From positions 1 to 41,901 of the forward strand of contig JAITUY010000105.1 of assembly GCA_031286095.1 (NCBI GenBank): a stretch of DNA of 41,901 nucleotides, written 5' to 3'. The DNA is from Treponema sp. Its GTDB lineage: Bacteria; Spirochaetota; Spirochaetia; Treponematales; Breznakiellaceae. Under the pieces are notes generated by a model. It searched no databases. It had not been told where the DNA came from and was given only the letters and a program-made list of their open reading frames with translations. How positions within the stretch are numbered: position 1 is the stretch's first letter; each line of letters begins with the position of its first letter. The translations under genes were made by a program, and so were the position numbers. Positions 1 through 41,901 of the stretch are shown in pieces.

Positions 1-1
1 C

Positions 2-124
2 CTTCAGGAAGATATGTGCGGCGATAACATGAGGAGCTACGTGAAGGATTTAAATGTGTCGTTTTTAAAAGCCGTTTCTGATCTAACAGAACTGTACTTT
101 CCTGAAAACAAAAAAGAAAGGTGA
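2..124 (+). CDS. XRE-family regulator, 3' end only (cut by window start)
   Basis: The last 40 codons of an open frame run from the window edge to TGA. The encoded peptide (LQEDMCGDNMRSYVKD... to PENKKER) is identical in amino acids to the C-terminus of the complete XRE-type regulator at 22677-23033, and the DNA differs at only two synonymous positions. The DNA-binding helix-turn-helix lies upstream of the window and cannot be seen here. Like its twin, the gene is followed by about 110 bases of related non-coding DNA and then a family A repeat, so the whole cassette looks duplicated. A short palindrome, GAGACCccttGGTCTC, overlaps and follows the stop codon and is less perfect in the other copy. 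Confidence 0.8.
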   Translation, partial: LQEDMCGDNMRSYVKDLNVSFLKAVSDLTELYFPENKKER

Positions 125-250
125 GACCCCTTGGTCTCTTCACTGCAAAACTCTCATATACTGATCCTCTTGGGTGCGGGGCTTTTTCTTCACAAAAAAC
201 GTATCAATTACTACAGTATTTAACGAAGCTCAAAGGCGAAAAAGTAGAAA

Positions 251-411
251 GAAATACCTCTCGCAGAGACGCAGAGGCGCAAAGTTGTTGTTTGTAAAAT
301 TCTCATTATACTTTCAAGATTTTCGTATTTAGATAATATATCATGTATGAAGAGAAGCAATTGGACTAAGACTCCGCGCCTTTGCGCCTCTGCGAGAAAT
401 CCTTTCCGTAC
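251..411. repeat. Family A inverted-repeat element, copy A1
   Basis: The left end reads acctctcgcagagacgcagaggcgc and the right end gcgcctttgcgcctctgcgaga, forming imperfect terminal inverted repeats around an AT-rich core (ttatactttcaagattttcgtatttagataatat). The same core and ends recur at about 2918, 22405, 23162, 37982 and 38270. It is non-coding and MITE-like. It sits about 125 bases after the partial XRE gene, as copy A6 does after the complete one. Confidence 0.7.
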
Positions 412-481
412 TATTTCCCATAAAACCGTAAGTAAGATTCTCAACCATATTCAGAAAAACTGGTGATATTTTACCTGCGCT

Positions 482-532
482 TTCGTGGTTAAAAGTTTCT
501 TCGCTCTTTCCTTACATCTCCTAGGGGAATCG
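482..532. repeat. 51-bp direct repeat, left copy (truncated tRNA-Glu 3' end)
   Basis: This 51-base stretch, from ttcgtggttaaaag to ctaggggaatcg, is repeated exactly at 693-743. The right copy runs into the tRNA-Glu gene and contains its last 18 bases. The left copy stops at the same base and carries no further tRNA sequence. The repeats bracket 160 bases rich in micro-hairpins. Confidence 0.85.
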
Positions 533-692
533 CCTTCCGGTCGCAGACATCCTTGTCTGCTTCCTACAGGTCGCCTGCGTGTTCCAGCGCATCCATGCGC
601 CGCATTAGTTCAATGCAACGCTTTCGCGTTGAAAAATAACAGGAACACTCCGTTTCGATTCCCTGTCTTCTTGTTCGTGTTGGTCAGTGGGG
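533..692. repeat. Micro-hairpin cluster between the 51-bp repeats
   Basis: Within this 160-base segment I see at least four unrelated short stem-loops: GCAGACatccttGTCTGC, CAGGtcgCCTG, GCGCATccATGCGC and CAACGCtttcGCGTTG. No gene is supported; the ORF across it has no family resemblance. The stems are too short and too varied to be terminators, and none has a T-tract. Confidence 0.6.
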
Positions 693-797
<105 letters not shown>

Positions 798-884
798 AAA
801 TTACGATTTCAATTTAAAAAAATAGCGGAAAAATGTCAATAGCCTGTAATTGCTTTTTTTTCGCCTTTTATTTAAAATGTTGCA

Positions 885-2912
885 ATGTTGCGGACAATGC
901 GGAATATAGGCATCATGGCGCATATTGATGCCGGAAAAACTACCACTACCGAAAGAATCCTATTCTATACCGGAAAAAGCCACCGTATCGGCGAGGTGGA
1001 CGACGGCGAAGCCATTATGGACTGGATGGAACAGGAACAGGAACGTGGCATTACTATTCAAAGCGCGGCTACTACTACTTACTGGAGAGACCACCAAATC
1101 AATATTATCGATACTCCTGGTCATGTTGATTTTACCGCCGAAGTGGAGCGCTCCCTGCGCGTGCTGGACGGCGCGATAGCTATTTTTGACGCTGTTCACG
1201 GAGTCGAGCCGCAGACCGAAACTGTCTGGAGGCAGGCGCGCCGCTACAATGTTCCCTGCATAGGTTATGTAAACAAAATGGACAGACTGGGCGCGGATTT
1301 TTTCTTCGTCGTCGAAGATGTAAAAAATAAACTGAAAATAAATACGGTTCCGCTTCAAATTCCAATAGGAAGGGAAGGTTCATTTGAGGGCGTTATCGAC
1401 TTAATCGAAATGAAAGAAATCCGCTGGCAGGACAACGGCGATGAAATGATCTACAGCCCGGTAGCGGATCAGCGCGAAGAAACAGCAAAAGAATGGCGCG
1501 AAAAAATGATCGATTCACTGTCCGGCGTCTCAGATATTATTACCGAAAAATATCTTGCAGGAGACGAAATTGACCCCGCCCTTATCCGCGCGGAACTTCG
1601 CAAGGCGGTCCTTAAACGCCAGTTGCTCCCAATGTTCGCGGGCGCGTCAAGGCGCAATTTGGGAGTTCAGCCCGTTATAGACGCGGTGGTCGATTACCTT
1701 CCCGCGCCGGACGAGATAACGCCCGCAACGGGACATCATATTAAAAAAGAGGAAGACATAACTATCCCTTGCGATCCAAAAGGACAGCCCATCGGTCTTG
1801 TTTTTAAAATTCAAAATGACCGCGAAGCGGGAAGTCTTTGCTATGTAAGAATGTACTCCGGTTCTATTCCTAGCGGCGGAGCAGTTTACAATCAAGGAAA
1901 GAAAAAGCGCGAAAGGGCGAACAGAATTTTGCGCATGCATTCAAATAAATCAGAGCCTATGGACAGTCTGGGCGCGGGTGATATAGGTGTCATAATCGGT
2001 ATGAAACTAGCGCAGACGGGGGACACTATCGGCAGTGAAGGCTGGCCGGTCTTGCTTGAAAAGATGCAGTTTCCAGAGCCTGTCATTTCAATTTCGATTG
2101 AGCCGAAAACAATTTCCGAACAGGAAAAATTAAAGGATATACTGGCGATACTTTCCAAAGAAGATCCGACTTTTACAATCAGGGAAAATGAGGAAACCGG
2201 ACAACTTATTATTTCCGGCATGGGAGAGCTTCATCTTGACGTGCTTGTTACGCGCATATTAAAAGAATACAAACTTGGCGCAAAGGTGGGAAACCCGCAG
2301 GTTACCTACCGTGAATCGATAAGCAAAACAGTCGAACACGGCGAAAGTTTTTCAAAAATTATCGGCGGGAAGGAAAATACCGCCGGAGTTACATTGCGCG
2401 TAGAACCAGCTACGCGGGGAACAGGCAACAAGTATGTTTTCGCGTCAAGGCGGAAAAGCGAAGTTCCGCAGGAAATACTTGAAGCGGTTGAAAACGGCAT
2501 AAACGGCGCGTTTTCTTCCGGTATTGTTATGGGCTATCCCTGCATTGACATAACGGCGACGGTTACCGACATTCAGTATTCGGAAGTTACCGGAACCGCT
2601 TTCGCCTTTGAAGCCTGCGCGAGTATGGCTTTTGACGAAGCCTGCCGTAATGCCTCCCCTATCCTGCTCGAGCCGATTATGGCAGTCAATCTTAACACCC
2701 CTCATGAATTTGTCGGAGAGGTTATGAGCCTTGTAACACAGCGCGGCGGACAAATACTCAATATGAACGCGAAACCTGATGCGGACGAAATAAAGGCGCA
2801 GGCCCCAATGGAAAAAATGTTCGGCTTTATGACAAGCCTCCGCAGTGTGTCTCAGGGACGCGCCAGTTTCAGCCTTGAATTCTCCCACTTTGAGAAAAAA
2901 TCTGAAAGATAA
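885..2912 (+). CDS. fusA: Elongation factor G (translocase GTPase)
   Basis: EF-G uses GTP hydrolysis to move tRNAs and mRNA through the ribosome, or helps recycle ribosomes. All GTPase motifs are visible: P-loop AHIDAGKTT (about 12-20), switch I ERGITI (53-58), DTPGHVD (76-82), NKMD (130-133) and a G5-like FAGAS. Domain II (about 290-370), domain III with [12 protein letters not shown], domain IV and domain V ([16 protein letters not shown]) follow in order. At 675 residues it is slightly short for EF-G. Spirochaetes often carry two EF-G paralogues with divided tasks (known of the group), and this could be either. The start is unclear: neither 885 nor the in-frame ATG at 897 has a visible Shine-Dalgarno. 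The gene appears to be alone; a family A repeat follows its stop directly. Confidence 0.93.
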
Positions 2913-2917
2913 GTAAG

Positions 2918-3068
2918 AAAAAAGACCTCTCGCAGAGGCGCGGAGGCGTAAAGTTGTTGTTTGCAAAATTACCGTTATACTTTCAATATCTTGGTTTTAC
3001 GATTGTATATCATATATTAAAAGGAGTTACCGGAGTAAGGCTCTGCGCCTCTGCGAGAGACTTTTCCG
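2918..3068. repeat. Family A inverted-repeat element, copy A2
   Basis: It starts with acctctcgcagaggcgcggaggcg and ends with ctctgcgcctctgcgagag. The two ends are inverted copies of each other and the core is AT-rich. It fills the gap between the EF-G stop and the nagZ start, so it lies where the nagZ promoter or leader should be. The ORF-track extension of nagZ upstream to 2954 is read-through of this repeat. Confidence 0.75.
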
Positions 3069-3079
3069 AAAAAAGTTTT

Positions 3080-4252
3080 ATGCGTTTTGTCCTTGTTTCG
3101 ATTATCTGTTTTCTCTTACTGCCTTCTTGTGTTAAGTGTGAAATGGTTAACCGCTCAAAAAACGAGGTTAACGACACGAAAAATGGGGATAGTATCGATA
3201 TAATCGACCCTATAAGGCTTCGCGCGGAAGAAATTGCTGAAGGTCTTGACGACAGGCTTCTTTCCGCGCAGGTTCTTATCAGCGGAATAGAGGGTAAGGG
3301 CAAATTGAATGATAATGTCGTAGCCTTGCTGACTGAATTTCCTGCGGGCGGGATTATGCTTTTCAGGTACAATCTTGACGACGATAACGATTCAATCCGC
3401 GCCTTGCTTTCGCAAACTTCTGCGCTTGTAACAGGCGGGGCTGGTATTCCGCCGTTTATAGCGGTGGATCATGAGGGAGGAACTGTAAACCGTTTCAGGC
3501 GCGGAACTGCCGGTCTGCCTTCCGCAGAGTCTTATTGGGAACTTGCGCTCACACAGGACAGACAGACGGCTCTTGAAAAATTAGAGAGCGACAGTTTCAG
3601 GGCGGGACGCGAATTAAAAGATTTGGGGATCAATTTAAATTTCGCTCCTGTAGCCGAATATTTAAACGATGCAAACCGTATTTTTTTACAAAGCCGTTCC
3701 TACGGCCCCGATTCTCTTTTTACTGCGGACGCCGCGTCTGCTTTTATAAGCGGAATGGAACGGGCGGGGGTTTTATGCGTCATAAAACATTTTCCCGGCA
3801 GTGCGGGAAACGATCCGCACTACTCCGCTTCGGTGCTGGGCGCGGACAAAGGCGCGCTTGATAACATAGTCTACCCTTTTACGTTTCTTATCTCAAGAAA
3901 CCGCGCAAGGGCGGTTATGGCCGCGCATACTGCCGTTCCGGCGCTAGATACGAAAATAGCGAGTCTGTCGCAGGTTGTTATGAAAGACTGGTTAAGGGAC
4001 GAAATTGGTTTTAATGGGATATTGATTGCCGACGACTTCAGCATGGCGTCTGCGGGCGGACAAACTCCTGAATCCTCTGCGATTATGTCCGTCATAGCGG
4101 GGGCGGACATGGTGCTTGTCTGGCCGAAGGATTTAAGGCGTACGCACAGCGCTTTTACCGCCGCCATTCAGGATGGACGGCTTTCACGCGAAAGAATGAG
4201 ATCAGCCGCGAAGCGGATAATTTATGAGAAAATTTTACTTGGCTTATTGTAA
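3080..4252 (+). CDS. nagZ: Beta-N-acetylhexosaminidase-like lipoprotein (GH3, NagZ type)
   Basis: GH3 beta-N-acetylglucosaminidases release GlcNAc from muropeptides in cell-wall recycling. I moved the start from 2954 to the ATG at 3080 because it gives a lipoprotein signal, MRFVLVSIICFLLLPSC, whereas the upstream part translates a repeat. The mature protein has the TIM-barrel signatures FIAVDHEGGTVNRF, the KHFPGSAGNDPHYS loop that carries the Asp-His pair of NagZ-type enzymes, and IADDFSMAS with the likely nucleophile Asp. The length, 390 residues, fits a single-domain NagZ. A lipid anchor would place it at the periplasmic or outer membrane face, unlike the cytoplasmic NagZ of E. coli. It converges with the next gene, with only six bases between their stop codons. 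Confidence 0.85.
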   Translation: MRFVLVSIICFLLLPSCVKCEMVNRSKNEVNDTKNGDSIDIIDPIRLRAEEIAEGLDDRLLSAQVLISGIEGKGKLNDNVVALLTEFPAGGIMLFRYNLDDDNDSIRALLSQTSALVTGGAGIPPFIAVDHEGGTVNRFRRGTAGLPSAESYWELALTQDRQTALEKLESDSFRAGRELKDLGINLNFAPVAEYLNDANRIFLQSRSYGPDSLFTADAASAFISGMERAGVLCVIKHFPGSAGNDPHYSASVLGADKGALDNIVYPFTFLISRNRARAVMAAHTAVPALDTKIASLSQVVMKDWLRDEIGFNGILIADDFSMASAGGQTPESSAIMSVIAGADMVLVWPKDLRRTHSAFTAAIQDGRLSRERMRSAAKRIIYEKILLGLL

Positions 4253-4258
4253 CGCTAA

Positions 4259-5260
4259 CTATTTTACAGTTGAAGATTTTCCTATAACCGAGTTTTGGAA
4301 AAGACTAGTTTTCAAAAAATTTAAAAGCGGTTCATTCCATGACTTTTTTGGGTCTCTTTCTGAAACAAAACATTCAAAAAGGTTTAGTATATATTCTCTT
4401 ATTTCATTCTGTACCGCGTCCGGCAATTTTATTTTTGGGGCATAGGACGGATGTATTGTTTTTGTGTGTACTCCAAAATCCGGTATTTTTGAAAAAAGCA
4501 GGCTTATAAAATGCTCCGCTTCCTGCATAGGGAAAAGCTCATTACTGTAACAGTTCATAGCGTATAACGCCGCCGCAATACAGTTGATACTGTGTTGTTT
4601 TACAAAAAGGATAGCCTCTACAATCGCGAGAGCGCCGTACTTCATTTCTAAAATCTGATCTTTTAACTTTTCTTCTTCCCCGAAAGATTTTGCGATTTTT
4701 ACAAACATGGTATAAGTGTAAATTACAACCATAACGTGCAGGCTTGGAATGCACATCAAGTGGGGATCGAGCATGTGTATAACCATGAAGAGCGGGCGCT
4801 TTATGTAAAACGGACGCGATGTTGTAGAAAGATTTTTTCTGTAAACCTGAGCGGCAAAGGTGTAAAGATCGGCCATTCCAGAAATAAAATCCCCTGCCGG
4901 AGCGTACGCTTTTCGTCCGTAGCGCCTGAGTATAAACGAAAGCAGTCTTATCCAATATTTCGCAAAATCTATGTAAATCTTAACCCACGACGGCGTAAAC
5001 GGTATCTTTTTATCAAGAACATGATCGACATTACTTACGGGAACCCTGCCAGGCAAAAAAGCTTGGCGGTGCTGGAAAAAGAAAAAATTAAAAAATAACG
5101 ACAAATAATACTTTAGCGTGGCGCGTCTTAGAGAAGGCACATAAACTGTTTTTTTAAAAGCAAAAAAAGAGGTTTCGCTGTATACGCTGTCCTTTACATT
5201 CATAAAACTACCAATGTTTTCCAATCTTGTCAGGTCTTTCTTGATTAGATATAATATCAT
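4259..5260 (-). CDS. Membrane protein with divergent PAP2/AUR1-like motifs
   Basis: I do not recognise a named protein. The 333-residue product has hydrophobic stretches and a set of motifs reminiscent of the PAP2 phosphatase/phosphotransferase superfamily, particularly the inositol-phosphotransferase branch. It has an early DKKIPFTPSWVKIYIDF segment, a central CIPSLHVMVV segment (the PSxH active-site motif), and later ILFVKQHSINCIAAAL, resembling the third motif with its catalytic His. The Asp that normally follows that His is not present, so activity is uncertain. A second Met, beginning MNVKDSV, is another possible start; neither start has a good ribosome-binding site. It is divergent from the isomerase gene at 5293 and convergent with nagZ. 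The function is inference only. Confidence 0.6.
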   Translation of the reverse strand: MILYLIKKDLTRLENIGSFMNVKDSVYSETSFFAFKKTVYVPSLRRATLKYYLSLFFNFFFFQHRQAFLPGRVPVSNVDHVLDKKIPFTPSWVKIYIDFAKYWIRLLSFILRRYGRKAYAPAGDFISGMADLYTFAAQVYRKNLSTTSRPFYIKRPLFMVIHMLDPHLMCIPSLHVMVVIYTYTMFVKIAKSFGEEEKLKDQILEMKYGALAIVEAILFVKQHSINCIAAALYAMNCYSNELFPMQEAEHFISLLFSKIPDFGVHTKTIHPSYAPKIKLPDAVQNEIREYILNLFECFVSERDPKKSWNEPLLNFLKTSLFQNSVIGKSSTVK

Positions 5261-5292
5261 ACCGTAGCGGTAATTACAAGCGGGAGATTATT

Positions 5293-6060
5293 ATGAAAAT
5301 AGGCGTTCAAATGTACACGATACGCGATTATTTAAAAACACCGAAGGAAATAGAATCATCTGTAAAACGAATTAAAGAAATGGGTTTTGATCTTGTGCAG
5401 ATTTCAGGTCTTGGTCCGGTTGATACGGATATACTCGCTAAACTCTTTAAAGATAACGGTATAGAAGCCTGCGGAACCCACTCCCCATGGGAATCCGCCG
5501 CCGATCCAAAAGAACTTGACAAACTGATAGACGAACATAAAAAACTAGGGTGTTCGCAGATCGGCATAGGCATGAAACCGGATATTTACCCCGACACTTA
5601 CGACGGCTACACGGCGTTTATAAAAAAATTAAATGAAATATGCGAACAGGTGCGCGCCGGGGGGCTTGGTTTTGGGTATCACAACCACGAACTTGAATTC
5701 ATGAAATTTAACGGCGTATGCGCGATTGACCGTATGATCAAAGAATGTCCGAAAATGGAGTTTACCCTAGACGTTTTCTGGGTACAGGCGGGCGGAGCAA
5801 ATCCCTGCGATTATATGGACAAGCTAAAAAATAGAATAAGAATCCTTCATCTTAAAGATTTCCGCGTTGCCGGCCGCCAGAGGCAGTTTGCCGAAATAGG
5901 GCAAGGCAACCTTGACTGGAAGGCCATTTTTTCAAGGTGTAAAAAATACAAAATACCCTACGCGGTTATTGAACAGGACGATGATTTCCTAACCGATCCT
6001 TTTGAAAGCCTAGCCTTAAGCAGAAAATATCTTGTAGAAAACGGGTATATGAAAGGTTGA
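5293..6060 (+). CDS. Sugar phosphate isomerase/epimerase-like TIM-barrel protein
   Basis: This 255-residue protein belongs to the xylose-isomerase-like/AP endonuclease 2 superfamily (PF01261), whose members isomerise or epimerise sugars and inositols at a divalent metal. The start MKIGVQMYTIRDYL is typical of the group. Likely metal and substrate positions are seen in THSPWE, GYHNHELEF, TLDVFWVQAGG, LHLKDF and the late Glu of VIEQDD. A ribosome-binding site (ggag) precedes the ATG by about seven bases. The exact substrate cannot be read from the sequence; no sugar kinase or transporter gene is adjacent. It ends about 70 bases before the small basic ORF. Confidence 0.85.
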   Translation: MKIGVQMYTIRDYLKTPKEIESSVKRIKEMGFDLVQISGLGPVDTDILAKLFKDNGIEACGTHSPWESAADPKELDKLIDEHKKLGCSQIGIGMKPDIYPDTYDGYTAFIKKLNEICEQVRAGGLGFGYHNHELEFMKFNGVCAIDRMIKECPKMEFTLDVFWVQAGGANPCDYMDKLKNRIRILHLKDFRVAGRQRQFAEIGQGNLDWKAIFSRCKKYKIPYAVIEQDDDFLTDPFESLALSRKYLVENGYMKG

Positions 6061-6132
6061 CCTTTTTTTACAATTATTGCATAATAACAAAAGCGGCTTG
6101 AGCCGCCAGATACGGTAATAAAGGAGTATTAA

Positions 6133-6222
6133 GTGCCCTGCGGAAGAAAGCGCAAACTTAGAAAAATAGCCACTCATAAACGCAAGAAGAAACTGCGGAA
6201 AAACAGACATAAGAAAAAATAA
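6133..6222 (+). CDS. Tiny basic ribosomal-type protein (AURKAIP1/COX24-like), 29 aa
   Basis: This ORF is too short for the supplied track. It begins with GTG, six bases after a strong aaggag ribosome-binding site, and encodes MPCGRKRKLRKIATHKRKKKLRKNRHKKK before TAA. Over half the residues are Lys or Arg. The pattern (G-R/K-K-R-K, ATHKRKK, LRKNRHKKK) matches very small basic proteins from several phyla that are annotated as AURKAIP1/COX24-domain proteins, related to mitochondrial mS38 and thought to bind ribosomal RNA (family knowledge, recalled). It lies 23 bases before pfp and could share its transcript. I am confident that it is a gene; the ribosomal role is inferred. Confidence 0.85.
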   Translation: MPCGRKRKLRKIATHKRKKKLRKNRHKKK

Positions 6223-6245
6223 ATCCCAAAGTTTAGGAGAAAAAT

Positions 6246-7901
6246 ATGGACATTTCCGCTTTACAAAAAGCACGATATGCCTATGTCCCGAAATTACCGG
6301 CGACTTTAGCAGGTTCCGTCGATGAAATCAGCGTCGAATTCGGCTCCCCTACCGAGGCTGTTTCCGACAAAGAGGAAATCCGTGAGATTTTTAAAAACAC
6401 TTACGGAAAGCCGACGGCAATTTTTAAAAAGGGAAAAAACGACAAAATACGCCGCGAATTAAAAGTCGGCGTTATCCTTTCCGGCGGACAGGCTCCCGGC
6501 GGACACAATGTTATCGCCGGTTTGTTTGACGGTCTTAAAAAAGCAAATCCTGCCTCTACCCTTTTCGGGTTTCAGGGAGGTCCCAGCGGTCTTATCGACA
6601 ACAAGACTGTTACCCTTACAAAAGAACGGATAGACGAATACCGCAATACGGGCGGTTTTGATATAATAGGCTCGGGACGGACAAAAATTGAAACGCCCCA
6701 GCAGTTTGAATCTTCCCTTAAAACCGCGAAGGCTTTGGGACTGGACGCGGTCGTCGTTATAGGCGGCGATGATTCAAACACAAACGCCGCCCTTCTTGCC
6801 GAATATTTTGTTGCCAATGGTTCAAACACTCAAGTAATCGGTTGTCCTAAAACAATCGACGGAGATTTAAAAAACGAACATATCGAAACTTCTTTTGGTT
6901 TCGACACCGCCTGCAAAACATACAGCGAGCTGATCGGCAACCTTTGCAGGGACACCAACAGCGCGAAAAAATACTGGCACTTTGTAAAACTTATGGGACG
7001 CGCCGCAAGCCACATCGCCCTTGAATGCGCTTTTCAGACACAGCCTAACGTCTGTTTGATTTCTGAAGAAATAGAGGCAAAACACTATTCCCTTGACAAC
7101 ATTGTAGATCAAGTTTGCGCTTCGATAGTAAAGCGCGCGGGGAACAGCGAAAATTTCGGCGTTGTTTTAATACCAGAAGGGCTTGTCGAGTTTATACCCG
7201 AAATTAAAAAACTGATAAATGAGCTAAATGATACAATTGCCGATGAAGAAGATAAATTTACGTCTTTGCATAATTTTACCGATCAAATGCAGTGGCTGTC
7301 CGGCAGGCTTACCGATGTGTCTTACGCTCTTCTAAAAATGTTTCCGCAGGAAATAGCCCAGCAATTTTTGATGGATCGCGATCCTCACGGCAACGTTCAG
7401 GTTTCCAGAATAGAAACCGAAAAACTGCTTGTCGGCATGGTAGAAAAAAAATTAAACATCATGAAAGAAAGAGGTCAGTATTCAGGCAAATTTGCGTCTT
7501 TGACCCACTTCTTTGGTTACGAGGGACGTTGCGCGTTCCCCTCAAACTTTGATTCCGATTACTGTTACAGTCTTGGCTACAGCGCGTTTGTTCTTATCGC
7601 CTCGGGGTTGACCGGCTATCTTTCCAGCGTGAAGAACCTTACCGCCCCCGCCGGCAAATGGATCGCGGGCGGCGTCCCTCTTACAATGATGATGAATCTT
7701 GAACAGCGGCACGGTTCCAAAAAACCCGTTATTAAAAAAGCCCTTGTTCTTCTTGACGGCAAACCGTTCAAGACATTCGAGGCAAAACGCGCCGAATGGG
7801 CTGAAAAAACAAGTTATCTTTTTCCTGGTGCAATTCAATATTTCGGACCGACTGAAGTCTGCGACGCGCCGACTGTAACGCTTAAACTTGAACATGAGTA
7901 A
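6246..7901 (+). CDS. pfp: PPi-dependent 6-phosphofructokinase (long type)
   Basis: This enzyme reversibly phosphorylates fructose-6-phosphate using pyrophosphate instead of ATP, a glycolytic route known in spirochaetes. The 551-residue length fits the long PFP class, with an N-terminal extension before the nucleotide-site glycines. Motifs: [16 protein letters not shown] (about 75-90), [10 protein letters not shown] (171-180, where GGDD marks PPi use), PKTIDGDL (201-208, catalytic Asp and PPi-type Lys) and KLMGRAASH (248-256). A ribosome-binding site (aggag) lies just ahead of the ATG. It follows the tiny basic gene closely, and a family A repeat follows its stop. Confidence 0.95.
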
Positions 7902-7904
7902 TTA

Positions 7905-8061
7905 GGAAGAAATACCTCTCGCAAAGGCGCAAAGTTTTCGTCCGAAAGCTCCTATATCATTAATACGAAAATATGAAGGTAAGGAAAATATAACGAACAA
8001 CAACTCTGCGCCTTTGCGCCTCTGCGAGAGCTTTTTCCCGTACCCTGCGCCTCCGCGAGAA
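7905..8061. repeat. Family A-like element, copy A3 (diverged)
   Basis: Starts atacctctcgcaaaggcgcaaag and ends with tctgcgcctttgcgcctctgcgagag, then a second partial end, ctgcgcctccgcgagaa. The core is different from A1 and A2 and contains ttttcgtccgaaagct, which resembles the cores of A7 and A8. It fills the space between the convergent pfp and aspS genes. Confidence 0.65.
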
Positions 8062-8065
8062 TAAT

Positions 8066-9835
8066 TTATTCTTTTATCAACAGATGAAGCTCGTTCAGTT
8101 GTTTTTGATCTACTTCAGACGGGCAGTCGTCCATGGGACTTACGGCGAATGAATTTTTCGGGAAAGCGATAACGTCTTTTAACGAGGAAAGACCCGCCAT
8201 GATCATTACAAGACGGTCAAGACCGGGGGCAATTCCTCCGTGAGGAGGGGCTCCGTACTTAAACGCTTCCGTTAAAAAGCCGAACTTTTTCTCAGCCTGC
8301 GCGGGGTCAATGCCTGCTATTTTAAACACGCGCCTTTGCATTTCCGGGTCGTGAATACGAATTGAACCGGACGCAAGTTCGTAACCGTTCAGTACAAGAT
8401 CGTAAAGGTCGCCTTTTACGGAGCCTGGATCGCTTTCCATTGTTGAGTGGTATTTTTCTTGAGGCCATGTAAATAAATGATGCGCCGCTTCCCACTTCTG
8501 TTGTTCTTCGTCATATTCAAACATGGGAAAATCAACTATCCACGCAAATTCAAAATTGCCCGGATCGCAAAGGCCAAGGTCTTTGCCAAGTTTTGCGCGG
8601 ACCGCTCCCAGCGCGGTATTGGCGATGTTTCTCTTCGCATCCGCGGCAATAAGAATTAGGTCGCCCTCTTTCGCTCCCAGCGCATCTGTTATCTGCGCGG
8701 CGCTTTCATTAAAAAACTTGGAAACGCCGCCTTCAAAAGCGCCGCCTGAAACGACTTTTATCCACGCAAGACCGCGCGCTTTGTAAATTTTAGCGTGGTT
8801 TTCTAAATCTTCGATCTGTTTGCGCGAAAAAGAAGAACCGTTTTTTACTACAAGCGCTTTTACCGCCCCGCCGCCTGAAAGCGCGTCCTTAAAAGCCTGA
8901 AAGCCGCATTTTTCCGCAAACGGGCTAAAATCGTTAAGGCGCATGTCGAAACGGAGATCAGGCTTGTCGCTTCCGTAAAATTCCATCGCCTCTTCCCATG
9001 TAAGCCTGCGGAACTTTTGCGGTATCTCCTTTCCCAAAACTTTTTTGAACACATGCCCCATCAAGCCCTCTGTAACAGAAAGAACGTCGTCCCTTCCGGC
9101 AAACGACATTTCAATGTCAATTTGGGTAAACTCAGGCTGTCTGTCGCCCCTTGAATCTTCGTCTCGGTAACAGCGGGCAATCTGAAAATATTTGTCAAAA
9201 CCAGCCACCATTAAAATCTGCTTGTAAAGCTGAGGAGACTGAGGAAGCGCGTAAAATTTGCCGGGGTACAGCCGCGAAGGAACAAGATAGTCCCTCGCCC
9301 CTTCCGGCGTCGATTTTATAAATGTGGGAGTTTCTATTTCGTAGAAGCCGTTAGATGTCATCCATTCGCGGACTGCGAAAGCGGTTTCGCTTCTCATTTT
9401 GATTGTCTTCTGCATTGCGGAGGAACGAAGATCAAGATAGCGGTATTTAAGCCGCGTTTCCTCGCTCGCGTTGCTTTCTTCGTCAATTTGAAAAGGCAGA
9501 ATTTCGGACTTGTTCAATATTATAAGTTTTTCCGCGGTAACTTCAATTTCGCCCGTCTCCATTGAGGGGTTAATCATTCCGTCAGGACGGAGGCTGACTT
9601 TGCCTTCGACGGCTATTACATATTCGTTACGCAGTTCGCCGCACATGGCGGCAAGCTGTTCTTTGCCTTCTGTGTCAACCGTTACCTGCGTAATGCCGTA
9701 TCGGTCGCGCAGGTTTATAAAAAAAATGCCGCCATGATTCCGTTTGCGGTGTACCCATCCGTTAAGTATAACCGTTTTGCCGTTATCGGTTTTCCGCAGA
9801 GACCCGCAGTCGGCAGTTCTTTTCATTGTTTCCAT
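8066..9835 (-). CDS. aspS: Aspartyl-tRNA synthetase
   Basis: A class II aminoacyl-tRNA synthetase that charges tRNA-Asp (or Asn as well, in non-discriminating forms). At 589 residues it has the bacterial architecture: an N-terminal OB-fold anticodon domain (about 15-105, GWVHRKRNHGGIFFINLRDR), class II motif 2 around 220-240 (IARCYRDEDSRGDRQPEFTQID), a bacterial GAD-type insertion in the middle, and motif 3 GIAPGLDRLVMIM (about 534-546). The YLVPSRLYPGKFYALPQSPQLYKQILM stretch is highly typical. The chosen ATG has a ggag box six bases upstream; a second Met three codons later is less likely. It is transcribed alone, away from a D repeat upstream. Confidence 0.97.
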   Translation of the reverse strand: METMKRTADCGSLRKTDNGKTVILNGWVHRKRNHGGIFFINLRDRYGITQVTVDTEGKEQLAAMCGELRNEYVIAVEGKVSLRPDGMINPSMETGEIEVTAEKLIILNKSEILPFQIDEESNASEETRLKYRYLDLRSSAMQKTIKMRSETAFAVREWMTSNGFYEIETPTFIKSTPEGARDYLVPSRLYPGKFYALPQSPQLYKQILMVAGFDKYFQIARCYRDEDSRGDRQPEFTQIDIEMSFAGRDDVLSVTEGLMGHVFKKVLGKEIPQKFRRLTWEEAMEFYGSDKPDLRFDMRLNDFSPFAEKCGFQAFKDALSGGGAVKALVVKNGSSFSRKQIEDLENHAKIYKARGLAWIKVVSGGAFEGGVSKFFNESAAQITDALGAKEGDLILIAADAKRNIANTALGAVRAKLGKDLGLCDPGNFEFAWIVDFPMFEYDEEQQKWEAAHHLFTWPQEKYHSTMESDPGSVKGDLYDLVLNGYELASGSIRIHDPEMQRRVFKIAGIDPAQAEKKFGFLTEAFKYGAPPHGGIAPGLDRLVMIMAGLSSLKDVIAFPKNSFAVSPMDDCPSEVDQKQLNELHLLIKE

Positions 9836-9850
9836 GTTTGCTCCATAATG

Positions 9851-9984
9851 TATTGGACTTGTTCGACAACCCGGTTGGTTGTCTTACAAGTCCTGCATTT
9901 TTTCGGGCTAAAGAAGCTTTAGCCCTGCAAAAATACTTTTTTATTGGTAGTTGTTCGGAAAACTGAAGTTTCCGAACAACTCTA
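9851..9984. repeat. Family D repeat element (fullest copy)
   Basis: It starts with ttggacttgttcgacaacccggttggttgtc and ends with tgttcggaaaactgaagtttccgaacaactcta, the latter being a strong hairpin. Between them lies gggctaaagaagctttagccc, a nine-base-pair stem-loop, followed by ctgcaaaaatac. The same ends recur, with differing centres, at about 15478, 26981, 28900 (fragment), 36587 and 41690. It is non-coding and lies just upstream of aspS. Confidence 0.65.
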
Positions 9985-10031
9985 TTATATGAATTTTAAT
10001 TTTTAAATTCTACCACAGAGACGATGTTTTG

Positions 10032-10148
10032 GAAAAATCTCCCTCAGAGACGCAAAGGCGCAGAGTTGTTGTCTTTATACTTTTTTACCTTAAATATTTT
10101 CGTACCCCATGGGGAAAATTGCATTTGCGCCTCTGCGGAAAGTATTCA
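10032..10148. repeat. Family A-like element, copy A4 (diverged)
   Basis: Ends are ctccctcagagacgcaaaggcgcagag and ttgcgcctctgcggaaag, inverted relative to each other, with an AT-rich core that includes accttaaatattttcgta. It is weaker than the other copies but has the same layout. Together with the D element it accounts for most of the 370-base gap between aspS and the large surface protein. Confidence 0.5.
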
Positions 10149-10149
10149 T

Positions 10150-10182
10150 AAAAAAAAGAGGCTGTCCTTTGCGGACAGCCCC
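10150..10182 (-). terminator. Rho-independent terminator of the Ig-repeat protein gene
   Basis: Read on the minus strand, a GGCTGTCC...GGACAGCC stem with a five-base loop is followed by a run of seven or more T residues. It lies about 25 bases past the stop of the 1646-residue gene, in the right orientation to end its transcript. Confidence 0.85.
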
Positions 10183-10206
10183 AGTTAACTGTTAAACGTT
10201 TACTCT

Positions 10207-13200
10207 TTAGAAGATGTAAATCCTTAAGCCCATTATGATGTGCGGAATTACTATTTCTATACCCAGCTTTTCCGCATCAGCATCTGTAGGTACAAACCAC
10301 AACTGACCTTCCGTGAACAGGCTGAATGTCCTTAAGTTCTTCCGTTTTGGAATTGTCACTTTCGGGAACTCTATCTGAAATAATAACGCGCTCATAAATG
10401 TTGCCTTGCCGCTCTGTGTGTACCCTTCCTGCGCCACGTCGAACATAGAGAAGTTTGCGCCTATGGCGAACGAAGCAAAGAGCCAGTCAAAGTCAGGACC
10501 CCATAAAGAGCCTAGAGGCAGAGTGTAAAGACTGGGAATAAGTTTAAGAGCAATAACATGTCCGCCGTAACGAACACCCAGCGGAGGCGGAGAGCCGCCT
10601 AATGCTTCATAAAGGTCTTGTGTCATAAAACCGTATTGAAGTTGAACCTTTACATTGTCATCAAAGAAGCTTAATCCTAGCCCGAAATCCGTGTATGTAG
10701 CTCCGCCGCCAAACGGCATATTAGGCAACCCGTTAAACATTTGTTTTAAGAACGGAGGAATAATTCCTTCAATATACATTCCTTGCAGGAAGCCTGGTAT
10801 TTCATAAGCCGCCTTGTCGCCCTTTCGCAAGTGGTAGGTAAGGCTTACAAGTTCCACATCGTCAGACGCGGAAGCCGAATACATAATTGTCTGGTTGTAA
10901 ACACTTCCCGCTTCCGGCGAAATAAGTCTTATAACAGGAGGCGTCTTATCAACCTGAACAAGTAACCGCGTAAGGGCGGTTTCACCGTTTTTCATGGTCG
11001 CTCTGAGAAGGATATAATGTATACCTTCATACATATCGCCTGTTTCCAGACGGTAGCGGTAATTTACGTTTTTCGCCAGCGCCTTACTGGTTTTTATGAA
11101 GTTTTTCCCGTTATCAAAACTGATTTCCACATAACTTGGAACTTTTAATTTGATAGCGTCTTTTATTTCTTTATCAGTCTCTTTGGCGGCAAGCAATTCC
11201 TGATCTTCCGCGCTTAAGGTGTAACCATAGCGTCCTGTAACATAGGGTCTTTCATAGGCAAATTCGCCAAACTTGAAACTGTCAATTGTAACCCACGGAC
11301 CATATGGCGCGTAAACAAGGTTTTGCGCGCGCGACTGCACAGTCCCGTACCCGCCGAAATCGCTGTAGACGACAACCGTATTATTGCCTTCAACAAGTTC
11401 ATCGGTACTGAGTAATATGGTGTAGAAACCGGATACCGGATCAACTTCCGCGCTGGCTTTGTCTATGTTGTTTACCTTGACCGTTACTTTGCCGGCGGCA
11501 TCGGTTCCACCTGCGTAACCGTACAGCTTAAAATTGCCCTGAACGTGTTCGTTATCCAGCGGATAATAAATTTCCACAATGTTTTTGTATGTTTCGCGGG
11601 CAAGCGCAAAGTTACGCGAATTACGCGAAACGTTACCGGCCTTATCCGTAGATACGATTTCGATGTTATAAAGACCATCGCGCATTCCTGTAAGCTCATA
11701 GTCCTGCTTAATCGTATCGGAAGAACCAAGCTTGCGCGATTTTACGTTCGCGTTTACGTTTGCGCCTTCCAGACTGCGGATTTCGATGCTAACATTGTCA
11801 AGATTCGGGTCTATAACGCGCCCCATGATGGCAAGTCTTCCTATTGAAAGAGAACCGTCCGCAGGGCTGTCAAGTACAAGTTCAGGGTCGGTATTGTCGA
11901 TGTTTATCATGCTCGCGTAAGTGGCGGGTATATCATAATTGTCAACAACACGAATAAAGACTACATGAGGACCGTCTTTTAAGATTCTGGAATTAAACCT
12001 GTAGGCCCAGCTTTCCGTTCCCTGCGCCTTGTTGTAGGTATTGCCGTTATCCGCGGAAATAAAGATTTCTTTTATCCCGTTCTTGTCGGCGGCTGTTCCT
12101 GTTATTTGAATTACATCTCTTAATACGGAATCAAACCTGGGGAAGGTTACCCTTGCCGTAGGTTCAGCGAGCGACACCCTGAATTTTCGCGTAACAGGCA
12201 TGCTCTTTACGCCGTAGATGTCTTCCGCCGTAACGGTTACGCTGTGTTCGTTATCTGTAAGGGACGAAAGAGTTATCGGAATAGAAAAACCGTATTTTGC
12301 GTCTACACGCTTTTCCTGCCCGTTATCAAGCCTCCAGAAAATATGAGAAACTTCGTCGTCGTCGAACATTACGCCGGATGCGACAAAGTCCGTCGTGATT
12401 ACTTCATTATCCTGAGGCAGAACGATCTGAACAACCGGAACGCCGTATTCAGGATCAATTACAAACTGCCATGTGTTAGTTTCGCTCCTGTTACCCGCCA
12501 TGTCTTCAAAGATAAAGCGCATACGGCTGTTAAGCGGCATCTTTATCGGGTCCATCTGAACTTCTAGGAATACTGGAGCGTATTCTTTGTCCCATTTTTC
12601 TGCGTTAAAAACTTCTACAGTCAGTGCGTTAACGCCGGCGGACGACGGTCTGTTATAAGTAACCGTTTTAAGCGCTCCGGCTTCTTTTATCGCAAAACCA
12701 AGCCTCTGAACGCCGTTTACCCTTGCTTCTGCCAAAGGCATAATCAACTCGGCTTCCGGCGCAATTGTATCTTTATAAGCGGTAAAGTTCGCTACCGATT
12801 CGTTTCCGGCGTCGTTAATCGCCCTAATCATGATGTTAATGGAACCATCTTGAATATTGGTAACATTAATTGTACGCGAAATATCAGTATTTACAGGAGC
12901 GCCCAAAGCGGCGGCTTCACTCGCACTAAGCAGAGGTTGCCAGTTTCCTCCCATATCTACCGAATAGGCAATTGAATTGACCCTATGCACGCTTGTTACG
13001 TTAATTTTGAAAGGTATGCTTGTAGTTACCCAGTCTTTGGGTGTTTCCTTTACCGTTATGACCGGACCGTTAAAGTCTGCGATAACGTTAAACTGCTGGC
13101 TGTTGAATGTGCCAAGAAGCAGGGTAAGGGGACCAAAACTGCCTTCCCTTAACGCCTTTAACTGCACTCTGCCGTATTCGTCTACATCAAGGGTAAGATT

Positions 13201-15147
13201 TTCCGAGCCTACTCCGTTAAGCCTTAAACGGGACCTTTCCAGAGGCTCGTTAGCGAGACCCAGTAATACGTCGTCCTTTGATGAAAGCACCATGCGTCCG
13301 CTTGCGCCTATAACCGGGCGCACCCAGTCAAGCCATTGACCTCTGCGCGCATCCGGATTCTCAGGAACCGCCGGATCATTCTGCTCTATAAAAACATACT
13401 CCGGGAAAACAACTTCGCGCCCGGCGCGGTCTGTTACGCGTATTTCAATTTTTGTATAACCTGACGGAAGACTTGGGGGAATCGTTACAACAGCGCGGCT
13501 TACCATGTCCTTCCCAGCGACGGGTTTAATAGCGTCCGCAGGACCGTCTGCAAAAGAAATTGTAGCGTTCGCTATCTGAGACAACCCTTTTATTTCAACT
13601 TCCATTGTCTTTTTGATCTTTGGTTCAAGCGGTATTCTCATACCTGTATAAAATTTTTCAGGGCGGTTACCGGTTATAACGCTGGAAATTCCCGGCTGTA
13701 AAAGCGCGGCGGGAACCGTTATGCCTTTTACCTGTACCTTGGGACCAAGAACGCCTGTAATATCTTTCGCCCAAATATCCAAATTATAAGTGCCTTCAGG
13801 AATTCCTGGAATGACAAACTGGAAATATCCTGAAGTCTTTACCTCTACCGCCTGATTAGGACCTATTGAGTAGAAAACCGAAGAAACGCCGTCATTGTCT
13901 ACAGCGGTTCCTTTAACAACAAGGTTTCCCTTATTATCGGTAATCGCTCCGGCAGAAGGATCGGTAAGAGTAATAGTGGGCATATCGGCATTTTGATCAA
14001 CTTTGAATTTTTGCTTATAAACTGTAACATTGCCGGAAACATCCACGGCGCGGACTTCGATATCAATGCTGGATGTTTTTAATTCACGGATATTTACATC
14101 CGCCGACCACCACGGGTTGCCGGGAAGAATTGGAATAGTACCGCCTTCTTTACCGCCCGCTTTCCATGAAAGGGAGCTTAACCCGACGCGGTGTTTTGCG
14201 TATCCGGCAATTGAAAAAACACCGCATACTGTGGCTGTCGGCTCCGGGAAAACAATACTTACATCCGGCGGAGTGTTGTTGATGTATAACAGGTGGGCGT
14301 TAACTCCTACAGAACCTTGTCCGTCCTGCCCTCTGAACCAGATAACTTTAGGACCGTCTTCAAAAGTTTTTGAATTAAGATTGAGTTCCCAGTCATAAAG
14401 ATCATTTTTTTTATCGTAACTTGGTTTTAAAGGCTGATATTTTACACCTTCGTCAAGAGAATAAGAAATGGCGTTTATACCGTTACCGTCCGCAATAGTA
14501 CCTTTAAGACGCACATTTCCGGCAACAAGCGCGCCTACTTCGTGGCTTGTTATAAGGATATTGGGCTTTTTACGGTCAAGATTCCAGTAAATTGAGTGTT
14601 TTCTATGGGATTTTGCAGGAAAAGAATCGGAAATTCCTGAAAGATCGTTTATATCAATAGCCCAAGTCGTGATTGTATATACCCCGTCCGTCCATATTTC
14701 AGTATTTGTAGTATCCAGGTAGTAAGACCAGTAATCGGCTCCGTCAGCCTGGACGTTGACAAGCTCTTCGCCCTTCCCGTCCTTGCCTCGGGTAACCGTA
14801 AGCCAGACGCTTTTTACCCCGTCATCGTCCATCGCTATACCGACTATGTTCAAGTTTCCCTGAACGCGCATATTCGGCAAAGGGTTAATTATTGTCGTTT
14901 TTGGAAGGTCGGACGCTGGATCGATAAACATATTGTCAGGCCCGGCGCGGGAAACGTTATTGGCCCTGTCAGTTGCTTCCAGATAGTAATTCCATTTTCC
15001 CGGTTTTTTCTCGGTTGAATCGATTACATCCTTAAAAGCGGCAGGATCTTCGGCTGTCTTTGATTCATTTTGCTTCCTTCCTGCGGCCCAAACAGCCCCA
15101 AAAGAAAGTGTCAGTAAAAGACAAAAAATTATGGTTTTTTTACCCAT
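10207..15147 (-). CDS. Large exported protein: Ig-like repeats plus C-terminal beta-barrel
   Basis: This 1646-residue protein starts with a signal peptide (MGKKTIIFCLLLTLSFGAVWAAG). It then carries many repeats of about 90-100 residues with the recurrent phrases VxGTAxDNDGVSSVFYSI, DGxYNIxIxAxDxAGN and DNTxP, typical of bacterial Ig-like/cadherin-like domains of surface proteins. The last 170 residues (from about 1478) change character: alternating aromatic strands such as YTDFGLGLSFFDDNVKVQLQYGF, and a final Phe in IIMGLRIYIF, as in outer-membrane barrels. The likely picture is a stalk of Ig-like modules tethered to the outer membrane, working in adhesion or as an envelope scaffold; this is inference. 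The start has a strong aaggggg box. It is monocistronic, with a terminator just after its stop. I do not recognise a named homologue. Confidence 0.85.
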   Translation of the reverse strand: MGKKTIIFCLLLTLSFGAVWAAGRKQNESKTAEDPAAFKDVIDSTEKKPGKWNYYLEATDRANNVSRAGPDNMFIDPASDLPKTTIINPLPNMRVQGNLNIVGIAMDDDGVKSVWLTVTRGKDGKGEELVNVQADGADYWSYYLDTTNTEIWTDGVYTITTWAIDINDLSGISDSFPAKSHRKHSIYWNLDRKKPNILITSHEVGALVAGNVRLKGTIADGNGINAISYSLDEGVKYQPLKPSYDKKNDLYDWELNLNSKTFEDGPKVIWFRGQDGQGSVGVNAHLLYINNTPPDVSIVFPEPTATVCGVFSIAGYAKHRVGLSSLSWKAGGKEGGTIPILPGNPWWSADVNIRELKTSSIDIEVRAVDVSGNVTVYKQKFKVDQNADMPTITLTDPSAGAITDNKGNLVVKGTAVDNDGVSSVFYSIGPNQAVEVKTSGYFQFVIPGIPEGTYNLDIWAKDITGVLGPKVQVKGITVPAALLQPGISSVITGNRPEKFYTGMRIPLEPKIKKTMEVEIKGLSQIANATISFADGPADAIKPVAGKDMVSRAVVTIPPSLPSGYTKIEIRVTDRAGREVVFPEYVFIEQNDPAVPENPDARRGQWLDWVRPVIGASGRMVLSSKDDVLLGLANEPLERSRLRLNGVGSENLTLDVDEYGRVQLKALREGSFGPLTLLLGTFNSQQFNVIADFNGPVITVKETPKDWVTTSIPFKINVTSVHRVNSIAYSVDMGGNWQPLLSASEAAALGAPVNTDISRTINVTNIQDGSINIMIRAINDAGNESVANFTAYKDTIAPEAELIMPLAEARVNGVQRLGFAIKEAGALKTVTYNRPSSAGVNALTVEVFNAEKWDKEYAPVFLEVQMDPIKMPLNSRMRFIFEDMAGNRSETNTWQFVIDPEYGVPVVQIVLPQDNEVITTDFVASGVMFDDDEVSHIFWRLDNGQEKRVDAKYGFSIPITLSSLTDNEHSVTVTAEDIYGVKSMPVTRKFRVSLAEPTARVTFPRFDSVLRDVIQITGTAADKNGIKEIFISADNGNTYNKAQGTESWAYRFNSRILKDGPHVVFIRVVDNYDIPATYASMINIDNTDPELVLDSPADGSLSIGRLAIMGRVIDPNLDNVSIEIRSLEGANVNANVKSRKLGSSDTIKQDYELTGMRDGLYNIEIVSTDKAGNVSRNSRNFALARETYKNIVEIYYPLDNEHVQGNFKLYGYAGGTDAAGKVTVKVNNIDKASAEVDPVSGFYTILLSTDELVEGNNTVVVYSDFGGYGTVQSRAQNLVYAPYGPWVTIDSFKFGEFAYERPYVTGRYGYTLSAEDQELLAAKETDKEIKDAIKLKVPSYVEISFDNGKNFIKTSKALAKNVNYRYRLETGDMYEGIHYILLRATMKNGETALTRLLVQVDKTPPVIRLISPEAGSVYNQTIMYSASASDDVELVSLTYHLRKGDKAAYEIPGFLQGMYIEGIIPPFLKQMFNGLPNMPFGGGATYTDFGLGLSFFDDNVKVQLQYGFMTQDLYEALGGSPPPLGVRYGGHVIALKLIPSLYTLPLGSLWGPDFDWLFASFAIGANFSMFDVAQEGYTQSGKATFMSALLFQIEFPKVTIPKRKNLRTFSLFTEGQLWFVPTDADAEKLGIEIVIPHIIMGLRIYIF

Positions 15148-15292
15148 TGTATCCCCCTTGACATCTCAAACTAACTTATATAGAATAGGCGTCCTTGGAA
15201 TAAATTTACCCCTCTTATCAAGAATAAGGTAAATTTATAATATTTGCAAGTTTTTTTTACTGTTTTTTTTAAAAAAATTAACCAATTACTAA

Positions 15293-15347
15293 TTAGAGTC
15301 TTATAATGTGGGCACATTATGACTCGTACCCTAATGTACGCGACTAT
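15293..15347. repeat. Family C element C1, left part
   Basis: Contains the hairpin gagtcttataatgtgGGcacattatgactc, the counterpart of the 16-bp palindrome in the complete C element at about 29131-29250. The rest of this copy resumes at 15754, after an inserted B element. Confidence 0.6.
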
Positions 15348-15349
15348 TA

Positions 15350-15753
15350 GTCTGTAACAGCTAAATGTTCACAATAACTTATTACCAGACATTTTCACGC
15401 AGAGGTCGCGGAGACGCAGAGGATCAAGGGTGATTAGCTAACTTGTATCACTTTCATGTTGTTTTTCATTATAAAATAGAGTTGTTCGTAAACTTCAGTT
15501 TCTGAACAACTTCATATAAAAAACGCGGTTTTGTCGAACTTTCGGACTAAAGTCCGCGTTCGCAGGCTTATAGCCTAAAAAACAGCAAGACTGGTCAGCG
15601 TAGCTGACATGAGACAACCAACCGGGTTATCTTACAAGTCAATAATAAAAAAGCATAGCTGGAAACGCGCAATTAGGTAATAAAGCGCAGTTCTCCGCGC
15701 CTTTGCGACCTCTGCGTGATAAAAAATAGAGTGTAGTTTTAGTTGTTACAGAC
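15350..15753. repeat. Family B MITE-like element B1, inserted in C1 and carrying a D insert
   Basis: The terminal inverted repeats are gtctgtaacagctaaa at the left and tttagttgttacagac at the right. Both are flanked by TA (attaGTCTG and CAGACtacta), suggesting a TA target as in Tc1/mariner or IS630-type transposition. The interior has the family B landmarks in order: acgcagaggtcgcggag, ggatcaagggtgattagcta, ttgtatc, ctttcatgttg, aaaaaagcatag, ggaaacgcgcaattaggtaa. A D element interrupts it at about 15478-15640. Confidence 0.75.
15478..15640. repeat. Family D element nested in B1, with three micro-hairpins
   Basis: Bounded by agagttgttcgtaaacttcagtttctgaacaact and acaaccaaccgggttatcttacaagtc. 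It interrupts the B sequence cattataaa/aataataaaaaagcatag. Its centre differs from the other D copies and holds three consecutive small stem-loops: CGGACTaaAGTCCG, AGGCTtatAGCCT and GTCAGCgtaGCTGAC. Confidence 0.65.
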
Positions 15754-15832
15754 TACTACCTTAAAACGTATTTTCGTAGCAGGCGGGAAAATACAAGGTC
15801 TGTCCGCAAAGTAACCGACTTTGTAGACAGAT
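15754..15832. repeat. Family C element C1, right part with stem-loop
   Basis: It resumes the C sequence (ctaccttaaaacgtattttcgtag) and ends with the 15-bp stem gtctgtccgcaaagt/actttgtagacagat. This ends one base from the stop codon of the last permease gene, so it could stop or stabilise that operon's transcript. There is no T-tract. Confidence 0.6.
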
Positions 15833-15833
15833 A

Positions 15834-16649
15834 CTAATTAGTACCCCGGCGCGGAAAAATCGATATAAAAATAAGGGCGATTAACGCGGTAATATACGGA
15901 AAAGCGAGCAAAAAATCGGCGGGAAGGGACATGAACCCCTGCGAATAATTGGAAAAAGCCTCGGCAAGGCTGAAAATAAAAGCGGCAAAAAGGACGCCCA
16001 ATGGGTTTCGTCCCCCAAGGAAGATTACTGCGAGCGCAATCCAGCCTTTTCCGGCGGACATTCCCGGCACGAATGCGCCAAGGTTCAAACTTAAAAATGA
16101 GCCGCCTATTCCGCATAAAAAGCCGGAAATCAGCAAAGCTGTGGTTTGGTACGCCTGCGGTCTTATCCCAAGAGAGACAAGAGCGCAGACGTCTTTTTCG
16201 CAGGCGCGAAGACGGTAGCCAAAGGGCGTTTTGTAGATCGCAAGCCAAGATACCGCAAGCGTAATTATTCCGGCGATAACATACCATTTTTGAAGTCCGG
16301 TTACGTTTTCGGACACAACCACCCCTCTTGTACCGAATAATTTATCGGAAAAAACTACGCACAAACCGCTTGAAAAAAGGTTTACTGCAAGCGCGGAAAT
16401 AAAAAGATTTGCGCGTAATTTGAATACTGCAAATGCGTGCAGAGCCGAAAGCGCCGTCCCCGTGATTATTCCTGCCGTTATTGCAGAGAAAACGCTTCCC
16501 GTAGCGTAATAGACTGCAAGAGACGAAAAAGCGCCCGCAAGAAGCAGTCCCTCAAGCGCGATGTTGAGGGTTCCGGCAAGAACTGGAAATAGTCCGCCTA
16601 CCGAAGCAAACAGCAGAGGAATCATCATTGTAACGGCGCTTTTAAACAT
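15834..16649 (-). CDS. ABC importer permease 2 (BMP/nucleoside type)
   Basis: An integral membrane subunit of the branched-chain/ribose permease family (PF02653), partner of the preceding permease. I prefer the ATG at 16649 over the track start at 16688, because GAGGGG lies about eight bases ahead and the protein then begins MFKSAVTMMIPLLFASVGG. The motif LAGTLNIALEGLLLAGAF near the N-terminus is the family's signature. About 271 residues with roughly eight membrane segments. It overlaps the end of permease 1 by eight bases and is the last gene of the operon. A family C hairpin follows its TAA directly. Confidence 0.85.
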   Translation of the reverse strand: MFKSAVTMMIPLLFASVGGLFPVLAGTLNIALEGLLLAGAFSSLAVYYATGSVFSAITAGIITGTALSALHAFAVFKLRANLFISALAVNLFSSGLCVVFSDKLFGTRGVVVSENVTGLQKWYVIAGIITLAVSWLAIYKTPFGYRLRACEKDVCALVSLGIRPQAYQTTALLISGFLCGIGGSFLSLNLGAFVPGMSAGKGWIALAVIFLGGRNPLGVLFAAFIFSLAEAFSNYSQGFMSLPADFLLAFPYITALIALIFISIFPRRGTN

Positions 16650-17730
16650 CAGTCTTTCCCCTCTTTGAATAAATGTTGCGTATAACAAGGCTTGTGGAAA
16701 TAAAGAAAATTACAGCCTGCGCAATAGAGGCGACTTCGTAAGTAAGACCCGTATTCTGCATGGCCGTTCTCGCGCCGGTTCCGATCCATGCGAAGAAAAG
16801 CGCGGAAGGGATTACGGCAGAAGGATTAAAACCTGAAATTAAAGCTACGGCAAGCCCGTTCCAGCCAAGTCCCGCGGAAAATTCTTTTATTACCGCGTGA
16901 TATGTCCCCATTACCGCCATGCTTCCCGCAAGCCCGTAAAAGCCGGCGCTTACCGCCATTGACGCGACTGTTATCAGTTTTGTGTTGATTCCGCCGTAAC
17001 GCGCAAATAATTCGTTGCTTCCGGTCATACGTATTTCATAACCAGGTTTTGTCCTTTTAAGAAAAAATTGGGCTATTATTACCATTCCTACTGCGATAAA
17101 AAAACCTGCGCTTAAAACAGATGGTTTTAAGATAAGCGGCAAGCGTAAATTTTCCGCTATTTTGCGCGTTGACTGTAGCGACGACTGTGGATCGTTAAAC
17201 GGGACGCATACAAGGTAATTGACAACGGGAATGACCGCGCAAGACAGTAAAAAAGAAGTGATAAGTTCGCTTGTATTCCACATCGCCTTGCAAAAGCCGC
17301 TGAACACTCCAAGCAACCCGGCGCAGACAAACCCGGAAGTTACGGCTAGGATTCCAGTAATTACGCCCGACTGCCCTATGCCGTACTTTGAAAGAAGGAG
17401 CGAAATGGCAGTTGTGCAAAAAGCGCCCGAATATATTTGCCCCTCGCCGCCAAGGTTAAAATTTCCGGCTTTCATCGCAATAGTTACGCCTAACGCCCCT
17501 ATTACAAGCGGAACTGAGGCGTTCAGCATATTGCCGAAACTGAACAAGTTGCTGAAAGGACCTATAAAGAAAAAATAAAGCGTTCTTACAGGAGTGTCGC
17601 TAAGAATAAAAACAAGTAATATTACCGCCAAAAGCGAAATAACAGGGATATATATTCCAGCGTAAACAGGCAGTGGGCGAAAAACTTGCGTTTGAGGCGG
17701 TCCGCCTGTTAATTTTGAGCGTTCCTTCAT
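16642..17730 (-). CDS. ABC importer permease 1 (BMP/nucleoside type)
   Basis: A 362-residue membrane subunit of PF02653. The family signature AMKAGNFNLGGEGQIYSGAF lies around 90-105, with eight or more hydrophobic segments after a soluble N-terminus. It would pair with permease 2 to form the channel of a BMP-dependent importer, as in NupP/NupQ of Bacillus or PnrDE/RfuCD of T. pallidum (family knowledge). Its ATG overlaps the ATPase stop as ATGA, and an aaagga box lies inside the end of the ATPase gene, so translation is coupled. Confidence 0.85.
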   Translation of the reverse strand: MKERSKLTGGPPQTQVFRPLPVYAGIYIPVISLLAVILLVFILSDTPVRTLYFFFIGPFSNLFSFGNMLNASVPLVIGALGVTIAMKAGNFNLGGEGQIYSGAFCTTAISLLLSKYGIGQSGVITGILAVTSGFVCAGLLGVFSGFCKAMWNTSELITSFLLSCAVIPVVNYLVCVPFNDPQSSLQSTRKIAENLRLPLILKPSVLSAGFFIAVGMVIIAQFFLKRTKPGYEIRMTGSNELFARYGGINTKLITVASMAVSAGFYGLAGSMAVMGTYHAVIKEFSAGLGWNGLAVALISGFNPSAVIPSALFFAWIGTGARTAMQNTGLTYEVASIAQAVIFFISTSLVIRNIYSKRGKTDV

Positions 17731-19268
17731 TCCTTTATTCCTATTCCCTGCATGGCATTGCCAATATCTGACTTAACCTGCGCGCCTGTATTTTCAAAAA
17801 CTCCGGCTGTTTTTCCCCTATACATAACAATTATGCGATCTGCAAGAGAAAGTATTTCATCAAGATTTGTAGAAATTAAAATTACAGCAGTCCCCCTGTC
17901 CCGTAACGCCTGTATTTCTTTTTTTATAAAATTACTCGAGGCTATATCCAGACCCCATGTGGGTTCTGAAAAAACAATATAATCCTTTAACAGGTTTATC
18001 TCGCGCGCCAAAATTAATTTTTGCAAATTGCCGCCGGAAAGAAAAGCGGCCTTTTCATTTACATTCGCGCCATCAATGCTGTAATCTTTTGCAAGTTGTT
18101 CTGAAAATTCCCGCGCGGCATTTTTGTCGATTATCATTTTTTTGAAAAACCTGTCGCGGCGGTTAATTATCAAATTTTCCTCAATTGATTCTTCTCTTGC
18201 GCTGGCAACGCGCAGTCTGTCGGCGGGAACGTACGCAAGTCCCTGTTTACGCAGTGCGCGTATTCCAAGACTGGAAATATCTTTGCCTTTGTTAAAAATT
18301 TTTCCGCCCGATGCATGAAGAAAGCCGCCTAAAACCGCCTCGATTACGCCAAGCCCATTACCACCTATGCCGGCAAATCCAAGGATTTCGCCCCGCCTCG
18401 CCTGAAACGAAACATTTTCGAGCAACGGGCGTTTCTGCCCTTTCCTGCGTACTGTAACATTGTCAAAAACAATAACGGCTTGCGCGTCCGTGTTGATTCT
18501 TTCAGGCGTTTTTTCGCATTCTGCGGTATAATTTTCGCCAATCATCATGCGGGCTATTTCGTATTCGTCAATATCAGCAGTGTCCCGGACTCCTGCAAGT
18601 TCTCCTTTTCGCAATACGGCTACTCTTTCGCAAATTTGTTTTATCTCATGCAATTTATGAGTTATCAGAATAACGGAAATTCCTTTTGACGCGAGGTTTT
18701 TTAATGTTTTGAATAACGAGCGCGTCTCCTGTCCGGTAAGTATGGCGGTAGGTTCGTCCAGAATAATTATTTGCGCGTTATGCTGGAGGACGCGGCAAAT
18801 TTCAACCTGTTGCATTTCCCCCTGACTTAAATATTTTACTTTTTGAGCGCTTTTTACGGCAAAATTATGTGTATTTAGCGCTTTTTCGGCATTATAGCGC
18901 GCTTTTTTTTCATCAAAGAAAAACCAGTATTTACGCGGTTCTTCCCCCATCGCGATATTTTCCGCAACGGTAAATTCGGGAAAAAGCATAAAATGCTGAT
19001 GTACCATTCCAATTCCCAGTTTTTTTGCCGCTAACGGAGAAGTTATACGCTCTTTTTTACCGTTTATAAAAATTTCCCCCGTGTCCGGCGTTTCCATGCC
19101 GCACAGGATTTTCATTAAAGTGGTTTTACCCGCCCCGTTCTCTCCGGCAATACAAAGAATCTCGCCTTTGCGAAGGCACAGGCTTATATTGTTATTTGCT
19201 TTTTTTACACTACCCGGATAAGTTTTACTTATATTGCAAAGTTCTACACAATAATGGGCGTCGTTCAT
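17727..19268 (-). CDS. ABC importer ATP-binding protein, two fused ATPase domains
   Basis: This 513-residue protein powers the importer. The first domain has Walker A GENGAGKTT (about 42-50), signature LSQGEMQQ, and Walker B ILDEPTA. The second has a degenerate Walker A (GIGGNGLGVIEAV, no Lys), signature LSGGNLQK, and FSEPTWGLD in place of a standard Walker B. The double-domain form, with a weakened second site, is the rule for the sugar/nucleoside importer ATPases (RbsA, NupO). It starts 15 bases after the lipoprotein stop, with no clear ribosome-binding site, and overlaps permease 1 by four bases. Confidence 0.92.
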   Translation of the reverse strand: MNDAHYCVELCNISKTYPGSVKKANNNISLCLRKGEILCIAGENGAGKTTLMKILCGMETPDTGEIFINGKKERITSPLAAKKLGIGMVHQHFMLFPEFTVAENIAMGEEPRKYWFFFDEKKARYNAEKALNTHNFAVKSAQKVKYLSQGEMQQVEICRVLQHNAQIIILDEPTAILTGQETRSLFKTLKNLASKGISVILITHKLHEIKQICERVAVLRKGELAGVRDTADIDEYEIARMMIGENYTAECEKTPERINTDAQAVIVFDNVTVRRKGQKRPLLENVSFQARRGEILGFAGIGGNGLGVIEAVLGGFLHASGGKIFNKGKDISSLGIRALRKQGLAYVPADRLRVASAREESIEENLIINRRDRFFKKMIIDKNAAREFSEQLAKDYSIDGANVNEKAAFLSGGNLQKLILAREINLLKDYIVFSEPTWGLDIASSNFIKKEIQALRDRGTAVILISTNLDEILSLADRIIVMYRGKTAGVFENTGAQVKSDIGNAMQGIGIKE

Positions 19269-19283
19269 AACAAAAATTATGCA

Positions 19284-20306
19284 TTAAAGCGGCGGAATTG
19301 TATAGTTTATTTTACCCTCGCTAAGAGCATTGTAAAACTTTTCAAATTTTTCACGTATATCTACAGGCATATTTTTCTGATATGCGGGATCGTCAAAAAT
19401 AAAGCCAAGGTAGCCTTCTTTTACGCCGACAGTCTGCGCGATACCGTACTCTATTCTTCCTTCCAGCGCGTCTTCCAGTATTTCCTTTACAAGTTTTTTC
19501 TGTTCCATTATTCCGCAACCAAGTACAAGACCGTCCGCCAGTTTATATTCGTTAGCGTTATAACTTACAATATATTTGTTTTTTTCGACGGCGGTTTTAA
19601 TCATTCCCTGAGCCGCGCCTCCGGCGATAGCGGTGAACACGTCAACGCCTGAATCGATCATGGCGGCGCAAAGTTCGGCGGCTTTGCTGGCATCCGCCCA
19701 TGAGCCTATTATGCGCTTGTCCAGCTCTATCTCCTTGTCAACAAATTTTGCGCCTTCCAAAAAGCCGGGAACCATCTGCTTTGTCAACAGAGGATATTCC
19801 TGCGCCGCGATAAAACCGATTTTTTTCTGCTTGTTTGCGTATGGCATATTGCTTGTAGTAACAAGGCCGGCAAGGTATCCAAGAAAAAGCGATTGTTCGT
19901 ATTGGTTGTACAGGTATGTCCGTATCTGCGGATTCCCCGCATACTTCGCGTCCGTAATTATAAATTTTTGGTCTGGAAACTTTTTGCCTACGTTTACGCA
20001 TAACTCAGGCAGAGACGGATTGGAACCAATAACAATATCATAAACGCCGCTTGAAACCATTTCGGCAAGCTGTTGTTCCCATTCCGCCTGATTAAACCCG
20101 GCTTCATAAATTTTTACGCTTACGCCTGAATTAGCCCCGGCAAATTCCAGCGCGCCCTGCGCCATTTGTTCGTAAGGTATGCTTCCCGCCGTAACGCCGG
20201 TAATAAAAACAAGCACGGAAAGCTCTTTCTGCGCCTGCACATGATTCTTCTTTGTGCAGGAAAAGACCAATGTTACAAACAACAACACTGTTAAAAATTT
20301 TTTCAT
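19284..20306 (-). CDS. BMP-family substrate-binding lipoprotein (Pnr/Rfu type)
   Basis: The ligand-binding subunit of the importer, first gene of the four-gene operon. MKKFLTVLLFVTLVFSC gives a lipoprotein signal with the lipidated Cys at 17. The body is a periplasmic-binding-protein fold of the BMP/Med class: LSVLVFITGVTAGSIPYEQMAQGALEF, YDIVIGSNPSLPELCVNVGKKFPDQKFIITD, NQYEQSLFLGYLAGL, and a late GVKEGYLGFIFDDP. In T. pallidum, related proteins bind purine nucleosides (PnrA) or riboflavin (RfuA). The one-lipoprotein, one-ATPase, two-permease order fits either. NPSLPELC followed by NQYEQ makes me lean to the Rfu branch, but only weakly. I see no FMN riboswitch upstream. Confidence 0.9.
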   Translation of the reverse strand: MKKFLTVLLFVTLVFSCTKKNHVQAQKELSVLVFITGVTAGSIPYEQMAQGALEFAGANSGVSVKIYEAGFNQAEWEQQLAEMVSSGVYDIVIGSNPSLPELCVNVGKKFPDQKFIITDAKYAGNPQIRTYLYNQYEQSLFLGYLAGLVTTSNMPYANKQKKIGFIAAQEYPLLTKQMVPGFLEGAKFVDKEIELDKRIIGSWADASKAAELCAAMIDSGVDVFTAIAGGAAQGMIKTAVEKNKYIVSYNANEYKLADGLVLGCGIMEQKKLVKEILEDALEGRIEYGIAQTVGVKEGYLGFIFDDPAYQKNMPVDIREKFEKFYNALSEGKINYTIPPL

Positions 20307-20512
20307 GTCCTTAACTTTCTCCGTGAATTAAAATTTTTACAAGCAAATTTGGGTTAACCAAGCAAAGGAAAAATTTTACCACGAACCATACCGACTTTTA
20401 GCGCATATCCCGCCATTGTCTGCCCGACCGCCTAAAGCGACCGGGTGAATATTTGGTTCTTGGTTAATTATTCTTCTTGGACAGACCCAATTTTATTTTA
20501 CTAAATTACAAC
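20307..20512. other. Intergenic gap, no gene seen
   Basis: This gap presumably holds the importer operon's promoter. It contains ttttaccacgaaccatacc, like scattered repeat fragments elsewhere, and a small stem cccgaccgcctaaagcgaccgggt of the micro-hairpin kind. No riboswitch or terminator was recognised. Confidence 0.4.
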
Positions 20513-21781
20513 CTATCGCGCAAGCCTTACAAAAGCGTCTTTATAACCTATACTTTTAAAACGCGCAAGAACGGCGGCGCTTTCCCCCTGATTCAAGGGG
20601 CCTAAAAGGACGCGATACCACCTTTCTCCGTCTTTGTAAACGACAGGTTTATAGTGCTGGTCTATCCTGCTTACGCTGTTCTCTACGGATTCCGCCGTAT
20701 CAAAAGCCGCTAACTGCACATAGTAACTTCCGCGCGACAATTCGTATATTCTTGGTATCGAAAAATTAGGTTCGTTATTCGCAGTTGACTGTTGCGGGGC
20801 GTTTGAAATTCCGGGAATAATTAAGGCGGGATCGATTCCGTAAATATTCATAGGCGGACGATCTTCCGCAGGTACAATGTTGTATTCCGCCGGACTGACA
20901 TCATCCGGGCTAACGTCCGCTACCTCTTCCGGTTCGTAATAATCAATTTCATAATAATCAAATACTTCGACGGTTTCGTCTTCTGCCTCGGCTACCGCCT
21001 CCGCTTCTTCTTCTTCAAAATATTCGGCTACTTCTTCATAAACTTCTTCCACTTCTTTCGCTTTTTCCATTTCCGCAGTTTCAGTTTCTGCGATTAATTC
21101 CGGTTCTTCAATTTTTTCCGTTCTTTCTGTATTGGTATATGTATCGGTATAATTGGGAAGATCGACAATATTGCGCGCGCTGTTTGTGCCGCTCCATTCG
21201 GGTTCAAGTACATAAGATGGATATCCGGTATCTGGCGCAGATGCATAAGACGGAGTGTTAACAGGTGGCGGAGGCGGATAATCATCATATTCCGCAGGGC
21301 GCGGCGGCGCGGTATAATCATCATAATCATACTCCACGGCTCTGTTTGACTTTGCCGCCGGGTTCACAAATCCTTCATCGTAACTTTCTTCGGTAATTAC
21401 TTTTCCGGAATCATAATCGGGAAAGCCGGAGGACAATCCTTCCGTAAAACGAGCGTAAGCGACAGGATCGGTCGGCTGGGTCATTCTTATTCTGCTTACG
21501 GAACCCGCCCTCATACCGATTAATTCTGCGGCAGAGCGTGAAACAATCGCCAGAAGCCCAGGACTGTCAAGGTTATTAGCGACAATAACCCGAGTGCTTT
21601 TATTTGTTTCGATATTTACGATATCAACTACGGTGTTCTTTGGGAACGAATTGGTCGCAACATATTGACCGTTTCCGGGAAGTTCCCCTTCGGGGGCGAC
21701 CACAGCGGCCCCTTCCCATGGAGAAGCGCTTACAAACAAACAAAGAGCCGTTATAACGTAAACAACTGTTACTTTCCTCAT
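20513..21781 (-). CDS. Exported protein with RlpA-like DPBB and SPOR domains
   Basis: SPOR domains bind denuded peptidoglycan glycans, often at septa. This 422-residue protein has a signal peptide (MRKVTVVYVITALCLFVSASPW). An N-terminal region (about 30-112) resembles the double-psi beta-barrel of RlpA: ATNSFPKNTVVDIVNIETNKSTRVIVANNLDSPGLLAIVSRSAAELIGM. A long low-complexity stretch follows, first rich in Tyr, Asp and Pro, then strongly acidic (EEEEAEAVAEAEDE). A C-terminal SPOR domain (about 350-422) reads GSYYVQLAAFDTAESVENSV to GPLNQGESAAVLARFKSIGYKDAFV. The layout matches RlpA lytic-transglycosylase-like proteins, but the key DPBB catalytic residues are not obvious. It follows the 160-residue gene by 11 bases and has its own agaggg box. 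Confidence 0.85.
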   Translation of the reverse strand: MRKVTVVYVITALCLFVSASPWEGAAVVAPEGELPGNGQYVATNSFPKNTVVDIVNIETNKSTRVIVANNLDSPGLLAIVSRSAAELIGMRAGSVSRIRMTQPTDPVAYARFTEGLSSGFPDYDSGKVITEESYDEGFVNPAAKSNRAVEYDYDDYTAPPRPAEYDDYPPPPPVNTPSYASAPDTGYPSYVLEPEWSGTNSARNIVDLPNYTDTYTNTERTEKIEEPELIAETETAEMEKAKEVEEVYEEVAEYFEEEEAEAVAEAEDETVEVFDYYEIDYYEPEEVADVSPDDVSPAEYNIVPAEDRPPMNIYGIDPALIIPGISNAPQQSTANNEPNFSIPRIYELSRGSYYVQLAAFDTAESVENSVSRIDQHYKPVVYKDGERWYRVLLGPLNQGESAAVLARFKSIGYKDAFVRLAR

Positions 21782-21792
21782 AATTATCCCCT

Positions 21793-22275
21793 CTAATGCT
21801 CGTTTATACGGGGAATAAGCCCCTTTACGATATTTTTCAAATCATCAATTTCGTCTTTTTCCGACTTGTAGGCTTTTATTTTTACTTTTCGTTCCTGTAT
21901 TATCATGTACGGCGTAGTTCTGAACAGAACAAGAGAAATTTCACTGGGCGTTAAAGAATCGCCTGAATAATCAATTTGGGCGGCAATAAAATAATCAGCA
22001 CCCCCTTCCCTTGCCTCGTCCACTTCACTCTCTACAAATTTCTCCATGCTCATTTTTGGTTTTGAGGGAACGCGCATCATCGGCGTATTGCTGACAATAT
22101 ACCCGGCGTCAAAAAACACGTCGAAAAAAGCGTTTTCCAACTGCTTGGAATGATCGTTTTTCACCCCTTCCATAGGCAGTCCAGATTCAATTATAAAAAC
22201 CGAAACCATGTAAGCCTGAGCGTTAAGAACAAATGAAACGCTTAAAAAAAGAATCAAGCATATTCTTTTAGCCAT
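21793..22275 (-). CDS. Small exported protein of unknown function
   Basis: A 160-residue product with a signal peptide (MAKRICLILFLSVSFVLNAQA) and an aaggag box at normal distance. The mature part reads like a compact periplasmic alpha/beta domain: MVSVFIIESGLPMEGVKNDHSKQLENAFFDVFFDAGYIVSNTPMMRVP, then GGADYFIAAQIDYSGDSLTPSEISLVLFRTTPYMIIQERKVKIKAY. It recalls proteins that compute or assemble at the envelope, but I recognise no family. It is co-transcribed ahead of the DPBB/SPOR protein (11-base gap), so a role in cell-wall handling is plausible. Confidence 0.8.
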   Translation of the reverse strand: MAKRICLILFLSVSFVLNAQAYMVSVFIIESGLPMEGVKNDHSKQLENAFFDVFFDAGYIVSNTPMMRVPSKPKMSMEKFVESEVDEAREGGADYFIAAQIDYSGDSLTPSEISLVLFRTTPYMIIQERKVKIKAYKSEKDEIDDLKNIVKGLIPRINEH

Positions 22276-22404
22276 TTACACTCCTTTGGTTCAATTATCG
22301 GCGTTTAAAACCGGTAATTTAAGGGATTATTTGACATAAAGAAGTATCTTTCGAGAGATACGGAAGAGATATCTCTCACAGAGGTGCGTAAGAAGATTTA
22401 TTGA

Positions 22405-22566
22405 AGAAACACCTCTCGCAGAGGCGCGGAGGCGCAAAGTTGTTGTTTGTAAAATTTTCATTATACTTTTCAAGATTTTTGTATTAGTTAATATATCAAG
22501 TATGAAGAGGAGCAATCGGACTAGGACTCCGTGTCTCTGCGCCTCTGCGAGATATCTTTTCCGTAT
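22405..22566. repeat. Family A element, copy A5 (well preserved)
   Basis: Ends are TCTCGCAGAGGCGCggaggcgcaaag and ctctGCGCCTCTGCGAGA, an 18-base terminal inverted repeat with one mismatch, around the typical core (gttgttgtttgtaaaattttcattatac... aagaggagcaatcggactagg). A second partial end (gagatatctctcacagaggtgcg) lies just before it. It fills the 400-base gap ahead of the XRE gene. Confidence 0.78.
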
Positions 22567-22676
22567 TATCATTCCCCGCGCACTTTCGTCAATAATGCAT
22601 TTCGTGTTGTTTCATGACAAATTCCAACAGCGACAATTTATCCGCCATCGGTTGTTTGTTTGTTTTCCTATAAAAA

Positions 22677-23033
22677 ATGAGAATGTTACTTATGAATAAG
22701 AAAATTGATGAAAACTTTATACATAATTTGGTTAGCAGTAACATTAAACGTTTTAGAAAGATGCGTAATATTTCGCAGTTAGACCTTTCGGTTATTACAG
22801 GTCTTACGCACAACTTTATCAATGATATTGAAAATCGCAAAAAAGGCATCTCCGCTAAATCTTTGGCTAAACTTTCTAACGCCCTGAATGTCGAGCCGTA
22901 TCAGTTTTTCCTTCAGGAAGATATGTGCGGCGATAACATGAGGAGCTACGTGAAAGACTTAAATGTGTCGTTTTTAAAAGCCGTTTCTGATCTAACAGAA
23001 CTGTACTTTCCTGAAAACAAAAAAGAAAGGTGA
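22677..23033 (+). CDS. XRE-family helix-turn-helix regulator
   Basis: A small (118 residue) DNA-binding protein of the Cro/C1 class. The helix-turn-helix is IKRFRKMRNISQLDLSVITGLTHNFINDIENRKKGISAKSLAKLSNALNVEPYQFF (about 23-78), followed by a 40-residue helical tail that may dimerise. Alternative starts lie at 22683 and 22692 (MNKKIDENF); the latter gives a cleaner N-terminus, and no start has a clear ribosome-binding site. The tail is identical to the partial gene at the window start. Such regulators often serve phages, restriction systems or toxin-antitoxin pairs, but no such partner is next to it: a repeat lies on each side. Confidence 0.85.
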   Translation: MRMLLMNKKIDENFIHNLVSSNIKRFRKMRNISQLDLSVITGLTHNFINDIENRKKGISAKSLAKLSNALNVEPYQFFLQEDMCGDNMRSYVKDLNVSFLKAVSDLTELYFPENKKER

Positions 23034-23161
23034 GACCCCTTGATCTTTTGCACTGCGGAACTCTTATATACCGATCCTCTTGGGCGCGAGGCTTTCTTGC
23101 TTCACGAAAAACGTACCAATTACTACAGTATTCAACGAAGCTCCAAAGGCGAAAAAGCAGG

Positions 23162-23274
23162 AAAAAATACCTCTCGCAGAGGCGCAAAGTTGTTGTTCGT
23201 AAAATTTTCATTATACTTTCAAGATTTTCGTATTTAGATAATATATCAAGTATAAAGAGGAGCAATCGGACTAG
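23162..23274. repeat. Family A element, copy A6, cut by the IS256 element
   Basis: Matches copies A1 and A5 from acctctcgcagaggcgc through the core to agcaatcggactag, where the match stops and the IS left end begins three bases later. The right half (gactccgcgcctctgcgcctctgcgag) does not resume after the IS. Confidence 0.75.
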
Positions 23275-23276
23275 AA

Positions 23277-24648
23277 GAACCTATCATAAAAATTGTGTAA
23301 ATGGTCATAAAGTGGTAGAAATACTGAAGGAGAGATTATGGTCATGGCACGAAAGAAAGAGAAGAAGGAAAAGGATATTATCGACCAATTGCTTGATAAT
23401 ATCGGCTTCCGCAGACTAATGCAGAACGAGGTTGTATGACAGGACGGTTTAATAAAACAGTTAACCGGAAAGATACTCCAGAGGGCGCTTGAAGCGGAAA
23501 TGACGGGACATCTTGGATATGAAAAGAATTCCAGCGCCGGGGACAACAGCGGGAACAGTAGAAACGGGCACACGGAAAAAACAGTGCTACTTGAAAATCA
23601 AAACACGACAATTAAAGTCCCCCGGTACCGGAAGGGGACGTTCGAGCCGGTAATAGTCCCCAAGCATGAAAAGCGCGTGCCGCTGTTCAACGATCAGATT
23701 ATATCAATGTACTCGTTTGGGATGAGCGACCGCAATATCCAGAAACATCTTGAAAAAGTTTACAACGTGGAAGTGTCGCCTGATCTGATAAGCCGCGTCA
23801 CGAATAACGTCCTTGAAGAAGTCAGGGAATGGCAGAACTGCCCTCTTGAGAAATCCTACGCGATAATGTATCTGGACGCCCTGTGCGTCAAGAGCCGTGA
23901 GGACGGTAAAAGTTGCAATAAGAGCGTGCGGACTAAAGTCCGAGGGCTATGGATAGCGGAAAACGAAGGGACTAAATTTTGGTATCCTCAACCGAGCCCG
24001 GCAGGGCGAAGGTTCCCCTCTTGATGAGCGTGTTAACCCAGCTTAAAAACCGAGGTGTGGAAGACATACTCATCGCCTGCATGGACGGGCTGACGGGCTT
24101 TCCCGACGCTTTACGCGCAATCTACCCTCAGACGCGTATCCAGTTGTGCATGCGGACTTTAGTCCGAGTCCACATGGTCAGGAATTCAACTAGGTTTGTT
24201 TCCTGCAAAGACCTTAAGAAACTGTGCGCGGGTCTGAAGGCTATTTACTCAGCTAAAGCGAGGAAGCCAGACGAGACGCTTTGGAAGATTTCGGGAAGAA
24301 ATGGAATGATAAATACCCGATGATATACCAGTGCTGGCAGAGGCATTGGGATGACTTGAGCGAGTTTTACAGGTACCCGCCAGAAATCCGCAAAGCTATT
24401 TATACTACTCACGCGGTTGAGTCATTAAACTTTTCTTTGCGCAAAGTCATAAAAAACAAATTGATCTTTGTAAATGACGATGCTATATTTAAGATACTGT
24501 ATTTGGCGGTTAGGAACGCTTCTGAAAAATGGACGATGCCGATACGGGACTGGGGGCGGGCGTTAAACCAGTTCGCCATTGAGTTCGGAAAAGAACGGGT
24601 TCCGTTCTAATGATATTTTGCCATTTACACAAAATATCTGATAGGCTC
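23277..24648 (+). mobile_element. IS256-family insertion sequence, degenerate
   Basis: Imperfect terminal inverted repeats of 28 bases are seen: gaacctatcataaaaattgtgtaaatgg at 23277 and, inverted, gagcctatcagatattttgtgtaaatgg ending at 24648 (23 of 28 match). The 1.37-kb span holds one transposase-derived gene of the IS256/mutator class. No target duplication is visible (left flank gactagaa, right flank tatcatta), so one side has probably been lost or rearranged after insertion into a family A repeat. Confidence 0.9.
23338..24610 (+). pseudogene. IS256-family transposase, broken
   Basis: Pieced together, the three track ORFs plus upstream codons match an IS256-type DDE transposase from the N-terminus (HLGYEKNSSAGDNSGNSRNG, VPRYRKGTFEP) to the end (WTMPIRDWGRALNQFAIEFGKERVPF). 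Conserved catalytic context is present: YLDALCVK, ACMDGLTGFPDAL, ESLNFSLRKVIKN. I count five lesions. There is an in-frame TGA at 23437. The segment between NKSV and GLWIAENEG, usually about 15 residues, is replaced by five codons of a micro-palindrome. About 41 foreign bases sit after KFW and shift the frame. A 15-base in-frame insertion separates LC and HMVRN. One base is missing near 24259, restored by the last ORF. The element cannot make an active enzyme. Confidence 0.9.
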
Positions 24649-24751
24649 TATCATTACGGAAGATATTTATAAATTTCCTTTATTAATCACTTCCCATTAT
24701 TTCAGATTTTTGTTATCCTTCTATAAAATATATTTTTTTTAGAGGAATAAC

Positions 24752-25315
24752 ATGATTAAAGCCGTAGACGTCGTAAAAGGCACTTGCCTGCTTCAAAAGG
24801 GACAGCCGTATCTGGTGGTTGAAAGGGAATTGCACAATCCCGGAAAGGGAACTTCTGTAGCCAGAATTAAAATGAAAAGTATAAAGGACGGGTCCGTTTT
24901 AAGCCTTACAATCCCCACTCAGCAGGAAGTTGAAGACGCGCAGGTCGATATTCACGCCTGCCAGTACCAATATGCGGATCAGGACAATTATCACTTTATG
25001 GATAACGAAAGTTTTGAACAGTACGAAGTTCCCATCACGGACGCTCCAGACAAAAAATTCTATCTTAAAGACGGCGACGTTTACGATCTTACAATTTGGG
25101 AAGGCAGGGTAATAGACATAAAAATTCCGTACAAGGTTGTTTTTACAGTCGCGCAAAGCGAAAATTATGTGAAAGGCGACACGGTTTCAGGCGCGACAAA
25201 ACCAATCATTACGGAAACGGGCTTAACGGTAAGGGTTCCGCTTTTTATCAAACAGGACGAAAAGATACTCGTGAATACCGAGACTAACGAATATGTCGAA
25301 AGAGTCAACAATTAG
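24752..25315 (+). CDS. efp: Translation elongation factor P
   Basis: EF-P enters the ribosomal E site and relieves stalling at polyproline stretches. The 187-residue length and three-barrel layout are normal. The tip loop of domain I reads HNPGKGTSVARIKMK, with the modifiable Lys at 32 as in lysyl-type EF-P, and the C-terminal barrel ends with IKQDEKILVNTETNEYVERV. agagga lies just upstream of the ATG. A C-family hairpin follows the stop at once. No modification enzyme gene (epmA or epmB) is in this window. Confidence 0.95.
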   Translation: MIKAVDVVKGTCLLQKGQPYLVVERELHNPGKGTSVARIKMKSIKDGSVLSLTIPTQQEVEDAQVDIHACQYQYADQDNYHFMDNESFEQYEVPITDAPDKKFYLKDGDVYDLTIWEGRVIDIKIPYKVVFTVAQSENYVKGDTVSGATKPIITETGLTVRVPLFIKQDEKILVNTETNEYVERVNN

Positions 25316-25352
25316 TGTCTGTCCATAAAGCCGGTTACTTTATAGACACACG
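25316..25352. repeat. Family C remnant: stem-loop between efp and symporter
   Basis: gtgtctgtccataaagccggttactttatagacacac folds on itself and resembles the right-hand stem of family C in reverse orientation (gtctgtccacaaagtcggttactttgcggacagac). No T-tract follows, so it may be a repeat relic and not a terminator. Confidence 0.55.
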
Positions 25353-25387
25353 CTAATTAAAGCCCAAATTTTATAAAGGAGCGTTTT

Positions 25388-26947
25388 ATGCTTATCAAAA
25401 TAATTCTTCTGCTTTTGTTTTTTATTGTTACAATTTTTGTAGGTTTTTATTTCCGCAAAAAAACGGCAAGCGTAAATGATTTTGTACTTGGCGGACGGCA
25501 GGTAGGTCCTTGGCTTACGGCTTTCGCCTACGGAACATCGTATTTTTCTGCGGTAATTTTTGTCGGTTACGCCGGGCAGTTCGGCTGGAGATTTGGAACC
25601 GCCGCCACATGGATCGGCTTGGGCAACGCCTTTATAGGTTCGCTTATGCCCTGGTTTATACTTGGGCGGCGTACGCGCGTAATGACGCAACATTTAAAAA
25701 GCGCAACCATGCCTGAATTTTTTGGGGCAAGATTCAACTCAACGCCGCTGAAAATAGGGGCGGCGATTATACTTTTCATCTTCCTTATCCCCTACACCGC
25801 TTCTCTTTACAACGGTCTTTCCCGCCTGTTCCAAATGGCGTTTAACGTTGATTTTATTTACTGTATTACCGGCATGGCGCTTCTTACCGCCGTATACGTT
25901 GTGGTCGGAGGCTATTTTGCCACAGCGGTAAACGATTTTATTCAGGGCATAATTATGCTTTTGGGAATTGTAGCCATTATCGGCGCGGTACTCATCAGCA
26001 ACGGGGGGTTTATAAACGCTTTGGCGAAACTTGCCGAAATTAAGGAAGTAAACGTAAACAAAGTTTTTGTCCCAGGCGTACTTACGTCATTTTTCGGCCC
26101 CGATCCGTTAAGTTTGTTAGGCGTCATAATTCTTACGTCTCTTGGAACATGGGGACTGCCGCAGATGACTTCGCGGTTTTATTCGATAAAATCCGAAAAA
26201 ATGATAAGCAAGGGAGCGATAGTTTCCACAATCTTCGCTCTTTTTGTGGCAGGCGGCTGTTACTTTTTGGGCAGTTTCGGCAGGTTATACGCTAACTCGG
26301 GCATTGCGTACGCTTCTAACGGCGGCATAATATTCGACTCGATCATTCCCGCCATGCTTTCTAAATTTCCCAATGTTTTAATCGGCATAGTTATAGTGCT
26401 TGTATTCGCCGCTTCCATATCAACGCTTTCATCGCTTGTTATGGCGTCATCATCAACATTAACGCTCGATTTCTTAAAAGGAAATATCATAAAAAAAATG
26501 AGCGAAACAAAACAACTTATGATCATTCGCGCTTTGATTGTGGTGTTTATTTTAATATCTTCCGGTATAGCAATTATCCAGTACAAGGGAGGAATTTCCT
26601 TTATAGCCCAGCTTATGGGAGTTTCATGGGGCGGGCTTGCCGGTTCTTTCCTCGCTCCTTTTATTTACGGTCTTTACTGGAAGCGCGTTACAAAACCAGC
26701 GGTCTGGTTTAACTTTATTTTCTGCGTCATACTTATGACGCTTAACATATTTTTCAGAAATTCGTTTCCCGCTGTTTTACAGTCGCCTATTAACGCGGGC
26801 GCTTTTGCCATGCTTGCAGGTCTTGTCATAGTGCCTGCCGCAAGCGTACTGACCAAAGAGCCTGATAAAGTTACAACGGATTATTGTTTCTCCTGTTATG
26901 AAGAAACGGTCAATGTAAAAGTACGCGATGATCTTGGAGGGAAATAA
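25388..26947 (+). CDS. Sodium:solute symporter (SSS family)
   Basis: A 519-residue membrane protein with about 13 hydrophobic segments, of the SSS family (PutP/PanF-like), which couples uptake of amino acids, pantothenate, sugars or other solutes to sodium flow. Features include SVNDFVLGGRQVGPWLTAFAYGTSYFSAVIFVGYAG in the first pair of segments (family sodium-site region), GLSRLFQMAFN, and a late FAASISTLSSLVMASSSTLTLDFL, which holds the conserved Ser residues of the SSS core. A strong aaggag box lies upstream of the ATG. The substrate cannot be assigned. It follows efp by 70 bases across a hairpin. Confidence 0.9.
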   Translation: MLIKIILLLLFFIVTIFVGFYFRKKTASVNDFVLGGRQVGPWLTAFAYGTSYFSAVIFVGYAGQFGWRFGTAATWIGLGNAFIGSLMPWFILGRRTRVMTQHLKSATMPEFFGARFNSTPLKIGAAIILFIFLIPYTASLYNGLSRLFQMAFNVDFIYCITGMALLTAVYVVVGGYFATAVNDFIQGIIMLLGIVAIIGAVLISNGGFINALAKLAEIKEVNVNKVFVPGVLTSFFGPDPLSLLGVIILTSLGTWGLPQMTSRFYSIKSEKMISKGAIVSTIFALFVAGGCYFLGSFGRLYANSGIAYASNGGIIFDSIIPAMLSKFPNVLIGIVIVLVFAASISTLSSLVMASSSTLTLDFLKGNIIKKMSETKQLMIIRALIVVFILISSGIAIIQYKGGISFIAQLMGVSWGGLAGSFLAPFIYGLYWKRVTKPAVWFNFIFCVILMTLNIFFRNSFPAVLQSPINAGAFAMLAGLVIVPAASVLTKEPDKVTTDYCFSCYEETVNVKVRDDLGGK

Positions 26948-26980
26948 TATATAGAAGAATATTTTATCACGAACATTTAA

Positions 26981-27105
26981 TAGAGTTATTTAAAAACTTC
27001 AGTTTTTAGACAACTTTCTTATAAAAAAGTATTTTTGCAGGGCTTGATCCCGAAAAAATGCAGGACTTATTCGACAACCGACCGTGTTGTTGAACAAGAC
27101 CAATG
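26981..27105. repeat. Family D element (inverted relative to 9851 copy)
   Basis: Runs from agagttatttaaaaacttcagtttttagacaact to gacttattcgacaaccgaccgtgttgttgaacaagacc. It shares gtatttttgcagggctt and cgaaaaaatgcaggac with the 9851 copy in inverse order, with a smaller centre (gggcttgatccc). The rest of the gap up to 27229 holds ttgttcgtgttggt and tgtggttcgtggtaaaa, fragments also found at about 673-703. Confidence 0.6.
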
Positions 27106-27229
27106 AATATCTTTGCTGTTGTTCGTGTTGGTTTGATGGTGGTGTCCGGGAAGCAAATAACTTTTCGGACGGTCACGTGAGTGTGGTTCGTGGTAAAATT
27201 ATTTATTCTTATTTTATGGAGTTATATAA

Positions 27230-28858
27230 ATGAGCAATGAGAAACAGGCGCTTTTGGGAGATGAAGCAGTTGCGTTAGGCGCAATTCACGCAGGAGTAAG
27301 CGCGGCTTACGGCTATCCGGGAACTCCGTCAACGGAGATACTGCAGTACCTTATAGACGAATATAAAAAAAATCCGTCCGGTCCTTCTGCCGCATGGTGC
27401 GCAAACGAAAAAACCGCGCTGGAGGCCGCTCTCGGCGTTTCATTCGCGGGACGGCGCGCAATCGTTACCATGAAGCATGTCGGGCTTAATGTCGCTTCGG
27501 ACCCGTTTATCAATTCGGCTCTTTTAAAAATAAAGGGCGGACTTGTCGTCGCAGTAGCGGACGATCCCGGAATGCACAGTTCCCAAAACGAACAGGACTC
27601 CCGCTTTTACGCAAATTTCGCAATGGTTCCATGTCTTGAGCCGCGAAACCAGCAGGAAGCGTATGACATGGTTCGCGAAGCGTTTGACGTGTCGGAATGT
27701 TTTAACATTCCCGTACTTCTGCGGCTTGTTACGCGCCTGGCGCACGCGCGCGCTGGAGTGGTTACGGCTCCTAAAAAACAGCAGAACAAGGTTTCCAAAA
27801 CAGACGAAAAAGAAAAATGGATGCTTCTTCCCGCATTTGCGCGAAAGAATTATGCCTCGCTCCTTGACAAGCAGGCTGTTTTTGAAGAATGGGCTTTCCA
27901 GCACTCTGTAAACGAACTGACAGGTTCCAAGAGCGATCTTGGCATAATCACGTCCGGCATAGGCTGTAATTATTATGAGGAAAATCTTGATGATTTTATT
28001 GCCATGCGCAAAAAACAGGGAAAAAAAGCGCCGCTTCATCTTCACATCGGCGCGTATCCCCTGCCCGTCAAGAAAATACGCCAGTTATGCGAAAACGCGG
28101 ACGAGGTTATAGTTATCGAGGAAGGGCAGAATTTTATCGCGGGAAAGATATTTGGTATAACGGGCGGCGCTTTTACCAACATAAAACCACTTATTCCAAG
28201 CGGAGAGCTTGACCCGGACAATGTAAGGGCGGCTTTAGGGCTTGCGCCAAGAAAGAGCGCTTTAAGAACGCCAGCAGGTCTGCCCCAAAGACCGCCGCAA
28301 CTCTGTCAGGGATGCCCGCACGCGGATAGTTACGAAACAATCAACAAAGCCGCCGCCAGCCTTGATCCTCGGTCTGGGCATCCCGATGTAGCAATTAACT
28401 CCGACATCGGCTGTTATTCGCTTGGCGCGGCCCCGCCGTATTCGGCTATCGAAAGCGTCGTCTGTATGGGCGCGTGTATCGGCATGGCGAAAGGAGCTTC
28501 CGACGCGGGACTTAAATACTCGCTCGCCGTAATCGGCGATTCTACGTTTATTCATTCTGGCATAACCGCGCTTATAGATGCGGCTACGGCGAACACTCCA
28601 ATGACTATTATCATTTTGGACAACTCCACCGTAGCGATGACGGGCTGTCAGCCAACCATGGTTCCATCTGAAAAACTTGTCAACCTGATTTCAGGTTGCG
28701 GGGTAAACAGTAGCCATCTTATTGTGCTTGAAGCGAAAAAACAACTGCTGGAAGAAAATGCCGCAAAATTAAAAGCCGAGATTGAGTACCGAGGTCTTTC
28801 CGTGGTTATTTTCCGCCGCGAGTGTCTGGAAGCGTTTAGGAAGAATAAGAAACAGTAA
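27230..28858 (+). CDS. iorA: Indolepyruvate ferredoxin oxidoreductase alpha subunit, lacking ferredoxin domain
   Basis: IorA with IorB oxidises aryl-pyruvates to aryl-acetyl-CoA, passing electrons to ferredoxin. The 542-residue product has the N-terminal pyrimidine-binding domain (YGYPGTPSTEIL, 28-38; MKHVGLNVASDPF), a CQGCPHADSY motif in the middle and the TPP-binding signature GDSTFIHSGITALIDAATANTPMTIIILDNSTVAMTG (436-472). It ends with GLSVVIFRRECLEAFRKNKKQ, at the point where family members usually continue into two CxxCxxC iron-sulfur clusters. I see no iorB nearby. A ggag box precedes the ATG by nine bases. It may work with a separate ferredoxin, or as an altered 2-oxoacid enzyme. Confidence 0.87.
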   Translation: MSNEKQALLGDEAVALGAIHAGVSAAYGYPGTPSTEILQYLIDEYKKNPSGPSAAWCANEKTALEAALGVSFAGRRAIVTMKHVGLNVASDPFINSALLKIKGGLVVAVADDPGMHSSQNEQDSRFYANFAMVPCLEPRNQQEAYDMVREAFDVSECFNIPVLLRLVTRLAHARAGVVTAPKKQQNKVSKTDEKEKWMLLPAFARKNYASLLDKQAVFEEWAFQHSVNELTGSKSDLGIITSGIGCNYYEENLDDFIAMRKKQGKKAPLHLHIGAYPLPVKKIRQLCENADEVIVIEEGQNFIAGKIFGITGGAFTNIKPLIPSGELDPDNVRAALGLAPRKSALRTPAGLPQRPPQLCQGCPHADSYETINKAAASLDPRSGHPDVAINSDIGCYSLGAAPPYSAIESVVCMGACIGMAKGASDAGLKYSLAVIGDSTFIHSGITALIDAATANTPMTIIILDNSTVAMTGCQPTMVPSEKLVNLISGCGVNSSHLIVLEAKKQLLEENAAKLKAEIEYRGLSVVIFRRECLEAFRKNKKQ

Positions 28859-28899
28859 GAATCGGGAAGAATTTTTATTATTTCGGAGTGTCAAAAAAG

Positions 28900-28945
28900 T
28901 AATGGACTTGTTCTAACCAACGGGGTTATTGAACAGGTCTATTGT
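28900..28945. repeat. Family D fragment
   Basis: taatggacttgttctaaccaacggggttattgaacaggtctatt is an imperfect hairpin and matches the left end of the D element at 9851. It is followed by ttctgttcgtatttgtcgttaggtttgcggtaaag, a fragment also seen in other gaps. Confidence 0.5.
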
Positions 28946-29042
28946 TATTCTCTTATATTACGTTAATTTGTAAGTTATATTTCTTCTGTTCGTATTTGTC
29001 GTTAGGTTTGCGGTAAAGAATTATTTTCGGACACTCCTAGTA

Positions 29043-29395
29043 CTCTGTAACAGCTAAATGTTCACAATAACTATTACCAAACCTCCTCACGCAAAGGGCG
29101 CGGAGACGCAGAGGATCAAGGGTGATTAGCTAGAGTCTATCTATAATGTGGACACATTATAGATAGACTACCTTAAAAACGTATTTTCGTAGCCTTTAGG
29201 CGAGAAAATACAAGGTCTGTCCGCAAAGTAACCGACTTTGTGGACAGACACTAGCTAACTTGTATCCCTTTCATGTTGTTTTTCATTATAAATAATAAAA
29301 AAGCATAGCGGGAAACGCGCAATTAGGTAACAAAGCGCATTTCTCCGCGCCTTTGCGTGATAAAAAACAGAGTGTAGTTTTAGCTTGTTACAGAG
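29043..29395. repeat. Family B MITE-like element B2 carrying a C insert
   Basis: Ends are ctctgtaacagctaaatg and gttttagcttgttacagag, flanked by TA on both sides. The B landmarks (acgcaaagggcgcggag, ggatcaagggtgattagcta, ttgtatccctttcatgttg, gcgggaaacgcgcaattaggtaac) are all present. A full C element splits it between gtgattagcta and gctaacttgt. Confidence 0.78.
29131..29250. repeat. Family C element C2, complete, three hairpins
   Basis: Begins gagtctatctataatgtgGAcacattatagatagac, a perfect 16-bp palindrome with a two-base loop. The middle holds GTATTTTC...GAAAATAC, and it ends in gtctgtccgcaaagt/actttgtggacagac, a 15-bp stem with one mismatch. AGCTA stands on both sides and occurs once in uninterrupted B copies, as a 5-base target duplication would. 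Confidence 0.72.
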
Positions 29396-29425
29396 TACAG
29401 TGTATGGGTGAATATTGATAAAAGC

Positions 29426-32170
29426 TTACTTTGATGTCAAATTATAAACGCCGTCCCATTTGTCATCTGGCGGATTAAGAATAAACTGTTCGCACCTTGT
29501 AAGGTACATTTGCGAAGGGTAATCTTCATTCTTTATTGAAAGGGCTTCTTTAAAGCCGTCTGCGGCGGATTTCCAGTTCCGTTTTTCAAAAAGATCAAGA
29601 GCTGAATGAAAAATCTGAACTAGTTTTTTTTCGCCGCTGTCCGCAAGTTCAGAAAGTTCTAGCAATTCATACAGACGTACAGGCTCATTGATACCAACAA
29701 CGCGCACAAGGTCAAGTTTTCTGCTTAAAAGCTGGTGTCCTGTTTCACGTATTGTATCTTCAGAAGCGAGAATCCAAGTTCCATACTGCTTGTTTACTCC
29801 CTCAAGACGCGCGGCAAGGTTTACCGCATTTCCCATGATTGTGTAGTTCATCTTGTTCTCTGTCCCCATGTTACCCGCAACCATATTGCCTGTGTTAATC
29901 CCAATACGAGTAAACAAGGGGGCGGGAGAAAGTTTTTGCTCTATGACTATTTTGTTAAGTTCTTTTTCCGCCTTTTTCATGTTTATTGCGGAAACGCAGG
30001 CTCGAAGGGCGTGATCTGCAAGATTAAGCGGAGCGCCAAAGAAGGCAATAATCGCGTCTCCTTCGTATTTGTCGATTGTTCCTTTTTCCTCGAGAACGAT
30101 GTCGCTCATCGCGCTGAGGTAACTGTTCAAAAGGCTTACCAGTTCTTCAGGGTCAAGCTGTTCGGAAATTGTAGAGAAACCCTGTACATCGGTAAAAATT
30201 GCCGTCATGTGGCGGTTTGTTCCGCCAAGCTGAAGGCGCGAAGGATCGGAAATAATTTCCTTTACTACGTCATGCGAAACATAAGTTGAGAACGCGGTGC
30301 GGATAAACTGTTTTTCTTTTTCCGACCCGGCGTGGGAAATAATTTCCCGCGTTATTACCGCGCCGATCATGGCGAAAACTGTTCCGAGCGGTCCCCAAAA
30401 AATACCCGTAAAGCGGAATAAAAAAGCGGAACCGGCAAAAATAATCAGCGTAACGGTAAAACCTAAAACGGCGCGCAATACGTTAGAAAAACGCGCGCTT
30501 GCGATAAAGAAAAGCGGAACAAACAAAATCATAAAGACAACGCGCCACCAGTAATTTAAGAGAATGATAAAACTTTCAGAAAGTATTGTATCAAGCACAA
30601 CGGCGTGGGTTCCTACATTTATATATTTTCCATGAAAAGGGTTTGCGCCGTAATCTGTGGTTCCGGTATCAGTTCTGCCCAGAATAACAAATTTATTGCG
30701 CAGCATCTTGTCATTGGATTCGTTTAATTCATTACGGCGATCAAAATCGACTTTTATTGCGTTAATTAACTGCGCAATATAATCCGCCTCGTCTTCCAGA
30801 AATTCCGCGCTTTCGGGATGTTCCAAGCCAAGACGCGCCGCCAATTCCTTTACTTTTTCATCTACGTTAAGGGAAACAAGTTCGCGTAACATGGTAAAAA
30901 CAGCTCTGCGGTATCCGGTGTAACCGTTAAAACTGTCTTCATCGTTTTTCTCAAGGGCGTAAATCTTTGCCATGCGCGCATTATCAAAATTTTCCTCAAG
31001 CCCCGCAAGGATACCAGGAACGCGGCTTATTGAAGGATCAAACTGGACAAACGTCATCAAGTCCGCGGAACCAAGAGCGCGGGTATAATATTCCAGTTCC
31101 GCCTCGATCTCGTCCAAAAGTGAAAAATCCGCAAAGGAAACATGGCTGTAACTGTGTTCAAAATCTTCGATAGGCCAGTCAAGCATCATTCTGCCCCTGC
31201 TGTCCAGCGGAATAACAATGTCTTTTTTTTCATTTCCGGAAAACTGCGCCTGTTTTATGGTTAGTTTGTTTTTTGTTAATTCAATTTCCGGCTTGCCGAA
31301 ATAATCAATTAAGGGGGCGAAAGCAAGCTGAAGATACCAGTGATCATTTATATTTTGAGTAAGATACACGCGCCGCCTTATGCCGTCATTATCAATCTCG
31401 ACATTGGTAAATCCGGCTCCTTTCACGGCTTTGGCAAACATGGGCAGGGGCGGCAATACGTCGACAAAACCGGCTCCCCTGTTTGCGCCGATAGAGGCCT
31501 TTAACGGGTAGGAAAAAAGCTCTTGTGCAACCGGGCGGCGTTCCGCCTGCTCTCCGTCAAGCGGGTTTTCCCTTAAGTTAAGGGTAGCCCAGCTGTTTTT
31601 ATTAAGCGCAAAAGACTGGGCCAGATATAGATCGTTATCACGGGCAACGCTTTGCGCTCTTGTGTAAAGGTTTTTATGTTCCCTGTCAATAATATTGATG
31701 AGCGAACCTGTGTAATCGCCAATATCACTGCGCCCTATTCGCCCTGATCTTAACGCCGATAATACTTCCTGCGTTGCCGAGCTTATCTCAGAAAAACTGC
31801 GGTTAAAATCATTCTTAAGTCCCTGATTAAGATATACGCTGTCCACTCCCTGAGGGCCACGATCAATATATTCAATATCAAAAATTACAGCTAATGGCTC
31901 GTATTCTTTAAGGCGTAAAAGTCCTTCGGCGGGAACTGAACGCGGCCACGGAAAGACACCGTTGTAAAAAATAGCGTGATCGTCGACATCAAGAAAAGCG
32001 ATGTTTTCTATACGGTGACGGTTCGCCCTAAAGCGCAGAAAAAAATCGTAAAGGCGGTCTTCCAGCGAACCTAATATGCCCAAAATGTAAGCGAGAGAAA
32101 ATAAAAGCGCCGCGCAAAGCCCGACAATTGCATTGTCTCTAATTTCATGGAGTAACTTTTTTTTAATCAT
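29426..32170 (-). CDS. CHASE2-domain membrane adenylate cyclase (class III)
   Basis: It senses an extracytoplasmic signal and makes cAMP. Residue numbers follow the 916-residue track ORF; I place the start two codons later, at the ATG that overlaps the fecR-like stop (ATGA). A transmembrane helix (about 16-36) leads into a CHASE2 sensor domain (40-530, with FLDVDDHAIFYNGVFPWPRS, AVIFDIEY and a closing TDTGTTDYGANPFHGKYINVGTHAVVLDTIL). Two or three membrane helices follow (535-610), then the cyclase (657-835). Metal Asp residues are in IFTDVQGFSTISE and YEGDAIIAFFG. The Lys of IDKYEGD and Thr of NYTIMGNAVNLAARLE are the K/T adenine-specifying pair of class IIIb enzymes, and the Arg of NLAARLE is kept. 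A TPR-like tail ends it. Last gene of a four-gene operon. Confidence 0.93.
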   Translation of the reverse strand: MIKKKLLHEIRDNAIVGLCAALLFSLAYILGILGSLEDRLYDFFLRFRANRHRIENIAFLDVDDHAIFYNGVFPWPRSVPAEGLLRLKEYEPLAVIFDIEYIDRGPQGVDSVYLNQGLKNDFNRSFSEISSATQEVLSALRSGRIGRSDIGDYTGSLINIIDREHKNLYTRAQSVARDNDLYLAQSFALNKNSWATLNLRENPLDGEQAERRPVAQELFSYPLKASIGANRGAGFVDVLPPLPMFAKAVKGAGFTNVEIDNDGIRRRVYLTQNINDHWYLQLAFAPLIDYFGKPEIELTKNKLTIKQAQFSGNEKKDIVIPLDSRGRMMLDWPIEDFEHSYSHVSFADFSLLDEIEAELEYYTRALGSADLMTFVQFDPSISRVPGILAGLEENFDNARMAKIYALEKNDEDSFNGYTGYRRAVFTMLRELVSLNVDEKVKELAARLGLEHPESAEFLEDEADYIAQLINAIKVDFDRRNELNESNDKMLRNKFVILGRTDTGTTDYGANPFHGKYINVGTHAVVLDTILSESFIILLNYWWRVVFMILFVPLFFIASARFSNVLRAVLGFTVTLIIFAGSAFLFRFTGIFWGPLGTVFAMIGAVITREIISHAGSEKEKQFIRTAFSTYVSHDVVKEIISDPSRLQLGGTNRHMTAIFTDVQGFSTISEQLDPEELVSLLNSYLSAMSDIVLEEKGTIDKYEGDAIIAFFGAPLNLADHALRACVSAINMKKAEKELNKIVIEQKLSPAPLFTRIGINTGNMVAGNMGTENKMNYTIMGNAVNLAARLEGVNKQYGTWILASEDTIRETGHQLLSRKLDLVRVVGINEPVRLYELLELSELADSGEKKLVQIFHSALDLFEKRNWKSAADGFKEALSIKNEDYPSQMYLTRCEQFILNPPDDKWDGVYNLTSK

Positions 32171-32841
32171 TCCCAATTAATTTCATCTATATTTATTATA
32201 ATAGTGCCGGGTTTTACTATCTTGGTTCCGCCTATGGGCGCGGCGTTATATCCAGGCGGGCTTGGCGGCGCAAGCTCAGCGCTGTTGTCGTCCTGTGCTC
32301 CAGAAGCTATTCCGTTCTCCCCTATTCCGCTATGGGAACCTGCCGCTACCTGCACCGTATAGCCGTGGTTTCCCCTAAAGGCAACTTTGCCTTCACGGAC
32401 TCTGAGGTTTCTTGTATCAAAGAAAAAACTTGTCCCGCGCACGGAAGCGGTTGCGGAAGGGCTTGTTACCGAAAATGAGGCTTTAGTTCCGGCGGGCGGT
32501 TTTACGTCTACCCGCACCCTTCCGGCCTGAAGATTCACGTTGATGGTTTCTGTTCCCTGCGAGGCCTTTATCTCCTTCAGGGTAAGGCGGGTCAAAGGAC
32601 GCACGGCGATTACGGCGCTTCCCACTTCAAGCAGAGCTGTACTTTTGAAGCCTGTTGAAATAACCGTGTCCGCCGCCACTTGCGCTCCGGCTACGGCCGG
32701 CACATATTCATCAGCCCCTGCTAATTTTAATTCTACAACGCCGCTCAATTCTTTTATCATTCCATTCTGGGAAAAGACACAAATGCCCGCCCCCGCAAAA
32801 AAAATTACCAGCAATAAAAATTGCACTATTGCCTTTTTCAT
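32167..32841 (-). CDS. FecR-domain exported protein
   Basis: A 224-residue protein with a signal peptide or N-terminal anchor (MKKAIVQFLLLVIFFAGAGICVFSQ). The FecR domain follows (about 30-165): GMIKELSGVVELKLAGADEYVPAVAGAQVAADTVISTGFKSTALLEVG and VTSPSATASVRGTSFFF. The C-terminal part is Pro-, Gly- and Ala-rich. FecR proteins elsewhere sense outer-membrane transport and signal inward. Here the downstream neighbour is a CHASE2 cyclase, whose sensor faces the same compartment. An AGGAGG box precedes the start. It overlaps the cyclase by four bases and starts nine bases after the barrel gene. Confidence 0.9.
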   Translation of the reverse strand: MKKAIVQFLLLVIFFAGAGICVFSQNGMIKELSGVVELKLAGADEYVPAVAGAQVAADTVISTGFKSTALLEVGSAVIAVRPLTRLTLKEIKASQGTETINVNLQAGRVRVDVKPPAGTKASFSVTSPSATASVRGTSFFFDTRNLRVREGKVAFRGNHGYTVQVAAGSHSGIGENGIASGAQDDNSAELAPPSPPGYNAAPIGGTKIVKPGTIIINIDEINWE

Positions 32842-32850
32842 CTTAACCTC

Positions 32851-34065
32851 CTAAAAAAGCGAAAATACAATGTTAAGTTCCACACGCCAGAAATTATCCG
32901 CATTCGGAGCGGCATCGCCCATTGAAGGCAGGAATACCCCTGCTCCAAGGTTTGCATGTAAATCAGACGAGGGACTCCATAAAAGCCTGGCGAAAAATTC
33001 ATTGCCTAAAGCATATCCTTTGCCCGTTTCACCGGATAATGGATAACCTTTGTATGTCTCAAAATCGTTTCTTATGTAATAGGCGGAAGAAAGACCCGCG
33101 GAAAAAGCGGGATGAAGACGGGCGGCATAATCCAGCGTAATTATTGAAAGCCCTGAAAATTTTACCTTAAAAATATTCCACCTGCTCTGACTGGTAAAAG
33201 GCGTAAAAGCGCCGGCGGTAACGCCAGTGTTGCCGTTTCCCGCGCCAGAAAAATAGCGCGCTAAAAGCGAAAGCCTGTTTTTAAACACGGTTTGAGGCGT
33301 AACGGCGATTCCCGCTGACGCCGCCAGCGCTGTCCCTGTTTCTCCGTCATTTTGCAATAGTTCAAAACATCCCCCAAGATCAAAAGAAAATATTTTAACA
33401 GGCAAAGTTAGCTTTACAACCGCGTACTGGCTGTTAAGGGGCTTTTCGGCAAAAAAGTCAAATTGCCCAAGTACGCTTGCCCTTGCCTGCACAACTCCGC
33501 CCAAATGTTCCCAGCCCAGCGCGCCAAGGAATCGTTTCGGCGCAAAGTAAGTGCCTGCGAAATTGCCGTAGTCCAGCGGGGCGTTGTTCGCCATGGTTTC
33601 TTCGTCTGTCATTTCTATTGCTGTTCTTTTTTTATAAAGCAAGCCCGTATACCACGCGCCCGCGCTGAATGTTCCGGCTTGGCTGTTATACGCAACTTTT
33701 ACGCCGTCAAAAAGCCCTTCGGCGGCAAAGCCCAGCGGATCGGAGTGGTACATACGCCCAAATTCAAAAACCCATTCGCCGCTGTGGAAAGAGAGTTCTG
33801 TCCTCAGCAATTCCGGCACAAACTTCCAGCTGTCATTGTAGTCTGCCTCAATCCCGGCGGAAATTATAAAATCGCCTGTCTGTCCAAGAAGACCTGTGAG
33901 CCGCGGGACTGCGCCTATTTTATAATCAAAACTTCCGTCTTTTCCCGCGCCGCCGTAACCGGCGTTCTGATTAAGGAACATTCCGAAATCCAAAGCCGAA
34001 ACAAAAGAAAAGTGAAAAAAGAAAAGTGAAAAAAGAAAAAAGAGCCGTATTTTTTTTATACTCAT
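32851..34065 (-). CDS. Predicted outer-membrane beta-barrel protein
   Basis: A 404-residue protein with a signal peptide (MSIKKIRLFFLFSLFFFHFSFVSA). The rest is a series of alternating amphipathic strands ending in aromatic residues, closing with NFWRVELNIVFSLF, a C-terminal Phe as in outer-membrane proteins. There are many strand-like units, such as GDFIISAGIEADYNDSWKFVPELLRTELSFHSGEWVFEFGRMYHSDPLGFAAEGLFDGVKVAY and FFARLLWSPSSDLHANLGAGVF. I recognise no named family. Its start overlaps the previous gene (ATGA). Lying next to FecR and CHASE2, it may be the surface component of a sensing or transport unit. Confidence 0.8.
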   Translation of the reverse strand: MSIKKIRLFFLFSLFFFHFSFVSALDFGMFLNQNAGYGGAGKDGSFDYKIGAVPRLTGLLGQTGDFIISAGIEADYNDSWKFVPELLRTELSFHSGEWVFEFGRMYHSDPLGFAAEGLFDGVKVAYNSQAGTFSAGAWYTGLLYKKRTAIEMTDEETMANNAPLDYGNFAGTYFAPKRFLGALGWEHLGGVVQARASVLGQFDFFAEKPLNSQYAVVKLTLPVKIFSFDLGGCFELLQNDGETGTALAASAGIAVTPQTVFKNRLSLLARYFSGAGNGNTGVTAGAFTPFTSQSRWNIFKVKFSGLSIITLDYAARLHPAFSAGLSSAYYIRNDFETYKGYPLSGETGKGYALGNEFFARLLWSPSSDLHANLGAGVFLPSMGDAAPNADNFWRVELNIVFSLF

Positions 34066-34517
34066 TGATTATCCTCTTCGGTCCGGCCGAGAACTTTGCC
34101 TATCATAAAAAGCAAAAAGTCTCCCGATACGGCAAGCTGGGGATCGGAGCGTCCCTGGATTATTCCCTGATACACTAGTTCGCGGTATGCGTAGCGCGGG
34201 CTTTTCACAGCCGAGTACATGATTCCGCCCTTGATACCAAATGCGCCCATGATTAGAAGCGCAACCCTGTCGAGGACGGCTGTATCGCCGGGTACTGCTT
34301 TTGCGGGTAGCCATTTTTGTTCAAGGGCATAGCTCAACGCCGTCCCCGGAAAAGGCACGTCCGCCGCCCTCAATACAAAAGACGCCGCCTGTTCGTAGCT
34401 CAGGGTTTCCGTTGCCAGCACTGTTTCAAGTTCCGCGGCTGTCTGCGCCGTCAAAGCCGGCGGCGCAATAGCGGAAACAAGCAAAGCAATAAAAAGAAAA
34501 GATAAACACATTTTCAT
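34062..34517 (-). CDS. Small exported protein with SLH-like features
   Basis: First gene of the operon: 151 residues, signal peptide MKMCLSFLFIALLVSAIAPPALTAQ, and a gaggta box five bases before the ATG. The mature part is helical. Its last half (RVALLIMGAFGIKGGIMYSAVKSPRYAYRELVYQGIIQGRSDPQLAVSGDFLLFMIGKVLG) resembles an S-layer homology-type repeat, in which a helix is followed by GIIQG-x-D and another helix. It probably lies in the periplasm. Its function is unknown; its placement suggests a role with the barrel and FecR proteins. Confidence 0.75.
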   Translation of the reverse strand: MKMCLSFLFIALLVSAIAPPALTAQTAAELETVLATETLSYEQAASFVLRAADVPFPGTALSYALEQKWLPAKAVPGDTAVLDRVALLIMGAFGIKGGIMYSAVKSPRYAYRELVYQGIIQGRSDPQLAVSGDFLLFMIGKVLGRTEEDNQ

Positions 34518-34578
34518 TCAAAGTACCTCTATTTGGTGATATTTAATCTTCCAGCGTTGGATGTCTCTGCTAAAAAGT

Positions 34579-35820
34579 TTATTTTTTGCTCCAAGTACCA
34601 TCTATCAGATTATACTCTCCAGCGCCGCCGTTATTGGGATTTTTATATGCATCAGACAAACCATTAACTGAATCAGTTTGAGCACAAAAATAACTTGAAA
34701 AAGTAATTGAATTACTTTTAAACGTTACGCTGGTAAGACTTTCGCAACCACTAAAAACACTGTCTCCAATGTAGGTAACTCCACTCCCTATGGTTACGCT
34801 GGTAAGACTTCCGCAATCACTAAAAACATTGTCATTAATTATTTCAACTTTATCTGGTATGTTTACCATTGTAAGACCTGAATAATAAAAAGCGCCAAAA
34901 CCAATGGTTGTAACATTGTCTGGTATTGATATTGTGGTAAGCGCTTCGCAATTGGAAAAAGCATAAGCCCCAATAGCGGTAACTCCGCTTGGTATGATTA
35001 TGCTGTTAAGGTTTTCCCATTTTTCAAAAGCTCCTCCATTTATCGCACTCGTACTATTAGGCAGGATAAGGGTACTTATATAAACTGGTCTAAGACCAGA
35101 ATCAGGTTCATTATTTATGGAAACATTGTAGTTAACAAAGGTTCCATCACTGTAAAGACCGCCGGGGTTTTCGCCTTCATCGTAGCCTTCATCGTAGCCT
35201 TCATCGGCATATTCATCTGGCTTAAATTCAGATGAACGCCCGCATTCAGACAGGTCAAGGTTTACAAGAACACTATCCTCATCTATGTTACATTCTTTTA
35301 AACTGTTGTAAATGTCTTCAAGTATTTTATTCCACCTTGCTGAATCCAGAGTAAAATTAAGCGGCAGGTCTATCGGAGTATCGCCTCTGGTTAAGACATA
35401 TTTCAAATAACCGGCTATATCAACTTTCATTGCAATTTCTTTTACGCTGGTAGAAGACCCGGCTGTTACTTGCACATTTTCAATTTTCCCGCTCGCGTAT
35501 TCAGCGCTGTTTAGGTATGCTTTTACATCTACCATGTAAGCGCCTGGGGCTATCTCTATTGACGCTTTCCCGCTCACGCTCTCGGGACCATAGACTTTTT
35601 TATTATTCTCATTGTAAAGCGTAACTATATATTCAATATTACTCATATTAACTGCCGTGCTTGACACGGACCTGCCGCCAAAGTTAAAAATTATAGTTCC
35701 CTTTGATAGGTCTTTTTCCGTTAAAAGACCGGAACAGCCTGAAAGCAGGAGAAAAAGAATTACCGCCAAAAAGCACATTGCCGTTTTTACGCTTAATTGA
35801 TTTTTATTATTTTTTTTCAT
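34579..35820 (-). CDS. Lipoprotein with BspA-type leucine-rich repeats (TpLRR)
   Basis: I chose the ATG at 35820 (MKKNNKNQLSVKTAMCFLAVILFLLLSGC) because it has a GGAGG box six bases upstream and a lipobox LLSGC. The track start at 35853 lacks these. Residues after the Cys form a beta-rich N-terminal domain (GTIIFNFGGRSVSS, then a PEGA/fimbrial-like fold with VYGPESVSGKASIEIAPGAYMVDVKAYLNS). A stretch with three DEGY-type units follows. The C-terminal third holds four or five LRR_5 repeats (FSNCEALTTISIPDNVTTIGFGAFYYSGLT, FSDCGSLTSVTIGSGVTYIGDSVFSGCESLTSV), typical of spirochaete and Bacteroides surface adhesins. It stands alone downstream of a B-repeat array. Confidence 0.88.
   Translation of the reverse strand: MKKNNKNQLSVKTAMCFLAVILFLLLSGCSGLLTEKDLSKGTIIFNFGGRSVSSTAVNMSNIEYIVTLYNENNKKVYGPESVSGKASIEIAPGAYMVDVKAYLNSAEYASGKIENVQVTAGSSTSVKEIAMKVDIAGYLKYVLTRGDTPIDLPLNFTLDSARWNKILEDIYNSLKECNIDEDSVLVNLDLSECGRSSEFKPDEYADEGYDEGYDEGENPGGLYSDGTFVNYNVSINNEPDSGLRPVYISTLILPNSTSAINGGAFEKWENLNSIIIPSGVTAIGAYAFSNCEALTTISIPDNVTTIGFGAFYYSGLTMVNIPDKVEIINDNVFSDCGSLTSVTIGSGVTYIGDSVFSGCESLTSVTFKSNSITFSSYFCAQTDSVNGLSDAYKNPNNGGAGEYNLIDGTWSKK
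35173..35212 (-). repeat. Short in-frame tandem repeat in the LRR lipoprotein gene
   Basis: The 12-base unit cttcatcgtagc occurs in tandem, encoding DEGYDEGYDEG. Copy-number change would stay in frame. Confidence 0.75.
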
Positions 35821-36008
35821 TATTAACCTCCAACAGGGAATGGGGAATCTCAATTTCCTTTTTCCCTTTACATTTTTTTATATAACCGTTACTTCTACTG
35901 TAATTATGGGAAAAGTTTGCTTGATTGCTAGTATCTTTTGTCTTGAAAAAGTCACCTGTTGGGGTCATTGACGCCTTATTCCAAGTCGTTTGCACGACAT
36001 AAAACATA

Positions 36009-36225
36009 ACTTTGTTTTTTATCACGCAAAGGCGCGGAGAAATGCGCTTTGTTACCTAATTGCGCGTTTTCCTCTATGCTTTTTTATTATTTTATATTGA
36101 AAAACAACATGAAAGGGATACAAGTTCGCTAATCACCATTGATCCTCTGCGCCTCCGCGACCTCTGCGACCTCTGCGTGAGAATTTTTGGTAATAATTCA
36201 TTATGAACATTTAGCTGTTACAGAG
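36009..36225. repeat. Family B element B3, left end missing
   Basis: Matches B from tttgttttttatcacgcaaaggcgcggagaaatgcgc to ttagctgttacagag, in the orientation opposite to B1 and B2. The left terminal repeat is replaced by unrelated DNA (gtcgtttgcacgacataaaac). ttctag separates it from B4. Confidence 0.7.
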
Positions 36226-36233
36226 TTCTAGTA

Positions 36234-36469
36234 CTATGACAGCTAAAACTTTTTTTCATTTTTTATCACGCTGAGGCCGCAGAGGCGCGGAGAAATGCGC
36301 TTTGTTACCTAATTGCGCGTTTCCCTCTATGCTTTTTTATTATTTTCTATTGAAAAATAACATGAAAGGGATACAAGTTCGCTAATCACCCTTGATCCTC
36401 TGCGCCTCCGCGACCTCTGCGTGAGAATTTTTGGTAATAATTCATTGTGAACATTTAGCTGTTACAGAG
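36234..36469. repeat. Family B element B4
   Basis: Begins ctatgacagctaaaac, a variant of the left terminal repeat, and ends ttagctgttacagag. It has all family landmarks and is nearly identical to B3 where they align. The junction ttacagagttctagtactatgacagctaaaac occurs at both B3/B4 and B4/B5, and again at B6/B7. Confidence 0.78.
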
Positions 36470-36477
36470 TTCTAGTA

Positions 36478-36586
36478 CTATGACAGCTAAAACTTTATTT
36501 CATTTTTATCACGCAGAGGCGCGGAGAAATGCGCTTTGTTACCTAATTGCGCGTTTCCCTCTATGCTTTTTTATTATTTTATATTG
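36478..36586. repeat. Family B element B5, truncated by a D element
   Basis: Follows B from ctatgacagctaaaacttt to tatgcttttttattattttatattg, then breaks where a D sequence begins. The right half of B is not seen afterwards. Confidence 0.7.
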
Positions 36587-36656
36587 AACAAGTCTTGCAT
36601 TTTTTCGGACAAAAGCCTTACAAAAATACAATTATAAGAAATTTTTTAAACAACTC
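36587..36656. repeat. Family D element, partial
   Basis: aacaagtcttgcattttttcggacaaaagccttacaaaaatac to ttttttaaacaactctac matches the middle and right of the 9851 copy; its left end is shortened. Confidence 0.55.
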
Positions 36657-36712
36657 TACTGAAAATTTAGACTTTTCCTTAGTATCTATCCAAAAATCCC
36701 AATATACTGTTT

Positions 36713-37945
36713 TTACCAAAGCGCTTCGTAAAGTTCATCGCGGTTATTTACATTCATTTTGCTGTAAATAACCTGTACGGTATTCTTGATGGTTCCCAGT
36801 GAAAGATCGAGGCGTCTGGATATTTCGGCATAGGGAACGCGCCGCGCCGCGAGATTGGCGATTTTCTGTTCCTGTATGCTCAGGAGAAACGGGGCGTTAT
36901 CATTCTTCCGGCAACGAATATGAAACGCAACCCAGTTATTGACTATTTGCCTTGATTGCGCAATTATCTTGTCATAATATTCAGGATATGCTTGTTTCGT
37001 ACATCGCTCCAATAAACCGCTCAGGTCTGTGATGATAGACGTAAACAGAACGGTGAAACCGTGGGGGAAGGCGATGTCCATTGCGCTCATCAGCCAGCGC
37101 TTTGCCTCGTCCATGCGGTCAAGGTAGTGGCAGGCGATGGCGCATCTTGTCATCAGTTGAATTTCTATAGAATTAAATTCCCGATGTAAATCATCGCTTG
37201 ACAGGGAGAGGATTGCTTCGGCGGCAGAAAGCATGGATTCATATTTTTTCTGCCAGCGAAAATACTCAATACGCAAGCATATCGCAGTGTACTTCACAAC
37301 CGGGTAAACATTGGTGAAGTCCGCTTTTTTTATCCACTCTGCCGCCATTTCGGGCAGACCCGCGCCCATATATCCCAAAGCAAGCATTAACTCCGCATAA
37401 GAAGTTACCTCTGCTCCCCTTTTGCTTTTTATGACGGCTTTCAGAAAGGTTTCATATTCATCATAAAAGGCGTAATCGCCCGAAGAAATTGCAACCGCAA
37501 TAGCTATCCCGCTTATCAGGAGTTTCGCCGCCTCATCGCCTTCGGTAGTCTTGCAGTAGCGCTTTGCCTGCTTAAAATCGCCTTTCATATAAAATAGATT
37601 AGCTATATGAAACGATCGCAGTTTTTCGTCTTTAATGGAGTCAATGACGCCGTAGGGATTGTCCCTGCTATTGTTTATATATACAGCTTTGCACATTGCC
37701 GCCAGTCTTTCTTGTAAAGATACTGGTAATGGAACCGCGATATGGCTCTCCGCCGTTCCGCTTTTTATCAAGGCGCGGGTTAAGGGTTTTTCCGCGCTGA
37801 CTGGGATCACCCATGAGTTGCCGAGTTTTTGCGCGTTTGGTATTCTGCCATCAGCTAAAAGACGCTGTACTTGCCTAATTCCTATGCCCCATTTTTGGGC
37901 GGCGGAAACAGCCGACATATAATCCATCTTCAGTTCCATTTTCAT
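36713..37945 (-). CDS. Regulator with N-terminal excisionase/MerR-like HTH and C-terminal LuxR HTH
   Basis: A 410-residue protein with DNA-binding motifs at both ends. The N-terminus (about 9-50: YMSAVSAAQKWGIGIRQVQRLLADGRIPNAQKLGNSWVIP) is a HTH_17/excisionase-like winged helix. The middle (about 80-330) is helical and TPR-like (KQAKRYCKTTEGDEAAKLL, MGAGLPEMAAEWIKKADF), as in MalT-like regulators. The C-terminus (about 350-410: LSIQEQKIANLAARRVPYAEISRRLDLSLGTIKNTVQVIYSKMNVNNRDELYEAL) is a LuxR/GerE HTH. No receiver domain is seen. Three Met codons near the start (37945, 37939, 37927) are possible. Its target may include nearby genes, but this is unknown. Its 5' end is repeated in part at 38173-38240. 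Confidence 0.85.
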   Translation of the reverse strand: MKMELKMDYMSAVSAAQKWGIGIRQVQRLLADGRIPNAQKLGNSWVIPVSAEKPLTRALIKSGTAESHIAVPLPVSLQERLAAMCKAVYINNSRDNPYGVIDSIKDEKLRSFHIANLFYMKGDFKQAKRYCKTTEGDEAAKLLISGIAIAVAISSGDYAFYDEYETFLKAVIKSKRGAEVTSYAELMLALGYMGAGLPEMAAEWIKKADFTNVYPVVKYTAICLRIEYFRWQKKYESMLSAAEAILSLSSDDLHREFNSIEIQLMTRCAIACHYLDRMDEAKRWLMSAMDIAFPHGFTVLFTSIITDLSGLLERCTKQAYPEYYDKIIAQSRQIVNNWVAFHIRCRKNDNAPFLLSIQEQKIANLAARRVPYAEISRRLDLSLGTIKNTVQVIYSKMNVNNRDELYEALW

Positions 37946-37981
37946 TATAGCCGTTTACGCGGTTTATAGCAATAAAAAGAA

Positions 37982-38163
37982 AAATCTCTCGCAGGGGCGG
38001 ATACTCAGAAGGAGCTCTCGCAGAGGCGCAAAGGCGCAGAGTTGTTGTTTCTTATATTTTCTTTACCTTCAAGATTTTCGTATTAGGATAATAATTGTAT
38101 ATTAATAGGAACTTTCGTACGAAAACTTTGCGCCTTTGCGCCTCTGCGAGAGGTATTTTCCGA
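37982..38163. repeat. Family A-like element, copy A7 (tandem duplicate partner of A8)
   Basis: Bounded by aatctctcgcaggggcgg with a second end ctctcgcagaggcgcaaaggcgcagag, and by gcgcctttgcgcctctgcgagaggtattttccg. Its core contains aggaactttcgtacgaaaact, a 12-base palindrome. It lies just upstream of the double-HTH regulator and so overlaps its leader or promoter region. Confidence 0.7.
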
Positions 38164-38172
38164 AACATCTCC

Positions 38173-38240
38173 GAGTTGCCGAGTTCTTGCGCAGTTGATA
38201 TTCTGCTATCAGCTAAAAGTTCCATTTTCATTATAGCCGT
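38173..38240 (-). pseudogene. Fragment of the double-HTH regulator's 5' end with a 72-bp deletion
   Basis: gagttgccgagttcttgcgcagttgatattctgctatcagctaaaag matches 37815-37861 inside the regulator gene. The match then jumps to ttccattttcattatagcc (37934 onward), so 72 bases of the gene are missing here. It reads MKMELLADSRISTAQELGNS on the minus strand, against MKMEL...LADGRIPNAQKLGNS in the intact gene. A frozen relic of a tandem duplication. Confidence 0.8.
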
Positions 38241-38269
38241 TTATACGGTTTATAGCAATAAAAAGAAAA

Positions 38270-38467
38270 ATCTCTCGCAGGGGCGGATACTCAGAAGGCG
38301 CTCTCGCAGAGGCGCGGAGGCGCAAAGGCGCAGAGTTGTTGTTTCTTATATTTTCTTTACCTTCAAGATTTTCGTATTAGGATAATATGTTGTATATTAT
38401 ATAGGAACTTTCGTACGAAAACTTTGCGCCTTTGCGCCTCTGCGAGAGGTATTTTCCGAAACATCTC
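38270..38467. repeat. Family A-like element, copy A8
   Basis: Nearly the same as A7 from aatctctcgcaggggcggatactcagaagg to gagaggtattttccgaaacatctcc, with a few added bases. It ends 15 bases before the bioY -35 hexamer, so the bioY promoter is just outside the repeat. Confidence 0.72.
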
Positions 38468-38481
38468 CTCCAACATGCCTA

Positions 38482-38510
38482 TTGACAATAAAGTAAAATC
38501 ATGTTAACCT
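38482..38510 (+). promoter_or_regulatory. Likely sigma-70 promoter of the biotin operon
   Basis: A perfect TTGACA at 38482 is followed by 17 bases and a moderate -10, TAACCT, at 38505. The -10 lies inside the left half of the BirA-like palindrome. Confidence 0.65.
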
Positions 38511-38530
38511 GCGTATTTAAGAGGTTAACA
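38502..38530 (+). promoter_or_regulatory. Candidate BirA operator
   Basis: TGTTAACCT, 11 bases, AGGTTAACA: a perfect inverted repeat of nine bases per arm. It resembles the published BirA box (TTGTTAACC-spacer-GGTTAACAA), although the spacer between the core arms, 13 bases, is slightly shorter than usual. It overlaps the -10 and the ribosome-binding site of bioY, where a bound repressor would block both transcription and access. The last gene of the operon encodes a BirA with a DNA-binding domain. Confidence 0.75.
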
Positions 38531-39106
38531 ATGAAAAGATTTAACAAATTAATACGGAATCGTCTTGTTTTTTCTGCGGTTTTTTCTGCGCTAATCGCCG
38601 TATCTAACTTTTTTCAAATTCCTATGCTCGGCGGAGTGCCTATAGTGCTGAAAAATATGTTCGTCGTCCTTTCGGGTACAGTACTGGGGAGTTTTTACGG
38701 AGGGGTTGCAGTCCTCATTCTTATCTTCGCTGGTATTATCGGTATCCCTGTGTTTGTAATTCCCGGCGGCATTGGGGTTTTTACTACACCGCTTGGTGGA
38801 TATATAATTGGCTACTTTGCCGCCAGCCTTTGCGGCGGACTTGTCTGCGGACTTCCTAAAGTCAGCGAGAAAAGGTTTTCTGCCCCAGCGTTTATACGGC
38901 TTTGTATCGCGTCTTTTTTGGGGTTCGCGCTAATCCTGTTCTGCGGCTCCGTTTATATGATGTTTCTAAAATCAATGACGCTTAAGGCGGCGTTTTTAGC
39001 TGGAACAGCGCCTTTCATTATAGGCGATTTAATTAAATTGGCGTTAAGTATTCCGCTTGCGCTCGCTCTCCGTCCGGTAGCGGCAAGGTACATAAACAAC
39101 GAATAG
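38531..39106 (+). CDS. bioY: Biotin ECF transporter S component BioY
   Basis: The biotin-binding membrane component of an energy-coupling-factor importer. The start at 38531 (MKRFNKLIRNRLVFSAVFSAL) is preferred over the track's 38501, because that ATG lies within the operator, while aagagg is seven bases ahead of this one. The 191 residues form about six membrane segments. Family motifs: IPMLGGVPIVLKNMFVVLSGTVLG, and the Gly-rich FVIPGGIGVFTTPLGGYIIGYF that shapes the biotin pocket, ending with the FIIGDLIKLALSIPLA segment. It is first in an operon with the ATPase, coupling protein and biotin ligase. Confidence 0.95.
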   Translation: MKRFNKLIRNRLVFSAVFSALIAVSNFFQIPMLGGVPIVLKNMFVVLSGTVLGSFYGGVAVLILIFAGIIGIPVFVIPGGIGVFTTPLGGYIIGYFAASLCGGLVCGLPKVSEKRFSAPAFIRLCIASFLGFALILFCGSVYMMFLKSMTLKAAFLAGTAPFIIGDLIKLALSIPLALALRPVAARYINNE

Positions 39107-39111
39107 CAAAC

Positions 39112-39861
39112 ATGGCGGTAGATGTTCTTAACGTAACAAAAAAATTCCCCGTATACGAAGGTATGACGCAAAATGAACAAACGCGCGATGGCAGTTTCTA
39201 CGCCCTCTCCTGTGTTTCGCTTTCTATAAAAGAAGGCGAGTGCGCGGTAATAGCGGGGGCTAACGGCTCGGGGAAAAGTATTTTAATGTCGATCATAGCT
39301 GGGCTTGAAGAACCGTCTTCGGGAGAAGTAAAGACAAGCGAGAAAGTGGGGCTTGTCTTTCAAGAGCCGGACTCGCAGATACTTGGGGAAACTCCGCGTG
39401 AAGACATCGCTTTCGGACCGCGCAACATGAAACTTTCTAAAAAAGAAATAAATGTCCGCGTTGACTCGGCGCTTGATCAAACGGGTCTACAGCAAAGGGC
39501 AAACTTCCCCGCCCGCTCGCTTTCCGGCGGCGAAAAACGCCGTCTTGCCTGCGCCGGAGTTTTGGCAATGGACGCGCGTATTATCATTTTTGACGAACCT
39601 TACGCCAACATGGATTTTCCCGGCGTCGTGCAGGTAAACGCTCTTTTTAAAAAATTAATCGCGGACGGAAAAACCGTAGTCATTCTTACTCACGAACTTG
39701 AAAAATGTTTGGCGCTTTCAAACCGTTTTATAGTATTATATAAAGGAATGAAGGTTTATGACGGGGACGCAGACGGCGCTCTTTCCTGTGATCTTGAGGC
39801 GTGGGGTATACATCACCCGCTTAAAAATCCCGCGCGGGAATTGGGAGACCTTTTATGGTAA
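39112..39861 (+). CDS. bioM: ECF transporter ATPase (BioM/CbiO type)
   Basis: It powers biotin uptake with BioY and the T component. 249 residues, with Walker A GANGSGKS (49-56), Q-loop FQEPDSQ (83-89), signature LSGGEKRR (137-144), Walker B IIIFDEPYANMD (157-168) and the switch His of ILTHELEK. FQEPDSQILGETPREDIAFGPRN is characteristic of ECF ATPases. Only one ATPase gene is present, so it probably forms a homodimer, as in BioMNY. It starts five bases after bioY with a weak box and overlaps the next gene by seven bases. Confidence 0.92.
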   Translation: MAVDVLNVTKKFPVYEGMTQNEQTRDGSFYALSCVSLSIKEGECAVIAGANGSGKSILMSIIAGLEEPSSGEVKTSEKVGLVFQEPDSQILGETPREDIAFGPRNMKLSKKEINVRVDSALDQTGLQQRANFPARSLSGGEKRRLACAGVLAMDARIIIFDEPYANMDFPGVVQVNALFKKLIADGKTVVILTHELEKCLALSNRFIVLYKGMKVYDGDADGALSCDLEAWGIHHPLKNPARELGDLLW

Positions 39862-40448
39862 CGGGAAACACGGTATTTAAGTACAAAACTATAAAAGGGC
39901 CTTTGCATAAAGTTCCCGCCGTTGTAAAACTGTTAATGCTTTTGCCCCTTTCCGTTTTTTGTATGTCTTTGCCGTCTTTATGGCTTGGCGCGGGTATAAT
40001 ATCCGCCGTTGCCGTATCCTTTGTCTGCGGTTTGTCGTTATACGATCAATTAACTGATTTTAAACCCGTCTTTTATTACGCGATTCTTATGTACGCCCTG
40101 TCCGTACTCTCAAATTTAACTGATAATTTTGACCGTACAGCGCTGATTCCCCGCGATGATTATTTGCAGACAAGCCTCCGCCTTTTTCTTGTTGTGCAGA
40201 TTTCCGCGCTGTTGTTCCGCACTACAAGCCCGCTCGAAATAAGGGAAGTTGTACGGCTGGAAATTATATCTTTATTTTTATGCTTTATCCCCGAAATTTT
40301 CAAAATATGGACTTCCGTAAATATGGCGTGGAAGGCGCGGGGCGGAAAAGAGGGACCTGCTAAAATAAGAACAGTTGTTTTTGTTTTAATTTCGCTGTGT
40401 TTTGAAAAAGCGGCGTTAAAGGCAAAAGCGCTGTCGGCGAGAAGTTAA
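39855..40448 (+). CDS. bioN: ECF transporter T (coupling) component (BioN type)
   Basis: A membrane coupling subunit linking the ATPases to BioY. 197 residues, with several hydrophobic segments (LLMLLPLSVFCMSLPSLWLGAGIISAVAVSFVCGL, FYYAILMYALSVL) and the cytoplasmic coupling motif AWKARGGK, an Ala-Arg-Gly helix typical of EcfT. It is shorter than many EcfT proteins (about 250), in line with the compact BioN. It overlaps the ATPase gene and ends 12 bases before birA. Confidence 0.88.
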   Translation: MVTGNTVFKYKTIKGPLHKVPAVVKLLMLLPLSVFCMSLPSLWLGAGIISAVAVSFVCGLSLYDQLTDFKPVFYYAILMYALSVLSNLTDNFDRTALIPRDDYLQTSLRLFLVVQISALLFRTTSPLEIREVVRLEIISLFLCFIPEIFKIWTSVNMAWKARGGKEGPAKIRTVVFVLISLCFEKAALKAKALSARS

Positions 40449-40460
40449 AAAGGAGCAAAT

Positions 40461-41486
40461 ATGAAAGAAAAAACAGTTTCAGGTTTAACAAGCAAGGCGC
40501 GTCTTCTCGTTCTTCTGCGAAACAAACAGGGAGAGCCTTTAAGCGGCAGTCTTCTTGCGAAAGAAATGGGCGTTTCCCGAGTCGCAATCTGGAAAACGGT
40601 TCAGGCTTTAACGCAGGCGGGTTACGCTATCGAAACGGGGGACAACGGTTATTCGCTTAATCCAAAAAACGAAAAAGATTTTCTGTACCCCTGGGAATTC
40701 GGCGAAAAGGAAAATATGTTTTTTCATTACATGAACACAGGAAGCACTATGGACAGGGCAAGGGAACAGGCTTTACGCGGCGCGGCGGGCGGAAGCGTTT
40801 TTACCGCTGAAAAACAGACTGCCGGCAGAGGCAGAAGCGGCAGGACGTGGGTATCGCGCCAAGGGGGGCTTTTCTTTTCTTTTTTGGAACGCCCGCGCCT
40901 TGCGATAGCGGACTATTCCCTGCTCTCTCTTGTTACGCAAATTGCCGTTGTCCGCACGGTTTCGTCCGTTTGCGGAAAAAAAGCGTACCTCCGCTGGCCT
41001 AACGATATTTATATCAACAGGCAAAAGATCGCGGGCGTTACCACTGAAATTTCAGGAGAAGGAGATTTAATATCATGGCTTTCCTGCGGCGTGGGCGTAA
41101 ATATTAATAACCCCGTCCCTTCCGGCAAAGCGGTAAGTTGCGCGGAAATTACGGGACATCATCTTTCGCGCCGCGCCGTGCTTAACTCAATACTAAACGA
41201 AATTGAAAAGGTCAGAAAAAAATTCACCTCCGTAGCGGTATATTCGCAGGGTAACCGCGCCCTTTCTGCTGAGTGGAACTCGCTTGCCGACTGCGTAGGG
41301 GCAAAAGCGGTCGTTTTTGAACCTGAAGATAAAACGGAAAATTATTCAATCGGCAAGCCGGGCAAAATTCTCGCGCGCGGCATTTTTTCAGGTATCGATC
41401 CCGCGGGGCGCTGTGTTTTAAAGACCGAAAAAGGAACGCTGTATTTTAATCAGGGGACAGTGTCGCTGGCGTTTTTAAACAAGTAA
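40461..41486 (+). CDS. birA: Biotin-protein ligase and biotin operon repressor BirA
   Basis: BirA activates biotin to biotinyl-AMP, attaches it to the biotin carrier of carboxylases, and, when carrier demand falls, binds DNA. The N-terminal winged helix (about 12-66: ARLLVLLRNKQGEPLSGSLLAKEMGVSRVAIWKTVQALTQAGYAI) makes it a regulator-type (group II) ligase. The catalytic part has TGSTMDRA (93-100), AEKQTAGRGRSGRTWVS (116-132, the biotinyl-AMP loop), RWPNDIYINRQKIAG (178-192) and GVGVNINN. A small C-terminal domain ends it. A strong aaggag box precedes the ATG. Its operator probably lies upstream of bioY, making a feedback loop. Confidence 0.95.
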   Translation: MKEKTVSGLTSKARLLVLLRNKQGEPLSGSLLAKEMGVSRVAIWKTVQALTQAGYAIETGDNGYSLNPKNEKDFLYPWEFGEKENMFFHYMNTGSTMDRAREQALRGAAGGSVFTAEKQTAGRGRSGRTWVSRQGGLFFSFLERPRLAIADYSLLSLVTQIAVVRTVSSVCGKKAYLRWPNDIYINRQKIAGVTTEISGEGDLISWLSCGVGVNINNPVPSGKAVSCAEITGHHLSRRAVLNSILNEIEKVRKKFTSVAVYSQGNRALSAEWNSLADCVGAKAVVFEPEDKTENYSIGKPGKILARGIFSGIDPAGRCVLKTEKGTLYFNQGTVSLAFLNK

Positions 41487-41522
41487 AAAAGCTAAAACAA
41501 TAAAAAGGGGCATTTTAAATAA

Positions 41523-41562
41523 TTTTGGGGAATGCGGCGTAACAAACCGCACCGCCCCAAAA
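41523..41562 (+). terminator. Stem-loop after birA, possible terminator
   Basis: TTTTGGGG and CCCCAAAA pair around an inner TGCGG/CCGCA stem. No T-run follows directly, so termination strength is uncertain; it lies 37 bases past the birA stop. Confidence 0.55.
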
Positions 41563-41574
41563 ACTAACCTACTA

Positions 41575-41846
41575 GTCTGTAACAGCTAAAACTTCATTTT
41601 ATTTTTTATCACGCAGAGACCGCAGAGGCGCGGAGAAATGCGCTTTGTTACATAATTGCGCGTTTCCCTCTATGCTTTTTTATTATTGAACTTGTTCGAC
41701 AATCAACCGGGTTGTCGAACAAGTCCAATGAAAACAACATGAAAGGGATACAAGTTAACTAATCACCCTTGACCCTCTGCGTCTCCGCGCCCTCTGCGTG
41801 AGGATTTTTGGTAATAAGTCATTGTGAACATTTAGCTGTTACAGAG
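41575..41846. repeat. Family B element B6, carrying a D hairpin
   Basis: Starts gtctgtaacagctaaaac after cta and ends ttagctgttacagag. All landmarks of the family are present in the orientation of B3-B5. A short D hairpin (about 41690-41733) interrupts it after cttttttattatt. Confidence 0.75.
41690..41733. repeat. Family D hairpin nested in B6
   Basis: ACTTGTTCGACAAtcaaccgggTTGTCGAACAAGT is a perfect 13-bp stem, equal to the left end of the D elements, with nothing of the D right end. Confidence 0.65.
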
Positions 41847-41854
41847 TTCTAGTA

Positions 41855-41901
41855 CTATGACAGCTAAAACTATACTTTGTTTTTTATCTCGCAGAGGTCG
41901 C
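41855..41901. repeat. Family B element B7, cut by window end
   Basis: Begins ctatgacagctaaaac directly after ttctagta, as in the B3/B4 and B4/B5 junctions, and continues into tttttatctcgcagaggtcgc at the window edge. Confidence 0.65.

Follow-up and report, generated by a model that had tools for sequence, protein, structure and literature searches.

Reciprocal nesting of two short, gene-less repeat families in a Treponema draft genome

Results

Repeats in the window

The window, the whole stretch of 41,901 nucleotides that was analyzed, is contig C58 (JAITUY010000105.1) of a Treponema draft genome (GCA_031286095.1; 2.77 Mb, 270 contigs, 88% complete), of which ca. 0.56 Mb was examined contig by contig. 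It contains copies of three repeat families, named B, C and D, several of them inserted in one another (Table 1). In a comparison of the window with Rfam a tRNA was the sole match, and no structured-RNA family was found at the elements. Dispersed repeats of the GCGCAGAGGCGCAAAGGCGCAGAG type were also observed (249-414, 7983-8050, 22404-22569, 38019-38468 and others), and like sequence is present inside B.

Table 1. Coordinates of B, C and D features in the window
Feature	Position	Strand	Description
C1	15290..15840 including flanks (element 15296-15834)	+	Long subfamily, interrupted by B1; TAATTA on both sides (15290-15295 and 15835-15840)
B1	15348..15755	+	B element within C1; flanks CTAT (15344-15347) and CTAC (15756-15759)
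D1	15479..15640	+	Third palindrome-ended element, within B1; AATA on both sides
Solo C palindrome	25313..25355	.	43 bp; flanks CAATTA / TAATTA
B2	29041..29397	+	MITE-like, ends TACTCTGTAACAGCTAAA.. / ..TTAGCTTGTTACAGAGTA, broken by C2; flanks CTAG / CAGT, unmatched
C2 target duplication, left copy	29127..29132	.	TAGCTA
C2	29133..29251	+	Short subfamily, 119 bp; a core between two palindromes
C2 left palindrome	29134..29169	.	AGTCTATCTATAATGTGG/ACACATTATAGATAGACT
C2 right palindrome	29215..29249	.	GTCTGTCCGCAAAGTAA../..GACTTTGTGGACAGAC
C2 target duplication, right copy	29252..29257	.	TAGCTA
B tandem array	36000..36591	-	Period ~250 bp, junction ..CTGTCATAGTACTAGAACTCTG..
Further tandem B units	41576..41897	-	Junction CTGTCATAGTACTAGAACTCTG, reaching the contig end; D palindrome at 41683-41731

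C2 is inserted in B2

The outer limits of B2 are CTCTGTAACAGCTAAA at 29043 and TTAGCTTGTTACAGAG at 29395, and C2 is its single interruption. Once C2 is removed, B2 shows 77-97% identity to some 40 other stretches of the same genome, and the empty site GATTAGCTAACTTG, either unchanged or differing at one or two bases, was found in more than 20 B copies lacking C. Seven C copies located elsewhere match C2 at 91-97% identity. The junctions read ..GAT TAGCTA GAGTCTATC...GGACAGACAC TAGCTA ACTTG.., with C2 between the two copies of TAGCTA. The empty sites and the flanking duplication confirmed the original prediction that C2 interrupts B2. That prediction had taken the duplication to be the five bases AGCTA; the duplication stands, but it is best read as the six bases TAGCTA, a reading under which the ends of C turn symmetrical (GAGTCT.. 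/ GTGTCT..). The gene upstream of B2 has relatives at 71-87% identity, and the sequence beyond it was not syntenic in the two loci read; because gene order past this gene is not conserved, no orthologous empty B2 locus was readable.

C elements duplicate TANNTA

C elements are about 119-155 bp long, too short for a transposase gene, and occur in dozens of copies with inverted terminal repeats (GTGTCTGTCC.. / GAGTCTGTCT..) and direct target duplications, as MITEs do. About 30 copies of the same genome, read with their flanks, lie between direct repeats of the form TANNTA, in the variants TAATTA, TAAATA, TATTTA, TAGATA, TAACTA and TAGCTA. Since TANNTA is AT-rich, a single such duplication is weak evidence and its strength lies in the ensemble. 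Across 1.22 Mb pooled from this genome, its congeners and named MAGs, perfect 6-bp duplications, nearly all of them TANNTA, were found in 66 distinct C copies. Among 176 C end pairs, an unselected candidate set that includes many mispaired ends, the middle two bases agreed in 78; the permuted mean was 23.4, and none of 20,000 permutations rose to the observed value. Where these middle bases are not palindromic, direct matches outnumbered inverted ones by 44 to 5, indicating that the flanks of C are target duplications and not extensions of its palindromes. The 66 perfect duplications, together with a left/right agreement above all 20,000 permutations, exclude chance as an explanation. With its six-base duplication C does not look like an element of the IS630/mariner type.

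C is common among Treponema MAGs, and C-type matches were obtained in 26 of 36 congeners. Among the matches listed, every named carrier is recorded as Treponema, Spirochaetaceae or Spirochaetia, and almost every one is a MAG; their sample names suggest a termite-gut origin. No C was found in viral contigs.

B elements most likely duplicate CTAN

B elements, ca. 230-245 bp long, carry no gene and are present in multiple copies. Like MITEs they have inverted ends (TA[C/G]TCTGTAACAGCTAAA; TACTCTGTAACAG ends next to CTAN) and what are most likely 4-bp duplications. Where both ends are present, the flanks were CTAG/CTAG in six copies, CTAC/CTAC in one and CTAT/CTAT in one, and over 12 copies 42 of 48 flank bases agreed (permutation p=0.012). 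B is nearly confined to its own genome, only short fragments of it being detected among the 36 congeners.

CTAG is the preferred target of IS630 elements too, and a parent of the IS630/mariner type, which would leave a TA duplication, had been expected. Most B copies do lie in CTAG, which could be read as a TA duplication with an extra G/C belonging to the element. However, left and right flanks tend to share their fourth base, and in two copies they do so where it is not G, as a 4-bp duplication predicts, and the IS630-type genes of this genome lack B ends. A TA duplication is therefore not clear, an IS630/mariner-type origin of B appears unlikely, and a duplication of the four bases CTAN is the most likely reading, on evidence that is good if not overwhelming.

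In addition to those in the window, tandem arrays of B were observed on contigs C59, C207, C221 and C183, with one recurring junction, CTGTCATAGTACTAGAACTCTG, which looks like the dispersal of a dimeric unit.

An IS5-type element of the genus was considered as parent of B. At least eight of its ends, sited at CTAG, are present in this genome, and a relative (L347) has a CTAG duplication at a CTAG insertion, much as in B; its ends (GGGCGTGTTCACACTAC), however, are unlike those of B (4 of 17 bases), so that it remains a lead. Two copies of the IS5-type element, L152 (contig C71) and L155 (contig C239), directly adjoin a B copy at a common CTAG. A third, L154 (contig C112), adjoins a D element.

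Nesting occurs in both directions

The reverse arrangement, B1 inside C1, had also been predicted and proved real, with D1 further inside B1. The flanks of B1 differ by one base, and its empty site, GCGACTACCTT, was found in intact long-type C copies; empty sites are thus available for C in B as well as for B in C. Two further cases of C within B were identified, one on contig C145, at the same TAGCTA as C2, and one on contig C112, at a different position in B, at TAATTA. The nearest relative of C2 is on contig C54 (96.8%) and that of the C copy on contig C145 is on contig C143 (96.4%). Because these two copies belong to different C subfamilies, their insertions at the same site were, judging from sequence, most likely independent events. 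D-type sequence was also observed within C copies on contigs C49 and C152.

The three-layer nest gives the order of insertion as C1, then B1, then D1, while at the other locus B2 preceded C2. This shows that B and C were mobile during overlapping periods. In this sense the proposed concurrent activity of the two families holds, but not as activity today, which nesting does not prove for either.

Could B and C instead be fragments of one parent transposon, nested by internal rearrangement? Both are short elements whose ends are CTCTG/GTCTG-like, and they often lie close together. Against this, each has its own ends and its own target (TANNTA versus CTAN); in most species of the genus C is present without B, so the two do not make up a single element; both kinds of nest have their empty sites; and C entered B at two different places from different subfamilies. 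A common parent is thus extremely improbable, and the original description of B and C as separate, non-autonomous elements was borne out.

Single palindromes of C carry their own duplications

C is built of two different palindromes, the left AGTCTGTCTATAATGTGG/ACACATTATAGACAGACT and the right GTCTGTCCACAAAGT..ACTTTGTGGACAGAC, around a short core. Each of them was also found alone, as a unit of 41-43 bp. At 20 loci with solo palindromes the middle target bases agreed in 13, versus 2.3 expected (0 of 20,000 permutations), and for non-palindromic middles 10 matches were direct and 1 inverted. These solo palindromes with TANNTA duplications of their own are the least expected part of the analysis and the one most worth following.

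The hairpins of C are strong, of REP-like size, and show paired changes between their arms above those of shuffled sequences, as would suit structural repeats (terminators or REP-like) spread by recombination, with TA-rich flanks of purely compositional origin. This account is nevertheless very improbable, given that the flanks agree directly and not in inverted orientation, both in C and in the solo units, and that the empty B sites show the insertion of whole units. As the copies compared were chosen by their palindromic pattern and are related, no RNA function is claimed from the paired changes.

D follows a plan like that of C, with a hairpin (AGTTGTTCGGAAACTTCAGTTTCTGAACAACT), a core and a second hairpin (GGACTTGTTCGACAACCAACCGGGTTGTCGAACAAGTCC). 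It is common at contig ends (C37, C59, C220, C147, C269 and others), and a few copies have CAATA- or AATA-like duplications.

Search for a parent transposase

A transposase associated with B or C ends was sought with the DDE_Tnp_1, DDE_3 and IS1182 models, with two local transposases by protein, in scans for end pairs of up to 4 kb, and in ORFs adjoining unpaired C ends. None was found in the examined contigs of this incomplete draft or of congeners, and the full-length IS630/mariner-type DDE parent that had been anticipated was not among them. Since multi-copy elements break drafts and are exactly what such assemblies lose, a parent could be missing from them.

The best lead for C is the IS1182 family. 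Of 17 bases compared, the C end GTGTCTGTCCACAAAGT shares 13 with the local IS1182 end GGGGCTGTCCAGGAAGT, several local IS1182-type ends are palindromic and fold back on themselves, and IS1272, a member of the family, acts on palindromes (PMC5678879). On the other hand, no IS1182 transposase gene with C ends was found, and IS1272 is reported to replace a target hairpin and to leave no duplication (PMC5678879), whereas C leaves six bases. Mobilization of C by an IS1182-family transposase is accordingly a tentative proposal, somewhat less probable than its converse. An IS1182-type gene, L136 (G009:C166), was observed with hairpins of terminal sequence at both ends, GGGGCTGTCCAATAAGAAAGGACAGCCCC at one of them, a fold-back design of ends common to this element and C.

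Discussion

The ends, duplications, empty sites and repeated, most likely independent, insertions of C into B are shown by the sequences. Combined, they make it very probable that B and C are two unrelated, non-autonomous miniature families which, in the manner of DDE-type transposons, insert as whole units and duplicate their target, and whose mobile periods overlapped. C would have entered TAGCTA within a B copy, doubling six bases, and B would have entered CTAC within a C copy, most likely doubling four. DDE transposases of other elements may supply the activity in trans: for C possibly an IS1182-like enzyme, as end similarity suggests, and for B probably one with CTAG-type targets, such as that of an IS5-family element.

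Nested MITEs are ordinary, and B and C fall among this known kind. They resemble bacterial MITEs in being short and gene-less, with inverted terminal repeats, target duplications and many, mostly intergenic, copies (PMC10969869). C differs from MITEs in general in having complete palindromes as ends, a lone 41-43 bp palindrome with its own duplication and TANNTA as target. The Coxiella elements QMITE1 and QMITE2 similarly have many copies of very variable length, reported as 39 to 400 bp for QMITE1; short QMITE2 forms, however, are truncated and without ends (PMC10969869), whereas C solos are symmetrical with both ends intact. RUP, Correia and ERIC are likewise small mobile repeats with terminal TA, stem-loops and insertion into other mobile elements (PMC2229807), but C is set apart from them by a TANNTA target of 6 bp and by having its two hairpins separate, and B by CTAN. 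In the literature searched, no paper joining TANNTA with insertion sequences was found, and the papers found to name MITE and Treponema together concern other bacteria.

The minimal C unit appears to be one 41-43 bp palindrome, in which an end faces its own reverse complement; the 119-155 bp form consists of two such palindromes flanking a core. Whether the bare palindrome, in effect a pair of transposase-binding ends joined directly with nothing between them, is the smallest mobile unit, able to transpose on its own into TANNTA and to duplicate six bases there, while pairs of palindromes carry short cores and D follows the same plan, is evenly balanced in our judgment.

Repeats such as B, C and D matter for assembly, draft contig ends often falling in them. 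Their reciprocal nesting provides a relative clock for two gene-less families, B and C each having offered targets to the other. If the 43-bp palindromes move on their own, few known DNA transposons would be smaller, and their mobility would afford a simple test of the minimum DNA that a transposase needs and would bear on the origin of REP-like palindromes.
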